Translations under genes and position numbers: made by a program
Assembly: GCA_016787645.1 (NCBI GenBank)
Contig: JAEUUF010000013.1
Coordinates: 558,001 to 622,000 of the forward strand
Direction of reading: 5' to 3'
DNA: 64,000 nt
DNA from: Cyclobacteriaceae bacterium
GTDB taxonomy: Bacteria; Bacteroidota; Bacteroidia; Cytophagales; Cyclobacteriaceae
The notes under the pieces: generated by a model
The model's input: only the letters and a program-made list of their open reading frames with translations
Told to the model about the DNA's origin: nothing
The model's database searches: none
In this document: positions 1 through 64,000 of the stretch, piece by piece
Numbering within the stretch: position 1 is the first letter of the stretch
Layout: each line of letters starts with the position of its first letter

Positions 1-243
1 AAAACTTTCCAGTACAGTGACCAGGGAAGCATGGCCACGGTGGGGAGAAACCGGGCAGTGGTCGACATGAAGGGATTCAAGATACAGGGATTCTTCGCCT
101 GGTTTGTCTGGATGTTTGTGCACTTGCTCTCCATTACCGGGTTCAAGAATAAAGTGTTTACTTTCTTTAGCTGGTTTTTCAGTTATTTGTCTTACGATCG
201 CAGCAATCGCCTCATTATTGGCCGACCACGGGATAAGGAATAG
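1..243 (+). CDS. ndh: Type II NADH:quinone oxidoreductase (NDH-2), C-terminal fragment
   Basis: The frame is open from base 1 with no start, so only the last 80 residues of the gene are present. The segment DQGSMATVGRN followed by RAVVD is characteristic of the C-terminal part of bacterial NDH-2, a single-subunit flavoprotein that passes electrons from NADH to quinone without pumping protons. It is followed by an aromatic, hydrophobic stretch (GFFAWFVWMFVHL) that anchors the enzyme to the inner membrane, and by a basic tail. The stop at 241-243 lies only 5 bases before the kup start, so the two are probably co-transcribed. The FAD and NADH folds lie outside the window. Confidence 0.88.
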   Translation, partial: KTFQYSDQGSMATVGRNRAVVDMKGFKIQGFFAWFVWMFVHLLSITGFKNKVFTFFSWFFSYLSYDRSNRLIIGRPRDKE

Positions 244-248
244 TCCGT

Positions 249-2249
249 ATGGAAGAAGAATCGAAGAAAATCAGTAAGTACGAACTCACCGCCGCCGGGG
301 TCTTGATCTCGCTGGGAATCATTTATGGCGACATCGGTACGTCACCACTCTATGTATTCCGTTCTATCGTTGGTACGTCGGTTATTTCCGAGGAACTCGT
401 CCTCGGTGGTGCATCATGCGTCTTTTGGACGCTGACCCTCATTACCACCACCAAATACATTTACCTGGCGCTGAATGCCGACAACAAGGGGGAAGGCGGG
501 ATTTTCGCCTTGTATGCCCTCGTCAGGAAATTCAAGGCCGGTTGGGTGATCTTCCCGGCCATCATCGGTTGTGCCACCATTATTGCCGACGGCGTGATTA
601 CTCCTTCCTTCAGCATCTCTGCCGCTATCGAAGGTCTCACCATTGACTATCCAAACTTTCCCACTATGCCGATCGTAATCGGCATTCTGATCCTCATCTT
701 CTTCTTTCAGCAATTTGGAACCAATGTGGTCGGCAACACTTTCGGCCCGATCATGTTTACCTGGTTCATTTTCATCGGTTACTTCGGTGGCGTACAACTG
801 GTTCAGAACCCATCGGTATTGAAGGCAATTAATCCAGTGTACGCCTGGAACCTGCTGACTCAGCATCCCGGTGGGTTTTGGCTGTTGAGTGCCGTGTTCT
901 TATGTACGACCGGGGCGGAGGCATTGTATTCTGACCTGGGTCACACCGGAAAAGGCAATATCCGGGTAGGCTGGATTTTTGTAAAGGTGTGCCTGCTCCT
1001 CAACTATTTTGGCCAGGCTGCATGGCTCCTTTCACTCAACGGGCAGGCGCTGAATGGCCGCTTGCCGTTCTACTCGATTATCCCTGAGCCTCTCCTCATC
1101 TTCGCCGTCATCATCGCCACCGCTGCGGCCATCATAGCCAGCCAGGCGTTGATTTCAGGCACATTTACATTGGTCAACGAAGCCATGAAGCTGAAGCTCT
1201 GGCCCAGCCTTCGGGTAAGATATCCCAGCCAGATGAAAGGTCAGATTTATATCCCGGCGATCAACTGGCTGCTGTTGGCGGGTACTATCCTGGTAGTATT
1301 GCGGTTTGGCCGATCTGAAAACATGGAAGGTGCCTACGGATTGGCGATCACTGTCGATATGCTCATGACCACCACGTTGCTGGTGTACTATTTCACAACC
1401 GTGAAGAAATCCAAGTTCCGGTCGTCCGTACTCGCCATGTTGTTCTTCACGCTGGAAGGAATGTTTCTCATTTCCAACCTTGATAAATTCGCGCATGGCG
1501 GTTCATTCACCTTCGCAATTGCCACCATATTCTTTATCCTGATGTTCATTCTGTTGAAGGCGCGTCGTTTGCGTGACCGTCATACGGAATTTGTCGATCT
1601 CAAACATTACGTGCCGCTGATCCAGGACCTGCAGGCTGACACCACGATACCCAAGGAAGCCACCAACCTTGTTTTCATGGCAGTGGCGGACAGCAAGCGG
1701 TACATCGACTCGAATATTATCTATTCCATTTTCAAGAAGCGCCCCAAACGGGCGGATGTCTATTGGTTCATCCACGTGGATACCGTTGACAGTCCTTACA
1801 CCTCCAAGTACTCAGTAGACACTATCATTCCGCGGAAGTGTTTCTTTGTACGGATCAAGCTCGGCTTCAAAGCCGACCACCGGGTGAACCTGCTGTTTGC
1901 GCGGATTCTCCATGATATGGCGGAGAATGCCGAGATCGATCTCGTCAGCCATTATGACTCGTTGCGGAAGCACAGCATGCCGGCCGACTTCAAGTTCATC
2001 ATGCTGCATTCCCTGGCTTCCGTGGACAGCGAGATTTCAACATTCGACAACCTGATTATACAGGGCTATCGCTTCATCAAAAAATTCAGTCTCACCACGG
2101 AGGAGATGTATGGCCTTGAACTTGCCAACGTCGAAGTAGAGACGGTACCCATCATGGTGGGGCCTGTTGCCAAGGTGCGGATCAAGCGTGAAAAAGACGA
2201 AGTCGCCCGCCAGAAAGAACTCAAGTACGATTCCTTCCGGGAGACTTGA
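249..2249 (+). CDS. kup: KUP-family potassium uptake permease
   Basis: A 666-residue protein, a usual length for KUP/HAK potassium:proton symporters of the inner membrane. The family signature GIIYGDIGTSPLY is at residues 23-35 in the first membrane helix. About twelve hydrophobic helices follow up to roughly residue 440, then a soluble C-terminal domain of about 220 residues. The ATG at 249 is the first in frame and sits 5 bases after the preceding stop. The pairing with NDH-2 suggests an operon, but no functional link is shown by the sequence. The C-terminal half keeps family-like segments (DVYWFIHVDT), so the gene appears intact. Confidence 0.95.
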   Translation: MEEESKKISKYELTAAGVLISLGIIYGDIGTSPLYVFRSIVGTSVISEELVLGGASCVFWTLTLITTTKYIYLALNADNKGEGGIFALYALVRKFKAGWVIFPAIIGCATIIADGVITPSFSISAAIEGLTIDYPNFPTMPIVIGILILIFFFQQFGTNVVGNTFGPIMFTWFIFIGYFGGVQLVQNPSVLKAINPVYAWNLLTQHPGGFWLLSAVFLCTTGAEALYSDLGHTGKGNIRVGWIFVKVCLLLNYFGQAAWLLSLNGQALNGRLPFYSIIPEPLLIFAVIIATAAAIIASQALISGTFTLVNEAMKLKLWPSLRVRYPSQMKGQIYIPAINWLLLAGTILVVLRFGRSENMEGAYGLAITVDMLMTTTLLVYYFTTVKKSKFRSSVLAMLFFTLEGMFLISNLDKFAHGGSFTFAIATIFFILMFILLKARRLRDRHTEFVDLKHYVPLIQDLQADTTIPKEATNLVFMAVADSKRYIDSNIIYSIFKKRPKRADVYWFIHVDTVDSPYTSKYSVDTIIPRKCFFVRIKLGFKADHRVNLLFARILHDMAENAEIDLVSHYDSLRKHSMPADFKFIMLHSLASVDSEISTFDNLIIQGYRFIKKFSLTTEEMYGLELANVEVETVPIMVGPVAKVRIKREKDEVARQKELKYDSFRET

Positions 2250-2404
2250 TCTGGCCGAAACAGATCCAGCTTCTACCGACCGCCACCGGACACCCCCGTT
2301 CAGTATCGCCCAGCCGGTAATCAAATAAAAGGCATTTTCTGCCTTAAATTCAATCATTATGATGTGGCATCCCTTTGGAATGGTTGTGGCCAAACGGATT
2401 CCCC

Positions 2405-4831
2405 ATGCTGCGTAGTTACCTGACCATCGCTTTCCGAAACCTGCTTCGGAGCAAGTCCTACTCCCTGATCAATATCCTGGGGCTTTCACTGGGCATCGCC
2501 TGCTGCCTGCTGTTGGCGTTGTACATCGCCGACGAGGTAAGCTATGATAAGCACCACGCACGGCTCGAAGATTTGTATCGCATCAATACCGTGTTCAGCT
2601 CTGAGCATGGCATCGACGAGCAAGGATCGGCTTCCCCTCCCATCGCCATGGGACTCTGGGCGGAAATCCCCGAAATCGAATTGGCCACTCGCGCGCTGAA
2701 TCCCCCTGGTGTTGCCCTCAACCTGATTCGGTACGAAGACAATATGTTCTATGAATCCGACGGGTATATCGCCGACTCCACCTTCTTCAGCATTTTCACC
2801 TACGACCTCCTTGAAGGCGACTCCCGCACCTCGCTCGTGGAGGCCAATTCAGTTGTTCTCTCCGATCACCTGGCCAAGAAGCTTTTCGGATCCGAGTCGG
2901 CACTGGACAAAATGATACACATCAGCCAGGGCGGTACATCAGATGACTTCAGGATTACCGGCGTGTATGCCACCGACCGGAACAGTTTTCTCCAGCCGAA
3001 TTTTATCGTATCGATGACCAGTTCGGGTTGGGGCGCTTACATCCGGACCCATCCCAGCGCGTCTAACGAATGGGCCGGCAACAACTTTGTTCCCTCCTAC
3101 CTGCTGTTGACTCCCGGGCACGACAAGGCAGCCGTCGAGACAAAAATGAATGCCGTGCTGATGAAGCGTGGAGCGGAAGCCATGAAAGCATTGGGCATGC
3201 AGAAGACCCTGCGCCTGGAACCGGTGAAGGACATCTACCTCTACTCCAATGTGGGCCGCAGTCCCCGCATCTCTTACATCTATATTATCGCCTCCATTGC
3301 CGCGTTCATCCTGGTGATTGCCTGCATCAATTTTATGAACCTTTCGACCGCGAAGGCAAGCAAGCGGGCCACGGAAATCGGCATTCGCAAAGTGATGGGC
3401 GCGTTCAGGAGTTCATTGATTCAGCAGGTGCTGGGAGAAGCACTGGTGATTGTCGTGCTTTCTATCCTGGTGAGCATGGTGCTGGTCCAGTTTACCCTCC
3501 CCTTCTTCAATCAATTAACGGGCAAAGAAATCTCGTTGAACTCCACCTCGGCCGCATTCCTGGGTGCGTCGCTCGTCGGTATTGCCGTCGTCACAGGCCT
3601 CCTGGCAGGAAGCTATCCCGCCTTTTACCTCTCATCCTTTCAACCCGCACAGGTGTTGAAGGGCAAAGCCATTCTTTCACACACCAGCGGCTGGCTGCGT
3701 CAATCGCTGGTGGTCCTCCAGTTCGTCATTGCCATTGCTTTGGTCTGCGGCATGTTGATTATTTCAGACCAACTCCAGTTCATGCAAAAAGAAAATCTTG
3801 GGTTTGACACGGATGCCCGGGTCGTTCTTCCCCTAAGGACGGAATCGGCCCGAAAAGCTTACTCTTCCCTCAAGCAGGAGATTTCCAGGAACAGCAATGT
3901 CACCGCAGTTTCCGGTGCGGCTTATGTTCCCGGCACACCGATCTGGAGCGACATGAACTACTACACCGATGGAGGTTCCATGGAAACCGCCGCTATTCAC
4001 CGTCGTAATGATGTTGACGCCGGATACCTTGAACTGCTCAATATCAAACTTCTCGCTGGTCGGTCTTTCTCTGACAACCGGGCCCAGGACAGCGCTAAAG
4101 TGATCGTGAACCACACGTCGGCCAAGAAGCTGGGCTTTGAACCGGAAGCGATGATCGGGCGGTCAATTTATTTCGATTGGCACGGCAAGAAGTACACCTA
4201 TCAGGTCATCGGGGTGATGGAGGATTTTCACCAGCAATCCCTGAAGCACCAAATTGTTCCGATTCTATTTGAAGCTCCGGCTTCCAGTGATGAATTCCAG
4301 TTCCTGGTAGCCAATGTGAACAAAGTAAATTTTGAATCCACCGTGAAAGAGCTCGAGGCCTCCTGGAAAAAAGTGGTGAACGATACACCATTCGAATACA
4401 ATTTCCTGGACGAGAGCCTGAAGAAGCAATACGATGAGGACCGCAAAGTGAGTTCTATCATCACCAGCTTCACGGTGATTGCGATGGCTATCTGTTGCCT
4501 GGGATTGTATGGACTCTCCAGCTTTATGGCCGAGCGACGTTTCAAGGAGATCGGTATCCGTAAAGTGATGGGCGCCAGCCTGGGGCAAATCACCGGGATG
4601 ATGTCAAAAGAATTTATCAAACTGGTATTGGTCGCCTTTGTCGTGGCGGTGCCGCTGGCCTGGTATGCCATGAGCCGGTGGCTGGAAGGATTCGCTTACC
4701 ATGTGTCCATGAATGGATGGATCTTCATCCTGGCCGGGTCCGCCGCCTTGGTGATTGCCCTGGCTACCGTGAGCTTTGAATCCCTCAAGGCCGCCTCGGC
4801 CAACCCGGTACAATCGCTGCGAAACGAATAA
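2405..4831 (+). CDS. MacB/FtsX-like ABC transporter permease, paralog 1 of 3
   Basis: An 808-residue inner-membrane protein of the type common in Bacteroidota: an N-terminal helix (SYSLINILGLSLGIACCLLL), a MacB-like periplasmic domain, an FtsX block of helices around residues 288-460, a second periplasmic domain, and a C-terminal FtsX block. The cytoplasmic coupling motif EIGIRKVMGA appears twice, after each first FtsX helix. The open frame extends back to 2375, but ATG 2405 gives the standard family start (MLRSYLTIAFRNLLRSKSYS). The protein should work with a separate ATPase, which is not encoded nearby. Two paralogs follow directly, which points to tandem duplication. The substrate cannot be read from the sequence. 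Confidence 0.9.
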   Translation: MLRSYLTIAFRNLLRSKSYSLINILGLSLGIACCLLLALYIADEVSYDKHHARLEDLYRINTVFSSEHGIDEQGSASPPIAMGLWAEIPEIELATRALNPPGVALNLIRYEDNMFYESDGYIADSTFFSIFTYDLLEGDSRTSLVEANSVVLSDHLAKKLFGSESALDKMIHISQGGTSDDFRITGVYATDRNSFLQPNFIVSMTSSGWGAYIRTHPSASNEWAGNNFVPSYLLLTPGHDKAAVETKMNAVLMKRGAEAMKALGMQKTLRLEPVKDIYLYSNVGRSPRISYIYIIASIAAFILVIACINFMNLSTAKASKRATEIGIRKVMGAFRSSLIQQVLGEALVIVVLSILVSMVLVQFTLPFFNQLTGKEISLNSTSAAFLGASLVGIAVVTGLLAGSYPAFYLSSFQPAQVLKGKAILSHTSGWLRQSLVVLQFVIAIALVCGMLIISDQLQFMQKENLGFDTDARVVLPLRTESARKAYSSLKQEISRNSNVTAVSGAAYVPGTPIWSDMNYYTDGGSMETAAIHRRNDVDAGYLELLNIKLLAGRSFSDNRAQDSAKVIVNHTSAKKLGFEPEAMIGRSIYFDWHGKKYTYQVIGVMEDFHQQSLKHQIVPILFEAPASSDEFQFLVANVNKVNFESTVKELEASWKKVVNDTPFEYNFLDESLKKQYDEDRKVSSIITSFTVIAMAICCLGLYGLSSFMAERRFKEIGIRKVMGASLGQITGMMSKEFIKLVLVAFVVAVPLAWYAMSRWLEGFAYHVSMNGWIFILAGSAALVIALATVSFESLKAASANPVQSLRNE

Positions 4832-4855
4832 TTTTTACCCGAGAACCCCTTACCC

Positions 4856-7225
4856 ATGTTGTTTAACTACCTCAAAATTGCTGTGCGCAGCTTGCTGAAG
4901 AACCCGGTGTTTTCATTCATCAACATTGCCGGGCTATCCACGGGTCTTGCCTGCAGCATCCTCATCTTGTTGTGGGTATACGACGAGGTCACGTTCGACC
5001 AGTACTTTCCGAAGTACGATCATATCTACCAGGTGCGACTGAACGCCGAAGTGGACAAGGGCATTGTCACCGGGCTTTCCGTACCCTACGGACTGAAAGA
5101 CGAGATCCTGACCAAAGACGCACGCATTAAACTCTCGGTGCGGACCAATTGGGGTGAAGGAGCGTTGCTTGCGGTAGGTGAAAAGCGTTTGAACAAGTTT
5201 GGCCTGTGGGCCACTGAATCATTCCTGGATATGTTCCAATTCCAGATGTTGCAAGGCACAACCCGGGCACTGGACGATCCTCGCTCGATCGTACTGACGG
5301 CGTCAACCGCCAAGGCATTGTTTGGCACCGAGGATCCCCTCAACAAAACAGTCTTGGTGGACAACCAGGGTGAACTTAAAGTTACCGGCGTCATTGCGGA
5401 CCTTCCCCCGAATACCAGGTTCTCTCCGCATGAGTTCTTCATTTCATATGGCTATTATGAATTGACACAGTCATGGGTTAAGAATGTGAAGGATCGCTGG
5501 GACAATAACGTAAGCCAGGTTTATGTTGAGCTCGCACCCGGCACCAATCACACCGAAATAGACCAGGCCATTCATGGAATGATCGCCGAAAAGAACAAAG
5601 ACCTCGGCAATGTCTCCTTGTTTCTCCAGCCGATGAGTCATTGGCGCCTGTACACCAACTTCACCAATGGCAAGGAATCGGGGGGGATGATCCTGTACGT
5701 CCGCCTTTTCACCGGCATTGCCATTTTCATCCTGATCATCGCCTGCATCAATTTCATGAACCTCTCTACGGCGCGCTCGGAACGCCGTGCCCGCGAGGTG
5801 GGTATTCGCAAAAGTATTGGTTCACGCCGAAGGGAACTGGTGTTCCAGTTCCTTGGTGAGTCGGTATTGCTCGCGATGCTCGCCTTCCTGGTGGCAATTG
5901 TGTTGGTTGAACTGGCCATGCCCTTGTACAATAGTCTTGTATCCAAACAACTGATGATTGATTACAGCTCCTATCGGTTTTGGGTACCCGGGCTGAGCCT
6001 TGCGCTGATTACCGGTATCCTGGCCGGCAGCTACCCGGCCTTCTACTTGTCCTCTTTCAATCCCGTGCAGGTGCTCAAGGGCAAGGTCCAGGTAAGCCGG
6101 TCTACAGCCACACCACGCGAAGTACTCGTCACGCTTCAATTCGGATTCTCCATCCTGCTGATTATCGCCGCCGTGGTGGTTTACCAGCAGATCAATCACC
6201 TCCGGCAACGCGACGTAGGCTATGACCGCGACAACCTGCTCCTGATCTGGACAACCAGCGACATTGAAAAGAACTACCACCCTTTGAAAACGGAGCTACT
6301 TGCCAGCGGGTTGGTAGAATCGATGTGCAAAAGCAACAGCCCGGTCACTGCCATCTTTTCAACCAACACACTCGATGACTGGCCGGGAAAGCAGGAAGGA
6401 CAACGCATTGAATTTACCACCATAGCCACTGAATATGACTACACCAAGACGCTGGGCATCCGGATGCTCCAGGGAAGGGACTTCTCGCCCGATTTTCCCA
6501 GCGACACCATGGCGTTAGTGATCAACCAGGCCACTGTCGATGTGCTGAATCTTGAAAACCCCATTGGCGTTAAACTCAAGATGTGGGAACAGGAATTTGA
6601 AGTGATCGGCGTAACCGAGAATATCCTGATGGGCGGCACGCAACAACCCATTGATCCCATGATCATGGTGATGTCTCCCACCTGGTCAAGCACCATCAGT
6701 GTCCGGCTGAAGGCGTCGCAGGATATCCAGGCAACACTGGCTGGCGTTGAGGAAATCTTTCGTAAACACAACCCTGCTTACCCTTTTGAATATCGCTTCG
6801 CCGACCAGGAATTTGAGAAGAAATTCGCCACGTTCAACATGATTGGACGACTCTCCAACGTCTTCACGTTGCTGACCCTCGTGATTACCGCCCTCGGCCT
6901 TTTTGGACTGGCCGCTTTTGCTACCGAACAGCGCAGCAAGGAAATCAGCATCCGCAAAGTGATGGGAGCCAGTGCGTCCAGCCTGGTACTGCTGATTACC
7001 CGTGACTTCTCAAGACTGGTTCTGGTGGCATTTCTCATCGCCGCGCCACTGGGGTGGTATTTGATGAACAGCTTTCTCGAACGCTACCCCTATCGCATTA
7101 CGTTGTCTGGTTGGGTATTGGTGATTGCGGGCGGTGCTGCGCTTTTGTTGACGATCGCGATTGTGGGATCACAAGCACTGAAGTCTGCCGTCGCGAATCC
7201 AGTGGACTCGCTGCGGAGTGAGTGA
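4856..7225 (+). CDS. MacB/FtsX-like ABC transporter permease, paralog 2 of 3
   Basis: A 789-residue paralog of the preceding gene with the same plan: N-terminal helix (NPVFSFINIAGLSTGLACSI), periplasmic domain, FtsX block with REVGIRKSIGSRRREL, second periplasmic domain, and C-terminal FtsX block with KEISIRKVMGAS. It begins 24 bases after the stop of paralog 1 and is probably in the same transcript. Family knowledge suggests mechanotransmission-type export or envelope stress functions. No ATP-binding partner is adjacent. The sequence has diverged clearly from paralog 1 in the periplasmic domains, so the copies are not recent. Confidence 0.9.
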   Translation: MLFNYLKIAVRSLLKNPVFSFINIAGLSTGLACSILILLWVYDEVTFDQYFPKYDHIYQVRLNAEVDKGIVTGLSVPYGLKDEILTKDARIKLSVRTNWGEGALLAVGEKRLNKFGLWATESFLDMFQFQMLQGTTRALDDPRSIVLTASTAKALFGTEDPLNKTVLVDNQGELKVTGVIADLPPNTRFSPHEFFISYGYYELTQSWVKNVKDRWDNNVSQVYVELAPGTNHTEIDQAIHGMIAEKNKDLGNVSLFLQPMSHWRLYTNFTNGKESGGMILYVRLFTGIAIFILIIACINFMNLSTARSERRAREVGIRKSIGSRRRELVFQFLGESVLLAMLAFLVAIVLVELAMPLYNSLVSKQLMIDYSSYRFWVPGLSLALITGILAGSYPAFYLSSFNPVQVLKGKVQVSRSTATPREVLVTLQFGFSILLIIAAVVVYQQINHLRQRDVGYDRDNLLLIWTTSDIEKNYHPLKTELLASGLVESMCKSNSPVTAIFSTNTLDDWPGKQEGQRIEFTTIATEYDYTKTLGIRMLQGRDFSPDFPSDTMALVINQATVDVLNLENPIGVKLKMWEQEFEVIGVTENILMGGTQQPIDPMIMVMSPTWSSTISVRLKASQDIQATLAGVEEIFRKHNPAYPFEYRFADQEFEKKFATFNMIGRLSNVFTLLTLVITALGLFGLAAFATEQRSKEISIRKVMGASASSLVLLITRDFSRLVLVAFLIAAPLGWYLMNSFLERYPYRITLSGWVLVIAGGAALLLTIAIVGSQALKSAVANPVDSLRSE

Positions 7226-7362
7226 GCGTGTGATCGGTGATCGTTAACCGGTAACCGGGTAAACGGTGCGGGCAGGTACCCGGAACCTCCCCAGCAACTT
7301 TCTTCCCAAAGTGTGCAACCAACCATGGGAAAAGGCAGTCTAAGTACCATTAACCCAACCTC

Positions 7363-9762
7363 ATGCTCCTCAACTATCTGAAAATCCTCTTTCGGGGGTT
7401 TGTCCGCAACAAGACCTTCAGCATTATCAACATCCTTGGCCTTTCGGTGGGGCTAACCTGTTCGTTGCTAATCGCCCTTTATGTGGTAGATGAGTTCGCA
7501 TACGAAAAGCACCACGCCAAACTCGACCGGATTTACATGTTGAGCACAGAGGCCTCATGGAATGGACAAACACAGAAATGGACCGGTGTTCCCAACGCCG
7601 CCGCTCCGAACATCGCGCGGGAAATACCCGAAGTGGAGAAAGCGGTGCGCCTGTTCTCCCACGAATTTGGCAACATGGCTTTCGTCTCCACTGACGAAGT
7701 GAAGTCGAGCGAAAAAGTTTTCGGCTGGGCCGACCCTGAACTATTCAGCGTGCTTAGTTATGAATTTATCAAAGGCGATGCGGCTACTGCCCTCTCCCGC
7801 CCCAACACTGCAGTGATGAGTGTGTCTGCAGCCAAGAAGTACTTCGGAACAACAGAGTGTATTGGCAAGACCATCAAGGTCGACAAGATGGATCCACTGG
7901 AAATCACCGGCATCTTCAGCGACCCGCCTGCGACTTCCCGCTTCCAATACCCGATTATTGGGTCATTCCTGTCGCACTACTTTGGCACTGAGAAGGCACA
8001 GTCGTGGGGCAACGCCAGTTTTGAAACGTATCTGCTCCTTACCCCGGGGGCCGACCCTGCGGTGGTTGAACAAAAAATAGCGGACATGTACAAGCGCCTG
8101 ATTCCCGAAGCCGATCAGTGGTTGACCTTGCACCTGATGCCGTTGAATGATGTCTATATCTACCTCGGCGATATCCAGGAATTTGCTAACCCACAGGGCA
8201 AACGCGGGGATATTACACAGATCCGCATCCTTACCGGGTTGGGCCTGGTCGTAATCCTGATTGCCGCGTTCAATTACATGAACCTTTCCACCGCCCAATC
8301 CCAACGCCGCTTCAAGGAAATCGGCATCAGCAAGACATTGGGCGCTACCAGCCGGCAGCTTGCCCGGCAGTTTTATACGGAGACGGCCGTGTTCGTCTTG
8401 ATCGCAATGACGATCAGCGTTATCCTGGCAGGGCTTAGCCTACCCCTGTTCAATTCGGTGACTGGAAAACTCATCACCGCATCATTCTTGATTCAACCCT
8501 GGTTCTGGATTGCTTTTGCCTGCATGTGGCTCGTGCTTAGTCTTCTTTCCGGGTTCTACCCTGCTCTTTACCTGTCCTCGTTTTCTCCCAAGCGCGTGCT
8601 GAAATCAACCCCTGAAGCCGGCGGGGGCATCACCTTGCGCAAGAGCCTGGTCGTGGTACAATTCTCCGCTTCAATTGTCCTCATCATCAGTGCAATTGTA
8701 CTTTATCAGCAACTCCTTTACATGCGCGATAAGAAATTGGGTTACCAGCCCGAGCAAGTGGTAGCAGTTCTCACCAGCGGGGCTGAAAACCGGGAACAGA
8801 TTATGTCGCTCAAGGCTGCCTTTGAAGGAATGCCCGAAGTGGTCAGTGTTGCCCGTTCGCAATCCTACCCGGGCGCAGGCGCCAGCGGCCGCTCTATCCC
8901 ACCGCTCAGCGGAGAAGGTGAAGGCAAATCGCTGAAGACCGTTCGTGCCGATCACAAGGTGACTGAAGCATTGGGAATCAAACTACTGGCCGGCTCCTCA
9001 CTGCCAGAGGTCAAAGCCCCTGAAGACACCACGATACAAGTCATCCTGAACAAGGCAACAACCGACTACCTCGGGTTATCGCCTGAAGAAGCTGTTAACC
9101 GTAAGGTAACCATCTACGGCTTCGGTCCCGGGAAGGTGGAAATTGTCGGGGTGATGGAGGACTTCCACTTTGCCTCCATGAAAGAACCAATCGGGGCTTA
9201 CTGTTATCACAATGCACGGACGGAAGGACTCAACTACTTATTAGTAAAACTGAAAGCGGGTCAGCTGATGCAGACCATGAAGAACCTGGAGGCCACTTAT
9301 AAGAGCGTTGTGCCCACTGCTTTTGAGTTTACCTTCCTGGAAGAGCGGTTGCAGACGTTGTATCGCTCCGAGGAGCAATTGGCGGAGATCATCCTGATTT
9401 TCGCCACGCTCGCTATTTTCGTGGCCTGCCTGGGATTGTATGCGCTCGCAGCCTACACCACCGAACGCCGTACACGGGAGATCGGCATCCGCAAAACCCT
9501 GGGCGCATCGGTCAGCCAACTGACCAACATGTTGTCAAAAGATTTTATTCTACTGGTGGCGATTTCTTTCATCATCGCCGCACCGCTGGGCTACTATTTA
9601 ATGCAACAATGGTTGCAGGGATTTGCTTACCGAATCGACCTGAACCTGCTCATCTTTGTAGGAGCGGGCGTATTGTCGTTGCTGATCGCCTACATCACCG
9701 TGGGCCTTGAGTCCATCAAGGCGGCCATGATGAACCCCGTAGAGTCGTTGCGTTCTGAATAA
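7363..9762 (+). CDS. MacB/FtsX-like ABC transporter permease, paralog 3 of 3
   Basis: A 799-residue third paralog. It has the N-terminal helix (KTFSIINILGLSVGLTCSLL), a first periplasmic domain, FtsX helices with KEIGISKTLGATSRQL, a second periplasmic domain and a C-terminal FtsX block with REIGIRKTLGASVSQL. It is separated from paralog 2 by 137 bases that include a short repeat-like stretch (7228-7262), so it may have its own promoter. It ends with the family tail NPVESLRSE, as the other two copies do in similar form. The ATPase and the substrate are unknown. Confidence 0.9.
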   Translation: MLLNYLKILFRGFVRNKTFSIINILGLSVGLTCSLLIALYVVDEFAYEKHHAKLDRIYMLSTEASWNGQTQKWTGVPNAAAPNIAREIPEVEKAVRLFSHEFGNMAFVSTDEVKSSEKVFGWADPELFSVLSYEFIKGDAATALSRPNTAVMSVSAAKKYFGTTECIGKTIKVDKMDPLEITGIFSDPPATSRFQYPIIGSFLSHYFGTEKAQSWGNASFETYLLLTPGADPAVVEQKIADMYKRLIPEADQWLTLHLMPLNDVYIYLGDIQEFANPQGKRGDITQIRILTGLGLVVILIAAFNYMNLSTAQSQRRFKEIGISKTLGATSRQLARQFYTETAVFVLIAMTISVILAGLSLPLFNSVTGKLITASFLIQPWFWIAFACMWLVLSLLSGFYPALYLSSFSPKRVLKSTPEAGGGITLRKSLVVVQFSASIVLIISAIVLYQQLLYMRDKKLGYQPEQVVAVLTSGAENREQIMSLKAAFEGMPEVVSVARSQSYPGAGASGRSIPPLSGEGEGKSLKTVRADHKVTEALGIKLLAGSSLPEVKAPEDTTIQVILNKATTDYLGLSPEEAVNRKVTIYGFGPGKVEIVGVMEDFHFASMKEPIGAYCYHNARTEGLNYLLVKLKAGQLMQTMKNLEATYKSVVPTAFEFTFLEERLQTLYRSEEQLAEIILIFATLAIFVACLGLYALAAYTTERRTREIGIRKTLGASVSQLTNMLSKDFILLVAISFIIAAPLGYYLMQQWLQGFAYRIDLNLLIFVGAGVLSLLIAYITVGLESIKAAMMNPVESLRSE

Positions 9763-9802
9763 CCCAGGCGCATCGTCAGCCGGCATATTCGAAAAGTAGC
9801 AC

Positions 9803-10726
9803 TTAGTATTGTTCGTACCAGTCAAACGCGTGCTTCACGATACTTTCCTTTTCCTTCCGGATATGGTCGAGGAAGGCCATGGCTACTGGGGAATGCTTTT
9901 TGCCTTTCAACCAAATCAAACGCCACATGGTTCGAATGGGAAGGCCATTCATCGGAACAATTTGCACATCGCCATTGCGCAACTCATTCTTTATCCCGAT
10001 CAATGGCATGATTGAATACCCCAACCCTGCGATGACTGCTTGCTTTACGGCCTCGTTGGAGGTGAGCTCCATTCTTTTCAACGCGGGAATATGGTTGCGT
10101 TCGAAGAATGACTCCATGGTCTGACGCGTACCGGAACCTTTCTCCCGATAAATAAACGGAAGCTCCTTGAACAGGCTTTTCGGATAAGTTGATTTCTTCA
10201 GTCGTTGCTCCCCATTCCCGACTAAATACAATTTGTTCTGAAGGAGGTCCAACTTCTCGATGTTAAGCGATTTGGGAAGGATGGAAACCAGGGCTAAATC
10301 TACCGCGTTGTTCTCAAGGCTTTCAATCACCTGGGCTTTGTTGGTCACATCCACGAGCAAGTCGATGCCGGAGTGCCGTTGGACAAACGCGGACAGGAAG
10401 TAGGGAATAACATACTTGCCGGTAGACACCACGGAGATTTTCAGTCGGCCGGCCAGTTCTCCCTTATATTGAAGTGTCTTGTGGTTGATTGTCTGAACCT
10501 GGTTCAGGATTCCCTCCACCGATTCGGCAATCTCCCAGCCAAAGTCGGTAATATAGATTTTCCTCCCCAGTACTTCGGTCAGGGGAATGTCAAACTGGTC
10601 CTGGAAGTTCTTCAACTGAACGGACACGGCCGGTTGCGTCAAATGCAGTTCTTCAGCCGCTTTAGTCACGCTCAACGTCTGAGTGACCTTTAAAAAGATT
10701 TGAAGCTGATGGAGCGTATAGTTCAT
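9803..10726 (-). CDS. LysR-family transcriptional regulator (CbbR/CmpR-like by context)
   Basis: A 307-residue LysR-type regulator. Residues 4-60 form the winged helix-turn-helix (LHQLQIFLKVTQTLSVTKAA, then LTQPAVSVQL), and the rest is a periplasmic-binding-like effector domain. It is divergent from the carbonic anhydrase gene with 106 bases between the starts, the classic arrangement for a LysR regulator controlling its neighbour and itself. In autotrophs the related CbbR and CmpR proteins regulate carbon fixation and bicarbonate uptake. A role as the inorganic-carbon regulator here is inferred from context only. Confidence 0.9.
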   Translation of the reverse strand: MNYTLHQLQIFLKVTQTLSVTKAAEELHLTQPAVSVQLKNFQDQFDIPLTEVLGRKIYITDFGWEIAESVEGILNQVQTINHKTLQYKGELAGRLKISVVSTGKYVIPYFLSAFVQRHSGIDLLVDVTNKAQVIESLENNAVDLALVSILPKSLNIEKLDLLQNKLYLVGNGEQRLKKSTYPKSLFKELPFIYREKGSGTRQTMESFFERNHIPALKRMELTSNEAVKQAVIAGLGYSIMPLIGIKNELRNGDVQIVPMNGLPIRTMWRLIWLKGKKHSPVAMAFLDHIRKEKESIVKHAFDWYEQY

Positions 10727-10764
10727 AACTATTTATTATGATTCGTATTATAAACATAAATAAA

Positions 10765-10784
10765 ACAATATGCTTTTGTATTGT
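10765..10784. promoter_or_regulatory. Inverted repeat in the LysR/carbonic anhydrase divergent region
   Basis: The arms ACAATA and TATTGT flank 8 bases, in an AT-rich stretch between the divergent starts at 10726 and 10833. The partial symmetry and T-N11-A-like spacing fit a LysR-type operator. This is an inference from position and symmetry; no other copy was found in the window. Confidence 0.4.
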
Positions 10785-10832
10785 CAAATTCGCGCCGTCA
10801 AAAAACAATAACGACTGAAACAAACACCACCC

Positions 10833-11513
10833 ATGAAAAAAACCAGTAGGGGAATTCTCCACAAGGCATCCTGGATAACGACCTCCCTCTGCCTGTTCAG
10901 CCTCGTTGCTGCAGGGCAGGCACGTGTCTCACCCACCGATGCCCTTGCGCGGCTTAAAGAAGGAAACCAACGCTTTGTGAGCGGCAAATCCGACAAGCCC
11001 AGGCAGGATCTTACCCGTTTGAAGGAAGTGGCGGCATCCCAGGCCCCCTTTGCAACCATTGTTGGCTGTTCCGACTCCAGGGTTCCCAACGAAATCATTT
11101 TCGATCAGGGTCTTGGGGATCTCTTTATTGTCCGAACGGCTGGCCAGGTTTCCACCTATGCCTCCTGGGGAAGTATTGAATTTGCAGAAGAGGTCCTTGG
11201 TACAAAACTGATCGTCGTGATGGGCCACACCCGGTGCGGCGCCGTGAACGCTGCGGTCAACCTGCCTGAGTTACCCGGCCATGTCATCACGCTGATCAAT
11301 GCCATCAAGCCGGCCGTAGAATCCGCCCGGAAGAAAGGTTCCACCGATCTCTTGAATGATGCCATCCGCGAAAACATCGCCATGCAAGTGGAGCAACTGA
11401 AAGGCCTTGAACCTGTTCTTGCCAAACGCGTGCGCGAAGGGTCCATTAAAATCATTGGCGCCTTATACCACCTGCAATCAGGTGAGGTTGAATTTCTGGA
11501 ATCCGTCAACTAA
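10833..11513 (+). CDS. Exported beta-class carbonic anhydrase
   Basis: A 226-residue beta-carbonic anhydrase that interconverts CO2 and bicarbonate. The zinc ligands and catalytic dyad are visible: C79, D81 and R83 in CSDSR, and H132 and C135 in HTRCGAV. Residues 1-30 form a signal peptide (basic start, hydrophobic SLCLFSLVAAGQA), so the enzyme should act in the periplasm. It is followed 7 bases later by sbtA and then by the PII-like gene, forming an operon for inorganic-carbon uptake. The ATG at 10833 is the only start that gives the signal peptide. Confidence 0.93.
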   Translation: MKKTSRGILHKASWITTSLCLFSLVAAGQARVSPTDALARLKEGNQRFVSGKSDKPRQDLTRLKEVAASQAPFATIVGCSDSRVPNEIIFDQGLGDLFIVRTAGQVSTYASWGSIEFAEEVLGTKLIVVMGHTRCGAVNAAVNLPELPGHVITLINAIKPAVESARKKGSTDLLNDAIRENIAMQVEQLKGLEPVLAKRVREGSIKIIGALYHLQSGEVEFLESVN

Positions 11514-11520
11514 TCGATCC

Positions 11521-12489
11521 ATGCTAACCAACATCCTCTCACCGATGGTGCTCGCCTTCTTGCTCGGCATCATTGCTTCCCGTGTCAAAAGTGATTTGAG
11601 ATTTCCCGACTCACTCTATCAATCGCTTACCATTTACCTCCTCATCGCGATTGGACTGAAAGGGGGGCATAAACTTTCACTGGCCCCCTTTTCCGATGTC
11701 TGGCAACCTTCCCTGGTCGCCGTGGGCCTGTGCTGTACGATCCCGCTGTGGACGTACGGACTCATGCGCCGGGTCGGAAAATTTGATGTGCCGAATGCCG
11801 CGGCACTGGCAGCTCACTACGGATCGGTTTCAGCGGTTACCTTTAGCGCTGCCCTGGCCTTTCATGACATCCTGAAGATTCACTATGAAGGCTTCATGCC
11901 CAGTATCCTCGCCATGATGGAAATACCGGCCATCCTCATTGGAATTTCACTGGCGCGAATCAATACACCCTCGGAGAGCGACCTCACCAATCAGCCTGTC
12001 AAGGAGATCGCACGTGAATTGCTCGCTGGCAAGAGCAGTCTTCTCTTGATTGGGTTCCTTGTGATTGGATTCCTGGTGGGCAATAAGGGCTGGGATCAGG
12101 TGGCTCCCTTATTTGATGTTCCCTTCAAGGGTGTATTGACGCTGTTCCTTTTGGAAGCTGGACTGGTGGCTGGGAGAAAACTTTCTGACCTTCGGAAGGG
12201 GGGCGCCTTTCTTATCGGCTTTGGAATCCTCTTCCCCATCCTTCACGCCCTGCTGGGAATTTATCTTGGAAAATTAGCCGGGCTGAGCATCGGCGGTGCG
12301 ACGATCCTCGGTACGCTGGCTGCCAGTGCTTCATACATTGCAGCTCCCGCAGCATGTCGTGTGGCGTTGCCCGAAGCGAATCCTTCCTACTACCTGACAG
12401 CGGCGCTCGCCATCACCTTTCCGTTTAACATCGTATTGGGCCTGCCCCTTTATCACGAAATTGCAAAAGTGATTTGTCAAACCAACTAA
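11521..12489 (+). CDS. sbtA: SbtA-family sodium-dependent bicarbonate transporter
   Basis: A 322-residue hydrophobic protein of the SbtA (DUF897) family, whose cyanobacterial members import bicarbonate with sodium. The N-terminus (NILSPMVLAFLLGIIASRVKSDLRFP, here split: NILSPMVLAFLLGII then ASRVKSDLRFP) and the internal segments HYGSVSAVTF and SYIAAPAACR match the family pattern. About ten membrane helices are visible in two inverted halves. The frame is open from 11407, but ATG 11521 gives the family-like start just after the carbonic anhydrase stop. Neighbouring carbonic anhydrase and PII-like genes support the bicarbonate assignment. Confidence 0.9.
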   Translation: MLTNILSPMVLAFLLGIIASRVKSDLRFPDSLYQSLTIYLLIAIGLKGGHKLSLAPFSDVWQPSLVAVGLCCTIPLWTYGLMRRVGKFDVPNAAALAAHYGSVSAVTFSAALAFHDILKIHYEGFMPSILAMMEIPAILIGISLARINTPSESDLTNQPVKEIARELLAGKSSLLLIGFLVIGFLVGNKGWDQVAPLFDVPFKGVLTLFLLEAGLVAGRKLSDLRKGGAFLIGFGILFPILHALLGIYLGKLAGLSIGGATILGTLAASASYIAAPAACRVALPEANPSYYLTAALAITFPFNIVLGLPLYHEIAKVICQTN

Positions 12490-12496
12490 TGTCCCC

Positions 12497-12793
12497 ATGA
12501 ACAACTTAAACTTGCTTACCATCATCGCCGAGGAAGCACTGGCACCTGCCATTGAAAAAGAAATTGTTGAAATGGGCGCCAAAGGCTTCACCAGTTCCTC
12601 CGTATCCGGCAAAGGATTGCACGAACTAAGAGACAACCAATGGGAGGGTGAAAATATCAAGATTGAAACGATTGTGTCTGAAGACATCTGCAAAAAGATC
12701 CTGACACACCTGGAGCGAAAATATTTTGACCGTTATGCGATGATTGCCTTCTTTCATCCGGTAAACGTTATGCGAACTGACCACTTTCTTTGA
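12497..12793 (+). CDS. sbtB: SbtB-like PII signalling protein
   Basis: A 98-residue ferredoxin-fold protein of the PII superfamily, located 7 bases after sbtA. The N-terminus NLLTIIAEEALAPAIEKEI and the T-loop region GFTSSSVSGKG resemble SbtB, which binds adenyl nucleotides and closes SbtA. The segment YFDRYAMIAFFHPVNVMR matches the last strand. The short C-terminus (RTDHFL) has no CGPxGC redox motif. The function as an allosteric inhibitor of the transporter is inferred from family and operon position. Confidence 0.85.
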   Translation: MNNLNLLTIIAEEALAPAIEKEIVEMGAKGFTSSSVSGKGLHELRDNQWEGENIKIETIVSEDICKKILTHLERKYFDRYAMIAFFHPVNVMRTDHFL

Positions 12794-12897
12794 ACTTTCG
12801 TGCGCATTGAACCCAATTTACCAACGGAAGTAAGTCGAAGTCGCTCGTTTACAAACTGTTTTAACTATTTTTAGCTCCAGTTTTAAATAACCGATCC

Positions 12898-13467
12898 ATG
12901 GCAAAGAAAACTTCGCGCTCGGTGTCGCCCGCTCAACAAAAGCAACTGCTCACCCAACTGAAAAGTCGCTTTGAAAAAAACATGCACCGCCACCAGGGCC
13001 TCGCATGGACCAAAATACAAGCACGACTGGACTCCAGTCCTGGAAAACTCTGGTCACTCCACGAAATGGAAAGAACAGGCGGTAAACCCGATGTGGTGGG
13101 CTACGACAAAAAGACGGGTGAATTTATTTTCGTCGACTGCTCACCCGAAAGCCCGGAAGGGAGGCGAAGCTTGTGCTACGACCGGGAGGCCCTGGACTCC
13201 CGGAAAGAAAACAAACCGGCCAATAATGCACTGGAAGTCGCCGCGAACATGGGCATCGAAATCCTTGACGAGACCCAATATCGGGAACTACAAAAACTGG
13301 GAAAGTTTGACGCGAAAACGTCCAGTTGGATAAAGACTCCGGCCGCAATCCGAAAACTTGGCGGGTCCCTCTTTATGGATTTCCGTTACGACACCGTCTT
13401 CTTATATCATAATGGTGCCTCTTCCTACTACGCCGCAAGAGGATTCCGCGGCTCGCTCAGGGTTTAG
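12898..13467 (+). CDS. DUF4256 family protein
   Basis: A 189-residue soluble protein recognised as DUF4256 from its segments KWSLHEME-like (LWSLHEMERTGGKPDVVGYD), FVDCSPESPEGRRSLCYDRE and GSLFMDFRYDTVFLYHNGA. No signal peptide or membrane segment is present. The function is unknown. The gene is preceded by a 104-base spacer with an AT-rich TATTTTTA at 12866-12873 that could be a -7 promoter element, so it is probably transcribed alone. It converges with the amidohydrolase operon on the other strand. Confidence 0.85.
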   Translation: MAKKTSRSVSPAQQKQLLTQLKSRFEKNMHRHQGLAWTKIQARLDSSPGKLWSLHEMERTGGKPDVVGYDKKTGEFIFVDCSPESPEGRRSLCYDREALDSRKENKPANNALEVAANMGIEILDETQYRELQKLGKFDAKTSSWIKTPAAIRKLGGSLFMDFRYDTVFLYHNGASSYYAARGFRGSLRV

Positions 13468-13491
13468 GAGTTCTTGGTATCCGCCCCACTC

Positions 13492-14934
13492 CTACTTCCG
13501 ACGATCCAACGCCAACTTTGTCTTCTTCACCTGTTCGCGGATCCGGTCCAGGTCGCCGCGGCTAAAGTAGCGCCCACGCGCAATCACTGCCTGGACGGTG
13601 CGCAGCGCATCAACTCCTTGCAACGGGTTCTTGTCCAACAATACCAGGTCAGCGTCTTTCCCGGCTTCAAGGCCGGCGGTTGTGGATGCCAAACCAAAAT
13701 AACGCGCACCATTTATGGTCGCTGCCTGAAGGATTTGCAACGGGGTGAGCCCAGCCTCCGCAAAAAGTTCCAATTCTGCGATCAGTGACTCCGCAGGGTA
13801 AACGTATGTATTCAGCGCTGCGGCGTCACTTCCGGCGATGATCGTTACACCTGCGTTCTGGATGTACGGCATTTGGTGAAGGAGAAATTGATATCGCTCT
13901 TTGCGTTGGCGCCGTTGTTCCGGTGTCTCGTTGGCCATGCGATCTACGCGCCACTGATAATTCGCCACATACTTCTGCGTGAGGTACTGCAGCGACACAT
14001 CGGCGCGGTGATCGGTTTCATCGAGGTAAGCCAACTGCCTGCCTCCGATGAGGGTAGGACAAACGAACGTTCCCGCCCCGGCTAGAAACTTATATCCTTC
14101 GATGGCCTTTGCCTGGTCAAAGGGTCCGGCGTAGCGTGCTTCTGCCTCGGAGCGGGAAATCTTGCCGGATAGCAAATCCGCCGTGATTCCTTCCTGATCG
14201 TAACCCAATCGCATCAAATAGGAGGCATGTTCGATGCTGGTGAAGCCCGCGGCCACCAGTTCGCGGATTGTCAGGTCGATTGGCACATGACCGGAGACCC
14301 GGTAGCCACGCGCGTGAGCGGCTTTCACGCTTTTCAAGAACAAGTCTCCTTTCAGGGTGTTCTCTGTGATCTTTACAAAATCCACCTTGTACCCATCGAG
14401 CCGATCAAGCATTTGGCTGAGTTCGGTTTCATTCTCGATTTCAAGATCGCCTTTCCAGATCGAGTTCTTCCCTTCCAGTTTAAGTCCTGCGGTGTAAATG
14501 GTCGGACCGATCAACTTGCCTTGCTTAATCTCACTTCTCCACCGCAGCACTTGTTCACCCAAGTCGCTGGCGCAATCGCGTACCGTGGTAATGCCGTAAG
14601 TCAGAAAGAGTGGCAATAGGGCCTGGTTGTCCTCCACTAAATCAGCTCCTTCCAGGTGGACATGCATGTCCCACAAACCGGGAATCAGGAATTTACCCGC
14701 GCCGTTTATTTCGATGGCTTTCTTTCCTGCATTCGAAAGCGACACATGGTTTCCGATGGCCTTTATTTTTCCCGCTTCGATAAGCACAGATTGATTGCTT
14801 CGAATGGTGCCGTCGATTACGCTGATCGTTGTCACGTTGCGAAGAAGCAGCGGCATGTCCTGCGCATGACTGCTCAGTAAGATCAGTGTGAAGATCAGGA
14901 ATAATAAGGCCCGCAACCCTGGAATCCGCATCAA
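13492..14934 (-). CDS. Secreted amidohydrolase (imidazolonepropionase/dipeptidase-like)
   Basis: A 480-residue metal-dependent amidohydrolase with a signal peptide (residues 1-25, ending SSHAQ). The first metal motif is H91 and H93 in DMHVHLEG; IEHASY and GSDAA provide later metal-site residues, and GLEAGKDADLVLLDKNPL is the typical C-terminal composite domain. Family members hydrolyse cyclic amides, dipeptides or related C-N bonds; the substrate is not evident. It abuts the upstream haem-binding gene with no gap, as the last gene of a three-gene operon running 15850 to 13492. Confidence 0.9.
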   Translation of the reverse strand: MMRIPGLRALLFLIFTLILLSSHAQDMPLLLRNVTTISVIDGTIRSNQSVLIEAGKIKAIGNHVSLSNAGKKAIEINGAGKFLIPGLWDMHVHLEGADLVEDNQALLPLFLTYGITTVRDCASDLGEQVLRWRSEIKQGKLIGPTIYTAGLKLEGKNSIWKGDLEIENETELSQMLDRLDGYKVDFVKITENTLKGDLFLKSVKAAHARGYRVSGHVPIDLTIRELVAAGFTSIEHASYLMRLGYDQEGITADLLSGKISRSEAEARYAGPFDQAKAIEGYKFLAGAGTFVCPTLIGGRQLAYLDETDHRADVSLQYLTQKYVANYQWRVDRMANETPEQRRQRKERYQFLLHQMPYIQNAGVTIIAGSDAAALNTYVYPAESLIAELELFAEAGLTPLQILQAATINGARYFGLASTTAGLEAGKDADLVLLDKNPLQGVDALRTVQAVIARGRYFSRGDLDRIREQVKKTKLALDRRK

Positions 14935-15459
14935 TTACACCCCTCCGTTCTCCTCGTCTTCGTCCTCCTCTTCATTATCCTGATCGGGCTCAGGCTGGCT
15001 CAGGATTTTGTCCTGGTAGGCGGAAGCCCAATCCACAATCTGTTTCCGCTGTTCGGCGGATAATTTGGCGTCCCAATGAATCGTGAGATAGATGGGCAAG
15101 GGCATTTCGCCTTCGCCAACTTCCTCCTTGATATTCTCCAGGGTCTTGATCTTCTTTCGCTTCGGTAAGCCCGTCCATTCCGAGAGGTTCATTTCCTCGC
15201 GGGCTTCCCGCACATCCCGGGCCACCAGCCAGGAGGTAGGGGCCACCTGGGAATACCATGGGTACTTCGATTCTACCGAGTGACAATCGTAGCAGGAAGT
15301 CATCAGCATCGACGCAATGGGCTCGGGCACTTCACCAGTCGCCAGCAAGTCGGTAGCCGGCCTGGATTGAGGCTCGGGTAACTCCCCGCGGAAGAACTGG
15401 ATGACGATCAGCACGATGACCACACCGGAAAACAAATAACGAAGCCAACGTCCGATCAT
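14935..15459 (-). CDS. Membrane-anchored haem-binding protein (Haem_bd family)
   Basis: A 174-residue protein with an N-terminal membrane helix (residues 7-24) and a single c-type haem motif CYDCH (C56, C59, H60). The context SCYDCHSVESKYPWYSQVAP and GEMPLPIYLTIHW is typical of the Haem_bd domain. The C-terminus is a very acidic tail (DNEEEDEDEE). It is the second gene of the operon with the 129-residue cytochrome upstream (1 base gap) and the amidohydrolase downstream. It is likely an electron-transfer or haem-sensing protein facing the periplasm. Confidence 0.88.
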   Translation of the reverse strand: MIGRWLRYLFSGVVIVLIVIQFFRGELPEPQSRPATDLLATGEVPEPIASMLMTSCYDCHSVESKYPWYSQVAPTSWLVARDVREAREEMNLSEWTGLPKRKKIKTLENIKEEVGEGEMPLPIYLTIHWDAKLSAEQRKQIVDWASAYQDKILSQPEPDQDNEEEDEDEENGGV

Positions 15460-15460
15460 G

Positions 15461-15850
15461 TTACTTCATCATTTTGTTGGCGGTCTTGTCTGCCCATTTC
15501 CTGAGTGACTTGCTTTCCTTCTCAGTCAGCTTCTTGTCGGGGTAGCGCTCGAGAAATTTCTTGGGCGGCATTTCTCCCTTTTCCAGCACTTCAACCATCT
15601 CATCCAGCAAAGAAGCCGCCGCCTTTTTCTCCAGGGTAGGCAAGTTCGCCCAGATCAACTTCTCCTTGGCCTTTTCGTTCTTGGAATCGGCGCTGTGGCA
15701 GCCAATGCATTTGGCATCTATAATGGGTTTGACTTTGGCATCAATGACCAGTCCATTGTCGTTTTGCGGATCCGTCAAGGTATCCTCCTGGATGCCCAGG
15801 AACATGCCCAGCGAAAGCATGAGCGAGAGGGCAATCTTGATAAACATCAT
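15461..15850 (-). CDS. Small periplasmic c-type cytochrome-like protein
   Basis: A 129-residue protein with a signal peptide (residues 1-20) and a haem c motif CIGCH (C48, C51, H52). The segment GEMPPKKFLERYP supplies a candidate methionine ligand, as in planctomycete-type and Haem_bd cytochromes. It is the first gene of the three-gene minus-strand operon. The pairing of two haem proteins suggests they exchange electrons, but the terminal partner is not identifiable. Confidence 0.85.
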   Translation of the reverse strand: MMFIKIALSLMLSLGMFLGIQEDTLTDPQNDNGLVIDAKVKPIIDAKCIGCHSADSKNEKAKEKLIWANLPTLEKKAAASLLDEMVEVLEKGEMPPKKFLERYPDKKLTEKESKSLRKWADKTANKMMK

Positions 15851-16027
15851 GGTATCAGGGTTAAGATCATGAAGGTAATAAAACAGCGGCTTTCTTGCCC
15901 AATTTCAATTCCACCAGCGGATTGGTCGACCCGTCCGGGTCCCCTGGCTTATTTTGTCGCGCAAATCTCCGATACGAGTATCTTCGCAATGCATGGAGCC
16001 GTATACGTTATTATTCAATTGATTCCC

Positions 16028-16951
16028 ATGAAAAATTCCTTCCTTTTCCTGCTCATCCTCGCCACTACGCTCCGCTGTTCGTCACAGAACCGTGACCCCC
16101 TGAAGACCGAAATCATCACGTCTGATGTGGACCACTTTTGGATCGCGTTTGATCATGCTCAGCCCGGATTCAATCCCGAAGTGTTCCAGAAAGAATACCT
16201 CGACCCGGGTAGCCCGGGAATCAAGGGGTTCACGAAAGGCAGAATCAAGAATGCTGAAAACCTTGCCCAGGTTGTTGCTGCGCACTCTCGGTATTTCGCC
16301 TCGATTCGCGCAAGCACGCAACGCATCACCGGTATGAAGGATCAAATCCGGCAAAGCCTTGTCAAGTTGAAAGGCCTTTATCCTCGTGCAGTATTTCCGC
16401 CCGTTTACTTTGTCATTGGCGCCATGAGCTCCGGGGGAACCTCATCAAGCGCTGGACTTATTATTGGCGCGGAAATGTACGGGCTCACACCCGATACGCC
16501 GACCGACGAACTGGATAGTTGGTTAAAGACGGTTATTAAACCGGTCGACGAAGTGCCCCACATTGTAGCCCATGAGCTAGTTCACTTTCAGCAGCAGTAT
16601 GATGGCGGCACACTGCTGGAAGCGTCCATCAAGGAAGGCGCTGCTGATTTCATCGCCGAACTGATCTCCGGAAAACATATTAATCAGCATGTCCACGACT
16701 TCGCCAACCCCAGGGAAAAAGAACTTTGGCTGGAATTCAAGGAGCGGATGAATACGAAAGACTACGCAGGCTGGTTATACAGCTCCACCCCGGGAAGACC
16801 CAACGACCTTGGCTATTGGATGGGATACCAGATCACCAAAGCATACTATGATCGCACAGCAGATAAGCAGAAAGCCGTTGAGGATATCTTCACTATACGT
16901 GACTTCAGAAAATTCCTGGAGGCCAGCGGCTACGCGCTAAAGTTTAACTAG
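16028..16951 (+). CDS. DUF2268-type putative zinc-dependent protease lipoprotein
   Basis: A 307-residue protein with an N-terminal export signal and a candidate lipobox cysteine (TTLRC, C17). The zinc-binding HELVH is at residues 182-186, followed by EGAADFIAEL, the pattern of DUF2268 predicted metalloproteases, to which gliding-motility GldB-like lipoproteins are also related. The open frame extends back to 15695, but ATG 16028 is the only start that gives a signal peptide. It is divergent from the cytochrome operon. Proteolytic activity is inferred from the HExxH motif only. Confidence 0.82.
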   Translation: MKNSFLFLLILATTLRCSSQNRDPLKTEIITSDVDHFWIAFDHAQPGFNPEVFQKEYLDPGSPGIKGFTKGRIKNAENLAQVVAAHSRYFASIRASTQRITGMKDQIRQSLVKLKGLYPRAVFPPVYFVIGAMSSGGTSSSAGLIIGAEMYGLTPDTPTDELDSWLKTVIKPVDEVPHIVAHELVHFQQQYDGGTLLEASIKEGAADFIAELISGKHINQHVHDFANPREKELWLEFKERMNTKDYAGWLYSSTPGRPNDLGYWMGYQITKAYYDRTADKQKAVEDIFTIRDFRKFLEASGYALKFN

Positions 16952-16970
16952 AAAGGTTTACCACCTTTTT
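16952..16970 (+). terminator. Possible weak intrinsic terminator after the DUF2268 gene
   Basis: The arms AAAGGT and ACCTTT pair around a 5-base loop and run into a T tract, immediately after the stop codon at 16949-16951. The 6-bp stem is short, so termination may be partial. Confidence 0.4.
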
Positions 16971-17019
16971 GACCCGGGCAGTCATTGCCCTTCTGGGTTG
17001 ACTTGACTACCTTCCGTTC

Positions 17020-17931
17020 GTGACCACCCGGCAACGCCATCTCGAATTACAACAACTGCGTTCGAAACGGATTGACCTGGCCCAGACGATCCGGGATGTC
17101 TTTTTCATTCTTTTTGGCGTTGGATCGGCTGCCTTTGGATTGAAGGGCTTCCTGTTGCCCGAGCATTTTCTTGATGGGGGTGTGATGGGACTTTCCCTCC
17201 TCGGAAACATCGTTTTCCAGATTGAGTTGCCGTACCTAGTGGTGCTTTTCAACATACCGTTCGTGATCATTGCCTATACGCAGGTGTCGCGGATGTTTGC
17301 CCTCAAGACGCTGATCGCCATTTCGTTGCTGGCGGGTGTACTGGCGATCGTTGAATTTCCAACCATTACCCATGACCATTTGCTGATTGCCGTATTTGGG
17401 GGCTTTTTTCTTGGTGTGGGGATCGGCCTGTCGATCCGGGGTGGCAGCGTCATCGACGGTACGGAGGTACTGGCGATCTATTCCAGCAAGAAGACCACCC
17501 TGACCGTAGGCGATGTTATCCTTGTTCTGAACATCTTCATCTTTTCTCTGGCTGCCTACATTATTAATATAGAGACCGCGCTCTATGCCATTCTCACCTA
17601 TCTCGTGGCCTCCAAGACCGTGGATTTTGTGGTGCACGGCATTGAAGAGTACACCAGCGTGATGATTGTTTCGGCCAAGAGCGATGAAATCAAGGAAGCG
17701 ATTATCACCAGACTGGGGCGTGGCATCACTATTTTAAAAGGTAAGAGTGGGTTCGGCAAAAAAGGGCACCGCAGTGAGGACGTTGACATCATATTTTCGG
17801 TAGTAACCCGGCTGGAACTACAGCGCTTGAAAAACGAGATCGCGAAAATTGACCCCGAGGCCTTTGTCGTGGAGAATAGTGTAAACGACATAAAGGGCGG
17901 CATGATCAAAAAGAGACCCTTCCAGGATTGA
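17020..17931 (+). CDS. YitT family membrane protein with DUF2179 domain
   Basis: A 303-residue protein with five to six membrane helices in the first 210 residues (GVGSAAFGLKGFLLPEHFLDGG is typical, here GVGSAAFGLKGFL then LPEHFLDGG) and a C-terminal soluble DUF2179 domain of about 80 residues. YitT proteins are conserved but lack a settled function; they are often proposed to be transporters. The start is a GTG at 17020, since no ATG in frame precedes the first helix. It stands alone in the strand with spacers on both sides. Confidence 0.85.
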   Translation: MTTRQRHLELQQLRSKRIDLAQTIRDVFFILFGVGSAAFGLKGFLLPEHFLDGGVMGLSLLGNIVFQIELPYLVVLFNIPFVIIAYTQVSRMFALKTLIAISLLAGVLAIVEFPTITHDHLLIAVFGGFFLGVGIGLSIRGGSVIDGTEVLAIYSSKKTTLTVGDVILVLNIFIFSLAAYIINIETALYAILTYLVASKTVDFVVHGIEEYTSVMIVSAKSDEIKEAIITRLGRGITILKGKSGFGKKGHRSEDVDIIFSVVTRLELQRLKNEIAKIDPEAFVVENSVNDIKGGMIKKRPFQD

Positions 17932-18067
17932 ACAATTGAACCTGGATCGAATGCCTTGCGTCTTGCCATTGGCACTTATCCCTTTACGCAGACACCCAGA
18001 CTCAGAGACACCTATACACGATGATAACCAAACACGTTGACACGCCGGCATCTAGTCACCCATTACC

Positions 18068-18081
18068 CTGACTAAAATCAT
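18068..18081 (+). promoter_or_regulatory. Crp/Fnr-like site upstream of the cytochrome c gene
   Basis: The sequence CTGACTAAAATCAT matches the pattern TGAY-N4-RTCA seen twice more at 19159 and 19181. It is centred 41 to 42 bases upstream of the start predicted from the -7 element at 18105, the position of a class II activator site. Confidence 0.5.
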
Positions 18082-18104
18082 TTTCGAATATCCCCCCAAT
18101 ACCC

Positions 18105-18112
18105 TATTTTTA
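18105..18112 (+). promoter_or_regulatory. Candidate Bacteroidota -7 element for the electron-transfer cluster
   Basis: TATTTTTA differs in one base from TAnnTTTG. The implied transcription start is near 18116, about 58 bases before the cytochrome start codon. Confidence 0.45.
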
Positions 18113-18173
18113 ATCATTGCCCACGCACAGTGTGGCACGAAGCTTGATTTAAGTAACTACAAAAACCATTGTT

Positions 18174-18569
18174 ATGAAAACCCTGATCCTGATCCTCTTT
18201 ACCGGCCTTCTCCTGACCACGTTTAGTTTTACTACCATTCAGCAGCCCTGGGAGGTTCCGGCCAAATATCAGAAGATGCAAAACCCTGTGAAGGCCTCCC
18301 AAGATGACATGGATATGGCCAAGCAATTGTATGACAAACATTGCAAGTCCTGCCATGGAAAAGCAGGTCTCGGCGATGGACCTAAATCAAAAGAATTGGA
18401 CACGAAGTGCGGTGACTTCTCCAGCGCTACTTTCCAGGCACAATCCGATGGCGAGCTCTTTTATAAGACTACTTTTGGTCGCGACGATATGCCCGCTTAC
18501 GAGAAGAAAGTGGCCGATGACAATGATCGTTGGCTCCTGGTGCATTACATGAGGACCTTCAAGAAGTAA
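18174..18569 (+). CDS. Periplasmic monohaem cytochrome c
   Basis: A 131-residue class I cytochrome c. A signal peptide covers about residues 1-22, and the haem motif CKSCH is at C57, C60 and H61, followed by GKAGLGDGPKS. A distal methionine is likely in FGRDDMPAYEKK. It is the first gene of the electron-transfer cluster and should shuttle electrons in the periplasm between the NrfD/iron-sulfur module and a terminal acceptor or donor. The Crp/Fnr-like site upstream suggests regulated expression. Confidence 0.92.
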   Translation: MKTLILILFTGLLLTTFSFTTIQQPWEVPAKYQKMQNPVKASQDDMDMAKQLYDKHCKSCHGKAGLGDGPKSKELDTKCGDFSSATFQAQSDGELFYKTTFGRDDMPAYEKKVADDNDRWLLVHYMRTFKK

Positions 18570-18573
18570 ACCA

Positions 18574-19122
18574 TTGAACCGGCTCAGGCGTACTTGTCTG
18601 CGCTTTACTGCCCCCCTCATGCTTGCCCTTGCGGCAGGCTGTGGGGGGCAGTCCTCTGATAGGGGCACTTATGCTACCACCTGGCCTTTCTATTTCAAGG
18701 TAAACTGCCCCAACCCGGGTCCTAATTGCCAGGAGGCCAAAAAGTTGCTGGAACGGGAAATCCCCAGGTTCAAGTACACCTTTACTTACGGTTCAAGTCG
18801 CACCTGGCCTTATTATAAGGCCTTTGATCTGGACGAAAAGGTCCCGCTCGACAGCCTTCTCCCCCCTCATTCCCAATTACATCAACTCATCCCCCTGCAA
18901 GACAAGCCACTCTTTGGTGGTGCTGACTATCTGGTGGTCGCCAACCTCTACACCCTTTCCGACTCCATACCTGACTATGTGGTCAGCGTATATCACTTGG
19001 ACACTTCTCCACCCGAACTTTCCGGAACATCCGGTCGACAGGAAGTGCAGCAACGTTCCGGCAAGACACTCTCCGATGCGGAAATTATCCTGCGTTCCGT
19101 GATCCGGTTTTCATTCAAATAG
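18574..19122 (+). CDS. Lipoprotein of unknown function
   Basis: A 182-residue predicted lipoprotein (LALAAGC lipobox, cysteine near residue 23). The gene begins with TTG at 18574, 4 bases after the cytochrome stop; no better ATG precedes the signal peptide. The mature part contains two cysteines (VNCPNPGPNCQEA) and a repeated TWPFYF/TWPYYK-like segment, but no domain I recognise. Close coupling to the cytochrome suggests a role in the same envelope electron-transfer system. Confidence 0.7.
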   Translation: MNRLRRTCLRFTAPLMLALAAGCGGQSSDRGTYATTWPFYFKVNCPNPGPNCQEAKKLLEREIPRFKYTFTYGSSRTWPYYKAFDLDEKVPLDSLLPPHSQLHQLIPLQDKPLFGGADYLVVANLYTLSDSIPDYVVSVYHLDTSPPELSGTSGRQEVQQRSGKTLSDAEIILRSVIRFSFK

Positions 19123-19158
19123 TTCATTTCCAGCTTATTTAGAAGGATTTTAAGGGCC

Positions 19159-19172
19159 TTGATGAGAGTCAT
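19159..19172 (+). promoter_or_regulatory. Crp/Fnr-like site 1 upstream of the YceI-type lipoprotein
   Basis: TTGATGAGAGTCAT fits TGAY-N4-RTCA. Its centre is exactly 22 bases (two helical turns) from that of the next site at 19181-19194, so two regulator dimers could bind the same DNA face. Confidence 0.45.
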
Positions 19173-19180
19173 TGCCTCCT

Positions 19181-19194
19181 TTGACTAATGTCAT
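19181..19194 (+). promoter_or_regulatory. Crp/Fnr-like site 2 upstream of the YceI-type lipoprotein
   Basis: TTGACTAATGTCAT has perfect inverted TTGAC-type arms apart from the last base (TGAC-N4-GTCA). Its centre is about 41 bases upstream of the start implied by the -7 element at 19217. Confidence 0.5.
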
Positions 19195-19216
19195 GATCCA
19201 CCCTTGGGTCGGATAC

Positions 19217-19224
19217 TACATTCG
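19217..19224 (+). promoter_or_regulatory. Candidate -7 promoter element
   Basis: TACATTCG differs in one base from TAnnTTTG and would start transcription near 19228, 37 bases before the ATG at 19265. Confidence 0.4.
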
Positions 19225-19264
19225 AATCATGATTTCGTTTCGCCCACTTAAAAATGTTACTCCT

Positions 19265-20362
19265 ATGAAAACGTTAAGATTAGTTTCATTAATCACGCTT
19301 GTTTTCACTTTCCTCACGGTAGTGAGGTGTAGTGACAGCAAGACTACTACTGTTACTCTTGGAACTCTGTCTGGAACAGTAAAATACACCAATGCAGCAG
19401 GAACAAGCACGGCCGCGCCGGCAGCATTCGTTACCCTTCTTTCCGGAGCAAGCACAGTAATCCAGGTAGTTGCCGACAATACGGGTAAATACAGCATTGC
19501 CAACCTCCCGGCCGGCAGTTACACGCTGAATTCTTCCTTCTATGCAGAACCCACCAACACGGGTGGCCGCTTGAATGGTCTGACCTTCGCAACCGAAGCA
19601 GATGTAGCGGTTACCATGGGCTCATCCAACCTTACCCAGGATCTTACCCTGGTGAACAAAGGACAATCGGGCACTGACCTTGAGGCCGCCGACATCAATT
19701 ATGATTGGACAGGAACAGCTTATGCAAATACCGGAGCATTGACCTATGACAACACCCACAGCCCTGTAGGTTTTGAATTCGCTTATCGTGGAAAAGAAGC
19801 TGATTTCTTTGGTGGTTTTGCACAACTGAAAAAATGCAGAATCGCTTTCGACGTTAACAACCCGACAGCCGGAACAATCGATGTGATTGTTGACCTCGCC
19901 AGCTTTGATACCCGCAGCCCCGGTGGCCGCGATCCTCGCACGACCGTTGCTGACACCCCGCCCTGGGACCCCAATACCCAGTTCACAGAATACGGTTGTA
20001 TTGTTAACAGCACCTTCGGTGTAACTACTGACTCCGGGACAGCGCCCTCCGATGCAACTCCCCAGGTAATCTCCGGCCCGACCCGCTATGCCAGCTTCAC
20101 CAGCACATCCATTGCCAAACTCGGTGACGGTTTCGTAGCCAAAGGCAACCTGGTGTTCCATGGAAACACGGTTCCTATCGAGATGTGGTTCAAACAAGTT
20201 CCTTGCTGGACCAACACTTCGGTAACTCCGAACCGCCGCTACTGGAGCTTTGAAGGAAAATTCCTCATGGATGCCAAGAACAAATGGGCCGTTGTTAACT
20301 CCAGCCTTAACGACGCCATCGTACGGATGCAAATCAGCATCATCGCTTACAAGAACCTCTGA
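19265..20362 (+). CDS. Lipoprotein with carboxypeptidase-like and YceI-like domains
   Basis: A 365-residue predicted lipoprotein (VVRC, C24). Residues about 35-105 form a carboxypeptidase regulatory-like beta domain (SGTVKYTNA, GKYSIANLPAGSYTL). The C-terminal 220 residues resemble YceI (FEFAYRGKEADFFGGF, IDVIVDLASFDTRSPGGRDP, AKGNLVFHGNTVPIEMWF), a lipocalin-like fold that binds isoprenoid quinones or other hydrophobic ligands. The open frame begins at 19172, but ATG 19265 gives the signal peptide. A strong terminator follows, so this gene may be a separate transcript with its own Fnr-like promoter. Confidence 0.85.
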   Translation: MKTLRLVSLITLVFTFLTVVRCSDSKTTTVTLGTLSGTVKYTNAAGTSTAAPAAFVTLLSGASTVIQVVADNTGKYSIANLPAGSYTLNSSFYAEPTNTGGRLNGLTFATEADVAVTMGSSNLTQDLTLVNKGQSGTDLEAADINYDWTGTAYANTGALTYDNTHSPVGFEFAYRGKEADFFGGFAQLKKCRIAFDVNNPTAGTIDVIVDLASFDTRSPGGRDPRTTVADTPPWDPNTQFTEYGCIVNSTFGVTTDSGTAPSDATPQVISGPTRYASFTSTSIAKLGDGFVAKGNLVFHGNTVPIEMWFKQVPCWTNTSVTPNRRYWSFEGKFLMDAKNKWAVVNSSLNDAIVRMQISIIAYKNL

Positions 20363-20377
20363 TCCAGGTCAACAACG

Positions 20378-20403
20378 AAAGGGGGTCTTGAAAGACCCCC
20401 TTT
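20378..20403 (+). terminator. Strong intrinsic terminator
   Basis: AAAGGGGGTC pairs with GACCCCCTTT around a short TTGAAA loop and is followed by further T residues. It ends the transcript of the YceI-like lipoprotein, 15 bases after its stop. Confidence 0.9.
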
Positions 20404-20443
20404 TCTTTCCTAATTTAAGCACATCGCTAACCTCAAATTTTAT

Positions 20444-21697
20444 ATGAAGACGATTCGTATATCCCTGCTGTGTCTATTGATGACCGGGTGCACGTACTAC
20501 GAAAACGAACCTGTGAAGCCGCCGGTCGTGGAGAAATCCGACCCGACCACTACCCTTGAGGCGAAGCATGTGACAACGCCTCCCAACAAGATCACTTCCA
20601 ACTATTGGAAAACCGCAGACTACCTGCCCTTGACCGTGCAGAACCAAGTCACCGGCCAGGTACAGGCCGCGGACGGACTCTTCAATATGAGTGGAACGTT
20701 TGGTGGGCTTACCACATACAATGCTGGCAAAGACCCTCGCGTTAAAATGCAGGCTGCGTATACGACCGACAGTCTTTATGTACTTGTGAGCTGGATGGAC
20801 ACGCTCTATGACGCATCCAACAGCAATTGGATTTATGATGGCCCAACCGACCCCAACAAGGCTGGATCAACTACGGGCTGGACCTCGCAGCGAGCCGATG
20901 ATAATTTTCTCATTTCGTTCGACATGGGCGGCAGCAACCGCGATGTGTGGAACTGGTCGTTCGCCCTCTCCGAACCACTTGGGTATGCCATTGACATGAT
21001 TGACAATGGTTCCGGTGCAACCAACGACGCCGGCAACAAAACCTATGTTCGCAATGCGGTTAGCGACAATCGCGGAGGCCCTCAATATGAATGGGATGAC
21101 ACCGAACAGCACATTAGCCGCAAACCGGCAGGCAGCACAATACTAGACCCCGGATTCTACCTGCTGAATAAAAAGACATTTTCCGGCGACATCGTTGCCG
21201 GTGAAACCTACTACCAGGCCGAATGCGCCCCTTGTCACGGTCCCACCGGTAATGGAGAAGGAACTCCCGCCGGATACGAGACGGGTGTCAAACTCAACCT
21301 CCCCGGTCAATTCAACCGTTGGACTCGCGCCGCCCTAGATGCCTTTGCGCCGAGCGGAAGTCATGAAGGTGCTGTACACTACCCATCATCTGAAACCAAC
21401 CGCGCAAACCTGTTTGCCCGCCTGAGAGGTTTCAGCGGAATCCCGGGTTATTACCTCCAGAATCCTTCGGGCAGTAGTTCCGACATTCACGCCGTGTCCA
21501 ATGCCATCATTGCCAACATCCCCAAGTACAACAAGAAATATCAGGTTCTGTTGATTCGCGCCCTGAACACTAGCCAATCGGATGACATTGTGCTCAACCC
21601 CGCCACGACCACTTATTCCTTCAATTTCTCTTTGCGGGACAATGACCTGATCAATCGGGTCGGAAGCAATACCCAGACGCTCACCTTCAAACCGTAA
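20444..21697 (+). CDS. Lipoprotein: ethylbenzene-dehydrogenase-type domain interrupted by cytochrome c
   Basis: A 417-residue lipoprotein (LMTGC, C16). Residues about 50-200 look like the first part of the EB_dh domain (haem-binding gamma subunit of ethylbenzene dehydrogenase and related molybdoenzymes): VKMQAAYTTDSLYVLVSWMD and DDNFLISFDMGG. A cytochrome c motif CAPCH lies at C261, C264 and H265. After it, the EB_dh part resumes (GIPGYYLQNP, KKYQVLLIRALNT, DDIVLNPATTTYSF). The arrangement suggests a dihaem b/c-type electron-transfer lipoprotein. It shares the sequence CTYYEN after the lipid cysteine with the next lipoprotein. Confidence 0.82.
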   Translation: MKTIRISLLCLLMTGCTYYENEPVKPPVVEKSDPTTTLEAKHVTTPPNKITSNYWKTADYLPLTVQNQVTGQVQAADGLFNMSGTFGGLTTYNAGKDPRVKMQAAYTTDSLYVLVSWMDTLYDASNSNWIYDGPTDPNKAGSTTGWTSQRADDNFLISFDMGGSNRDVWNWSFALSEPLGYAIDMIDNGSGATNDAGNKTYVRNAVSDNRGGPQYEWDDTEQHISRKPAGSTILDPGFYLLNKKTFSGDIVAGETYYQAECAPCHGPTGNGEGTPAGYETGVKLNLPGQFNRWTRAALDAFAPSGSHEGAVHYPSSETNRANLFARLRGFSGIPGYYLQNPSGSSSDIHAVSNAIIANIPKYNKKYQVLLIRALNTSQSDDIVLNPATTTYSFNFSLRDNDLINRVGSNTQTLTFKP

Positions 21698-21703
21698 ACG
21701 GCC

Positions 21704-22075
21704 ATGAAAAAAATATTCATCTTCCTTGTCCTTGCAGTGGCAATCGCCGTGGGCGTGTCCTCCTGCACGTACTATGAAAACCCGGTTGTTCCCGTGGTGG
21801 TGCCGGATTCGGTAAAATTCAGTGCCAACGTGCTCCCCATTTTCGATGCAAGGTGTGACAACCCCGGGTGCCATGCTACCGGCGGCATCAAGCCTGACCT
21901 TACCGCGGCCAACGCTTACAATAGCCTGACCGTCTATGGCTATGTGGATACCGAATTCCCGGACCAAAGCACCCTCTACCTGAAGGTGCACACAGGTTCA
22001 ATGGCCAAGTTCACTCAACCTTCCGACCCTGAAATCATCCTCAAATGGATTCAGCAAGGGGCACTAGACAATTAA
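21704..22075 (+). CDS. Small lipoprotein with non-canonical CX4CH haem motif
   Basis: A 123-residue lipoprotein (VGVSSC, C21) beginning CTYYEN after the lipid cysteine, like its neighbour. The region VLPIFDARCDNPGCHATGG has C51, C56 and H57, a CX4CH spacing instead of CX2CH; similar motifs occur in Bacteroidota lipoproteins with cytochrome-like folds. The C-terminus (EIILKWIQQGALDN) is typical of the last helix of these small cytochromes. It lies 6 bases after the EB_dh lipoprotein and 28 before the barrel protein, clearly in one operon. Confidence 0.82.
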   Translation: MKKIFIFLVLAVAIAVGVSSCTYYENPVVPVVVPDSVKFSANVLPIFDARCDNPGCHATGGIKPDLTAANAYNSLTVYGYVDTEFPDQSTLYLKVHTGSMAKFTQPSDPEIILKWIQQGALDN

Positions 22076-22103
22076 TCCAACACCTAACGCGACATCAAAC
22101 GAT

Positions 22104-22976
22104 ATGAAAACACACAACTTACCCGCGATGATGAAAGGGATCTCCCTCCTGGTCGTATTGACCCTTTCCCTCCCTGCTTTTGCACAGGATGAGGAGGCCG
22201 CAAAAAGCGACAAGAAGGAACTGGCACGGCCAGCATTTGAAAGCGCCTTGCTCGGCGAAATGCAGTCCGTCGTAGTGCAAACTCCCAAGACCCTCGAGTG
22301 GGACTTCATGCACCGCTTTGGAACGGTTGAAAACGGCCTGAAAGACTTCTACGGAATCTATGCGCCGGGTGCCAATATCCGCATGGGCCTGACCTATACA
22401 CCGATGGACAAACTGGCGGTAGGTATCGGTCTTACCAAAGCCAACATGGCGCTGGACCTCAATGCCAAGTATGCCGTTTTCCGTCAAAGCAAAGACAACA
22501 GCATGCCGGTCAGTGTTAGTTACTTTGGCAACGTTGTGGCCAATACCCAGGCGGGCAACTACAAGGAAGAAACACACCGCCTTTCCTTTTACAATGAACT
22601 GATCGTGGCCAAAAGGTTCAACTCGAAGATCTCCGTGCAGATCAGCCCAAGCTTCACCCACTACAATGCAGTCGATACATTGTACAGTAACGACATGTTT
22701 GCAGTGGGAGTCGGTGCCCGCTACAAGTTCTCGGCACAATCGTCCATCATCATCAACTATGTGCAACCGCTCATGAACCACAAGGACTCCAAGCTGAATG
22801 CGCAACCTGGTCTGGCCATCGTATGGGAAATCGCTACCAGCGCCCACGCTTTCCAGATTTTCTTCAGCAACTACCAGGGCATCCTGCCGCAGAACAACAT
22901 CATGTACAATCAGAATAAATGGGGTGACAGCAAATTTCTTTTGGGCTTTAATATTACCCGTCTCTGGAACTTCTAA
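22104..22976 (+). CDS. DUF5777 family outer-membrane beta-barrel protein
   Basis: A 290-residue protein with a signal peptide (cleavage after SLPAFA, about residue 30) and a beta-barrel pattern of alternating strands ending in an aromatic residue (NITRLWNF). Segments EWDFMHRFGTVENGLKDFYGIY and NIRMGLTYTPMDKLAVGIG are typical of DUF5777, often encoded beside YceI and cytochrome c genes in Bacteroidota. It may hold a porin or partner role at the outer membrane for the periplasmic redox proteins. The specific function is unknown. Confidence 0.88.
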   Translation: MKTHNLPAMMKGISLLVVLTLSLPAFAQDEEAAKSDKKELARPAFESALLGEMQSVVVQTPKTLEWDFMHRFGTVENGLKDFYGIYAPGANIRMGLTYTPMDKLAVGIGLTKANMALDLNAKYAVFRQSKDNSMPVSVSYFGNVVANTQAGNYKEETHRLSFYNELIVAKRFNSKISVQISPSFTHYNAVDTLYSNDMFAVGVGARYKFSAQSSIIINYVQPLMNHKDSKLNAQPGLAIVWEIATSAHAFQIFFSNYQGILPQNNIMYNQNKWGDSKFLLGFNITRLWNF

Positions 22977-22986
22977 CATCCGAACT

Positions 22987-23214
22987 ATGAAAGAGCAATC
23001 GTCAAGCCGAAGGAATTTTCTGAAGAAAGGGTTGTTGGCTGCGGCCGCGGTCACCGCCGCTCCTCTTGCTGCGAAGGCTGGTTCCGGTGAAAAAGTGAAG
23101 ATGCTCACCCCGGACGGCAAACTCGTCGAGGTGGACAAATCGGTGATCGCCAAGGCAACCAAGAAGAAGGTAACAAACCAGGAGATTCTGGATTGGCGAA
23201 CCAGCAAGGGCTGA
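22987..23214 (+). CDS. 75-residue Tat-exported protein related to the N-terminus of the next gene product
   Basis: A small protein with a twin-arginine signal (SRRNFLKKG, R8 and R9, then an Ala-rich hydrophobic stretch). The mature part VKMLTPDGKLVEVDKSVI is closely similar to residues 43-60 of the downstream iron-sulfur subunit (VKLLSPDGEIVEVDSSEL). It has no cysteine, so it cannot carry a cluster itself. It ends KKVTNQEILDWRTSKG. The open frame starts earlier, but ATG 22987 places the twin arginines correctly. It may be a separate small subunit or an assembly partner of the NrfD complex. Confidence 0.82.
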   Translation: MKEQSSSRRNFLKKGLLAAAAVTAAPLAAKAGSGEKVKMLTPDGKLVEVDKSVIAKATKKKVTNQEILDWRTSKG

Positions 23215-23309
23215 CGCCTGCTGAAATGCCCGGTGGCCGTGATCCGATCACCACACCAGCATTCGGTAATCATATTGAATATCGGTGAACGAATAACGAT
23301 CAAAACACC

Positions 23310-24257
23310 ATGGACAACGACAAGTCAAAACGCCGGAACTTCATCCGCACGGGTCTCGCGTTAGGCCTGGCCACGGTCGCCGGCGCGGCGAACGAACTGC
23401 TGGGTGACCCCAAAGAAAAGTCCGGCAAAAATACCGTCAAACTCCTCTCCCCCGATGGGGAAATCGTGGAGGTGGACTCTTCCGAACTCAAGCTGGAAAC
23501 CCACGACCATGCTGGCACGATGGCCCGCAATGTCACCGGGCGCGAAGGCATCGAAGGAAGAAAATTCGTCATGGTGATCGACCTGGGCCGCTGCCGCAAC
23601 GCACGCAAATGCGTAACAGCGTGTCAGAAAATGCACCACATCCCCGAAAACAAAGAGTGGCTGCAAGTGAAGTTGATGAAGGACAATGACAACGCGGCTC
23701 CGTACTGGTTTCCAAAGACCTGCTTCCACTGCGACAACCCACCTTGTGTCAAGGTATGCCCTGTGGATGCCACGTTCAAACGTTCCGATGGTCTTGTACT
23801 AATCGATAACGAGCGCTGCATTGGTTGCAAGTTTTGCATGGCCGGCTGTCCGTACTCCACCCGGGTATTCAACTGGGGTGAACCGGAAGTCATAGAGCCC
23901 ACCAGCTGCCCTCCCTACTCACCCGAAACCAGCACACCAAGCAAACATTCCACCGTAGAGAAGTGTGACTTCTGCCCTGACATGGTTCGCGAAGGCAAAC
24001 TGCCGGATTGCGTAACCGCTTGCCCGAACGGCGTATTCTTCTTCGGCGATGAAAATGAAGACACGGTAACTAACGGTTCAGAAACCGTTCGCTTCAGTGC
24101 CTTGCTCAAGGAAAAGTCAGGCTACCGGTATATGGAAGAACTGGGTACCAAGCCCAGGGTGTATTACCTGCCTCCTTCCAGTCGCATGTTCCCGGTAGAG
24201 CGCGGGTTCAAGAACCTCACTCCCGAACTCAAGGCCCGATTCAAAGACGTTCAATAA
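23310..24257 (+). CDS. Tat-exported ferredoxin-like electron-transfer subunit (DmsB/NrfC type)
   Basis: A 315-residue protein with a twin-arginine motif (KRRNFIRTG, R8 and R9), so it faces the periplasm. Four cysteine groups are seen: CRNARKCVTAC (residues 95-105), CFHCDNPPCVKVC, CIGCKFCMAGC and CDFC paired with CVTAC. The first group has Ala98 where the second cysteine of a usual CxxCxxCxxxC set stands, so one cluster may be changed or lost. Such subunits pass electrons between a molybdoenzyme and an NrfD/PsrC quinone subunit, which is encoded next, 7 bases downstream. Confidence 0.92.
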   Translation: MDNDKSKRRNFIRTGLALGLATVAGAANELLGDPKEKSGKNTVKLLSPDGEIVEVDSSELKLETHDHAGTMARNVTGREGIEGRKFVMVIDLGRCRNARKCVTACQKMHHIPENKEWLQVKLMKDNDNAAPYWFPKTCFHCDNPPCVKVCPVDATFKRSDGLVLIDNERCIGCKFCMAGCPYSTRVFNWGEPEVIEPTSCPPYSPETSTPSKHSTVEKCDFCPDMVREGKLPDCVTACPNGVFFFGDENEDTVTNGSETVRFSALLKEKSGYRYMEELGTKPRVYYLPPSSRMFPVERGFKNLTPELKARFKDVQ

Positions 24258-24264
24258 TTGAGTT

Positions 24265-25626
24265 ATGAATATTGAAAAGACATCGAAGTCGCTTCTCAAA
24301 GAGTTCTGGCCGCAATTGTCCAACTGGACAATGCGCGAACTGCTCTGGCTCGGCTTCTGGGGAATCCTGTTCCTCTTTGGAATGTATGCCCTTTACGTAC
24401 AGGTCACTGAGGGCCATATTGTCACCGGCATGCGCGACCATGTGATTTGGGGTGTGTACATCGTCAACTTCATTTTCTTCATCGGCATCGGATACACGGG
24501 TGCTATTCTCGGCGGCTTTTTGCACTTGTTCGATGCGGAATGGCGAAAACCCCTGATGCGCATGGCCGCATTAATGACCGTGATATCCGTCATCATCGGG
24601 CCGTTGTACATCTTGTTGTGCATCGGCCGCCTCGACCGACTTTATTTCCTGTTCATCCATCCCCGGTTGCAGTCGCCCATTGTATGGGACGTTGTTGCCG
24701 TCATGACCTTCCTGGTGGGTGGCGTGCTGTTTCTCTACCTGCTGGCCATTCGTGACTTTGCCATCCTTGCCCGCACGGAAGAAACGATGCCGGCATGGAG
24801 AAGGAAGCTCTATCAATTCTTTTCTGCCGGATTTATCAATACCCGGATGCAGCGCCGTGACCTCAAGCTGGCACTGAATGTACTATCCTTCATCCTGATT
24901 CCCACGGTGATCATCGTGAGTTCCGTGCTCTCCTGGATCTTCGGCATGACGCTGCGGCCCGGATGGCACAGCACCATTTTCGGTCCATACTTCGTTCTCG
25001 CCGCCATATATACCGGCACGGGTGTGATGGTGCTCATCATGTACGCTTTCCGCAAGCTGCACAAACTGGAAGCCTATATCCAGGAGCGGCACTTCGTGTA
25101 CCTGGGTTACATACTCATTGCCCTCGGCGCAGGATATGGATACTTCACGTTCTCCGAGTACCTGACGGACTGGTACACTTCAGAAAAATGGAACGCCGAG
25201 GTCATTCACAAACTGATGGACCTGAACCAATATGGGTGGATGTTCTACTTCGCCAATTTTGCCGGTATCCTGGTTCCCATTATCCTCATTGGCATTCCGA
25301 AATTCCGCTCTATCAATACCATCACTTTTTCCGCGGCGCTTCTCGTCCTTGCGATGTGGTTTAAGCGATACCTCATCATCGTGCCGACCCTTGAGTCTCC
25401 CCTGCTTCCCATGCAGGACATCCGCCCGGAATATGTTCACTACTCGGCCACCTGGGTTGAGTGGGCGCTTACCGGAGCGGGGATCGCCATGTTCATGATC
25501 CTGTTCAAATTGGCCTCCAAATTCATCCCGATTGTGCCGGTTTGGGAAACCGCCGAGCAGATTGAAAAGGAAAAGAAACCGGTGGTTAATAACAATCCTC
25601 AACCCGTCGTTTCATCGCCATCTTGA
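24265..25626 (+). CDS. NrfD/PsrC family quinone-interacting membrane subunit
   Basis: A 453-residue integral membrane protein with about nine to ten helices, recognisable as NrfD/PsrC from its segments VIWGVYIVNFIFFIGIGYTG and FYFANFAGILVPIILIGIP and from its position after the ferredoxin-like subunit. It would exchange electrons with the quinone pool. No molybdopterin catalytic subunit follows. The 3' end overlaps the possible TTG start of the next gene. The hydrophilic C-terminal tail (QIEKEKKPVVNNNPQP) is cytoplasmic or linker-like. Confidence 0.9.
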   Translation: MNIEKTSKSLLKEFWPQLSNWTMRELLWLGFWGILFLFGMYALYVQVTEGHIVTGMRDHVIWGVYIVNFIFFIGIGYTGAILGGFLHLFDAEWRKPLMRMAALMTVISVIIGPLYILLCIGRLDRLYFLFIHPRLQSPIVWDVVAVMTFLVGGVLFLYLLAIRDFAILARTEETMPAWRRKLYQFFSAGFINTRMQRRDLKLALNVLSFILIPTVIIVSSVLSWIFGMTLRPGWHSTIFGPYFVLAAIYTGTGVMVLIMYAFRKLHKLEAYIQERHFVYLGYILIALGAGYGYFTFSEYLTDWYTSEKWNAEVIHKLMDLNQYGWMFYFANFAGILVPIILIGIPKFRSINTITFSAALLVLAMWFKRYLIIVPTLESPLLPMQDIRPEYVHYSATWVEWALTGAGIAMFMILFKLASKFIPIVPVWETAEQIEKEKKPVVNNNPQPVVSSPS

Positions 25627-25649
25627 TACGCATGATTAACCTGAATAAA

Positions 25650-26513
25650 ATGAAAACCTTGATTTTCCTGACCTTGATGATTCCTGCGATGGTTTTTCAG
25701 GCAACTGCGCAGGATCAGTTGGCCATAGCTATTGAATTGGTTGCCACCCAAAAAGGCGACCAGGGGGTTGACCTAAAGGCTACGGTGACCGATGAAGAAA
25801 ATAGTGAACCTGTGAAAGGCCTTGCGCTGCAGTTCAGCGGCGCCGTGGGCGATCAGACCGTTGCACTGGGTGAAGCCGTCACCAATGAGGCCGGCATTGC
25901 CGAGTTGAAAGGCGGAAGCCTCGAAGCCCTCCGCAAGGCCGGACACTCGTTTACCTTTACCGCCACCTTTGCCGGCGATGATAAATTCCTCAAGAATGAA
26001 GCCTCTGTGGATGTTGCCGAGGTGGCCATTATCCTGAAAACCGAAACCATCGACTCGGTGAACACCGTGACCGTTGCGGTGAATTCCTGGAATGAAAAGG
26101 GAGAAGTGGTTCCCTTCAAAGAAGGCGAAGTAAAAGTCTACGTACCCCGCATGTTTAGCTTACTGCCCATTGGGGACATTACTACGGATGAAGAAGGCAA
26201 TGGCGAATTGAAATTCCCCTCCGACCTGCCCGGTGGTGTCAATGGCGAACTCACGATTACCGCACGGATCGAAGAGCATGAAAGCTTTGCCAACGCGGAA
26301 GCCGCCGTGCCTGTAACCTGGGGTCTGAAGCATGACCCACAAGCCACCAAACTTCCCAGGGCGTTGTGGAGTCCGGATGCACCCTTGTGGATGGTGATCA
26401 CCTTCGTCATCCTGATGGTGGGCGTATGGTACCACTACGGCCTGATCGTTTATGAATTGATCCAGGTGCACCGCTTAAGCAAGCCAACGGATCCTATCGA
26501 CTACTCCGAGTAG
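25650..26513 (+). CDS. Membrane-anchored protein with Ig-like domains
   Basis: A 287-residue protein with a signal peptide (MKTLIFLTLMIPAMVFQATAQ is the likely N-terminus, 21 residues: cleavage after the last Gln region), two Ig-like beta domains (DLKATVTDEEN...AGIAELKGGSLEAL and GEVKVYVPR...TTDEEGNGELKF) and a single C-terminal membrane helix (LWMVITFVILMVGVWYHYGL). ATGs at 25632 and 25650 are both possible starts; the second gives the cleaner signal. It is the last gene of the electron-transfer cluster and may brace the periplasmic components. No catalytic motif is seen. Confidence 0.75.
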   Translation: MKTLIFLTLMIPAMVFQATAQDQLAIAIELVATQKGDQGVDLKATVTDEENSEPVKGLALQFSGAVGDQTVALGEAVTNEAGIAELKGGSLEALRKAGHSFTFTATFAGDDKFLKNEASVDVAEVAIILKTETIDSVNTVTVAVNSWNEKGEVVPFKEGEVKVYVPRMFSLLPIGDITTDEEGNGELKFPSDLPGGVNGELTITARIEEHESFANAEAAVPVTWGLKHDPQATKLPRALWSPDAPLWMVITFVILMVGVWYHYGLIVYELIQVHRLSKPTDPIDYSE

Positions 26514-26590
26514 ACACTGTGGTTTGATTTCCGCAACGGGTGGCTCGACTCGTTTTGCGGCTGACTATCGGGAACTCGTATCTTCGGAAG

Positions 26591-26971
26591 ATGACCACGC
26601 GTTTGATCATTCTTTGCCTGACCACTCTCCTGGCGATGGCCTGCGACAGTCAAAAATCCCGCGAGGACGAGAAAATCATGTTGGACAAAACACTGGAGGA
26701 AATCATGGCCCTGTCCACCTCTGTGCCTTGTACAACCGCATCAATCTGCCGATGGGTCGGCCTGGGCAGCAAGCCTTGCGGAGGTCCCCAGTCCTACCTG
26801 CTTTATCCCTCCTCCGTCGATACCATCCTGCTGTTGGACAAAGTATCCAAATACAATGCGGCACAGTCTGCATTTAATAAGAAGTGGTCGCTCATATCCG
26901 ATTGCAGCGTGGTAAGCCCGCCCGACAGCGCGGCTTGCGTCAAGGGTAAATGTGTGGCCTACCCGAATTGA
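26591..26971 (+). CDS. Small cysteine-containing lipoprotein, unknown function
   Basis: A 126-residue predicted lipoprotein (LLAMAC lipobox, C18). The mature part has several cysteines (VPCTTASICRW, KPCGGP, DCSVVS, AACVKGKC) that probably form disulfide bonds. I do not recognise a family. It follows the electron-transfer cluster by 77 bases and converges with the DUF2490 gene. ATG 26591 is chosen over the longer frame from 26540 because it gives the lipoprotein signal directly. Confidence 0.7.
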   Translation: MTTRLIILCLTTLLAMACDSQKSREDEKIMLDKTLEEIMALSTSVPCTTASICRWVGLGSKPCGGPQSYLLYPSSVDTILLLDKVSKYNAAQSAFNKKWSLISDCSVVSPPDSAACVKGKCVAYPN

Positions 26972-26975
26972 AGCA

Positions 26976-27731
26976 CTAATTTCCAGAAGCTACTTTAGGG
27001 GCATTCAGGTACAGCTTGTAACGAAGCTGGATGATTTTGTCACTATATGTAAACACGTCGCTGATTTCATCGCGCGAATATTGCCAACTGTAGACTATCT
27101 CGAAGCGGTGGGCATAACTGTGCCGGTAGCCCAGGCCAAGTCTGGCGCGGCGCAGGTTGGCGTACCGTTCATTCACCTGCTCGTCGATCACAATGAACTC
27201 TTCATAGTCAACGAACGTGTACCAGAGTTTGTCGTAAAACAAGGTTGGGTGATTGATGCTAACCCAAACTTCTCCCTTTACACGGAATCGGCCCTTGAGT
27301 TCCCAGGTATTTGACTCAATGTGGTAGAAATTGCGATGCTGGAACTTCGTCAGCAGGCGAATGGTCACTCGCTTGTTCTGCGTGATGCTGTACTTTGCTC
27401 CGACCATCGGTGAAAACTCGAATGAACTGGATTGATCCGTCTGACGCGTATAGGCCACCGGCAGCTCGGCGGTCAGGTCTAACCAGGGCAGCAAGGTGTA
27501 TTCCAAGTTCGGGCTCAGGCTGAAGCTGGCCCACCGCTCACCTTTGGTCAGCAGGGTTTGGTAAGAGGTGGTGTTTTCCAGGAGATAACGGTTGCGAAAC
27601 GGGTAACTGACCTGCCAGTCCATCCACAGTTGCGTGTTGGTCTGGGCGGACAAGGAAAAACATGCCCCTAAAAGCACAATCACCAACGATACCGGTAAAT
27701 ACTTCCCCTTCATCTTTATGCGCGGGGGCAA
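26976..27731 (-). CDS. DUF2490 family outer-membrane protein
   Basis: A 251-residue protein with a signal peptide (GACFSLSAQ) and a beta-barrel-like strand pattern. The segments NTQLWMDWQVSYPFRNRY, NLRRARLGLGYRHSYAHRFE and IIQLRYKLYLN are characteristic of DUF2490, a Bacteroidota family of unknown function. An alternative ATG at 27713 would remove six residues and give a more standard signal peptide. It converges with the preceding lipoprotein gene (4 bases between stops) and is divergent from the DUF1801 gene. Confidence 0.85.
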   Translation of the reverse strand: MPPRIKMKGKYLPVSLVIVLLGACFSLSAQTNTQLWMDWQVSYPFRNRYLLENTTSYQTLLTKGERWASFSLSPNLEYTLLPWLDLTAELPVAYTRQTDQSSSFEFSPMVGAKYSITQNKRVTIRLLTKFQHRNFYHIESNTWELKGRFRVKGEVWVSINHPTLFYDKLWYTFVDYEEFIVIDEQVNERYANLRRARLGLGYRHSYAHRFEIVYSWQYSRDEISDVFTYSDKIIQLRYKLYLNAPKVASGN

Positions 27732-27800
27732 AAGTAGTGATCCTGGGCAACCATTGCCTGACGAGCGTCATTTTCTTACTTTGGTTATAACTTTAAACCG

Positions 27801-28211
27801 ATGGCCGAACCCGCAACAAGACCTACTGACCAAAGCGTTGATGAGTACATTGACTCCATTGCCGATGACGCGCGGCGAGAGGATGCCAAGACCGTTGACC
27901 AGCTGATGAAATCCATTACTAAAAAGAAGCCCGTGATGTGGGGTAACGCCATCATCGGATATGGCATGCGTCAAATTGTTTACGCCTCAGGCAAGAAACT
28001 TGACTGGCCCATCCTGGCATTTTCTCCACGAAAGGCAGCCACTACGCTCTACCTCACGCAACGCTTCAAAGAATTTAAACCCTTGTTCAAAAAACTGGGC
28101 AAAGCCAAAATGAGCGGGTCTTGTCTCCACATTAAGTCATTGGACGATGTGGATATGTCCACCTTGAAGAAACTGGTCACGGCATCATACAAAGTGATGG
28201 CGAAGAAATGA
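27801..28211 (+). CDS. DUF1801 domain protein
   Basis: A 136-residue soluble protein of the DUF1801 (YdhG-like) fold: VDEYIDSIADDARREDAKTV, KKPVMWGNAIIGYG, then WPILAFSPRKAATTLYL and KMSGSCLHIKSLDDVD. The family is widespread, with no established biochemical role. A TAACTTTA at 27788-27795, one base from TAnnTTTG, is a possible promoter element very near the start. The downstream spacer holds one arm of the AAAGC repeat. Confidence 0.87.
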   Translation: MAEPATRPTDQSVDEYIDSIADDARREDAKTVDQLMKSITKKKPVMWGNAIIGYGMRQIVYASGKKLDWPILAFSPRKAATTLYLTQRFKEFKPLFKKLGKAKMSGSCLHIKSLDDVDMSTLKKLVTASYKVMAKK

Positions 28212-28262
28212 GGGTGCTGGGCGGACAGGTGCAAATCATCGCTGGGATCTGGGTTTTTGCTG

Positions 28263-28295
28263 AAAGCTTTTGGCCTTTAGCTTAAGGCTTTTAGC
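28263..28295 (-). repeat. AAAGC-type repeat, downstream arm
   Basis: Read on the minus strand this is built of GCTAAAAGCC, TTAAGCTAAAGGCC and AAAAGCTTT. It is an inverted copy of the longer array at 29993-30053, and the two flank the three-gene SPFH operon. A CTGGG-rich stretch (28213-28253) precedes it. Confidence 0.7.
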
Positions 28296-28321
28296 ACAGG
28301 GATCAATTTTCCAACAGTCAA

Positions 28322-28495
28322 TTAATCCTCCTTCGCTCCCTTTCCTTTCTTCAAACGACCGGAATCTTTAAGCGCCCTCTGCACGATCCATTCCAGCTGG
28401 CCGTTGGTGCTGCGAAACTCATCGGCAGCCCATTTCTCCACGGCTTTCAGGAGCTCAGGATCCAGGCGAAGAACAAAAGGCTTCTTTTGTGACAT
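28322..28495 (-). CDS. Arc-type ribbon-helix-helix DNA-binding protein
   Basis: A 57-residue protein, short but clear: it begins MSQKKPFVLRLDPELLKAVE, followed by KWAADEFRSTNGQLEWIVQRALKDSG and a basic tail. The RLDPELL strand and the N-G-x-x-EWIVQRAL helix pattern match Arc/CopG regulators and the antitoxins related to them. The start codon overlaps the stop of the upstream membrane gene by one base (TGATG), so translation is coupled. It is the last gene of the SPFH operon and may bind the 11-bp-spaced repeats in front of it. Confidence 0.85.
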   Translation of the reverse strand: MSQKKPFVLRLDPELLKAVEKWAADEFRSTNGQLEWIVQRALKDSGRLKKGKGAKED

Positions 28496-29028
28496 CAGGG
28501 CACGCTTTTAAGTTTCTTTAGTGCCCACCGAATACCATCCGGGTTGCGTGTACCCAACAGCAGGTGCCGGCCGTCGGCAAGTGCAAGGTCAGCGACGGTG
28601 AACGTCCGAAGGATGCAAACTTCTTTCTTACCTGAAGCGAACAACGGTGACTTATATCGACGCGACGCCTGCAGGAACTCCCACAGGCTCAATTTCCGAA
28701 CCTCGAAGGACACAATCGCATCGGCACTTACCGTGCGAGGTTTCCAGAACGTCGGCACGAACAGGTATTGAACCCCTGCTTCGGTAATGGTTACGGTAAG
28801 GTGATTGATGAAGACTAACCATGCAGCTACCGCCAAGGCAATCGATGATCCGGCTGCGGCGCCTAATAAACTGGTCAGGTCTTTGCTCCATGCTCCCCCG
28901 GCCGCATCGTACCGCTCGATGAACATGAACGTGAGGAAAGTCAACAGCCCAACCCCCGATAGGATAATAATCCACCCTATCCAGGCAGGGTTGGTCTGTT
29001 TCTCTTCATAAAACGGGACTGCCTTCAT
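28495..29028 (-). CDS. Membrane protein of unknown function (SPFH operon)
   Basis: A 177-residue protein with two membrane helices (about residues 16-37 and 53-75) followed by a soluble C-terminal domain of about 100 residues rich in beta strands (LTVTITEAGVQYLFVPTF, DAIVSFEVRKLSLWEFLQ) that resembles a PH-like fold by strand pattern. It lies 1 base after the SPFH gene and overlaps the ribbon-helix-helix gene. I do not recognise a named family. The role is presumably linked to the SPFH membrane protein. Confidence 0.78.
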   Translation of the reverse strand: MKAVPFYEEKQTNPAWIGWIIILSGVGLLTFLTFMFIERYDAAGGAWSKDLTSLLGAAAGSSIALAVAAWLVFINHLTVTITEAGVQYLFVPTFWKPRTVSADAIVSFEVRKLSLWEFLQASRRYKSPLFASGKKEVCILRTFTVADLALADGRHLLLGTRNPDGIRWALKKLKSVP

Positions 29029-29029
29029 A

Positions 29030-29881
29030 TCACGGGTTCAGGGTGCCGGTGTTGACCACTGGGTTGACATCCTTATCTCCACAGAGTACTACCATGAGGT
29101 TGCTCACCATCGCGGCCTTGCGCTCTTCATCGAGATCGATGATGTTCTGTTTGGCCAGGTGGTCCAGTGCCATTTGCACCATGCTCACCGCGCCTTCCAC
29201 GATCTTAAAGCGGGCAGCGACCACCGCCGCGGCCTGCTGTCGACGAAGCATGGCCCCTGCAATTTCGGGAGCATAGGCCAGGTACCCGATGCGCGCCTCG
29301 ATCACGTAGATGCCGGCGATGTCCAACCGGTTGCGCAACGTTTCCTCGAGCGCATGGTTCACTTCACCATGACCTGACCGCAGGGTCATCTCCGCTTCGT
29401 TGTCAAAATTATCGTAAGGGTACATCCCGGCCAGGGTGCGCACCGCGGCATCGCTCTGGATGCGCACGAAGTTCTCATAGTTGTCCACTTCAAAAGCGGC
29501 TTTGAAAGTGTCCTTTACCTGCCAGACGAGGATGACGCCTATCTGGATGGGGTTTCCCACCTTGTCATTAACCTTGATCTTTTCACTGTCAAAGTTGCGT
29601 GCCCGCAGCGAGATTCTCTTCCTGGCGAAAAGCGGGTTGACCCAGAAAAATCCACTGGACTTCACGGTGCCTTTGTAGTCACCGAACAACACGAGAACCA
29701 CCGAGGTGTTGGGATTTAGGAAGAAGAATCCCGGCGAAAGCAGCGCCGCCGCAACGAACATCCAGGCGGAAACTGGGTTCCTGAGGGCCAAAAGGCCGCC
29801 AAGGCCCACGACTAGCAGCAAAATCACGACCGTCAGCATCACATAGCCTGACAGCGGGGAATAGGTTTTTTCATTGCTCAT
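29030..29881 (-). CDS. SPFH/band-7 domain membrane protein
   Basis: A 283-residue protein with two N-terminal hydrophobic segments (YVMLTVVILLLVVGLGGLL and WMFVAAALLSPGFFFL) and an SPFH domain: LFGDYKGTVKSSGFFWVNP, VNDKVGNPIQIGVILVWQV, IQSDAAVRTLAGMYPYD and IYVIEARIGYLAYAPEIA. SPFH proteins form oligomeric membrane scaffolds that influence proteases or lipid domains. A start at 29887 is also possible but would put the codon inside the repeat operator, so 29881 is preferred. It is the first gene of a three-gene coupled operon. Confidence 0.88.
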   Translation of the reverse strand: MSNEKTYSPLSGYVMLTVVILLLVVGLGGLLALRNPVSAWMFVAAALLSPGFFFLNPNTSVVLVLFGDYKGTVKSSGFFWVNPLFARKRISLRARNFDSEKIKVNDKVGNPIQIGVILVWQVKDTFKAAFEVDNYENFVRIQSDAAVRTLAGMYPYDNFDNEAEMTLRSGHGEVNHALEETLRNRLDIAGIYVIEARIGYLAYAPEIAGAMLRRQQAAAVVAARFKIVEGAVSMVQMALDHLAKQNIIDLDEERKAAMVSNLMVVLCGDKDVNPVVNTGTLNP

Positions 29882-29888
29882 AAGCATG

Positions 29889-29916
29889 ATATTAAAATGA
29901 TATTATACCAATATTA
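29889..29916 (-). promoter_or_regulatory. Three 11-bp-spaced TAATAT repeats before the SPFH operon
   Basis: On the minus strand TAATAT occurs at 29911-29916, 29900-29905 and 29889-29894, exactly one helical turn apart; the last two are extended to TAATATCAT. Tandem sites on one DNA face are usual for ribbon-helix-helix repressors, and the operon ends with such a protein, so autoregulation is proposed. Confidence 0.5.
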
Positions 29917-29992
29917 CGCAAATTTCCCACACGGGTTGCGCAGGGTGGCAAATATTTTTGTGGGAGGGAAAAATGGGCGCTGGGAACTGTAT

Positions 29993-30053
29993 AAAGCTAA
30001 AAGCCTAAAGCTAAAAGCCTAAAGCTAAAAGCCTAAAGCCAAAAGCTTTTAGC
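29993..30053 (+). repeat. AAAGCTAAAAGCCT tandem array, upstream arm
   Basis: Three and a half copies of a 14-base unit AAAGCTAAAAGCCT, ending AAAGCCAAAAGCTTTTAGC. It follows a short GGGCGCTGGGAACTG element at 29976. An inverted, shorter copy lies at 28263-28295. Confidence 0.85.
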
Positions 30054-30089
30054 ATAAACCCAAAGCCTTGCGCCGAGAGCCTGGTTCCC

Positions 30090-31136
30090 CTACTTGAGTG
30101 ATTTTAAGTCAATCACGAACCGGTACCTCACATCGCTCTTCAGCATGCGTTCGTAGGCTTCGTTGATCTGCTGCATCGGGATTACTTCGACGTCAGCGAC
30201 GATGTTCTTTTCAGCGCAGTAGTCGAGCATTTCCTGCGTCTCCTTGATGCCCCCGACTCCCGAGCCCATAATGCTGCGGCGGTTCTTGAGCAACGCGAAG
30301 GGTTGTACCTCGCCGGCGGCAGTCGGAAGTCCCACGTTGATCATGGTTCCATTCAGCCCCAACAGTTTCAGGTACGTGGTATACGAATGGTTGGCAGACA
30401 AGGTATTGAGTAAGACATCAAAATAGCTGTCATATTTCTTCATCATCGCTTTGTCCGTTGAAAGTACTACGTGGTGCGCACCAAGTCTCCGGGCATCGGC
30501 CTCCTTGGAAGCAGAGGTAGTAATTAATGAAACCTCAGCGCCGAAGGATACCGCGAACTTGAGGCCCATGTGCCCCAGTCCGCCGAGACCGATCACGCCC
30601 ACTTTCATCCCGGGCCCCACCCCCACGTAACGCAGTGGCGAATACGTAGTAATTCCTGCGCATAACAAGGGGGCCACTGCTTTCAGGTCCAATTTTTCGG
30701 AGACATGAAGCACATAGTTTTCATCCGTGACGATCTGGGTCGAATAGCCGCCCTGGGCCAGCGACTTGCCGTCACGCTCATAGGCATTATAGGTGCCGGT
30801 CATTCCTTCGACGCAATAGTTTTCAAGGCCATCAAGGCAAGGTTTGCATTTCCTGCAGGAATCAATGAGCACGCCCACACCGGCCAGGTCACCCGCCTTG
30901 AATTTTTTCACCTCCTGGCCTACCCGCGTTACGCGCCCCACAATCTCATGACCGGGCACCATCGGGTAGATGGAACCTCCCCATTCGTCCCTTGCCTGGT
31001 GAAGGTCGCTATGACAGACTCCACAGTACATGATCTCAATGACCACATCATGGGGACGAGGGTCTCGTCGATCGAAGGAAAAGGGGACAAGTTTCTCTTT
31101 AGGACCATGGGTAGCGTAGGCGTTGGTAGGGAGCAT
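30090..31136 (-). CDS. Zinc-dependent NADP alcohol dehydrogenase (YahK/cinnamyl-alcohol type)
   Basis: A 348-residue medium-chain dehydrogenase. The catalytic zinc site is C41 in CGVCHSDLH and H63-E64 in GHEIVGRV. The structural zinc ligands C94, C97, C100 and C108 are in CRKCKPCLDGLENYC. The nucleotide-binding GLGGLGHMGLKFA follows. The pattern is that of YahK-like broad-range aldehyde reductases using NADPH. It stands alone between the repeat region and the ABC exporter on the other strand. The physiological substrate is unknown. Confidence 0.94.
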   Translation of the reverse strand: MLPTNAYATHGPKEKLVPFSFDRRDPRPHDVVIEIMYCGVCHSDLHQARDEWGGSIYPMVPGHEIVGRVTRVGQEVKKFKAGDLAGVGVLIDSCRKCKPCLDGLENYCVEGMTGTYNAYERDGKSLAQGGYSTQIVTDENYVLHVSEKLDLKAVAPLLCAGITTYSPLRYVGVGPGMKVGVIGLGGLGHMGLKFAVSFGAEVSLITTSASKEADARRLGAHHVVLSTDKAMMKKYDSYFDVLLNTLSANHSYTTYLKLLGLNGTMINVGLPTAAGEVQPFALLKNRRSIMGSGVGGIKETQEMLDYCAEKNIVADVEVIPMQQINEAYERMLKSDVRYRFVIDLKSLK

Positions 31137-31313
31137 GTGGATTGGGGATTTTGATCGTTGGTGCGAAGTAACACACCAAGGTCGGAAAGGTTAGCCGTAT
31201 AGGCTCAATAAAATTTGTCGAGTTCAAGGCGGTATCGATGAATGATAATCAGCATGGTACCTGCCTTCTCTGTCCATTGTAACAAACTCCCCGATATTTC
31301 GTCTCGGACCCAT

Positions 31314-32216
31314 ATGAATGCACTGGAAACCACTGGACTCACCCACCACTTCGGCAAAGACTGCGTCCTCGACAACATCGGGCTTCAGGTTCCTGCCGGC
31401 AGTATTTATGGTTTTTTAGGCCCCAATGGGGCCGGAAAGACGACTACGCTTAAGCTGACGCTCGGACTGTTACGGAAGCAACAAGGGTCCATCTCCATTC
31501 TCGGAAAATCGCTCGAATCAAACCGGCTGGAAATTCTCCGGAAAGTGGGGTCGCTGATCGAGTCTCCCTCCGTGTACACTCACCTGACCGCCCGGGAAAA
31601 CCTGAGAATCCTCCAAAACATCTACCGATGTCCAATCTCCAGGATCGACGAGGTGCTCGCTCTTGTCGGATTGTCAAATACGGGCTCCAAGTTGGCCGGT
31701 CAGTTTTCACTGGGGATGAAACAACGGTTAAGCATCGCCATGGCCCTGCTCCACTCACCCGAGCTACTCATCCTGGATGAGCCCACCAATGGCCTTGACC
31801 CCAACGGCATTATTGAAATGCGGGAGCTGCTCAAGAAACTGAGCCGGGAAGATGGCATTACCGTGGTCGTGTCCAGTCATTTACTGGCCGAGATAGAAAA
31901 GCTGGTCACCGACGTCGGTATCATCCACCTGGGCAAAATGATGTTCCAGGGCACCTTCGACGAACTCCGTGAGCGCCAGCACCGATCAACGGTTGTGGTA
32001 CTCGGCACTACAGACCCCGACGCTACGCATCGCTACCTCATTGAATGTAATCTTGATGCGCAGCGGGAAAACGGAAGCGTACTCTTACCGGCGATTTCCC
32101 GCGAGCAACTTACCGAGTTGACCCGGCAATTGGTTGCTCGCAACATCGGTGTCTATGAAATCTCTACCCGGAAGAATGACCTGGAGTCCATCTTCCTGGA
32201 AGTAGTTAATCCCTGA
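31314..32216 (+). CDS. ABC transporter ATP-binding protein (BcrA/lantibiotic-immunity type)
   Basis: A 300-residue ATPase. Walker A GPNGAGKTT is at residues 36-44, the signature is FSLGMKQRL and Walker B is LLILDEPTNGLDP. A C-terminal extension of about 80 residues is typical of the drug/bacitracin-resistance group. The frame is open from 31242, but ATG 31314 begins the usual MNALETTGLTHHFG. The permease gene follows after 4 bases, giving a two-gene exporter for a peptide or hydrophobic compound; the substrate is not evident. Confidence 0.92.
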   Translation: MNALETTGLTHHFGKDCVLDNIGLQVPAGSIYGFLGPNGAGKTTTLKLTLGLLRKQQGSISILGKSLESNRLEILRKVGSLIESPSVYTHLTARENLRILQNIYRCPISRIDEVLALVGLSNTGSKLAGQFSLGMKQRLSIAMALLHSPELLILDEPTNGLDPNGIIEMRELLKKLSREDGITVVVSSHLLAEIEKLVTDVGIIHLGKMMFQGTFDELRERQHRSTVVVLGTTDPDATHRYLIECNLDAQRENGSVLLPAISREQLTELTRQLVARNIGVYEISTRKNDLESIFLEVVNP

Positions 32217-32220
32217 ACGT

Positions 32221-32982
32221 ATGATGACGATCGTATACAGCATTCAAAGTGAATGGCTCAAGCGAAAAGGAAGCCTAGCTTCGTGGCTGGTGATTATCGG
32301 GGCCTTCTTCTCCCCCACCTTATTTACCTTCATCCAGATCTTTCGCCCGGAGAAATTGCCCGAACGGTACGCCTCGGCCGATTTCTGGGAAGGTTTTTAC
32401 CGGAACGCGTGGCAGCCCATGAACATGCTGCTGTTGCCGATGGGCATCATCCTCGCCATCAGCCTGCTCACTCAACTCGAGTACAAGAACAACGCGTGGA
32501 AACAAGTGCACACCAGCCCGCAATCCCTGGCCACTATTTTTTTCGCAAAGTTTGCGGTAGTGATCGCCATGGAAATCGAATTGTTTCTGCTCTTTAACGT
32601 TGCCGTTTACCTATCCGCGCTCATTCCGTCGTTGGTCCTCGGATCAGTTTCTTACCCAACGCAAACCTTCCCCTGGATGTTTGTCGTCAATCAAAGCGCC
32701 GTTTACTTTGTTGAATCGCTCCCCATTGTGGCCATCCAGTTCTTGTTGGCGCTGAGGTTCCGCAACTTCCTCGTTCCGGTCGGTGCTGGCATAATCCTGC
32801 TCATGGTGAGCATCCTGTTGATTTCCTGGGAGTATATCTATGTCTATCCCTACGGGTATGCGTCATTGACAATGCTCAACCGATTTCCGGATATCAATCT
32901 CCCGACCTGGGCGGCCGGTTGGTTTGCAGTGATAATGGTGGCGGCTTTTGCGCTCTATGTAACCAAGAACGACAAGGGCTAG
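32221..32982 (+). CDS. ABC-2 type permease, partner of the preceding ATPase
   Basis: A 253-residue protein with about six membrane helices and the pattern of lantibiotic-immunity/ABC-2 permeases: MTIVYSIQSEWLKRKGSLAS at the start, NAWKQVHTSPQS in the first cytoplasmic loop, and a final helix FAVIMVAAFALYV. It starts 4 bases after the ATPase stop. Its stop codon shares the bases CTAG with the stop of the YeeE-type gene on the other strand, a 4-base tail-to-tail overlap. Confidence 0.88.
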   Translation: MMTIVYSIQSEWLKRKGSLASWLVIIGAFFSPTLFTFIQIFRPEKLPERYASADFWEGFYRNAWQPMNMLLLPMGIILAISLLTQLEYKNNAWKQVHTSPQSLATIFFAKFAVVIAMEIELFLLFNVAVYLSALIPSLVLGSVSYPTQTFPWMFVVNQSAVYFVESLPIVAIQFLLALRFRNFLVPVGAGIILLMVSILLISWEYIYVYPYGYASLTMLNRFPDINLPTWAAGWFAVIMVAAFALYVTKNDKG

Positions 32983-33494
32983 TGCGGCAGCCGGTGGCTG
33001 AACCGGCCATACACCCACGTGCCCGCGATCGCGCTGAGTATAGTGACACTCACCGCCAGGAATCCACTGCCCAGTTGAGCGAACAGCGGCCCAGGGCAAG
33101 CGCCGGTGATGGCCCAGCCGCAACCAAACAGGGTTCCCCCGATCACCTGGCCCCAGCTAAACGTGCGGCGCGTGAACACTACGACTTCACCATAAACGGT
33201 CTTGATTTGGAATTTCTTGATTAACCAGACCGAGGTTATCCCCACTACCACCGCAGACCCGATTAATCCATACATATGAAACGATTGGAGGCGAAACATT
33301 TCCTGCATTCGGTACCACGAAATGATTTCCGCTTTCGTGAGGATAATGCCGAAGAAGGATCCCAGCAACAGGTACTTGATGTTTGAACCAACTAAGGATT
33401 CCTTCACCAGGGTGTTGTTAGGCGCTTCACACTCTTCTGGGAATTGTAAAACGGGGCCTTCGACCTGGGACGTATTTTCAGGATTTAATTTCAT
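32979..33494 (-). CDS. YeeE/YedE-type half transporter (DUF6691-like)
   Basis: A 171-residue membrane protein with four helices, beginning with a soluble N-terminal stretch of about 45 residues. The segment GGTLFGCGWAITGACPGPLFAQLG contains the conserved cysteines of the YeeE/YedE family (here as GCGWAITGACPGP), thought to relay thiosulfate or sulfide. It pairs with the 188-residue gene upstream (9 bases gap): the two halves correspond to one full YeeE protein. Confidence 0.88.
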   Translation of the reverse strand: MKLNPENTSQVEGPVLQFPEECEAPNNTLVKESLVGSNIKYLLLGSFFGIILTKAEIISWYRMQEMFRLQSFHMYGLIGSAVVVGITSVWLIKKFQIKTVYGEVVVFTRRTFSWGQVIGGTLFGCGWAITGACPGPLFAQLGSGFLAVSVTILSAIAGTWVYGRFSHRLPH

Positions 33495-33503
33495 ACGCTG
33501 GGA

Positions 33504-34070
33504 TTAAAGCCACTTCAGCAAAACCGGAAACAACAGGTGCACCATTACAAAACCGCCGGCCATGAAGCAACATGATGCGACGAGGGATGGCCATTGAAGG
33601 GTGGAGAGTCCCATGATGGTATGCCCTGAAGTGCACCCTCCGGCATACCGGGTACCAAAACCAACCATGAATCCTCCAACCACAAAGAAGAAGAACCCCT
33701 GCGTCGAGAGGAGATTTTCAAAGCTAAATAGCGAGGCCGGCAACAGGTTTCCGTCAACCGGGATATTGAGCTTTGCAAGATCGGCGACTGTTTCCGGCGC
33801 AACATCGACTGGCGCGGGATTGGAAATTAGATGCATAGCGACGAAGCCGCCCAGCAAGACGCCGGTCACGAAAAACAAGTTCCAGACTTCGTGCTTCCAG
33901 TCGTATTGAAAGAAGGGAATCTTCCCAGGAAAACAGGCAGCGCAAATGTGCCGCAGGGACGACGAAATGCCCAGGTTCTTGTTGCCCAGCAAAAGAAGTG
34001 CAGGGACGGTCAGCCCAATCAGGGGCCCCGCCACATACCACGGCCAAGGCTTGCTAATCCATTCAATCAT
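33504..34070 (-). CDS. YeeE/YedE-type half transporter
   Basis: A 188-residue membrane protein with four to five helices. The family motif [21 protein letters not shown] holds the conserved cysteine (GGCTSGH). Together with the 171-residue partner it would form a two-part sulfur-compound (thiosulfate-like) importer, as known for the TsuA/YeeE family. It is divergent from the small gene at 34119. No sulfur metabolism gene is adjacent, so the substrate is only inferred from the family. Confidence 0.9.
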
Positions 34071-34105
34071 TGACGTAAATTAAATCAATTGCCGGTTGAC
34101 TTCGC

Positions 34106-34113
34106 TACCTTTG
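34106..34113 (+). promoter_or_regulatory. Perfect TAnnTTTG -7 element before the PaaD/AlkB run
   Basis: TACCTTTG matches the Bacteroidota -7 consensus. It lies only 5 bases before the ATG at 34119, so the transcript would have almost no leader, or a different start applies. Confidence 0.5.
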
Positions 34114-34118
34114 ATCCC

Positions 34119-34334
34119 ATGAGTCACGCATTCATGCGCGAAGGTGAGGATCAGTGGCTACCGGATGTTGCTCCAACCATCCAGGCGCTGATTTTGTTCC
34201 TAACGAAAGAGAATAACGGGGTACGCGTCTACGAAAAAAGGAATTACGCTGACCCGTCCGGGCGCACCATCCACGAGATGAGCAACGGGCTCTCTTATGG
34301 CCGCGACAAGAATGGAAAATGGGAGGTAGTATGA
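34119..34334 (+). CDS. 71-residue conserved-looking small protein
   Basis: A small soluble protein (MSHAFMREGEDQWLPDVAPT, then an acidic/aromatic middle, ending NGLSYGRDKNGKWEVV). No motif or signal is recognised. The gene overlaps the next start by the ATGA arrangement (ATG 34331, stop 34332-34334), so it is translationally coupled to the DinB gene. The start at 34119 is preferred over the upstream TTG at 34089. Confidence 0.7.
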   Translation: MSHAFMREGEDQWLPDVAPTIQALILFLTKENNGVRVYEKRNYADPSGRTIHEMSNGLSYGRDKNGKWEVV

Positions 34335-34813
34335 AAGAATCCATGAGAGTCATTGTGGCGGAGTTGGATACCACTGTGCGAGAATTCTCGACCCGGGTGC
34401 GGCAGATTCCCGAGGCCGAACTCCGCGCCAAACCCCGGCCCGGCAAATGGAGTCGCATCGAAGTGATCGGTCACCTGATTGATTCCGCTCACAGCAATTT
34501 GCGACGGTTTGTCACCGCCCAATACGAAACATCCCCGCCTCACATCATCTACGATCAGAATTTCTGGGTAACCGCCAATGGCTACCAGCAGGTGCCGGTC
34601 GAAGACGTCATATCACTATGGATTCTTATGAACAAGCGGGTCGCGACGGTGCTTGCCCAAATGCCCGATGGCAACTACACCAAACAGTGTGATACAGGGC
34701 GCGGACAAAAAGAGCTGCACACGATCGAATGGCTCGCCGCCGATTACATCAAGCACCTGAAGCATCACCTCAACCAGGTAATACCAGGCTCCTATCCTGT
34801 CACCTATCCATGA
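34331..34813 (+). CDS. DinB-family (DinB_2) metal-dependent protein
   Basis: A 160-residue four-helix protein. The metal-site histidines are in IEVIGHLIDSAHSNLRRF and DYIKHLKHHLNQV, and RPGKWSRIEVIGHL is typical of the DinB/YfiT superfamily, which includes thiol transferases. The start at 34331 overlaps the previous stop by 4 bases, and its stop overlaps the next start in the same way. This tight coupling suggests joint expression with PaaD. Confidence 0.88.
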   Translation: MKESMRVIVAELDTTVREFSTRVRQIPEAELRAKPRPGKWSRIEVIGHLIDSAHSNLRRFVTAQYETSPPHIIYDQNFWVTANGYQQVPVEDVISLWILMNKRVATVLAQMPDGNYTKQCDTGRGQKELHTIEWLAADYIKHLKHHLNQVIPGSYPVTYP

Positions 34814-35301
34814 CCCGTGAACTTGTTTTAGGCTGGTTGGAAGAAGTCAAGGACCCGGAGATCCCCGTGCTCTCGCTGGTCGACCTTGGTGTGATTACCG
34901 AAGTGGAGGTTTCCACTGACAGCGTCCGCGTGGAAATGACACCTACTTTTGTCGGGTGTCCCGCCATGGACTATATGCGCAACGAAGTAATTGAAGTCCT
35001 TAAGGCGCATGGTGTCAAACATCCGACAGTAAATGTGACACTGAAAAAGAGTTGGAGTTCCGATCATATATCTGAGAAAGGGAAACAAGCCTTGAAGAAG
35101 TTCGGCCTGGCACCTCCCCCCAGCCTCCAGGGGCCTATTCAAGACATTGATATACTGGAACATGCCGCCTGCCCCCGTTGCAGCGGGACCAACACCGTCA
35201 TGCGCTCCCCTTTTGGCCCAACGCTCTGCCGGTCATTGCACTATTGCTATGACTGCCAGGAGGCATTTGAACAATTCAAACCTTTGGGTGAGGCTTCGTA
35301 A
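34810..35301 (+). CDS. paaD: PaaD (PaaJ) maturation factor-like protein, outside a paa cluster
   Basis: A 163-residue protein with an N-terminal MIP18/DUF59 domain (WLEEVKDPEIPVLSLVDLG, FVGCPAMDYMRNEV) and a C-terminal zinc ribbon (CPRCSGTNT and CYDCQEAFEQFKP), the exact plan of PaaD of the phenylacetyl-CoA epoxidase system, thought to help assemble the di-iron or Fe-S centres. The other paa genes are absent here. Its start overlaps the DinB stop (ATGA). The next gene, 11 bases later, is an AlkB-type di-iron monooxygenase. Confidence 0.9.
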   Translation: MTRELVLGWLEEVKDPEIPVLSLVDLGVITEVEVSTDSVRVEMTPTFVGCPAMDYMRNEVIEVLKAHGVKHPTVNVTLKKSWSSDHISEKGKQALKKFGLAPPPSLQGPIQDIDILEHAACPRCSGTNTVMRSPFGPTLCRSLHYCYDCQEAFEQFKPLGEAS

Positions 35302-35312
35302 CTTCGGGCTTC

Positions 35313-36395
35313 ATGGGCTTCTTCCGCAAAATCGGATTCCTCAGCGCTTTCATTCTCCCCGCATTAGTCATCCTGGGCTATTACGGGGGCGGTGCCTGGA
35401 ACCTGCTTTCCATTGCCTTTGTCTTCCTGCTTGTCCCGGCCATTGACTATCTCACCGGCCTGGATACCCGAAATGTACCCGAAGAACTCAAGCCCATGGT
35501 TGGAGAAGAATACTACTACCGGTTTGTTACGTATGCGTGGGCATTCATTCAGTTTGGATTCATTGGCTGGACTGTATACATTTTCGCAGGCCGGAGTTTA
35601 GGATTATTTGAGTGGATCACCTTTACTATTGGTGTTGGATTGGTTACGGGTGGCATCGGTATTACGGTGGCACACGAATTGGGTCATAAGAAATCCAACA
35701 TTGAAAAGTTTTACAGCCAGGCCCTGCTCATGACGGTGTGCTACATGCATTTCTTCATCGAGCACAACCGGGGACATCATGTCAACGTGGCCACCCCGAA
35801 TGACCCCGCTACCGCATCGAAGGGCCAGGACGCATACCGGTTTTGGTGGCAGAGTGTCCTCGGCAGCTGGTCCCATGCGTGGACATTGGAAAAGGAACGG
35901 CTCGCCCGATTGAACCTTTCGCCCTCGGGCTTCCACAATCGGATGCTGGTTTATACCCTGCTGCCCATCCTTTTCTGCGCGTTGCTCACCGTAATCAGCA
36001 GCCAGATCGCCGGACGATGGGTGTGGGAATTCCCCGTCTTCTTTATTGCCCAAAGCCTGGTGGCCATATCGTTATTGGAACTGGTCAACTACATCGAACA
36101 TTACGGCATGCTTCGCCATGAAATTTCCCCCGGGCACTACGAACGGGTCAATCCACTGCATTCGTGGAATTCGAGTCACCGCGTCAGTAATTTCTTTCTC
36201 TTCCAGTTGCAACGGCACAGCGATCACCACTACCACGCATCCAAACGATACCAGGTGCTTGATCATTTCGAAGAAAGTCCTCAGCTTCCCTTCGGCTATC
36301 CCACCATGATCCTGGTCGCCCTTGTTCCTCCACTTTGGTTTCGCCTGATCGATCCGCGACTGGTTGCCTGGCAGAAAAATACTGTTGTTGCCTAA
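35313..36395 (+). CDS. alkB: AlkB-type alkane 1-monooxygenase (membrane di-iron)
   Basis: A 360-residue integral membrane di-iron enzyme of the AlkB group that hydroxylates alkanes or related chains. The histidine boxes are H121-ELG-H125, H151 with H155-H156 (HNRGHH), and H302, H305, H306, H308 (HSDHHYH); the extra box NYIEHYG is also present. Membrane helices precede and separate the boxes. It needs rubredoxin or ferredoxin as electron donor, not encoded nearby. Its close position after paaD suggests that PaaD might support its iron centre. Confidence 0.93.
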   Translation: MGFFRKIGFLSAFILPALVILGYYGGGAWNLLSIAFVFLLVPAIDYLTGLDTRNVPEELKPMVGEEYYYRFVTYAWAFIQFGFIGWTVYIFAGRSLGLFEWITFTIGVGLVTGGIGITVAHELGHKKSNIEKFYSQALLMTVCYMHFFIEHNRGHHVNVATPNDPATASKGQDAYRFWWQSVLGSWSHAWTLEKERLARLNLSPSGFHNRMLVYTLLPILFCALLTVISSQIAGRWVWEFPVFFIAQSLVAISLLELVNYIEHYGMLRHEISPGHYERVNPLHSWNSSHRVSNFFLFQLQRHSDHHYHASKRYQVLDHFEESPQLPFGYPTMILVALVPPLWFRLIDPRLVAWQKNTVVA

Positions 36396-36408
36396 ACCCT
36401 ATTTTCTC

Positions 36409-37782
36409 ATGAAGAAGATCCTGAAGTACGCCCTCATCCTGTTGTTGGGAGTTATCCTGGTTGTTGGAACTTACCTCGGGATAAAGTTTCCTCCGATCCT
36501 TGCGGGCATGGCTTCCAAAACCATGTGCTCCTGTGTGTATGTAATGGGGCGCACCCCACAAAGTGTCATTGACCAGGAACTCACCGTATTTCCGGGCTTG
36601 GGAAGCGCTAAGTTTGAGTTCATCGATTCTGTCTCCGTCAAAGCAACCTTCCTTTGGGAAAGTCGCACCTCCATTTTCCGTAAGGGACTGGGCTGTACCT
36701 TGCTCACCGAACGCAGCGAATCGGAAGTAAGGAGTCAAACTCCAGCACTTCCGGGCCCACCACCCTTCAATGCCGATACCACTGCCTGGCCGCTTGGGGA
36801 TAAAGTCAAAGACACCCTATTGGCCGGAGTAAATTATGATCTTGTTCGTGCGGCCCTCGATACTGCGTTTGCAGAAACCAATCCCAAAGAACCCAAACAT
36901 ACCCTGGCGGTCGTTATCGTCTACCAAGGTAAGATCATCGCAGAACGCTATGCCCCGGGAATCACTCCGCATTCTCCACTCATGGGCTGGTCAATGACGA
37001 AGAGCCTGACCAATGGCCTGATGGCGCGATTGGTGCTGGAAGGTAAACTCAAACTGGAAGATTCTGCACCGGTTGCGGAGTGGCAAAACGATGATCGCAA
37101 GAACATCACCCTCAATAACCTGATGCAGGCAAGCAGTGGGTTGGAATGGAATGAGTCTTACTTTGCGCCCGGTCACTTCCACAACATGTTCATGCACAGC
37201 GATGACAAAGGCGGGTATGCCGCTTCGCTGAAACTGAAGTATCCCATCGGCGAACATTGGGAGTATTCCAGCGGGACCACCAACATTCTTTCAAAAATCA
37301 TCCGGCAAACGGTGGGCGACTCCAATTATCCGAAGTACGCCTATGAAAATCTATTCCACAAGATCGGCATGCACCACACCCTTATTGAGCCAGACGCATC
37401 GGGAACATTTGTGGGTTCCTCGTATGGTTATGCGAGCGCGCGCGATTGGGCTCGGTACGGGTTAATGTTCCTTAACGACGGCATGGTGAATGGCGAGCGA
37501 ATCCTGCCCGAAGGATGGGCGACATATTCCTCCACGCCAGCTCCCGCTGCGCCGATTGGGCAATATGGCGCGCAATTCTGGCTTAATGCCGGGGCAAAAG
37601 GAAATCCTTCGCTCAGCTATCACCCCGGGGTTCCCAACGACGAATATGGCGCCGAAGGATTTGAGCAGCAGCATGTGTGGATCCTTCCGTCCAAAAAACT
37701 GGTGGTGGTACGCCTCGGGATCAGCCATCACGGGTTTGATATCGAAGGACTGACCAACGCAGTGATCAAGGCGTTGCCGTAA
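36409..37782 (+). CDS. Serine hydrolase, beta-lactamase/esterase family
   Basis: A 457-residue protein with an N-terminal membrane or signal helix (YALILLLGVILVVGTYLGI). The penicillin-binding SxxK motif is S195-M-T-K198, and YSSGTTN supplies the tyrosine motif. The last third contains GYASARDWARYGLMFLNDG, typical of class C-like esterases. The start ATG 36409 is preferred over the frame from 36364. It follows alkB by 13 bases and may be co-transcribed. Substrate is unknown. Confidence 0.9.
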   Translation: MKKILKYALILLLGVILVVGTYLGIKFPPILAGMASKTMCSCVYVMGRTPQSVIDQELTVFPGLGSAKFEFIDSVSVKATFLWESRTSIFRKGLGCTLLTERSESEVRSQTPALPGPPPFNADTTAWPLGDKVKDTLLAGVNYDLVRAALDTAFAETNPKEPKHTLAVVIVYQGKIIAERYAPGITPHSPLMGWSMTKSLTNGLMARLVLEGKLKLEDSAPVAEWQNDDRKNITLNNLMQASSGLEWNESYFAPGHFHNMFMHSDDKGGYAASLKLKYPIGEHWEYSSGTTNILSKIIRQTVGDSNYPKYAYENLFHKIGMHHTLIEPDASGTFVGSSYGYASARDWARYGLMFLNDGMVNGERILPEGWATYSSTPAPAAPIGQYGAQFWLNAGAKGNPSLSYHPGVPNDEYGAEGFEQQHVWILPSKKLVVVRLGISHHGFDIEGLTNAVIKALP

Positions 37783-37784
37783 TT

Positions 37785-38483
37785 GTGGGCCTCTTCCGGT
37801 TCAAGCAGTTCTCGGTCAACGACGACCATTCCACCATGAAGGTGGGAACGGATGGTGTCTTGCTGGGGGCCTGGTGTTCCATCCATAATGCCCGAAAGAT
37901 GCTGGACATTGGCACCGGATGCGGCGTTATCGCCCTGATGCTTGCGCAGCGCAGTCACCCGGAAGCAATGGTTGACGCCATTGAATTGAACGGCGAAGCT
38001 GCAGCACAAGCCAAAGAAAATGTGCAGCACTCACCATGGCCAGGCAAAGTGAACGTGATTCATGGACGCGTTCAGGATCTTCAACCGGAGGAACCGTACG
38101 ATCTGGTGGTTTGCAACCCGCCCTTCTTTTCACAGAGTTTGCTGCCGCCGGATTCAGGGAGGCAATCAGCAAGGCATGATTTGGAGCTGCCTCATCATGA
38201 ATTAATTGAAGCCGTTCATCGATTATTGTCTGAGTCCGGGGCATTTCACATCATCTTGCCCGTAACGGAGGCCGGACAATTTATACATGCCGCGGCCGCC
38301 TGGCAACTTTACCCGACGCGGGTTACACGCTTCTATTCACGCCGGACCAAACCGCAGGAACGGACCCTGATGACCTTTACCCGAATCCCACAAACTCCGG
38401 AAGAAACCGAACTGGTACTCTACGCGAATGGAAGCGAAAAAACCAGTGACTATCTCCGGTTGACCGGGGATTTCTACTTATAA
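37785..38483 (+). CDS. trmN6: tRNA1(Val) (adenine-N6)-methyltransferase-like protein
   Basis: A 232-residue SAM-dependent methyltransferase of the TrmN6/YfiC group. It begins FRFKQFSVNDDHSTMKVGTDGVLLG, here split as FRFKQFSVNDDHSTMK and VGTDGVLLG, the family N-terminus. The SAM loop is DIGTGCGVIALML and the catalytic NPPF is at residues 111-114. It starts with GTG at 37785, 2 bases after the preceding stop. The reaction is methylation of A37 in tRNA(Val). Confidence 0.92.
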   Translation: MGLFRFKQFSVNDDHSTMKVGTDGVLLGAWCSIHNARKMLDIGTGCGVIALMLAQRSHPEAMVDAIELNGEAAAQAKENVQHSPWPGKVNVIHGRVQDLQPEEPYDLVVCNPPFFSQSLLPPDSGRQSARHDLELPHHELIEAVHRLLSESGAFHIILPVTEAGQFIHAAAAWQLYPTRVTRFYSRRTKPQERTLMTFTRIPQTPEETELVLYANGSEKTSDYLRLTGDFYL

Positions 38484-38552
38484 GTTCCGATGGAAGAATT
38501 CATTTCTGCGGAGCCACAAACTTTCCTTATTCTTGTCGGCTAAATTCAGCCC

Positions 38553-40778
38553 GTGCGCTCTATTGTTTTCTTCGTTTCACTCCTTGCCACGATTTGCTCC
38601 TGGGCACAGCCAACGGGGCTGGCTATTCGTCGCGCTACAGGGCCGATCGCGATAGACGGGGTCATGAATGAGCCCGACTGGGCAGTCGCAGAGGTCGCAA
38701 GTCAGTTCATGCAATACTTTCCATTTGACTCCTCGCAGGCCCGTGCCCAGACAGCGGTGCGAATGACCTACGATGATCATTTCATCTATCTCTTCGCGAT
38801 CATGTATAACACCAAGGGTCCGAGGAAATACATTACTCCTTCGTTGCGCCGCGACTTCCGGGGAGAGGCCAATGACAGTTTTGTGGTCTCTTTTGATACG
38901 TACATGGACAATACCAACGCGTTCCAGTTCGGCATCAATCCTTTTGGCGTCCAACGGGAAGGTTTGATTTCCAATGGAGGCAGTAATTCGGATGACTTAT
39001 CGCTGAACTGGGACAATAAATGGTTTTCCGAGGCTCGCATCCTCGACAGTGTCTGGGTCTGTGAATTTGCGATACCGTTCAAGTCGATCCGATACAAGTC
39101 AGGATTGTCGCAATGGAATGTCAACTTCTACCGCATTGACAGCCATCACGCCGAACGTTCGACCTGGACACCCATTCCACGGGTTTACCCGCTCGTGACG
39201 CTGGCCTTCCTGCGCAAATTAAATTGGGATGTACCGCTTCATTCACCCGGCCAGAATGTATCCCTGATTCCCTATACCGCCTACCGTGCTACCAAAGATT
39301 ATGACTCAGGGCTTCCCTCCAAGAGTGAGTTTACCGGGGGAGGTGATGCCAAGATTGCGGTGAGTTCGGCCATGAACCTGGACCTGACCGTCAACCCCGA
39401 CTTCTCGCAGGTAGAGGTGGATCAGCAAGTGACCAACCTCGACCGCTTTGAGATTTTCTTCCCGGAACGCCGTCAGTTCTTCCTCGAGAATGCCGACTTG
39501 TTCGCGAATTTCGGATCGGAAGGAGCATTTCCCTTTTTCTCCCGACGCATTGGCGTTGCGCGGGATACTGCCACCGGGCAGAATATTCAAAACACGATCT
39601 ATGCCGGTGCCCGGTTGAGCGGAAAGATCAACAACAACCTGCGGGTTGGATTAATGACCATGCAGGCGGGAAAGGATGTTTCCATTGGCCTACCTTCCAC
39701 CAATTATTCGGTTCTTTCGTTTCAGCAGAAAGTTTTTGCACGATCTAACATCGGCCTGATTTTTATCAACAAGCAGGCGGTTTCCGACTCGCTCGGTGGG
39801 GAGTTCACCTTTTCCCCCAAACAATATAACCGCGTGCTTGGCGTAGACTATAACCTGCTGAGTCGTGACAATCGATGGACCGGAAAGTTCTATTATCATC
39901 AATCGTTTGATGAGGCAAAAGAAGATTCCACTTTTTCAGCCGGTTCGCTCATTCGATATGCCACCAACTGGTTTGAGTCAGAATGGATGGCACGTTCGAT
40001 CGGTGCCCATTTCAACCCCGAGGTAGGTTTTGTCCGCCGTACCGATATCCGGCAGCTCGCTTCTACTTCCTGGATCAATTACTATCCCGATTCACGCCAT
40101 GTTCAAAGCCACGGTCCGGGATTTGATTTTGATTTGATTGGCAATGAAAAGTTCGGTTTCCTGGACTGGGACGTAAACCTGATGTACCGGGTGCGCTTCA
40201 AAAATACCGCGTTCATGAACATCCGGCTCCGGAAAGAATACACTTACCTCTTCAATCCTTTCGACCCGAGCGGCAGTGGAGGCCTCGAGCTTCCAGCCGG
40301 GACTTCCTACAACCCCTATGTATTCATTGCCAATTTTACCTCGGACGCGCGCAAAAAGGTATATACTGAACTTAATACACGCTCCGGTCAATATTACAAT
40401 GGTTACCGAATGAACCTGACAGGCCGCATCAGCTACCGGTTTCAACCCCTGGGAGTGATTTCAATGGACTTTTCCTACAATGGCATTCGGCTTCCGAAAC
40501 CCTACAACAGTTCGGACCTGTTCCTCATCGGACCGCGGGTGGACCTGACCTTTTCACGAAATGTATTTTGGACCACCTTTGTACAATACAACAGTCAAAT
40601 CCAGAACCTGAACATCAACTCACGACTGCAATGGCGATTTGCACCAGTCTCCGACCTGTTTATTGTTTACACGGATAACTACTTCGCTGAAACCAACATT
40701 CATGGTGACTTCTTCTACATCGGTCAGCCAAAGTTGCGGTCCATTACCCTCAAGCTAACCTACTGGTTCAACCTTTGA
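38553..40778 (+). CDS. DUF5916 protein: carbohydrate-binding-like domain plus outer-membrane barrel
   Basis: A 741-residue protein. A signal peptide (ending SWAQ) precedes a CBM9-like domain (AIDGVMNEPDWAVAE, FDTYMDNTNAFQFGINP), and the remainder is the DUF5916 region with beta-barrel strands and a terminal aromatic (LKLTYWFNL). The family is common in Bacteroidota and of unknown role. It starts with GTG at 38553; a TATTCTTG at 38528-38535 is a possible -7 element. It stands alone between spacers. Confidence 0.9.
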   Translation: MRSIVFFVSLLATICSWAQPTGLAIRRATGPIAIDGVMNEPDWAVAEVASQFMQYFPFDSSQARAQTAVRMTYDDHFIYLFAIMYNTKGPRKYITPSLRRDFRGEANDSFVVSFDTYMDNTNAFQFGINPFGVQREGLISNGGSNSDDLSLNWDNKWFSEARILDSVWVCEFAIPFKSIRYKSGLSQWNVNFYRIDSHHAERSTWTPIPRVYPLVTLAFLRKLNWDVPLHSPGQNVSLIPYTAYRATKDYDSGLPSKSEFTGGGDAKIAVSSAMNLDLTVNPDFSQVEVDQQVTNLDRFEIFFPERRQFFLENADLFANFGSEGAFPFFSRRIGVARDTATGQNIQNTIYAGARLSGKINNNLRVGLMTMQAGKDVSIGLPSTNYSVLSFQQKVFARSNIGLIFINKQAVSDSLGGEFTFSPKQYNRVLGVDYNLLSRDNRWTGKFYYHQSFDEAKEDSTFSAGSLIRYATNWFESEWMARSIGAHFNPEVGFVRRTDIRQLASTSWINYYPDSRHVQSHGPGFDFDLIGNEKFGFLDWDVNLMYRVRFKNTAFMNIRLRKEYTYLFNPFDPSGSGGLELPAGTSYNPYVFIANFTSDARKKVYTELNTRSGQYYNGYRMNLTGRISYRFQPLGVISMDFSYNGIRLPKPYNSSDLFLIGPRVDLTFSRNVFWTTFVQYNSQIQNLNINSRLQWRFAPVSDLFIVYTDNYFAETNIHGDFFYIGQPKLRSITLKLTYWFNL

Positions 40779-40887
40779 GGTGACAGGCCCTACCCAATCC
40801 GGGGGAGTAATCTCATTGGGGAAATCAACCACTCATCAAAAAGCTAAAAAACTTTTCTCCTCATATACAGTCAGTTACCTATCCAAT

Positions 40888-40909
40888 AATATATGTTTAA
40901 ACATATATT
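40888..40909. promoter_or_regulatory. 22-bp perfect palindrome upstream of yceI (MarR operator candidate)
   Basis: The half AATATATGTTT is followed directly by its exact reverse complement. A TATGTTTA (40892-40899), one base from TAnnTTTG, is embedded in it, so a bound dimer would block transcription of the YceI gene 40 bases downstream. The MarR regulator encoded after yceI is the natural candidate. Confidence 0.55.
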
Positions 40910-40948
40910 GTCCTCTTTACGTTATCCTTGCAACTACAACTAACAACT

Positions 40949-41509
40949 ATGAAAAAAACCATTATTCTTTCCGCTTTCGTATTCCTTGCAGGAGCTGCCC
41001 TGGGCCAGGCCTGGACCGTAGATAAAGCCCACGCCAAGCTCGGCTTCAGCATCACCCACCTGATGATTTCCGACGTGGAAGGTTCCTTCCGCACGTACGA
41101 GGCCACCATCACCTCCTCCAAGGACGATTTTTCGGATGCCGTATTTGAAATCTCAGCCGACATCGCCGGGATCAACACCGACAATGAAGGACGCGACAAG
41201 GATCTCCAGAGCGAAGGATATTTCGACGCCGCCAAGTTCCCCAAGCTGACCTTCAAGAGCACTTCTTTCACTAAGGTGGAAGGCAACAAGTACAAACTGG
41301 TGGGTGATCTTACCATGAAAGGTGTAACCAAGCCCGTGGAATTGCAAGTAATCATTAACGGCCCCATTGATCGCCGTGGAAAGAAAGTAATAGGCCTGAA
41401 AGTTACGGGCGTATTCAAGCGCACTGATTTCGGTGTTGGCCGTCCCGGCGGTGCCATGGTCAGCGAAGAAATCAACCTCATCGCCAACGGCGAATTTGTT
41501 AAGGGTTAA
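40949..41509 (+). CDS. YceI family periplasmic protein
   Basis: A 186-residue protein with a signal peptide (residues 1-20, ALGQ) and the complete YceI lipocalin-like fold: WTVDKAHAKLGFSITHLMIS, GYFDAAKFPKLTFKSTSF, GDLTMKGVTKPVEL and KVTGVFKRTDFGVG. Members bind isoprenoids or other hydrophobic molecules in the periplasm. The frame opens at 40928, but ATG 40949 gives the signal peptide. A palindromic operator precedes it, a terminator follows it, and a MarR gene is next, all suggesting an inducible response unit. Confidence 0.94.
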   Translation: MKKTIILSAFVFLAGAALGQAWTVDKAHAKLGFSITHLMISDVEGSFRTYEATITSSKDDFSDAVFEISADIAGINTDNEGRDKDLQSEGYFDAAKFPKLTFKSTSFTKVEGNKYKLVGDLTMKGVTKPVELQVIINGPIDRRGKKVIGLKVTGVFKRTDFGVGRPGGAMVSEEINLIANGEFVKG

Positions 41510-41530
41510 TTTGGGAATTAGTGAGTGATT

Positions 41531-41562
41531 GAAGCCCTGCCCTACCGGCAGGGCTTCTTTAT
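41531..41562 (+). terminator. Intrinsic terminator after yceI
   Basis: The arms GAAGCCCTGCC and GGCAGGGCTTC pair perfectly (11 bp) around a 5-base loop and are followed by TTTATT, 22 bases after the yceI stop. Confidence 0.9.
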
Positions 41563-41630
41563 TAATGAAGTTCTAAGGCAGATTACCAGATAAAGAAGTA
41601 GACTTGTATAAGAGAAATGCGGTTATCGCG

Positions 41631-42080
41631 ATGAAAATCGAAGAGGAAATCAAACAACCGAAATTCAGAAACGACCATCAGAAAGCCGTAGTTAATCTGA
41701 TGTACACTTCCGGCTGGTTGAGTGCCCGCCAGGAAGAATTCTTCCGGCCTTTCGGAATTACGCCCTCACAATTCAACATCCTGCGCATCCTCAGAGGCCA
41801 GGCGGGTAAGTCACTTTCCGGGGCAGAAATCAAGGCTCGCATGCTCGAACGGAACTCCGACATCTCCAGGCTGCTCGACCGCATGTCCAGAAAGAAGCTG
41901 GTGGAGCGCCACCAGTGCCCCAATGATAAACGGGCCACCGACATCACGATTACCCCGGAAGGGCTTCGCATCCTAAAGGAAATCGATGTTCAGATTGACC
42001 GGGCCGAAAAAGATTTGTTTCACCTTACCCGTGACGAGGCCCGAATGCTGAGCAACCTGCTTGACAAGGCAAGAGGGTGA
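41631..42080 (+). CDS. MarR-family transcriptional regulator
   Basis: A 149-residue winged helix-turn-helix regulator: ITPSQFNILRILRGQAGKSL, ERNSDISRLLDRMSRKKLVE and CPNDKRATDITITPEG are the recognition-helix and wing segments of the MarR fold. ATG 41631 is chosen over the TTG at 41604. It follows yceI after a terminator, so it probably uses a weak promoter of its own (TAGACTTG at 41599-41606). It is the likely binder of the palindrome at 40888. Confidence 0.92.
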   Translation: MKIEEEIKQPKFRNDHQKAVVNLMYTSGWLSARQEEFFRPFGITPSQFNILRILRGQAGKSLSGAEIKARMLERNSDISRLLDRMSRKKLVERHQCPNDKRATDITITPEGLRILKEIDVQIDRAEKDLFHLTRDEARMLSNLLDKARG

Positions 42081-42106
42081 GATCAATTGACAAATAGCAA
42101 TTGACA

Positions 42107-43474
42107 ATGGCCACTGATAACACGCATGCAAGATTGAATCGTTTCAATCGGTCATTCAAAACTTTGCTTTGGTTGGTAGGGTTCTCATTTTCACAAAATG
42201 CCTTAGCGCAGATCCCGCTTATTCCTGACAGCATCACCAACCTCAACACGAATTTTCACTTTCAACTTACTACAGTCACACAAGGGCACCCTTCTTTCGC
42301 CGCTCCTTACACCGGGCAAAATAGCGTGGTGCAGGATGAACCGGAAGCCACCACGCTGACCGCTACCATTTTTTGGGGAATTCAATTAGGCAAATTCAGT
42401 GAGCTCTATCTGAACCCAGAGATTGCCGGCGGATCAGGCATCAGCAGCGCCAAGGGGATTGCTGGTTTCACCAATGGGGAAGCATTCCGCGTGGGTAATC
42501 CGGCGCCCAGCATATATATGGCCCGCATGTACTTTAGCCACACGTTCAACCTGGGTGGCGAGGAAGAGGACCTCAGTTTGGGGGCCAACCAGGTAATCAA
42601 GACCCGCAGCAGCCGCTATGTCCAACTGGTCTTCGGCAAATTCAGCATCGCCGACTTTTTCGACAAGAACTCCTACAGCCATGACCCGCGGTCTCAATTC
42701 ATGAACTGGTCGCTGATGAGCAATGGGGCGTGGGATTACCCGGCCAACGTGCGCGGATATACCTGGGGGGTGATGGTGGAATATGGGAACCCGAACTGGG
42801 CCGCCCGAATTGCATCGACCATGGTACCGCAAGAAGCCAATGGCGATGTGATGGATACGCGAATCTCTGAAGCGCGGTCAACCACCTTGGAATTAGAAAG
42901 ACGATACACGATAGCGTCCAGGCCAGGCACCTTCCGGCTATTAGGGTTTTATACCCAAGCCCATATGGGAAACTACCAGCTAGCACTCGCCCAAAATCCC
43001 ACTGCCCCTGATATTACTTCTACCCGCACCTATGGCCGGTACAAATATGGCATGGGGCTTAATGTTGAGCAGCAAGTGGGCAATAACTATGGAATGTTTG
43101 CCCGGGCCAGTTGGAATGACGGGCAAAACGAGACATGGGCATTTACAGAGATTGACCAATCCGCCAGTATCGGCATCGTTAACAAAGCGGGGCTGATCCG
43201 GAAAGCCAGCGACGAGTTTGGTTTAGGTTTGGTGGTCAACGGCATCTCTGCCGATCACCGGGCTTACCTCAAGTCAGGCGGATATGGATTCATGATCGGG
43301 GACGGAAAGCTGAATTACGCTCCTGAAATGATTTTCGAGGCCAATTACAAAGTGAACCTCTTCTACCAGGGATTCTGGGTCACCCCGGACTACCAGTTTG
43401 TGGTCAACCCGGCCTACAATGCTGACCGTGGACCCATTCATTTATTTGCCATCCGCGTGCACATTGAATTGTAA
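42107..43474 (+). CDS. OprB-type carbohydrate porin
   Basis: A 455-residue outer-membrane barrel with a signal sequence ending QNALAQ. Segments FHFQLTTVTQGHPSFAAPYT, QLVFGKFSIADFFDKNSY, SHDPRSQFMNWSLMSNGAWD and the C-terminal NPAYNADRGPIHLFAIRVHIEL pattern (DRGPIHLFAIR) are diagnostic for OprB-like sugar-selective porins. The frame begins at TTG 42101 but ATG 42107 is preferred. The 26-base spacer after marR contains TTGACAA direct repeats of uncertain meaning. It converges with ahcY across a shared terminator. Confidence 0.9.
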   Translation: MATDNTHARLNRFNRSFKTLLWLVGFSFSQNALAQIPLIPDSITNLNTNFHFQLTTVTQGHPSFAAPYTGQNSVVQDEPEATTLTATIFWGIQLGKFSELYLNPEIAGGSGISSAKGIAGFTNGEAFRVGNPAPSIYMARMYFSHTFNLGGEEEDLSLGANQVIKTRSSRYVQLVFGKFSIADFFDKNSYSHDPRSQFMNWSLMSNGAWDYPANVRGYTWGVMVEYGNPNWAARIASTMVPQEANGDVMDTRISEARSTTLELERRYTIASRPGTFRLLGFYTQAHMGNYQLALAQNPTAPDITSTRTYGRYKYGMGLNVEQQVGNNYGMFARASWNDGQNETWAFTEIDQSASIGIVNKAGLIRKASDEFGLGLVVNGISADHRAYLKSGGYGFMIGDGKLNYAPEMIFEANYKVNLFYQGFWVTPDYQFVVNPAYNADRGPIHLFAIRVHIEL

Positions 43475-43511
43475 GTTCACCTCAATGAATTGACGCGATG
43501 TAAAAAAAGAA

Positions 43512-43540
43512 AACCCGGCCATCCAGCCGGGTTTCCTGTT
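43512..43540. terminator. Bidirectional intrinsic terminator between porin and ahcY
   Basis: AACCCGGC and GCCGGGTT pair around a 6-base loop, with A-rich sequence before and T-rich after, so it can stop transcription from both converging genes. Confidence 0.85.
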
Positions 43541-43559
43541 TCGCTCTTCGTGCTATGAC

Positions 43560-44864
43560 CTAGTACCGGTAATAGTCCGGTTTGAAAGGGCCTTTCACAT
43601 CAACTCCAATATACTTGGCCTGCTCAGGAGTAAGTTCCTCCAATTCAACACCGATCTTCTTGAGGTGCAAACGGGCGACCTTCTCATCCAGATGCTTGGG
43701 AAGCATGTAGACCTTGTTCTCGTATTTGGAGGTGTTGGTCCACAACTCAATCTGTGCCAGGGTCTGGTTGGTGAATGAGTTGGACATCACAAATGACGGG
43801 TGTCCGGTGGCACAACCCAGGTTCACAAGGCGGCCCTCCGCGAGGAGAATTACCTGGCGACCGTTCTTCAGGGTGTACAGGTCCACCTGGGGCTTGATCG
43901 TGTCCTTCGCCGCATTCTTGTTCAGCCACGCTACGTCAATCTCGTTGTCGAAGTGACCAATGTTGCAGACGATCGCTTTATCCTTCATCTTTTCAAAGTG
44001 ACGTCCCAATACAATGCCGGCGTTGCCGGTGGCGCTCACGATAATGTCCGCCTCTTTCACGGCATCGTCCATCCGCTTCACCGCAAATCCGTCCATGGCC
44101 GCCTGGAGCGCACAGATCGGATCAATCTCGGTGACCGTTACCCGGGCGCCGGCACCGCGCAGGGAAGCAGCTGAGCCTTTGCCCACATCGCCATAACCAG
44201 CGACGACCGCTACTTTTCCGGCCATCATCACGTCTGTGGCACGGCGGATAGCGTCGACGAGCGACTCTTTGCAGCCATACTTGTTGTCGAACTTCGATTT
44301 GGTAACCGAGTCATTGATGTTGATTGCCGGCAACGGAAGTTTGCCCGCATTCATCCGTTCGATGAGGCGGTGTACGCCCGTGGTCGTTTCTTCGGAGATA
44401 CCGCGAATACCGGCAATGAGGTGTGTGTTTTTGTCGAGGACCATGTTGGTGAGGTCACCACCGTCGTCGAGAATCATATTGAGCGGCTGACCTCCGCTGA
44501 ACGCATGAAGCGTTTGCTCTATGCACCAATCGAACTCCTGTTCGTTCATGCCCTTCCAGGCAAAGACCGGGATGCCGGCTTTGGCAATGGCCGCTGCCGC
44601 ATGATCTTGTGTGGAAAAGATGTTGCATGACGACCAGGACACTTCCGCACCGAGGGTTGTCAGCGTTTCGATGAGCACGGCGGTTTGGATGGTCATGTGG
44701 AGACAACCGGCGATACGCGCACCTTTCAGCGGCTTGCTTGCCCCGAATTCTTCCCGGAGGGCCATCAGGCCGGGCATTTCTGCTTCTGCGAGGGTAATCT
44801 CCTTACGGCCCCAATCGGCCAGGGTAATGTCTTTGACTTTGTACTTCAGTTTCTCAGCAACCAT
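43560..44864 (-). CDS. ahcY: S-adenosylhomocysteinase
   Basis: A 434-residue enzyme that splits S-adenosylhomocysteine into adenosine and homocysteine in the methyl cycle. The NAD-binding motif [18 protein letters not shown], the segment [15 protein letters not shown] and the C-terminal KPDYYRY are diagnostic. The frame extends to 44915, but ATG 44864 ([13 protein letters not shown]) is the family start and has a consensus promoter just upstream. The length is close to that of typical bacterial enzymes. Confidence 0.97.
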
Positions 44865-44888
44865 TGCGTTTTTCGTTGATTTAGGCGG

Positions 44889-44916
44889 CAAAGGTAGGAA
44901 AAAACCTTCGGTCAAC
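44889..44916 (-). promoter_or_regulatory. Promoter of ahcY
   Basis: On the minus strand TTG at 44913-44915 is followed after 16 bases by TACCTTTG (44896-44889), a perfect TAnnTTTG -7 element of the Bacteroidota housekeeping sigma factor. The ahcY ATG lies about 25 bases downstream. Confidence 0.7.
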
Positions 44917-44976
44917 GACTATGGGGATGGATTAGGCAGCCAGCAATCCCAGTGAGGATTTCGCCTGCCGCCAAAA

Positions 44977-46269
44977 CTACTTGGCATTCAAATCCGCGTC
45001 GGAAAGCAGGGCCGTCCAGATGCTGGGTTTACCATCGTCAATGCGGGTCCATACAGGGACAATCAACCCATCATGGGCAGAGATGGAAGTGTGATCATGA
45101 AAAGGAATTACAGACGCTATGAATGGTTTTTCGCTTATCCGTTTCTCCTTGAACGATGCACCACCATCGGTAGACCAGGCAACATAAACGTCTGTGTTCA
45201 AGTCATCATAAGCGCGGCGATCGTAATAGACGATATACACGTGACCGGTTGTCTGATCAACAGCCATGGCGGGAGAAAACTGGTGTTTGCCTGGTTCATC
45301 CTGGTTGATGCGCATGGGGATTGTCCAACTGTCACCATATCGTGTACTGCGATGATAATAGATGTCTGTATCCTCAGCCCCGGCGCGCTGGTCGGCAAAC
45401 ACGAGGTGAAGCATGCCGTGGTATCGCGAGGCACTATTATCGATCATGAGTATCGGGGCATTATAGGTGGTTCCAAAACCAGGAACTTCCAATGCCCATC
45501 CACCCTGCTGCTGGGCAATCGGCAGGTCATTAAACAGCCAGGTTTCTCCTTCGTCGTAGGAACGATCGAAATAGATCACTCCATTATTGGACCAAGCGAG
45601 GAAAATCCGGCCTTCCATACTCACCGCTGGTGTGGCACCGGCGATCGAGGTACCGTCGGGGTTGCAGGTTCCCGCAAGCTGGCTTACCGCCACCGGCTTG
45701 GCCCATTTGTTTCCCGCATTGGAAGCCAGGCTGAACATCACTCTCGAAGTGCATCCCGCTTCCGATGAAGGGTATTGGTCATATTGCGTCCAGGAAGCAT
45801 AGAGAATTTGTTTTCGAGCATTCACCGCGATTCCCAGCTTATCATTTTTTTTGCCGCTACCGCCGCCGATCAATGAACCCTCATTCCAGGTTTTTCCAAA
45901 GTCATCCGAGCGCTGGCAGATAATGTGATCATAACCTTCGCCAGGCTTCTCCCCCTCGGCGCGATGGAAATTGTAAATCTTTCCTTTTGAATCCACAATC
46001 ATCCCCACGGACCCTCCCCGTCCCAAGGGTGAGGTTACGATTGACTCATTCCAGGCTGCTCCTCCGTCGGTAGTATACACAACCTGGTCCGTACCCATGG
46101 CCGCAACGATACTTCCCACTTTTGAATGGTTGATGATGACAAACGGATCACCGGGCATCGATCGGCCCACCTTACTTTCCGCAAGCTGGATGTTTTTGAT
46201 TTGCGCGGACATCCAACCGGGTGTCCACAACAGGCAAAGGCAAACGACGAATCTCATAACGGTCAACAA
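44977..46269 (-). CDS. Secreted sialidase-like BNR-repeat protein
   Basis: A 430-residue protein with a signal peptide (ending GWMSAQ) and several Asp-box repeats typical of a sialidase/neuraminidase-type six-bladed propeller: TTDGGAAWNES, SDDFGKTWNEG, SYDEGETWLFN and STDGGASFKEK. The catalytic set of true exo-sialidases cannot be confirmed by eye, so it may be a related glycoside-binding propeller. It lies 1 base after the SGNH hydrolase stop, in a two-gene operon. Confidence 0.85.
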   Translation of the reverse strand: MLTVMRFVVCLCLLWTPGWMSAQIKNIQLAESKVGRSMPGDPFVIINHSKVGSIVAAMGTDQVVYTTDGGAAWNESIVTSPLGRGGSVGMIVDSKGKIYNFHRAEGEKPGEGYDHIICQRSDDFGKTWNEGSLIGGGSGKKNDKLGIAVNARKQILYASWTQYDQYPSSEAGCTSRVMFSLASNAGNKWAKPVAVSQLAGTCNPDGTSIAGATPAVSMEGRIFLAWSNNGVIYFDRSYDEGETWLFNDLPIAQQQGGWALEVPGFGTTYNAPILMIDNSASRYHGMLHLVFADQRAGAEDTDIYYHRSTRYGDSWTIPMRINQDEPGKHQFSPAMAVDQTTGHVYIVYYDRRAYDDLNTDVYVAWSTDGGASFKEKRISEKPFIASVIPFHDHTSISAHDGLIVPVWTRIDDGKPSIWTALLSDADLNAK

Positions 46270-46270
46270 T

Positions 46271-46957
46271 CTACAAGCATTTTTCCTTCTTCAGGCAACT
46301 CACCCAATGAATATAACCCGCCTGGCTGAGATGAAGCCCATCATACGTATACTTCGGGTCAAGGGCAGAGGTATGATCCTGGAAATGAGGAAAGAGATTA
46401 ACGAAAGTGTATTTCAATGCTTCATGATATTTGGCTAACTGGGCGTTAATGGTTTCGATCTCTGACTGCTTATTAAAGCGGGCCATAAAATTCTTGTTCC
46501 CCGGGTTGACCGGCAAAATGCTCTGGACGTATACCAAAGTCCCTGGCGATTCACCGTGGATGCGCCCAACAATGGAAAAAATATTCTGGATGACCACCTC
46601 GACCGGAATATTCTTGGACAGGTCATTCACCCCGATGAGGAGAAAAATCTTAGCCGGCTTGTGTCGGGTGACCTCATCGAGCCGTGCCAGGATGCCAAAG
46701 GTATTATCACCGGAAATACCGCGATTCACCACGGAAGTGTCCTTTAGCAATTGTTTCCAGTCCCCTCCTTCTGTTATGCTGTTACCCAGGAAAATGATTC
46801 TACCCTTTGTGACCTTCTCTGCCCGGAATTTTTCCGTCATCTTCCGGTAGTGGTCAGGCACATTGGGAACGGAATCATAGGTTGCCTGTGCCTGCGCGGT
46901 CATGGCGGTTCCCAATAGCCCTCCGAGGGAAAAAATGAGTAAGAATCGTTGGGTCAT
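46271..46957 (-). CDS. SGNH/GDSL-type esterase, secreted
   Basis: A 228-residue hydrolase. After a signal peptide (LGTAMTAQAQA), block I GNSITEGGDW holds the nucleophile serine, block III is GVNDLSKN, and block V DGLHLSQAGY provides the Asp-His pair. Family members remove acyl or acetyl groups from sugars or lipids. The open frame extends to 46993; the ATG at 46957 gives a standard signal peptide and is preferred. The sialidase-like gene follows directly, so both may act on glycans. Confidence 0.87.
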   Translation of the reverse strand: MTQRFLLIFSLGGLLGTAMTAQAQATYDSVPNVPDHYRKMTEKFRAEKVTKGRIIFLGNSITEGGDWKQLLKDTSVVNRGISGDNTFGILARLDEVTRHKPAKIFLLIGVNDLSKNIPVEVVIQNIFSIVGRIHGESPGTLVYVQSILPVNPGNKNFMARFNKQSEIETINAQLAKYHEALKYTFVNLFPHFQDHTSALDPKYTYDGLHLSQAGYIHWVSCLKKEKCL

Positions 46958-47087
46958 AACCGAAGCGGTCATGGTCATTCGTTGATTTACCACCGGTTGC
47001 CAAGGTAATCAGCGACCCGTGTAATTTCAACGGAATTCAGACTTCCGTCATGCAAAAATCCGTCAATCATCTCTATTTTTAGTGGTT

Positions 47088-48119
47088 ATGATGACTTGGC
47101 GCTCCACTTGCCTGATCGCACTCTTGTTGCTGGTCGACACTTCTTCCTTCGCACAACCTCAAACATTTACCCGCATCGCCTTTGGCTCATGCAGCAACGA
47201 GGAACTTGAAGATGAAATGTGGACAGACATTGTCGGACAACATCCCCAATTGTGCATCCTGTTGGGCGACAATATCTATGGAGATACGCACAACATGGAC
47301 TCCATGCGGGCACAGTATGAGCTGCAGAAGCACCTGCCCGGGTACCAGCAACTGATGAAACAATGCCCGATCATCGGCACCTGGGACGACCACGACTACG
47401 GCCAGAACGACGGCGGCAAATTCTATACAAAGAAGAAAGAGAGTAAGGAAGAATTCATGCGCTTCCTGGACATCCCCGAAAACGATCCCATTCGAACCCA
47501 TGAAGGCGTCTACAGTTCCCATACCTACGGTCCGAAAGGAAAGCGCATCAAGATAATCCTTCTTGACCTTCGCTATTTTCGAGACACTACTATCCGGTCT
47601 ACCGTGAAAGGCCGCAAGTATGCTCCCAATCCTGACGGCGACATGATGGGTGAGGTACAATGGAATTGGTTTGAAAACGAAATCAAAAACTCCAAGGCAG
47701 ATATCCACCTCATTGGTTCCAGCATTCAATTCATTGCCGATGAACATGGCTTCGAGAAGTGGGCCAATTTCCCGAAGGCCCGCCAGCGCATGCTTGACCT
47801 GCTGGCGAAGTACAAGCCAAAGAACACGGTAATACTTTCCGGCGACAGACACATTGCTGAGGTATCCAGGATGGATATTCCCGGGTGGAGCAAACCGCTG
47901 TACGATGTCACTTCCAGCGGGCTCACGCATACCTGGAATGTCAAGCACGGTAGCGAGATGCAGCCTTCTGAACCCAACCACTACCGGGTTGGGAAACTGG
48001 TCATTCAAAAAAACTTTGGGATGATTCTCATTGACTGGTCAGCAAAGAACCCAGTTATCACAGTTGAAATCCGGGGCAAGGACAATACCGTGTGGGACTC
48101 ACCCGTGATAATAAAATAG
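47088..48119 (+). CDS. PhoD-like metallophosphatase, secreted
   Basis: A 343-residue alkaline phosphatase D-type enzyme with a signal peptide (ending SSFAQ). Metal-ligand motifs are FGSCSNEE, LGDNIYGDT, GTWDDHDYGQNDGG and LSGDRHIAEVSR. The frame has an upstream GTG at 47082; ATG 47088 or 47091 is more natural and lies just after a TATTTTTA (47074-47081) that could be the -7 element. The likely role is hydrolysis of phosphodiesters or phosphomonoesters outside the cytoplasm. Confidence 0.9.
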   Translation: MMTWRSTCLIALLLLVDTSSFAQPQTFTRIAFGSCSNEELEDEMWTDIVGQHPQLCILLGDNIYGDTHNMDSMRAQYELQKHLPGYQQLMKQCPIIGTWDDHDYGQNDGGKFYTKKKESKEEFMRFLDIPENDPIRTHEGVYSSHTYGPKGKRIKIILLDLRYFRDTTIRSTVKGRKYAPNPDGDMMGEVQWNWFENEIKNSKADIHLIGSSIQFIADEHGFEKWANFPKARQRMLDLLAKYKPKNTVILSGDRHIAEVSRMDIPGWSKPLYDVTSSGLTHTWNVKHGSEMQPSEPNHYRVGKLVIQKNFGMILIDWSAKNPVITVEIRGKDNTVWDSPVIIK

Positions 48120-48132
48120 CCCGGGCCATCAT

Positions 48133-50355
48133 ATGCACCGCTTTCTGCTGCTTTTCGGTCTTTTGCTCGCCCATCTTTCAGGGCTGTCGCAATCCTCGAG
48201 ACCCAAGATAGGACTTACCCTCAGCGGCGGGGGCGCCAAAGGATTGTCGCACATCGGTGTACTTAAAGCGATCGACAGTGCCGGGCTCCGCATTGATGTG
48301 GTGACGGGCACAAGCATGGGCAGCATCGTGGGTGCGCTTTATGCGTCGGGGTATTCCGGAAAAGACATCGAAAACATTGCCCGCTCGATTGACTGGACAA
48401 ACCTGTTCTCGAACCGCCCGCCCATCGAACTCATCAACATGAATGAGAAGCGGGAGTTTTCAAATTACGCAATTGAGATTCCCGTAGAGAAGGGAAAGCC
48501 CAAGCTCTTTTCGGGGTTTATCGAAGGGGAGGAAATCTGGCTTCGCTTCGGCGAACTCTTCTACCCGGTGCATGCCACCAAAGATTTTGCAAAACTCCCG
48601 ATCCCATTTGCTTGCATTGCCACGGATGCCGCCACAGGCAAAGCGGTCGTCTTGAAAGACGGTGAGCTGGTAAAAGCCGTACGCTCCAGCATGGCCATTC
48701 CATCGGTCTTCTCCGCAGTGCCCTACAAAGGCACCTTGCTGATTGACGGGGGCGTGGTAAGAAACTTTCCTGTGCGCGACGCCAAGGCAATGGGTGCCGA
48801 TTACGTGATCGGCGTTAACCTGTCCCAGGGACTGTTGCCTGCCGATAAACTAACATCACCGGTGGACATGCTCATGCAGATCGGGTTTTATAAGGATGCC
48901 GATGATTTTGAACGAGAAATCAAAATGACCAATCTCCTCATAGAGCCGGCATTAGGTGACTTTACGGCCGCCAGTTTCAGTTCGGCCGACAGTATCATCA
49001 GCATCGGAAATGAGACCGGGCGCAAGTTCTACCCTCAATTAAAGCATTTGGCCGATTCCCTTCGGGCGATATATCCGGATGCTGTGGCTCCCCCAAACCG
49101 GTTGCCCCGTTCGGAGAACATGATCCTTGACGGCTTTGAACTGGAGGGTCTAACCCACACCAACGAAAAAGATTTCGAAGGGAAACTTGGTCTGCGCACC
49201 GGAGTCACCTACTCGGCCAAAGAACTTACCAATGCCGTACGACGTGCTTTTGGTAGCGGCAACTATCGCCGTATCGCCTTCTTTGTCATCTCCAGGGAGC
49301 CAGGTCATGCAGTGCTGCGGTGCGAAATCGTGGAAAATCCCAAGACCTTTCTCAAACTCGGCCTGCACTTTCACACTTACTCCAATGTCGCGCTGATCAG
49401 TACGTTAAGTACACACAATCTCCTGCTGAACCGCTCCAAGGCGATGGTCAAACTGAATTGGAGTACCAATCCACGGATTTTGCTGAAACACGACCAGGCA
49501 TTTGGCAAGCAACAACGTTGGGGATCGATGCTTTCCGCCTACTACGAACGCTTCCGGTTCCCGATTTACCAGGATTACGAGCAAGTCTTCGAATACACCA
49601 GTCACTATGCTTATCTCGATTTGCGGTTCTACAAATTGATGGGCACCTCACAACTGACCGGAGTGGGCTTGTCTCGTGAGCAGGTTCGGCTGGAACCCAA
49701 AGTTGCTCCTAATGTTCAATTCAACGGTACGCTCAATTACTGGAATGCCTATCTCTATTTTCAACGTAACAGCCTCGACTTGAAAGTTTTTCCCCGGTCG
49801 GGATCGTACGTGGATTTCCAGGCAGGCATGATTTTCAACCAGCAAACCAATTTTGTCTTCAGTACTGCCAATAGTTCCATTTCCTCCGATTCTCTCGGGC
49901 TTCAGTTTCATGCCTATCAACAAATCAAATTGAAGGCGGGGAAATATTTTCCGCTGGGGCGACGGTGGACCTTGCTCGCCCAGTTCAACAATGGCATCAA
50001 CCTCAACTACAAGGAAACGTATTTCAATTTCTATTCCGTTGGGGGAATCAATGACTTTATCCGTAACCAGGTGCCTTTTGTGGGCCTCGCTGAAAACCAA
50101 CTCAACACCGGCAGCATTTCGGCCATCCTCGCAGGAATCCAGTGGGAGCCCGTGACCAACCTGGTCACTACCTTCCGCGCCAATTTCGGCTACTATGACT
50201 ACATTAGTCGCGACCCCAAGGACTGGCGCATCCTCAGTGGCTACGCTATCTCCGGTGGCTATCGCTCACCACTCGGCCCGATCGAGATTTCGCTGATGTA
50301 TGGGGATCAGTCCAAGACGTTCCTGGGGTATGTGAATGTGGGGTTCACTTTTTAA
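48133..50355 (+). CDS. Patatin-like phospholipase with Omp85-type barrel
   Basis: A 740-residue fusion. After a signal peptide, the patatin domain (residues about 22-310) has the oxyanion motif GGGAKGLSHIG, nucleophile S61 in GTSMG and aspartate D205 in DGG. A POTRA-like region (about 320-400) is followed by a surface-antigen/BamA-like barrel ending in Phe (YVNVGFTF). This is the plan of type Vd-like PlpD proteins, but in Bacteroidota they are usually retained in the outer membrane. It starts 13 bases after the PhoD gene. Confidence 0.93.
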   Translation: MHRFLLLFGLLLAHLSGLSQSSRPKIGLTLSGGGAKGLSHIGVLKAIDSAGLRIDVVTGTSMGSIVGALYASGYSGKDIENIARSIDWTNLFSNRPPIELINMNEKREFSNYAIEIPVEKGKPKLFSGFIEGEEIWLRFGELFYPVHATKDFAKLPIPFACIATDAATGKAVVLKDGELVKAVRSSMAIPSVFSAVPYKGTLLIDGGVVRNFPVRDAKAMGADYVIGVNLSQGLLPADKLTSPVDMLMQIGFYKDADDFEREIKMTNLLIEPALGDFTAASFSSADSIISIGNETGRKFYPQLKHLADSLRAIYPDAVAPPNRLPRSENMILDGFELEGLTHTNEKDFEGKLGLRTGVTYSAKELTNAVRRAFGSGNYRRIAFFVISREPGHAVLRCEIVENPKTFLKLGLHFHTYSNVALISTLSTHNLLLNRSKAMVKLNWSTNPRILLKHDQAFGKQQRWGSMLSAYYERFRFPIYQDYEQVFEYTSHYAYLDLRFYKLMGTSQLTGVGLSREQVRLEPKVAPNVQFNGTLNYWNAYLYFQRNSLDLKVFPRSGSYVDFQAGMIFNQQTNFVFSTANSSISSDSLGLQFHAYQQIKLKAGKYFPLGRRWTLLAQFNNGINLNYKETYFNFYSVGGINDFIRNQVPFVGLAENQLNTGSISAILAGIQWEPVTNLVTTFRANFGYYDYISRDPKDWRILSGYAISGGYRSPLGPIEISLMYGDQSKTFLGYVNVGFTF

Positions 50356-50360
50356 CGAAG

Positions 50361-50500
50361 CTGGTGCTGGGTACTAGGCGCTGGGTGCCAGGCACTAGGC
50401 GCTGGGAACCAGGCACTAGGCGCTGGGAACCAGGCACTAGGCTCTGGGAACTAGGCACTAGGCTCTGGGTACTAGTCACTAGTCACTAGCCACTAGTCCC
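50361..50500 (+). repeat. CTGGG/ACTAGG low-complexity tandem repeat
   Basis: Irregular copies of a unit of about 20 bases (GCTGGGAACCAGGCACTAGG) followed by CACTAGT-type repeats. It fills most of the spacer between the patatin gene and the amino acid permease. A related array is at 60771-60896. Confidence 0.85.
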
Positions 50501-50541
50501 CATTTGCAACCTGCCTCATCTTCACCGAATTTGGGGTTGAT

Positions 50542-51846
50542 ATGAGTTCACCGGCCGATTCCACAAAGTACTCCCTGCCCGTCGGCATTGCGTTGGTGAT
50601 TGCCAACATGATTGGGACGGGAGTGTTTACTTCGCTGGGGTACCAGGTGGAGCCGCTGCCTTCCGGATTTGCGATCCTGATGTTATGGCTGCTGGGAGGC
50701 GTGGTGGCCTGGTGCGGGGCGCTTACATACGCCGAAATTGCCACCACACTGGAACGCTCCGGTGGCGAATACCTTTACCTCAGCAAGATCTATCACCCCA
50801 CCCTGGGATTCGTCAGCGGCTGGATCAGCACCATCGCCGGCTTTGGCGGTGCGATCTCCGCGGTTGCCATTGCCATTGGCTCCTACTCTTCGTTGCTGAT
50901 CCCACTGCCAGAGAAAGTAGTCTCGATTAGCTGCATCATTATTATCTCAGCCATTCACCTTCTTGGCGTGAAGACCGGGGGCCGGATGCAGACGATCCTC
51001 ACCTCCATCAAACTGTTCCTTATTGTCTTTTTTTGCCTGGCCCCCTTCCTGGTCAAGGAGGTGCGCAGTGGAATTTCCTTTCTCCCTCAACCCGGAGACA
51101 TGAATCTTATTCTCTCGTCCGGTTTCGCCGTGGCGCTGGTATTCGTGGTTTACGCGTACACCGGATGGAATGCCGCCGCCTACATCGCCGGTAACCTGCA
51201 GAATGCCCGTATCAACTTACCCAAAGCACTGTTGATCGGCACGCTAACCGTGATCGTCGTGTACCTGGCACTCAACGGCATGTTCCTGCTCACCACGCCC
51301 ATGACAGAGCTGGCGAACCAAAACGATGTGGGCAATGTAGTCGCCGAAAAATTGTTTGGGCGAGAGATTGGCCAGATCTTCTCCGCGCTTTTCAGTATCG
51401 CTCTACTTTCGACGCTCAGCGCCATGACCATCGCGGGATCGCGGGTGAGTGAAGCGATGGGGGAAGATTATTCCGGCCTGCGCTTCCTGGCGATGAAGAA
51501 CCGGTATGGGATGCCCCATTGGGCCGTCATCCTCCAGGCGGGCTGGTCTGTCTTCCTGGTTTCGGTCAGCACCTTCGTGGAAATTGTGCAGTACATTTCC
51601 ATCAGCCTTTCCATTTTCTCCATGCTCACGGTAGCGGGCATTTTTCGCTTGCGCAAAACACACTCCGTGAGGCCGTTCCAGGTGCCCCTGTACCCCTTGC
51701 CTCCCCTGATTTTTATTGGAGTTACCTGCTGGATGATTTGGTACATGTTCCGGGCAGATCCAAAGATCATCGGCTATTCCTTTGCCACGATGATCCCGGG
51801 GGCCCTCCTTCACCTCTACCTTTCCCGCAAGGTCCGACCCAACTGA
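50542..51846 (+). CDS. APC-family amino acid permease
   Basis: A 434-residue protein with about twelve membrane helices. The first helix IGTGVFTSLGYQ and the following WLLGGVVAWCGALTYAEIAT match the conserved start of the amino acid/polyamine/organocation superfamily. AYTGWNAAAYIAGNLQNARINLPKA (here as AYTGWNAAAYIAGNL and RINLPKA) marks the middle. It imports amino acids or related cations with sodium or protons; the substrate is not deducible. No operon partner is obvious. Confidence 0.92.
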   Translation: MSSPADSTKYSLPVGIALVIANMIGTGVFTSLGYQVEPLPSGFAILMLWLLGGVVAWCGALTYAEIATTLERSGGEYLYLSKIYHPTLGFVSGWISTIAGFGGAISAVAIAIGSYSSLLIPLPEKVVSISCIIIISAIHLLGVKTGGRMQTILTSIKLFLIVFFCLAPFLVKEVRSGISFLPQPGDMNLILSSGFAVALVFVVYAYTGWNAAAYIAGNLQNARINLPKALLIGTLTVIVVYLALNGMFLLTTPMTELANQNDVGNVVAEKLFGREIGQIFSALFSIALLSTLSAMTIAGSRVSEAMGEDYSGLRFLAMKNRYGMPHWAVILQAGWSVFLVSVSTFVEIVQYISISLSIFSMLTVAGIFRLRKTHSVRPFQVPLYPLPPLIFIGVTCWMIWYMFRADPKIIGYSFATMIPGALLHLYLSRKVRPN

Positions 51847-51927
51847 CGTTGTTGGACCACCTGACCATTGTCATAGGACATGTTCATATCAGGGGGTATT
51901 TTCAATCATCACTTCAGTCGATTCGCT

Positions 51928-52542
51928 ATGAATGCAAAACCGCTTACCCTCCTGTCGTGGATCCTCCATACCAGCCTCGGATGGATCGTCGGTATCGTCC
52001 TCTTTGAATACCTGACCCGGCTTGGACACAATCTTAACCTCCAGATGCACGACGGTCAGTCGCTGGTGGGCCTGAGCATGGGTGCCGGTGTTGGTCTGAC
52101 CCAATGGTTACTACTTCGAAAGCATGCCAAAGGTGCTTTCAAATGGTTCTGGTCGCTATTCCTCGGATTCAGCTTCCCGTTTGTCATGGTCGATCTCGTC
52201 AGCGCGATGGTGGGCCTGAACCCGGAAACCGTTCCCCTGGATGTTCAGATCCTCGGCTTGCTGTGTACAACGGTCATCGGTTCTTCCGTGGCCGGCTACT
52301 TCCAGTACAACGCACTGATGAAATCTACGGAGTCTTCCGATAACTGGATCATGTACCACAGTATGGCCTGGGTCGCCTGCTTTCTTCCCATGGCCATCTA
52401 CCTGGCCTCACAACATTTTGAGGCGAACCAAGCCGCCGGGATTTTTATCCTTATGCTGGGCGGACCATTGCTTGGCTTCCTCACGGGGATGAGAATGATA
52501 AAGATATTCTCCGCGACGCCCGAAGAAGCTATTGCACGTTGA
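51928..52542 (+). CDS. Membrane protein of unknown function
   Basis: A 204-residue protein with about six membrane helices, starting MNAKPLTLLSWILHTSLGWI. Segments GLSMGAGVGLTQWLLLRKH and SVAGYFQYNALMKS recall small membrane proteins of uncharacterised families (glycine-rich turn followed by a basic loop). A longer start at 51880 is possible. Its 3' end overlaps the end of the convergent lipoprotein gene by 14 bases. No function is proposed. Confidence 0.7.
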   Translation: MNAKPLTLLSWILHTSLGWIVGIVLFEYLTRLGHNLNLQMHDGQSLVGLSMGAGVGLTQWLLLRKHAKGAFKWFWSLFLGFSFPFVMVDLVSAMVGLNPETVPLDVQILGLLCTTVIGSSVAGYFQYNALMKSTESSDNWIMYHSMAWVACFLPMAIYLASQHFEANQAAGIFILMLGGPLLGFLTGMRMIKIFSATPEEAIAR

Positions 52543-53149
52543 TGGTAAATGTGATATCCAAGTCCGTCTCGCCGACGGTTGCATCGGATACCGGGGTCTT
52601 CGTACCTGGCTGATGTTTTAAGACTACCCGGAATGTGCCCGATAGGGTTGACGCCGCACTGGTCCACGTGGTGGTGATGCCCAGGTTCAATCCCCCGATG
52701 TCTTTTGAATTTGATGCGCCGCTGTAATCTACCGGGTCTGATCCCTTATCGAGATTACCGTTGCCCGCAGGATTGGCGAAGACATCGTTGGTCCAGGCAA
52801 AAAAGAACTGGTGCTCCTGCCCCTCTTCTTCCACCTCGGCCGTAATGTCGTAACCAGGCTGACCAACATCAACGAGACCATTGAGCAGTTCAATCGCCAG
52901 CGTAAACGTGGTGTTTGGCGGCAGGTTGATGGGGCCATCGACCGTTATATTCTGAACGCCCTCACCATCGGGGTCGGTAGCAGTGACAACTACTTGGGCA
53001 CCTCCGCCGCTTGGCGTAAAGGTCAACGTAGCCTTGGTGATCAATTCAGGGGTCTCTTCCTTCTGTGGTTCTTCTGTAGCGCAGGTGGCCATGAAGAGCA
53101 CGGTGAGCATGAAGAGGAAAGGGCGGAATACTCTAACAAGAGGCATCAT
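52529..53149 (-). CDS. Lipoprotein encoded next to a TonB receptor
   Basis: A 206-residue predicted lipoprotein (LFMATC lipobox, C23). The mature part is a beta-sandwich-like protein (KATLTFTPSGGGAQVVVTAT, TFTLAIELLNG) with a conserved-looking C-terminus (GTFRVVLKHQPGTK, DLDITFTINVQ). Such lipoproteins often follow TonB-dependent receptors for metals in Bacteroidota. It starts 3 bases after the receptor stop, in one operon, and probably assists ligand capture. The function is inferred from context. Confidence 0.78.
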   Translation of the reverse strand: MMPLVRVFRPFLFMLTVLFMATCATEEPQKEETPELITKATLTFTPSGGGAQVVVTATDPDGEGVQNITVDGPINLPPNTTFTLAIELLNGLVDVGQPGYDITAEVEEEGQEHQFFFAWTNDVFANPAGNGNLDKGSDPVDYSGASNSKDIGGLNLGITTTWTSAASTLSGTFRVVLKHQPGTKTPVSDATVGETDLDITFTINVQ

Positions 53150-53152
53150 TGG

Positions 53153-55552
53153 TCAGAAAACATATTTGGCGGACAGTGAAACATTGCGGCCGATATCATC
53201 GGCATAGTATCGTAGCCGGTTGGTGTACTCCCGGTATGAAGTGTTCAGCAGGTTCTCGATAGCGAATCGCAAATCAAAGCGGCCACTCCCCGACGGGATG
53301 GAATAGCCTACCGCCACACCGGCAAGCAGGTACCCGGGTGGCGCTTCCATAAAGTCAAAGTTCTTCGAACTCCCGCCCAACGGGTCCTGGCCGCTGGCAA
53401 TGGCGTCATTGAATTCGCGCACGGTGATCACGCGCGGCGCCCGGTTCTGCCGTGCTACCAGGTTCACCTTCGGTTCGATGTAAAAATTATGTTTTGCCCC
53501 CTTGTACTTCAGGCCAATCTCCAGGCGATTGGAGGGAATGAAGACCAGGTAATCATTATTTCGAACGTCGGTGGCACTCAGCAGAGAAAGTTTGGGCTCT
53601 AGAGAAAACCTTGTGCTCATTGTCCATGAAGCGGCCACATCCATTCCCACAAACAACGCATCGGTCTGAGTATACCGAAAATACGGATAGGTACCCCGCA
53701 CGTTAGTCGTCACCCCACGGGGCTGTAAATAGATGTAGTTCAGGATGGAATTGACATAGACGGTAGCATCCAGCTGGAGTCTTTCAGTATCATATTCATA
53801 AGTGCCCACCACCTTGAAGGCCTTCTCGATTTTAAACGGCACATCCTTTATGTCCATCACCTCGTTGGTGGAATCATTGAGGAGAAGTCCGTATTCAATC
53901 GCTGCCGCACTCTGGTGCGTGCCCAGGCTGTAGAGTTCGGCCACATGCGGTGGTCGCCATGCACTACCCAGGTGAAGCTTCACCGTTTGGTGAGTTCCGA
54001 CGTTCCTGGAAATTCCCGCCGAAAAGCTGGCGTTATGGAAAAGCAAGTCGGCGGTATAAAGTGTGTTCTTGTAATCATATCCTATCACCGAATAGCTGCG
54101 CACATCATAGCGGGTTCCAATGTCGAGCGTCCACTGGTTGAGAATGAATTTGCCCACGGCAAATGGGCCCCCGGAAAATGAAGTGTAATTGGGAATAAAC
54201 GGAATACGCTGGGTCCCTGGCACGTTGCGGTTATCCTGGTACATCCCATTGACGCCAAAGCAGAATTGCCGGTTGGCCTTGTCGCTGCTTTCCCACTCGA
54301 GCTCGAGGGTATGGGTGCGCAAGTCAAGGTCAAGGGCCGGCTTCGAAGACAAAGCGCCGCGACGGATGTCAAACTCTTTCCTGAAGTTGGATTGGTAACC
54401 ATATTGGAATCGCCATTCACCTTTTTCAGTTTCCCAGTGACTGTTCAACTTCAATAGGTTGTGAATGACTTCCTGGCGAGGCTCTGAAATGGTGTAGCTG
54501 AAATCTTTTGTCCCGATGGGCGGCTCTTGTTCCATCGCCGTCATCAGGTCATTGAGGTTGCTGATGGCTGAGCCGCGGAGAATACCCAGTTCAGATTGAA
54601 AATGGCTGAAGAACAGCTCCACGCCAAACTTCCCTCCATGGTAACCTGCTGCCGTGGAAAAATCCAGTTCGCGGACACCCGTGTTGGTCAACGAATAATC
54701 CGGGGCATTGAAGTCACCCGATCGCTTGGCCGTGCCCTGCACACGCCAGCCCCAGCCGGGCAAGTTCTTGAGACCCCCTTCGAGCATTCCGGAAATCGTG
54801 CCCGACCGGCCGTTGCTCTGCACGATGGTATTCAAGGTTCCGCCCAACCCGGATCGTTCGGGAAGCGGCGCGGGATTGACTATGATCACACCGCCGAGGG
54901 CATCCGTTCCATATTTGATGGCTGCCGCATCCTTGATAACGGCGATGTTGGAGGCGATGAACGGATCAATCTCCGGCGCATGTTCCGCTCCCCACTGCTG
55001 GCCTTCCTGCCGCAGACCGTGGTTGAGGATAAGCACCCGCTGGCTGTGTACGCCATGGATGACAGGCTTGAAGATTCCGGGACCTGATTGGATGGTGGTC
55101 ACACCAGGGAGTGAACGCAGTGTTTCACCAAGCGTCTTTCCCATCGACTTCTCCAGGTCGGAGGCATCGAGCAGGGAGTAGGTTGATGTGCGTTCCACTT
55201 TTTCGACTTTCTCCTCTATCACCACCTCCTGTAAACTCTTTATTTCAGGTTCCAGGGCTATCAGCAAGGGCTTTGTGTCCGAGGTGGAAACGCGGATCAC
55301 CTGGGTGATATAACCTACGTAACGGATTTCCAGGACATACTCGCCCGGGCAGAGCTTGTCGAACGTAAATGTTCCCGACTCATCCGTTACTTCGCCGCGG
55401 GATTGCCCCTTCATAATCACTTCGGCGTTCATCAGTGGAGCGCCAACATTAGAAAGCACACGGCCAGTCAACACGAATGCGCACGGTTGCTGTGCCCCGG
55501 TGATCGAGGGGAGAAAGAATACCCATAGAAACAGACAAGCTGAAAAACGCAT
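53153..55552 (-). CDS. TonB-dependent outer-membrane receptor (possible metal uptake)
   Basis: A 799-residue receptor: signal peptide (ending ITGAQ), carboxypeptidase-like domain (GRVLSNVGAPLMNAEVIMKG), plug domain (LPGVTTIQSGPGIFKPVIHG, KDAAAIKYGTDALGGVIIVN) and a 22-strand barrel ending in aromatic YVF. The open frame extends to 55810, but ATG 55552 begins the signal peptide. It is flanked by a small Cys/His protein gene upstream and a lipoprotein gene downstream, a layout common for zinc or copper uptake in this phylum. The ligand is not proven by the sequence. Confidence 0.93.
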   Translation of the reverse strand: MRFSACLFLWVFFLPSITGAQQPCAFVLTGRVLSNVGAPLMNAEVIMKGQSRGEVTDESGTFTFDKLCPGEYVLEIRYVGYITQVIRVSTSDTKPLLIALEPEIKSLQEVVIEEKVEKVERTSTYSLLDASDLEKSMGKTLGETLRSLPGVTTIQSGPGIFKPVIHGVHSQRVLILNHGLRQEGQQWGAEHAPEIDPFIASNIAVIKDAAAIKYGTDALGGVIIVNPAPLPERSGLGGTLNTIVQSNGRSGTISGMLEGGLKNLPGWGWRVQGTAKRSGDFNAPDYSLTNTGVRELDFSTAAGYHGGKFGVELFFSHFQSELGILRGSAISNLNDLMTAMEQEPPIGTKDFSYTISEPRQEVIHNLLKLNSHWETEKGEWRFQYGYQSNFRKEFDIRRGALSSKPALDLDLRTHTLELEWESSDKANRQFCFGVNGMYQDNRNVPGTQRIPFIPNYTSFSGGPFAVGKFILNQWTLDIGTRYDVRSYSVIGYDYKNTLYTADLLFHNASFSAGISRNVGTHQTVKLHLGSAWRPPHVAELYSLGTHQSAAAIEYGLLLNDSTNEVMDIKDVPFKIEKAFKVVGTYEYDTERLQLDATVYVNSILNYIYLQPRGVTTNVRGTYPYFRYTQTDALFVGMDVAASWTMSTRFSLEPKLSLLSATDVRNNDYLVFIPSNRLEIGLKYKGAKHNFYIEPKVNLVARQNRAPRVITVREFNDAIASGQDPLGGSSKNFDFMEAPPGYLLAGVAVGYSIPSGSGRFDLRFAIENLLNTSYREYTNRLRYYADDIGRNVSLSAKYVF

Positions 55553-55637
55553 TTTGGACCGGAATTGAAAAACGTAGAAATCGCTGCTTCGAAAGAAACA
55601 GCTGTCCATCCTCCTGGAGAGACGGACCCGTTCACGT

Positions 55638-55955
55638 TTAACTAACCGGGGGCGCCCGCCCGATCGATCGACCGGCTGCGGGGAGAAGGATGCCGGCAGG
55701 TACCGGCTCTGAGAATACCTGGAGGGAGAAATCAGGAAGGTGCAATTCTGCCGCGTCAGCATACAATGCCAGTACACCGTGCAAGGCGCAGACTTTGCAG
55801 GGCGCTGCACTTGTCTCGGGTGCCGATTGAAGGGCCGCTTCGGAGTGGTCGGGTTGACCCAGGTGCGAATGCAGCAGGTTCAGGCCGACCTGGGTGAATA
55901 ACACCGTCAGCAGAACCAGGCCCGCAGCCAACCGGGAAAACGTCCTTTTACTCAC
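55638..55955 (-). CDS. Small exported Cys/His-containing protein
   Basis: A 105-residue protein starting at GTG 55955, with an N-terminal hydrophobic helix (LAAGLVLLTVLFTQVGLNLL) followed by potential metal ligands: HSHLG, PDHSE, and C-K-V-C-A-L-H. It lies 85 bases upstream of the TonB receptor gene in the same direction. It resembles small proteins of DUF2946 type that accompany metal-uptake receptors. A TATATTTG at 55960-55967 (minus strand) is a -7 candidate that would give a nearly leaderless transcript. Confidence 0.65.
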   Translation of the reverse strand: MSKRTFSRLAAGLVLLTVLFTQVGLNLLHSHLGQPDHSEAALQSAPETSAAPCKVCALHGVLALYADAAELHLPDFSLQVFSEPVPAGILLPAAGRSIGRAPPVS

Positions 55956-56021
55956 CCTGCAAATATACGCGCCGGAGGCAGGACACCCAGACCGTCCAAA
56001 AAAAAGCAACCGCTATCATTT

Positions 56022-56037
56022 TTTAGAGTCGTCTAAA
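56022..56037. promoter_or_regulatory. DtxR-like operator between the divergent TonB-receptor units
   Basis: TTTAGA-N4-TCTAAA is a perfect inverted repeat immediately before the -7 element at 56042. The arms resemble sites of DtxR/MntR-type metal regulators, so repression by iron or manganese is proposed. Confidence 0.5.
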
Positions 56038-56041
56038 TTAT

Positions 56042-56049
56042 TATTTTTG
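56042..56049 (+). promoter_or_regulatory. -7 element of the second TonB-receptor gene
   Basis: TATTTTTG matches TAnnTTTG exactly; transcription would begin near 56053, 18 bases before the GTG start. The DtxR-like operator lies between -33 and -7, a repressing position. Confidence 0.6.
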
Positions 56050-56070
56050 TGATTCTAAATATACATACCC

Positions 56071-58335
56071 GTGCCCCTCGCCATTTTCCTCCTGCTCTTC
56101 GTTACCACGTCCGTCTGGGGCCAGACCGGCTCCGTGCGCGGCGTGGTTCGGTCCGGTGGAAAGCCGGTCGAATTCGCCCATGTGGGTATTGAAGGAACCT
56201 CACTGGGAACCTCCGCCGATGAGCAGGGTCACTTTTTATTGAAGAATGTCCGTCCCGGCAAACATATGCTCCAGGCCTCGGCGGTGGGGTATCGGCCGGT
56301 GACGAGGATCATTCATACGAGTGAGGGCAAAGAAACCATCATCGACCTTGAACTGGCTGAAGACAATGCACAATTGAATGAGGTTGTCGTGACGGGTACC
56401 ATGAAGGAAGTGACACGATTGGCCTCGCCGATTCCTGTGGAGGTGTACAGCCCCGCCTTCTTCCGGAAAAACCCAACGCCCAACATCTTCGAATCGCTGA
56501 CGGTGGTCAATGGTGTGCAGCCCCAGGTCAACTGCAACGTCTGCAACACGGGAGACATCCACATCAACGGGCTGGAAGGTCCGTATACGATGATCCTCAT
56601 CGATGGCATGCCTATCGTCAGCAGCCTTTCGACAGTTTACGGTCTGGCCGGCATCCCCAACAACCTGGTGAAACGGATGGAGATCATCAAGGGACCCGCC
56701 TCCACCTTGTATGGATCTGAGGCGGTTGGCGGGGTGATCAATATCATCACCCAGGATGCCACACAGGCACCTTCCCTTCGCACCGACGCATTTGCCACCA
56801 GCGTGGGTGAATACAACCTTGATGTCAGCAGTTCGATGCAAGTCGGCAAGTCAAGATCATTGCTGGGGCTGAACTACTTCAACTACACGCACCCCACCGA
56901 CATCAACAGCGACAATTTCACGGACGTCACGCTGCAGAAGCGCGTCTCGCTATTCAATAAGTGGTCCTTCTACCGACCTTCCAGCAAGAATGCTACGCTG
57001 GCCGTGCGGTATGTACATGAGAATCGCTGGGGCGGTGAGATGCAATGGAACCACGAGTATCGCGGTTCGGACGTTTATTACGGCGAATCCATCTATACCG
57101 ACCGCGCCGAAGTGATTGGAAACTATGCATTCAAGGGAAACCAGGATTGGCAATTTGATTACTCGTGGAATTATCACCTGCAAGACTCCTACTACGGCAC
57201 CGTGAAATACTTCGCTGACCAACAGGTGGCTTTTGCACAGCTTCGTCATTCCCGCACGATCGGCAAGCACGACCTGCTGGTCGGCCTCCCGTTCCGGTTT
57301 ATTGCTTACGACGACAACACGCCCGGCACCAGTGAACTGACCGGAAAGAACAAACCGTCGTACACCTACCTGCCGGGCATCTTCCTCCAGGACGAGATTC
57401 GGCTTTCGGAAAAATTTGCCGCACTGCTGGGCGGCCGATATGATCACCACAACATTCACGGAAACATCTTTACAGAGCGGGTCAGCCTGAAGTACTCCCC
57501 CACGCCCAACAACACCTTCCGACTTACCTCCGGCAGCGGGTTCAGGGTAGTCAATCTCTTCACGGAGGATCACGCCGCGCTCACCGGCTCAAGGCAGGTG
57601 GTGCTCCTCGATGATCTGAAGCCGGAAAAAAGCTGGAACGTTAACCTGAACTACACCCGCTTCATCCCAAGGCCGAATGGCTATATAAACCTTGACGCCA
57701 GCCTGTTCTATACCTACTTCACAAACAAGATTGTCCCGGATTACGTCAGCGATCCCAACGAGATACGCTACAGCAACCTCGATGGATACGCTGTATCGCG
57801 TGGGCTCACCGTAAATATGGACGCTGCCGTTTCTTCAGCGATCAAACTCAATGCAGGCATAACGCTGATGGATGTGTACCGGGTTGACCACCGTTACAGC
57901 GACGGCGAAATCCCGCAGTTGCAAGCTCCGAGGTTCTCCGGCACATTTGCCTTCACCTACACAGTGGAGCCGATCCGACTTTCCTTCGACCTTACGGGCA
58001 AGGTAAATGGCCCGATGTACTTACCAGTTGTTCCCAATGATTTCCGCCCCGCCGAGTCGCCCTGGTTTGGCTTGTTGAACCTGCAGGTAACCAAATCAAT
58101 TGGCAACCGATGGGAAGTGTACGGCGCCGTGAAGAATCTGCTCAACTACCTCCCCTCACACCCGCTGCTGCACCCGGATGATCCGTTCGACCGCCGCGGC
58201 GGCAAGTACTTTGACGCTGCCGGAGCGCCGCGCCCCGATACCAATCCGTACGGCTACACTTTTGACACCACCTATAATTATGCCCCGATGCAGGGAGCGA
58301 AAGGGGTGCTCGGAATCAGGTACACGATCCAATAG
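56071..58335 (+). CDS. TonB-dependent receptor with CNVC plug motif
   Basis: A 754-residue receptor starting at GTG 56071. A signal peptide is followed by a carboxypeptidase-like domain (GVVRSGGKPVEFAHVGIEG) and a plug with C155-N-V-C158 (NCNVCNTGDIHINGLEG), then IDGMPIVSSLSTVYGL and KGPASTLYGSEAVGGVINI. The barrel ends GIRYTIQ. The CxxC plug motif is seen in a subgroup of Bacteroidota receptors; iron, haem or cobalamin are possible ligands. The DtxR-like operator favours a metal link. The DUF6580 gene lies downstream after repeats. Confidence 0.93.
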   Translation: MPLAIFLLLFVTTSVWGQTGSVRGVVRSGGKPVEFAHVGIEGTSLGTSADEQGHFLLKNVRPGKHMLQASAVGYRPVTRIIHTSEGKETIIDLELAEDNAQLNEVVVTGTMKEVTRLASPIPVEVYSPAFFRKNPTPNIFESLTVVNGVQPQVNCNVCNTGDIHINGLEGPYTMILIDGMPIVSSLSTVYGLAGIPNNLVKRMEIIKGPASTLYGSEAVGGVINIITQDATQAPSLRTDAFATSVGEYNLDVSSSMQVGKSRSLLGLNYFNYTHPTDINSDNFTDVTLQKRVSLFNKWSFYRPSSKNATLAVRYVHENRWGGEMQWNHEYRGSDVYYGESIYTDRAEVIGNYAFKGNQDWQFDYSWNYHLQDSYYGTVKYFADQQVAFAQLRHSRTIGKHDLLVGLPFRFIAYDDNTPGTSELTGKNKPSYTYLPGIFLQDEIRLSEKFAALLGGRYDHHNIHGNIFTERVSLKYSPTPNNTFRLTSGSGFRVVNLFTEDHAALTGSRQVVLLDDLKPEKSWNVNLNYTRFIPRPNGYINLDASLFYTYFTNKIVPDYVSDPNEIRYSNLDGYAVSRGLTVNMDAAVSSAIKLNAGITLMDVYRVDHRYSDGEIPQLQAPRFSGTFAFTYTVEPIRLSFDLTGKVNGPMYLPVVPNDFRPAESPWFGLLNLQVTKSIGNRWEVYGAVKNLLNYLPSHPLLHPDDPFDRRGGKYFDAAGAPRPDTNPYGYTFDTTYNYAPMQGAKGVLGIRYTIQ

Positions 58336-58360
58336 GGATTGTCATGGTGGCAGATAGTGG

Positions 58361-58612
58361 GGGTTAAATATCGAATATCAAATGATGAATGTCGAAGTGG
58401 GGTTGGTGTGGAGGCTAAGGGACACCAGCTTTTGGGAGAATGAGGTGGTGTCAGACCGTAGGGGTTAAATATCCAATATCGAATGATGAATGTCGAATGT
58501 CGAAGGGGGAGGTGGTGTGGGGGCTTAGGGACACCTGCTGTTGGGAGAATGAGGTGAGGTCAAAGAGTGGGGTTAAATATCCAATATTGAATGATGAATG
58601 TCGAAGGGGGGT
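58361..58612 (+). repeat. Direct repeat of about 100 bp, two full copies and a partial third
   Basis: Copies begin with GGGTTAAATAT at 58361, 58462 and 58570. Each continues with an AATATCGAATGATGAATGTCGAA-type core; the first two also carry GGGACACC and GGGAGAATGAGG. The array fills most of the 377-base gene-free stretch 58336-58712; its 3' remainder (58613-58712) holds more AATATTC/GATATTC words. Confidence 0.85.
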
Positions 58613-58712
58613 GCGTATGGGAAAAAGATGAAAATGGGGCGCTGAATATTCAAGATTCAGGATTCGATATTCACTATTTTTCTACCGTACTTTAGCCCGT
58701 AATTTCCTTCCT

Positions 58713-59300
58713 ATGTCACTGCAAAACATCCATCCCCGTACTACTGCGCTGGTAGCCTTGATTTTGCTGGCGGCCGCTTTCCGGCTTGTTCAGTCCAGCC
58801 CGGTATTCAGCATCCTGAGCAACCTGACACCCTTTGGCGCCATGGCGCTGTTTGGGGGGCATTATTTCAAAGACAAGTGGAAGGCCATGCTGGTTCCAGT
58901 GATCGCCTTGTGGCTCAGTGACATTTTCCTTAACCGCTTTTATTATACCGATCAGTGGGTGTTTTTCTATGGCGGCCAGCTTTGGGTGTACGGCACCTTT
59001 GCGGCAACTGTCGGATTGGGAATGCTGATGGGAAAACCCACCGCGCTGCGCATCACCGGCTTTGGCATCGGCGCGGCCTTGCTTCACTGGCTGGTCACTG
59101 ACTTTGGCGTTTGGATCGGCGGCTCAACCGACATCACCACGGGCCTCCCCTTCACCCGCGACTGGACCGGCTTTATCAAATGCCTGACCCTCGCCCTCCC
59201 CTTCCTCCGCAACATGATCATCGGCAACCTGGTCTTCTGCGGCGTACTTTTTGGAGCCTTTGAATACGCGCAGCGAAGGTATCCCGTGCTGAGTAAGTAA
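58713..59300 (+). CDS. DUF6580 family membrane protein
   Basis: A 195-residue protein with five to six membrane helices. The pattern SNLTPFGAMALFGGHYFKDK and ALLHWLVTDFGVW is typical of DUF6580, a family of putative transport proteins whose architecture resembles the substrate-binding components of ECF transporters. It often occurs near TonB receptors, as here. A vitamin or metal substrate is possible but not shown. The start ATG 58713 follows the repeat region. Confidence 0.85.
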   Translation: MSLQNIHPRTTALVALILLAAAFRLVQSSPVFSILSNLTPFGAMALFGGHYFKDKWKAMLVPVIALWLSDIFLNRFYYTDQWVFFYGGQLWVYGTFAATVGLGMLMGKPTALRITGFGIGAALLHWLVTDFGVWIGGSTDITTGLPFTRDWTGFIKCLTLALPFLRNMIIGNLVFCGVLFGAFEYAQRRYPVLSK

Positions 59301-59420
59301 CGTGCTAAAAGCTGAAGCAGAAAGCTAATAGGGCTGAAGGCAGAAAGCTAAAAGCTGAAGGCTAGATGTTTAAGCAATTTGACATGTTGACACTTCAACA
59401 CGTCAACACCTCAACACCTC
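59301..59420 (+). repeat. Mixed low-complexity repeat region
   Basis: AAAGCTGAAG/AAAGCTAAAAGC-type units (59301-59366) are followed by TTGACA and CAACACCTCA-type units (59379-59420). It lies between the DUF6580 gene and the converging glycosyltransferase gene, overlapping its stop by 2 bases, and resembles the AAAGC repeats at 28263 and 29993. Confidence 0.75.
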
Positions 59421-60402
59421 ACCCCTTCCCTATTATCCGCTCCACTTTGTAGATCGTCTTCTTAATGGCCCTGGTGAGTGGGTTCTTCTCATTTTTGTAG
59501 GAGGGCCGATTGCGGGAAACGACACCGAGGGTGCATGGTATTTTGGAATACCGGTCAATCTGTTGCTCCTTCAGCACACGGACGTATTCATCAAACAAAG
59601 GTTTCACATCAGGGCGCGAAGTAAAGGTCAGCAGGTCCTGGTAAACTGACATCCGGTCGGGCTCAGAGATCTTGAAGCCGCTGTAGTGGAAGAAGACCAG
59701 CGGATGCTGGCCGTTGATCACGTACTCGTCATTTCTAAAATCTACTGTTCTTCCTTGAAGGTTCCAGTACGCCACGTTGTAACCCGGATCATGAACAACC
59801 TCGGTCTTGTTGAAATAGCCGGGTACGTGGTTCAGCCACAGCTGGTCGACGAATAATCCCTTCTTGCCCTGGTAACAATAATCCGCCAGTCGTGCTTTCC
59901 ACCAGGTGAGGAAGTCAAGCGACTGCTGGCCTTTGCGCAGGCCGACGAAACCACCGTTGTAGATTCCTCCCTGGAGCATGTGCAACTCATAGAGTTCCAG
60001 CCGACCGTCGGTGGCCAGCAGGTGGGGCGTCAGGAAAATCTCCGCCTTGGGGTGTTCATCGAACAAACGGAAGTGGGTAAAGACGAGAACATCGGAATCG
60101 AGGTAGATGACTTTCTCTGCCCCGAGTGAAGTGAAGAAATAGTGGGCATAAAACGGTTTCAGTGCACAAGAAAGCTCGAAGATGCTGTACTGGCTGTTCA
60201 TCGCCTCGAATTCGGGGAGCGCCAGCTCTTCGACAAAGAGAATGTTTTCGCCAGGCTGCGCTTCGACCTTAACCGATCTTCGTTCCAGCATCCCGATATA
60301 GAACTGGTAGTCCGGGTGATGACGCAGGAAAGATTGAGCCAGCGCCCGCGCATACGGGAGGTAGTTGAGCGAAACGACGGTAAAGGCGATGTTTGCGGCC
60401 AT
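59419..60402 (-). CDS. Glycosyltransferase with DxD motif
   Basis: A 327-residue cytosolic protein. The N-terminus IAFTVVSLNYLPYARALAQS and the nucleotide-sugar motif VIYLDSDVLVF (DSD) match GT-A fold transferases related to GT8-like enzymes. The middle contains GGIYNGGFVGLRKG and DQLWLNHVPGYF, further typical of this fold. It probably adds a sugar to an envelope polysaccharide or lipid. It is not in a visible polysaccharide cluster. Confidence 0.88.
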   Translation of the reverse strand: MAANIAFTVVSLNYLPYARALAQSFLRHHPDYQFYIGMLERRSVKVEAQPGENILFVEELALPEFEAMNSQYSIFELSCALKPFYAHYFFTSLGAEKVIYLDSDVLVFTHFRLFDEHPKAEIFLTPHLLATDGRLELYELHMLQGGIYNGGFVGLRKGQQSLDFLTWWKARLADYCYQGKKGLFVDQLWLNHVPGYFNKTEVVHDPGYNVAYWNLQGRTVDFRNDEYVINGQHPLVFFHYSGFKISEPDRMSVYQDLLTFTSRPDVKPLFDEYVRVLKEQQIDRYSKIPCTLGVVSRNRPSYKNEKNPLTRAIKKTIYKVERIIGKG

Positions 60403-60457
60403 TCCAGGAAATTGACTCCCTCAAGTTTCAGGTTTCGGGGGTCAATTCCAAATCAGC

Positions 60458-60736
60458 TCACTCTTCCCAGTCTATTATATCACCCTGCATCCGCTGCCGA
60501 TAGTCCTTCATGACGCGGTCATAGAGACCCTCCTCACGGGCACAGCCGGTAAGTTGAATGGATTCTTTGCTGGCGTGGCGGTTGGTGACCGGGAGAATTA
60601 CTGCCGTCACCGTCATACCCAACTTCTGCATGCCGTGGACAAGGTTGAGGAAGTGGTCCGTGTTGGATTCCTGTCCCAGCACCTCGAAGGTCTTCCTTGT
60701 GTCGTCGCGGATGATTTGCCAGGAGCGGGAGTACAT
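60458..60736 (-). CDS. 92-residue protein of unknown function
   Basis: A small soluble protein (MYSRSWQIIRDDTRKTFEVL at the start; IIDWEE at the end). It has a plausible coding composition, but I do not recognise a family. A longer frame from 61030 exists only because the repeat array reads through without stops as Pro/Ala/Ser-rich sequence, so the ATG at 60736 is taken as the start. It lies 56 bases upstream of the glycosyltransferase and may be co-transcribed. Confidence 0.6.
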   Translation of the reverse strand: MYSRSWQIIRDDTRKTFEVLGQESNTDHFLNLVHGMQKLGMTVTAVILPVTNRHASKESIQLTGCAREEGLYDRVMKDYRQRMQGDIIDWEE

Positions 60737-60770
60737 AATAAGTTGGTGCTGCAAGATACGAATAGCTAGG

Positions 60771-60896
60771 TGCCGGGCGCTGGGCGCTGGGTGCTGGGCG
60801 CTGGGTGCTGGGCACTGGGTGCTGGGCGCTGGGTGCTGGGCGCTGGGCACTGGGTGCTGGGCGATGGGCACTGGGTAGTAGGTACTAGCCACTACT
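60771..60896 (+). repeat. GCTGGGY tandem array
   Basis: About 15 copies of a 7-base unit GCTGGGC/GCTGGGT/ACTGGGT, ending in AGTAGGTACTAGCCACTA. It is related in composition to the array at 50361. It separates the 92-residue gene from a methyltransferase remnant. Confidence 0.9.
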
Positions 60897-61030
60897 CCTT
60901 CCGACAAATCGGATGACGGAGCCTTTCCCATTGTGGAATTGCTGTTTGAGGTAGGCATTGGGTTCCGCCCCATAAGCAAACTCCTCGCTGCTGTAGCGGT
61001 CGTCCCATAGTTGGGTCCAGGGTCATTCAT
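60885..61030 (-). pseudogene. Remnant of a SAM-dependent methyltransferase gene (5' end only)
   Basis: On the minus strand an ATG at 61030 begins MNDP; one base is then missing, and the next frame continues WTQLWDDRYSSEEFAYGAEP and NAYLKQQF, the N-terminal signature of TehB/thiopurine-type methyltransferases. After about 40 residues the sequence runs into the GCTGGGY array and stops at 60885. The rest of the gene, including the SAM-binding motif, is absent. The fragment thus carries both a frameshift and a truncation. Confidence 0.7.
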
Positions 61031-61044
61031 AATATTTTCACTGC

Positions 61045-61671
61045 TTAATGGGATTTTGTTGTCTTGCGGAAGCTCCGTCTTATGTAATAGTCATATACCC
61101 ACGTGGCCGTTAGCCCAAGAACTCCAACTGCATTTAATGGAAACCGGATAATAACAGGGATTATATCTTTAAAAAGAATTGCTGCAAGGATCATGAGGCC
61201 ACAAACAACGTTGCAGGTTCTAATTAGCCACTGCCGCTGTGCGTACTTTGAATAGACTAACCAACGACTAAAGTTCTCGTTTTTGTCATCCCTCTGAACC
61301 AAATCTGTAAATATCTGCGTTGACACATGGTAGTCACGAAGATTATAACTTGCCATTCCCTTTAGAAACAGAATTCCGTCATACCACATGTCTTGCAGCT
61401 CTTGGGCATTAAGCCTCCCTATCTCGCTATTAATGGTCTCCAATGCCTTATCCGAACTATCAATGGTCTCATTGAAATGACTTTTGCGAAACAGGGCGTT
61501 TAAATATTGCCATGTCAACTCGATAAATAGCCTTAGATCTTCTTTATCCTTAAAGCTTCGAATATTCTCAAGGAACAGCGCATTTCTGGAATAGAAATCA
61601 ATCACAAAGTCAGGACTGTCCTTGAATTCGGCACGAAACTCCGAATATATTTTTAAAAGACTTGGGGTCAT
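61045..61671 (-). CDS. Membrane protein with helical N-terminal domain, unknown function
   Basis: A 208-residue protein. The first 145 residues are helical and TPR-like (NALFRKSHFNETIDSSDKAL, GMASYNLRDYHVSTQIFTDL), and two membrane helices follow (TCNVVCGLMILAAILF and NAVGVLGLTATWVYDY), with a short basic tail. The base composition is AT-richer than its neighbours, which could indicate acquisition. No family is recognised. Confidence 0.75.
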   Translation of the reverse strand: MTPSLLKIYSEFRAEFKDSPDFVIDFYSRNALFLENIRSFKDKEDLRLFIELTWQYLNALFRKSHFNETIDSSDKALETINSEIGRLNAQELQDMWYDGILFLKGMASYNLRDYHVSTQIFTDLVQRDDKNENFSRWLVYSKYAQRQWLIRTCNVVCGLMILAAILFKDIIPVIIRFPLNAVGVLGLTATWVYDYYIRRSFRKTTKSH

Positions 61672-62034
61672 CTACCTTGCGATTTCTTCCTTTGGTTTCC
61701 TCGGCTTGCTTGAAAGATCATTTGAAGCGCCTAAGACCAATAATCCAGGAGCCCGAAACGAAAGTTACTTGATAATGACCTCATTGACCATATTGGACTG
61801 AAATCGAGCAAAAAGATTCAACGCAGTCGCATGGTTTTCATGCATCTTTTCCCGGGTATAAATGGCGCAACCCTGGGCTATTTGTGAGACCAAATGTCAA
61901 GTCTTACACCGAACACCTATTCCTATTCGGAAAACTTAACAACTATTTCCCCTCAAACGGTACAATCCCGTTTCGCTTGTACCCCCAAATAGGGCCAGTT
62001 CTATCTTCTAGAATTGTCCAAATGGCACTCGAGC
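61672..62034. other. Gene-free stretch with a possible short coding remnant
   Basis: No convincing gene is present. On the minus strand 61896-61765 is an open frame of 43 codons without a suitable start, reading QIAQGCAIYTREKMHENHAT and ending in VNEVIIK and a stop. It could be the 3' end of a decayed gene. The remainder (61897-62034) shows no repeat or hairpin that I can identify. Confidence 0.4.
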
Positions 62035-64000
62035 TTATTTTTTCTGCTCGATCATAACTTTGTTGATCTTGCCATTAAATCTCGAGGAGGCACCGTAGTC
62101 CGCCACATGGGTTCCATCATCTACGCCTACATCCGCTAAATCATCTACCGAGAAGATGCCAGGCTGTGTTTGGTTGATGCGGCCTTCCGCTATTTTGTTT
62201 CCGTTGGCCGTTATAGTACCCACGCCACCTTTACCAGGCCCACCACCATCATATTTGAAGTCATAGACCAGTGTGTATTTCCCTGGTTTTAAGGCTTGCG
62301 CTGCTATAATATGCGATGACTCAAGTCCCAACCGGTTATAGGTAAATGAAGGTTTGCCGTTTTTCAGATAGAAAGACAACCCTCCAAACCGGCCACCCTG
62401 GCAAACCATCACTCCATTGCCATTCGCTTTTATTTCAACATCCGCCGTGATGGTATACGATTTACTCCGCAGGTCAATGAAAATATCAACGCCCATCCCC
62501 CTCATTCCTTCGCCATAGGTCACTGAAGTTCTGTCGCCCATTACGGTTGGTCTGCCCATCAGGGCGGCATTCGTTCTTTCCAACAAGCGATCGTCAAGAG
62601 GCAGCACATGATACTTTTCAGCTTCTTTCATAAACAACTCCTGCATGGCTTTCAACTTGTCAGCGTTTTGGGCTGACAGATCATTCGCTAGACTGAAATC
62701 TTCATTGGCATTGAACAATTCCCACTGATCTTCTTGTAGCTTATGGTCAGGTGCCAATTTCCAGGCCGGTCGGTGAATGGTACGGGCAAGCCAACCATCC
62801 TGGTACACGGCCCGGTTTCCAAACATCTCAAAATATTGCACCTTATGCCGTTCGGCTGCGGCAGCATCATTGAACGTGTAGGCCAAACTCGTGCCTTCAA
62901 TCGGATCTTGTTGAATACCATTTACCACGGTTGGTGCGGGTAATTTGGTCACTTCAAAAACGGTTGGAGCAATGTCGATGACATGGCCAAACTGCGAGCG
63001 CATTTCTCCTTTACCTTTTATACCTGCGGGCCAATGAACAATCATTCCGTTTCGTGTACCGCCAAAATCTGATGCTACTTGCTTGGTATAAGAGAAAGGA
63101 GCATCCATGGCTACGGCCCATCCTGCCGCAAAGTGCGGATAGGTGCTTTCAGAACCCCATTCATTGTAATGTTTCAACATATCCGGAACGGTTTCAGCCA
63201 CTCCACTGAAATACGTCATCTCCTGGTACATTCCATTCATCTGACCTTCAGCACTGGCACCATTATCCCCGGCAATAAAGATGATAAGGGTATTGTCCAT
63301 TATACCCAATTCTTCCACACTGGCGATGAGTCTTCCCACCTCGTAATCGGTATGCTCGGCAAATCCCGCGTACACCTCCATCTGGCGGGTAAATAACTTC
63401 TTCTCATCATCCGAGAGTGATTCCCAGTCTTTAATATCTTTTGGCTTTGGTGCAAGCGTGGTACTTTCCGGAACGATCCCGAGTTTTTTCTGACGTTCCA
63501 ACGTTTGTTCCCGAACTTTATCCCAACCTTGATCAAATTTCCCTTTGTATTTGTCCGCCCACATTTTTGGAACATGGTGCGGCGCATGGGTGGCTCCAGG
63601 CGCGAAATACATGAAGAAAGGCTTATCGGGTGTTAACGCCTTCTGGAATTGAACCCATGAAATCGCCTGATTGGTCATGTCGGTGGTGAAGTGATAATTT
63701 GGGTCCTCGGGCGTTTCCACAATGGCGATACCATCATAGATCAAAGGAGCCCATTGATTTGTTTCACCACCAATGAAACCATAGAACTTTTCAAAACCAG
63801 AGCGCGTTGGCCACCGGTCTTGCGGGCCAGAGTTTGAAATTTCCCATGGCGGAGTTTCATGATACTTTCCAAAAGCCGCGGTATTGAATCCATTCTGTCT
63901 CAATACTTCTGCCATAGGCGTAATAGTTTGAGGCCTGACACCCGTATTCCCTGGAAAGGTGGTGGCAGCTTCTGCAATACACCCCATATTATTGCTATGA
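62035..64000 (-). CDS. Arylsulfatase, cut by the window end
   Basis: The frame is open to base 64000, so the N-terminus is missing, including the Cys/Ser that is converted to formylglycine. The remaining 654 residues contain sulfatase segments: GNTGVRPQTITPMAEVLRQN, FNTAAFGKYHETPPWE (the GKYHE motif), APGATHAPHHVP (metal and substrate residues) and FIAGDNGASAEG. The C-terminal part carries a beta-rich domain (SKSYTITADVEIKANGNGVM). The protein belongs to the large arylsulfatase A-like family that removes sulfate from esters. A partner sulfatase-maturing enzyme is not visible. Confidence 0.93.
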   Translation of the reverse strand, partial: HSNNMGCIAEAATTFPGNTGVRPQTITPMAEVLRQNGFNTAAFGKYHETPPWEISNSGPQDRWPTRSGFEKFYGFIGGETNQWAPLIYDGIAIVETPEDPNYHFTTDMTNQAISWVQFQKALTPDKPFFMYFAPGATHAPHHVPKMWADKYKGKFDQGWDKVREQTLERQKKLGIVPESTTLAPKPKDIKDWESLSDDEKKLFTRQMEVYAGFAEHTDYEVGRLIASVEELGIMDNTLIIFIAGDNGASAEGQMNGMYQEMTYFSGVAETVPDMLKHYNEWGSESTYPHFAAGWAVAMDAPFSYTKQVASDFGGTRNGMIVHWPAGIKGKGEMRSQFGHVIDIAPTVFEVTKLPAPTVVNGIQQDPIEGTSLAYTFNDAAAAERHKVQYFEMFGNRAVYQDGWLARTIHRPAWKLAPDHKLQEDQWELFNANEDFSLANDLSAQNADKLKAMQELFMKEAEKYHVLPLDDRLLERTNAALMGRPTVMGDRTSVTYGEGMRGMGVDIFIDLRSKSYTITADVEIKANGNGVMVCQGGRFGGLSFYLKNGKPSFTYNRLGLESSHIIAAQALKPGKYTLVYDFKYDGGGPGKGGVGTITANGNKIAEGRINQTQPGIFSVDDLADVGVDDGTHVADYGASSRFNGKINKVMIEQKK

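Follow-up and report, generated by a model that had tools for sequence, protein, structure and literature searches.

A gene cluster of a Cyclobacteriaceae bacterium probably encodes a compact, molybdenum-free quinol:cytochrome c oxidoreductase related to Alternative Complex III

Analysis of a 64,000-nucleotide stretch of DNA from a Cyclobacteriaceae bacterium (the window) revealed ten genes on one strand that probably encode a compact, molybdenum-free quinol:cytochrome c oxidoreductase resembling Alternative Complex III (ACIII), composed of a ferredoxin (FeS), an NrfD-type subunit, an immunoglobulin-like (Ig) subunit and a monoheme cytochrome c. The predicted complex would draw electrons from membrane quinols and deliver them to envelope cytochromes, and it would correspond to an ACIII devoid of ActA, the molybdoenzyme-like half of ActB, ActD, and ActF. 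The quinol:cytochrome c oxidoreductase activity is proposed from the linkage of related copies to caa3-type oxidases combined with the absence of ActC.

The ten genes occupy positions 18174 to 26513 of the forward strand, were confirmed as real and are separated by gaps of 4 to 139 bp, given the chosen start codons (Table 1). For the Ig subunit, the ATG at 25650 was used; the listed open reading frame begins with TTG at 25623. All eight gene types named in the initial annotation were recovered by Pfam and NCBIfam scans, the CX4CH lipoprotein by its motif, and two further genes that it had overlooked were added, encoding the 75-aa Tat protein and the 182-aa predicted lipoprotein. The gene set (the module) was compared with related loci, of which 80 were gathered and 2 were omitted for want of an NrfD call. 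Presence counts over the remaining 78 loci are lower bounds because the gene caller was crude (antisense frames were miscalled in L044). The monoheme cytochrome c has a homologue in at least 66 of the 78 loci, the 75-aa Tat protein in at least 29 and the YceI-like lipoprotein in at least 14. The ferredoxin has an N-terminal extension of which the 75-aa Tat protein is a paralogue, and several relatives match both proteins. Weak relatives of the 182-aa lipoprotein adjoin the operon in L024, L040, L042, and L044. A search for CRP/FNR-like sites gave two matches in the window versus 1.79 expected by chance, neither of them near the operon.

Table 1. Genes of the cluster, with their positions in the window and the matches that support each assignment
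Product	Position	Strand	Evidence
Monoheme class I cytochrome c, 131 aa	18174..18569	+	PF13442 1.1e-10
Predicted lipoprotein, 182 aa, TTG start in ORF list	18574..19122	+	no Pfam/NCBIfam match
YceI-like lipoprotein, N-terminal regulatory-like domain	19262..20362	+	PF04264 9.2e-8, residues 161-220 only
EB_dh-type lipoprotein with inserted cytochrome c domain (CXXCH)	20444..21697	+	PF09459 residues 93-407, cytochrome c 251-306
Small CX4CH lipoprotein (c-type heme motif)	21704..22075	+	no Pfam match; lipobox Cys21
DUF5777 outer-membrane beta barrel	22104..22976	+	DUF5777 3.4e-77; 12 strands in model
75-aa Tat protein	22987..23214	+	translation; TIGR01409
Tat-exported ferredoxin subunit, DsrO/ActB-like	23310..24257	+	PF13247 1.8e-21; NCBIfam DsrO 5.1e-52
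NrfD-type quinol-site membrane subunit, ActC-like	24265..25626	+	PF03916 3.3e-27
Periplasmic Ig/MG-domain subunit, C-terminal TM helix	25650..26513	+	Big_1, Big_3_5 ~2e-5, both below cut-off

Among solved structures, the NrfD subunit is nearest to ActC. A profile built from 40 sequences matched four ActC sequences with E-values of 4e-95 to 2e-106 (6f0k_C, 2e-106; 6btm_C, 1.2e-103), and the other matches were to ActF only, at 1.4e-17 or weaker. The window NrfD is only 28% identical to the ActC of its own genome. According to the available part of PMC8076601, His139, Ser164, and Asp169 of ActC have quinone-site roles, and His139 has been proposed for quinol deprotonation. The NrfD subunit keeps two of these three residues. 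In a numbered alignment to 6f0k_C, Ser137 and Asp142 (corresponding to Ser164 and Asp169) were invariant in 101 of 101 rows (100 distinct sequences), whereas the position of His139 was mostly Cys or Asp (C 53, D 43, S 3, E 1, and H 1), with Cys in the window, which counts against the ACIII-like reading. Loss of the quinone site was rejected on the basis of the two invariant columns. Homology and these conserved residues predict a menaquinol-binding site in the NrfD subunit, close to the periplasm.

The ferredoxin scored 176.6 bits against NCBIfam DsrO (cut-off, 200); this best curated family is not an ACIII subunit (NCBIfam listed no ActB), which argues against the ACIII-like reading. In a three-protein database, the ferredoxin matched the corresponding part of its own genome's ActB (2.1e-27), and the monoheme cytochrome c matched the genome's ActE-like protein (29% identity over 96 aa, 2.5e-13). 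The pattern over 112 ferredoxin rows, in which the window was entered twice (109 distinct sequences), comprises 15 cluster cysteines and lacks Cys2 of motif I; the cysteine missing from the genome's own ActB is in motif III. An AlphaFold2 model of the Ig subunit (pLDDT 92.5) placed a helix at residues 246 to 276, and a fold search returned generic Ig/macroglobulin-type domains only. Ten proteins carry the Ig subunit as a fusion with NrfD (Ig part, 1e-76 to 6e-86). In four caa3-linked copies, its second half is joined to a cytochrome c (cytochrome c-Ig-TM), and the cytochrome domain of these fusions matches the window cytochrome c at 3e-27 to 3e-33. Because the Ig subunit is fused to NrfD and also to cytochrome c, the FeS, NrfD, Ig, and cytochrome c proteins probably form one complex. 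The two kinds of fusion suggest that the cytochrome c is docked on the Ig-TM subunit, where it would receive electrons from the ferredoxin clusters and hand them on to acceptors in the envelope, the monoheme cytochrome c being the proposed electron acceptor of the complex.

In four of four lake Bacteroidota regions read, the FeS, NrfD, and cytochrome c/Ig genes are positioned in an operon ahead of COX1, COX3, COX4, and COX2. The window operon contains no pentaheme ActA, molybdoenzyme-like ActB half, or ActF, and none was seen in these four regions. The neighborhoods of PF00384, CuA, NosZ, and ActC hits were surveyed in 40 hand-picked, non-random loci (39 genomes), mostly on longer contigs. A CuA-domain hit 6 to 7 kb from a module copy, the signature of the oxidase link, was found in 7 of the 39 genomes. 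A search for ActC gave no hit in 7 of 7 of these caa3-linked genomes, as against 3 of the 32 others (Fisher test, 7.8e-6; the genomes are related and the completeness of the metagenome-assembled genomes is unstated). Judged by the absence of ActC, some lake Bacteroidota seem to use the FeS-NrfD-Ig-cytochrome c unit instead of the usual complex III, and the acceptor of the caa3-linked paralogues would be the terminal oxidase. Because the paralogues share an operon with a caa3-type oxidase in genomes that gave no ActC hit, the core is best interpreted as an ACIII-type quinol:cytochrome c oxidoreductase. Any replacement of ACIII may have been a single event, since the seven genomes are related metagenome-assembled genomes of lake Bacteroidota. 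The module appears mostly to be an addition with another role than that of ACIII, because ACIII is carried by the window genome and by 29 of the 39 relatives. The module was found in at least 17 of 98 genomes of the family (up to 23 candidates scored per genome) and in at least 7 of 296 sampled genomes of the phylum (up to 7 candidates scored per genome). Carriers available in culture include Lutibacter, Flavihumibacter, Aestuariivivens, and [Muricauda] meishanensis.

Comparison with known systems revealed the closest correspondence to ACIII (ActABCDEF), with an ActC-like NrfD, an ActB-like ferredoxin, an ActE-like monoheme cytochrome c, the caa3 tie of some copies, and the proposed activity in common. 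The operon differs from ACIII in having neither ActD nor the components named above and in the additional Ig-TM subunit. The best NCBIfam match of NrfD was DsrP (59.9 bits; cut-off, 350). DsrMKJOP shares the resemblance to DsrO and a cytochrome c partner, but both scores are below the curated cut-offs, and the operon contains no DsrM, DsrK, or triheme DsrJ. QrcABCD likewise combines NrfD and ferredoxin with a periplasmic cytochrome partner; the operon lacks QrcA and QrcB, and NrfD scored 51 bits against the 570-bit QrcD cut-off. SirCD of Shewanella and CbcSTU of Geobacter, compared by their description in the available part of PMC11434368, are ferredoxin plus NrfD-type quinol dehydrogenases that serve c-type cytochromes with no molybdenum subunit. 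They differ from the module by its monoheme cytochrome, Ig-TM subunit, and outer-membrane lipoprotein and barrel genes.

The remaining genes point to the outer membrane. The EB_dh domain was recognized by PF09459 (1.1e-7) at 32.6 bits, slightly below the cut-off of 33.3, and the cytochrome c domain of this lipoprotein scored 21.6 and 21.5 bits with two models, below the cut-off of one and barely above that of the other. In the CX4CH lipoprotein, the lipobox Cys21, Cys51, Cys56, and His57 were invariant in 47 aligned sequences, including that of the window, some of them with CXXCH. The gene order proposed for verification in related genomes was found: a CX4CH heme-motif gene lies directly upstream of DUF5777, on the same strand, for 57 of the 62 DUF5777 genes called in the 78 loci. 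The gene directly upstream of these 57 pairs encodes an EB_dh protein (17), a 5- to 6-heme protein (14), a YceI protein (9), a long CX4CH relative (7), or another protein (2), and 8 pairs have nothing upstream on the same strand. The model of the DUF5777 barrel (pLDDT 91.7) matched KdgM and NanC structurally and, in Foldseek, OmpG (TM, ~0.4). The autotransporter, FapF, and OmpG matches represent fold likeness only. With 12 strands, as modeled, the barrel would appear to be of insufficient size to enclose a cytochrome in the Mtr manner, which makes a split Cyc2/Mtr-like conduit from the CX4CH protein and DUF5777 less likely.

In the window, the core comes together with heme lipoproteins and an outer-membrane barrel of 12 strands, so a further route for electrons to the outer envelope is possible. 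For the window's own version, we infer only that the acceptor would most likely be the heme lipoproteins (the EB_dh-cytochrome c and CX4CH proteins) at the outer membrane with DUF5777, and perhaps also periplasmic reductases such as NosZ. The suggestion of the initial annotation that the module links the quinone pool directly to outer-membrane or extracellular acceptors is thus compatible with the heme lipoproteins and the barrel, and it is modified here in that the core looks ACIII-type. In its full form, the whole operon would be an electron export chain to extracellular or surface-bound acceptors (minerals, humics, or shuttles), in which the exit at the outer membrane would be formed by DUF5777 together with the CX4CH and EB_dh-cytochrome c proteins. 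This is a tenable explanation that nevertheless falls short of an even chance. The close CX4CH-DUF5777 adjacency, often with redox or multiheme genes upstream, argues for it, as do MtrC/MtrF-like domains in related loci L025 and L036, collagen-like stretches (below cut-off) in three proteins, and the NrfD/FeS pairs of Shewanella ferric citrate respiration (SirCD) and of extracellular electron transfer-linked CbcSTU (PMC11434368, available part). The porin-cytochrome conduits MtrCAB and Cyc2 also have an outer-membrane barrel gene adjoining heme protein genes, and MtrC-like multiheme lipoproteins occur in some relatives of the module. However, the window proteins have single-heme motifs only, the modeled barrel has 12 strands, and the operon has no MtrA-like gene. 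The export signals of the lipoproteins are not clear either: the three lipoproteins of the window lack K-(D/E)2, described as a lipoprotein surface-export signal (PMC5080379, available part), so that surface exposure is only a possibility. Class means of acidic residues at positions +2 to +7 were 1.0 to 2.0 in the module lipoproteins versus 0.56 in 59 other lipoproteins predicted with a crude predictor.

A second explanation, which we regard as doubtful, is that the cytochrome c of the module supplies electrons to nitrous oxide reductase and to further periplasmic reductases of N-oxides or oxygen, with a separate role for the outer-membrane genes. Clade II NosZ is carried by 16 of the 17 family genomes with the module and by 41 of the 81 without it (Fisher test, 8e-4, counting the genes in G092 and G046, which are split or partial, as present, and with kinship not corrected), while NrfA (hits above 500 bits) was not associated with the module (6 of 17 versus 33 of 81). 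Of the 24 NosZ-bearing genomes among the 39, two have NosZ less than 10 kb from the module (at 5 and 7 kb; Poisson, 0.011 for that distance), and in two more it lies 21 and 35 kb away. In L037, the genes after the module encode a cytochrome c and a COX1-family protein. The 41 module-negative genomes with NosZ nevertheless indicate that the module is unnecessary for NosZ, and NosZ was above the cut-off in only those 24 of 39 module genomes. Copper nitrite reductase (NirK) was above the cut-off in 0 of 17 module-positive versus 15 of 81 module-negative genomes (P = 0.066), and the conserved outer-membrane pair would be left unexplained.

Inward flow, in which an outside donor would deliver electrons through outer-membrane cytochromes to an NrfD complex that reduces quinone, is improbable. 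The genes alone leave the direction unfixed, and cytochrome:quinone reductases are known among related systems (QrcABCD and Nhc; PMC8076601, available part), but the caa3-linked paralogues imply quinol oxidation, and the CRP/FNR-type regulators that adjoin three scanned copies (L033, L065, and L078) fit anaerobic respiration.

The statement of the initial annotation that no molybdenum catalytic subunit is encoded in the window holds, and the absence extends beyond the window. The genome encodes a single PF00384 protein, an FdhF/YdeP family oxidoreductase with no evident Tat signal, ~217 kb from the cluster; the preceding gene probably encodes an FdhD-like protein. Around the 60 module copies in the genomes of the 39 relatives, the nearest PF00384 hit on the same contig is 76 kb away, and 12 of the 39 genomes have no hit or a single one about 2 kb or less from ActC, presumably ActB. 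The module shares with molybdenum-containing CISM enzymes the four-motif ferredoxin, with 15 rather than 16 cluster cysteines, and the NrfD/PsrC-type subunit, and lacks an adjacent gene for the bis-MGD subunit. A molybdoenzyme encoded elsewhere, for which the FeS and NrfD domains common to CISM enzymes and a weak resemblance of EB_dh to the gamma subunit of type II DMSO reductases could be cited, is rejected as highly improbable on these distances and counts. The premise that such proteins are normally partners of a CISM molybdoenzyme was too narrow, because non-molybdenum partners are found for many NrfD/FeS pairs: NrfABCD, MccACD, DsrMKJOP, Nhc, and ACIII (PMC8076601, available part) as well as SirCD and CbcSTU (PMC11434368, available part). 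Most likely, no molybdoenzyme is needed to explain the cluster, and nothing need be missing.

There is about an even chance that the compact oxidoreductase represents a separate class of complex III, the smallest ACIII-like oxidoreductase, scattered in Bacteroidota, that replaced ACIII ahead of the caa3-type oxidase in some lineages and was wired to the outer-membrane heme lipoprotein/barrel pair in others. No published description of an FeS-NrfD-Ig-cytochrome c complex or of a DUF5777 cluster was found in the openly licensed literature, and the cluster is not described in the available parts of PMC8258643, PMC6295460, PMC10564751, PMC4013037, PMC11434368, PMC8552683, and PMC8076601. Two questions are described as open (PMC8076601, available part): the mechanism by which NrfD-type subunits use quinol oxidation to build a proton gradient, and the role of the iron-sulfur clusters in ACIII, either as a wire or as a dead end; a dead end has been proposed for one ACIII (PMC8552683, available part). 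If the proposed complex exists, with no heme wire of the ActA kind, electrons from quinol could reach the cytochrome only through the ferredoxin, and both questions would therefore become testable in a minimal system. The complex would also constitute an additional electron route in many aquatic Bacteroidota, N2O reducers included.

Ten same-strand genes, separated by intergenic gaps of 4 to 139 bp, form the cluster. Pfam and NCBIfam searches confirmed the genes named in the initial annotation: the monoheme cytochrome c, the YceI-like lipoprotein, the EB_dh plus cytochrome c lipoprotein, the DUF5777 barrel, the Tat-exported four-motif ferredoxin (FeS), NrfD, and the Ig-like membrane protein, with the EB_dh and Ig domain matches lying below their cut-offs. 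That list was incomplete, since genes for proteins of 182 and 75 amino acids had been overlooked. In its mature part, the 75-aa protein, like its relatives, is similar to the ferredoxin's N-terminal extension (TPDG-LVEV stretch); it is possibly an assembly factor or anchor. Conservation marks the CX4CH lipoprotein as a heme c protein: the lipobox Cys, both heme Cys, and the His do not vary across an alignment of 47 sequences, and the standard CXXCH occurs in some of these. Many EB_dh homologues (alignment A3; e.g., loci L051, L056, L063, and L068) contain a CX3CH motif (CYASCH/CAASCH), which replaces the inserted CXXCH domain or accompanies it and is perhaps an unusual heme c site. The locus of the nearest relative, L044, also has, upstream of the cluster, genes alike by their first residues to the window's Haem_bd pair. 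In its part corresponding to the antisense frame over DUF5777, it has a 390-aa open frame; the antisense frame is probably a codon-bias effect.

Features in and upstream of the gene cluster
Feature	Coordinates	Strand	Remark
Gene cluster	18174-26513	+	
182-aa protein	18574-19122	+	no assignment; absent from the initial annotation
75-aa Tat protein	22987-23214	+	kin to ferredoxin N-terminal extension; absent from the initial annotation
Two proteins matching Haem_bd (PF14376)	14935-15850	-	upstream of cluster
394-aa open frame	22119-23303	-	antisense over DUF5777

That a catalytic molybdopterin subunit lies elsewhere had been one of two suggested alternatives. Analysis of the source genome (4.02 Mb, 28 contigs) revealed one PF00384 protein, encoded on the same contig about 217 kb from the cluster. 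It belongs to the FdhF/YdeP family (927 bits; cut-off, 582) and has no evident Tat signal; the gene preceding it we take to resemble FdhD. Relatives of the module were sought in titled species genomes with ferredoxin alignment A1 (E of 1e-3 or better), yielding at least 560 candidate stretches that encode a ferredoxin relative, distant ferredoxins perhaps included. The best 80 of these were studied as loci; 79 titles name Bacteroidota members, and the remaining one reads "uncultured bacterium." Positions of PF00384 and the ferredoxin were compared in 39 hand-picked genomes behind 40 of the 80 loci. For the 60 module copies in these genomes, the closest PF00384 match on the same contig was 76 kb away (genome G102). 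PF00384 gave zero matches in 6 of the 39 genomes (MAG completeness not stated). In G101, G120, G124, G128, G129, and G136 the sole match was low scoring (20 to 40 bits), lay within about 2 kb of the gene for ActC of Alternative Complex III (ACIII; ActABCDEF), and is presumably ActB; the remaining 27 genomes have PF00384 proteins elsewhere. These results speak against a catalyst encoded elsewhere. Most likely no molybdoenzyme is missing from the cluster.

Gene content was counted in the 78 loci with NrfD called; the gene caller was crude, and the counts are lower bounds. FeS was present in 76, cytochrome c in 66, Ig in 61 (fused to NrfD in some other loci), DUF5777 in 56, CX4CH in 53, the small Tat gene in 29, EB_dh in 18, and YceI in 14. 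Ten NrfD proteins of 717 to 757 aa carry the Ig subunit C terminally. In four paralogues linked to a caa3-type oxidase, the domain of the window's 131-aa cytochrome (3e-27 to 3e-33) is joined to the second half of Ig, including the TM helix (1e-31 to 1e-35). These fusions indicate that NrfD, Ig, and cytochrome c belong together, and FeS, NrfD, Ig, and cytochrome c probably constitute one complex. The AlphaFold2 model of the Ig subunit is a chain of beta domains, which we read as two, with one C-terminal helix; a fold search with it gave generic matches only.

The gene order sought in relatives was found: the CX4CH gene directly precedes 57 of 62 DUF5777 genes. Upstream of these 57 pairs is an EB_dh-type gene (17), a 5- or 6-heme cytochrome (14), YceI (9), a long protein related to the CX4CH lipoprotein (7; Planctomycete cytochrome C domain in one example), or another gene (2), the position being absent or on the opposite strand in 8. 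MtrC/MtrF-like domains occur in two multiheme examples (L025 and L036). The outer-membrane-type genes thus tend to form a block in which one redox lipoprotein is exchangeable. CRP/FNR-type regulators adjoin three scanned module copies (L033, L065, and L078). In one variant, FeS-NrfD is directly preceded by a membrane cytochrome with 7 hemes and by a 3-4-TM protein; it was seen in L065 (where the 3-4-TM protein is of the cytochrome b561 family), L079, L081, L083, L087, L090, L094, L101, L102, and L116. In a congener (L037, 14160-15906), the genes after the module encode a small c-type cytochrome and a protein of the COX1 family distantly like CcoN, which may represent a divergent oxidase or one of NorCB type. 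Within about 26 kb, one contig (L130-L131) combines the module with a cbb3-type oxidase cluster and NosZ, an arrangement resembling an island for low-oxygen respiration.

Comparison of the NrfD profile with solved structures revealed only ACIII subunits, ActC (4e-95 to 2e-106) and ActF (7e-10 to 1e-17). The source genome also encodes a true ActC (6btm_C, 5e-207), beside genes that, going by the ACIII gene order, are ActB-, ActD-, and ActE-like. In a three-protein database, the cluster NrfD matched this ActC (28%, 5e-43), the ferredoxin ActB (27%, 2e-27), and the cytochrome ActE (29%, 2.5e-13). The best NCBIfam matches of ferredoxin and NrfD, DsrO and DsrP, indicate similarity to DsrOP under cut-off. 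According to a 2021 NrfD survey, the ActC quinone-site residues are His139, Ser164, and Asp169 (PMC8076601). Ser164 and Asp169 correspond to Ser137 and Asp142 in the window, invariant in 101/101 rows, and His139 corresponds to Cys119 (column: C 53, D 43, S 3, E 1, H 1). Predicted from its genes, the module would work like ACIII; its composition differs, however, as the operon lacks ActA, the Mo-like half of ActB, ActD, and ActF.

Fifteen cluster cysteines are present in the ferredoxin. The second Cys of motif I is missing in 111/112 rows, with Asn97 there in 106, whereas motif III is intact in 112/112; in the genome's own ActB, the second Cys is absent from motif III instead. In proteins of the NarH/PsrB fold, the cluster distant from the quinone is bound by motif I and the one close to it by motif III, so by analogy the altered site would be the acceptor-facing one. 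Ferredoxins of the caa3-linked loci L124-L127 have Ser for the second Cys of motif IV (4/4), a second altered cluster site.

Like SirCD and CbcSTU (PMC11434368), the module would be an Mo-free NrfD dehydrogenase. Since section 5 of the 2021 survey lists Bacteroidetes only for ActC/F and two NhcC, the module's NrfD group is not separated there (PMC8076601). Among open-licence PMC papers, none describing the module was found. With ferredoxin at 1e-80 or better as the criterion, it is present in at least 17/98 family genomes and, among phylum genomes that are 90% complete or more, in at least 7/296.

The CuA end of the NosZ model matched 6 to 7 kb from a ferredoxin copy in 7/39 genomes. In all four of these regions read, FeS, NrfD, and cytochrome c/Ig-TM are followed by COX1, COX3, COX4, and heme-bearing COX2, with SCO in three; Pfam assignment covered the L124 genes and the L127 SCO, and L125-L127 genes were assigned by 58 to 96% identity to these. 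None of the seven genomes gave an ActC match above 33% identity; ActC was found at 61 to 96% identity in 29 of the other 32 genomes. ActC was thus not found in 7/7 caa3-signature genomes versus 3/32 others (Fisher, 7.8e-6), the seven being related lake MAGs, so that the caa3 link without ActC may be one evolutionary event. In Flavobacterium johnsoniae, cytochrome aa3 is reported to be fed by ACIII alone (PMC8552683). The simplest reading of the gene content is that the compact unit of FeS, NrfD, Ig, and cytochrome c replaces ACIII in these lake genomes, which would make it a quinol:cytochrome c oxidoreductase.
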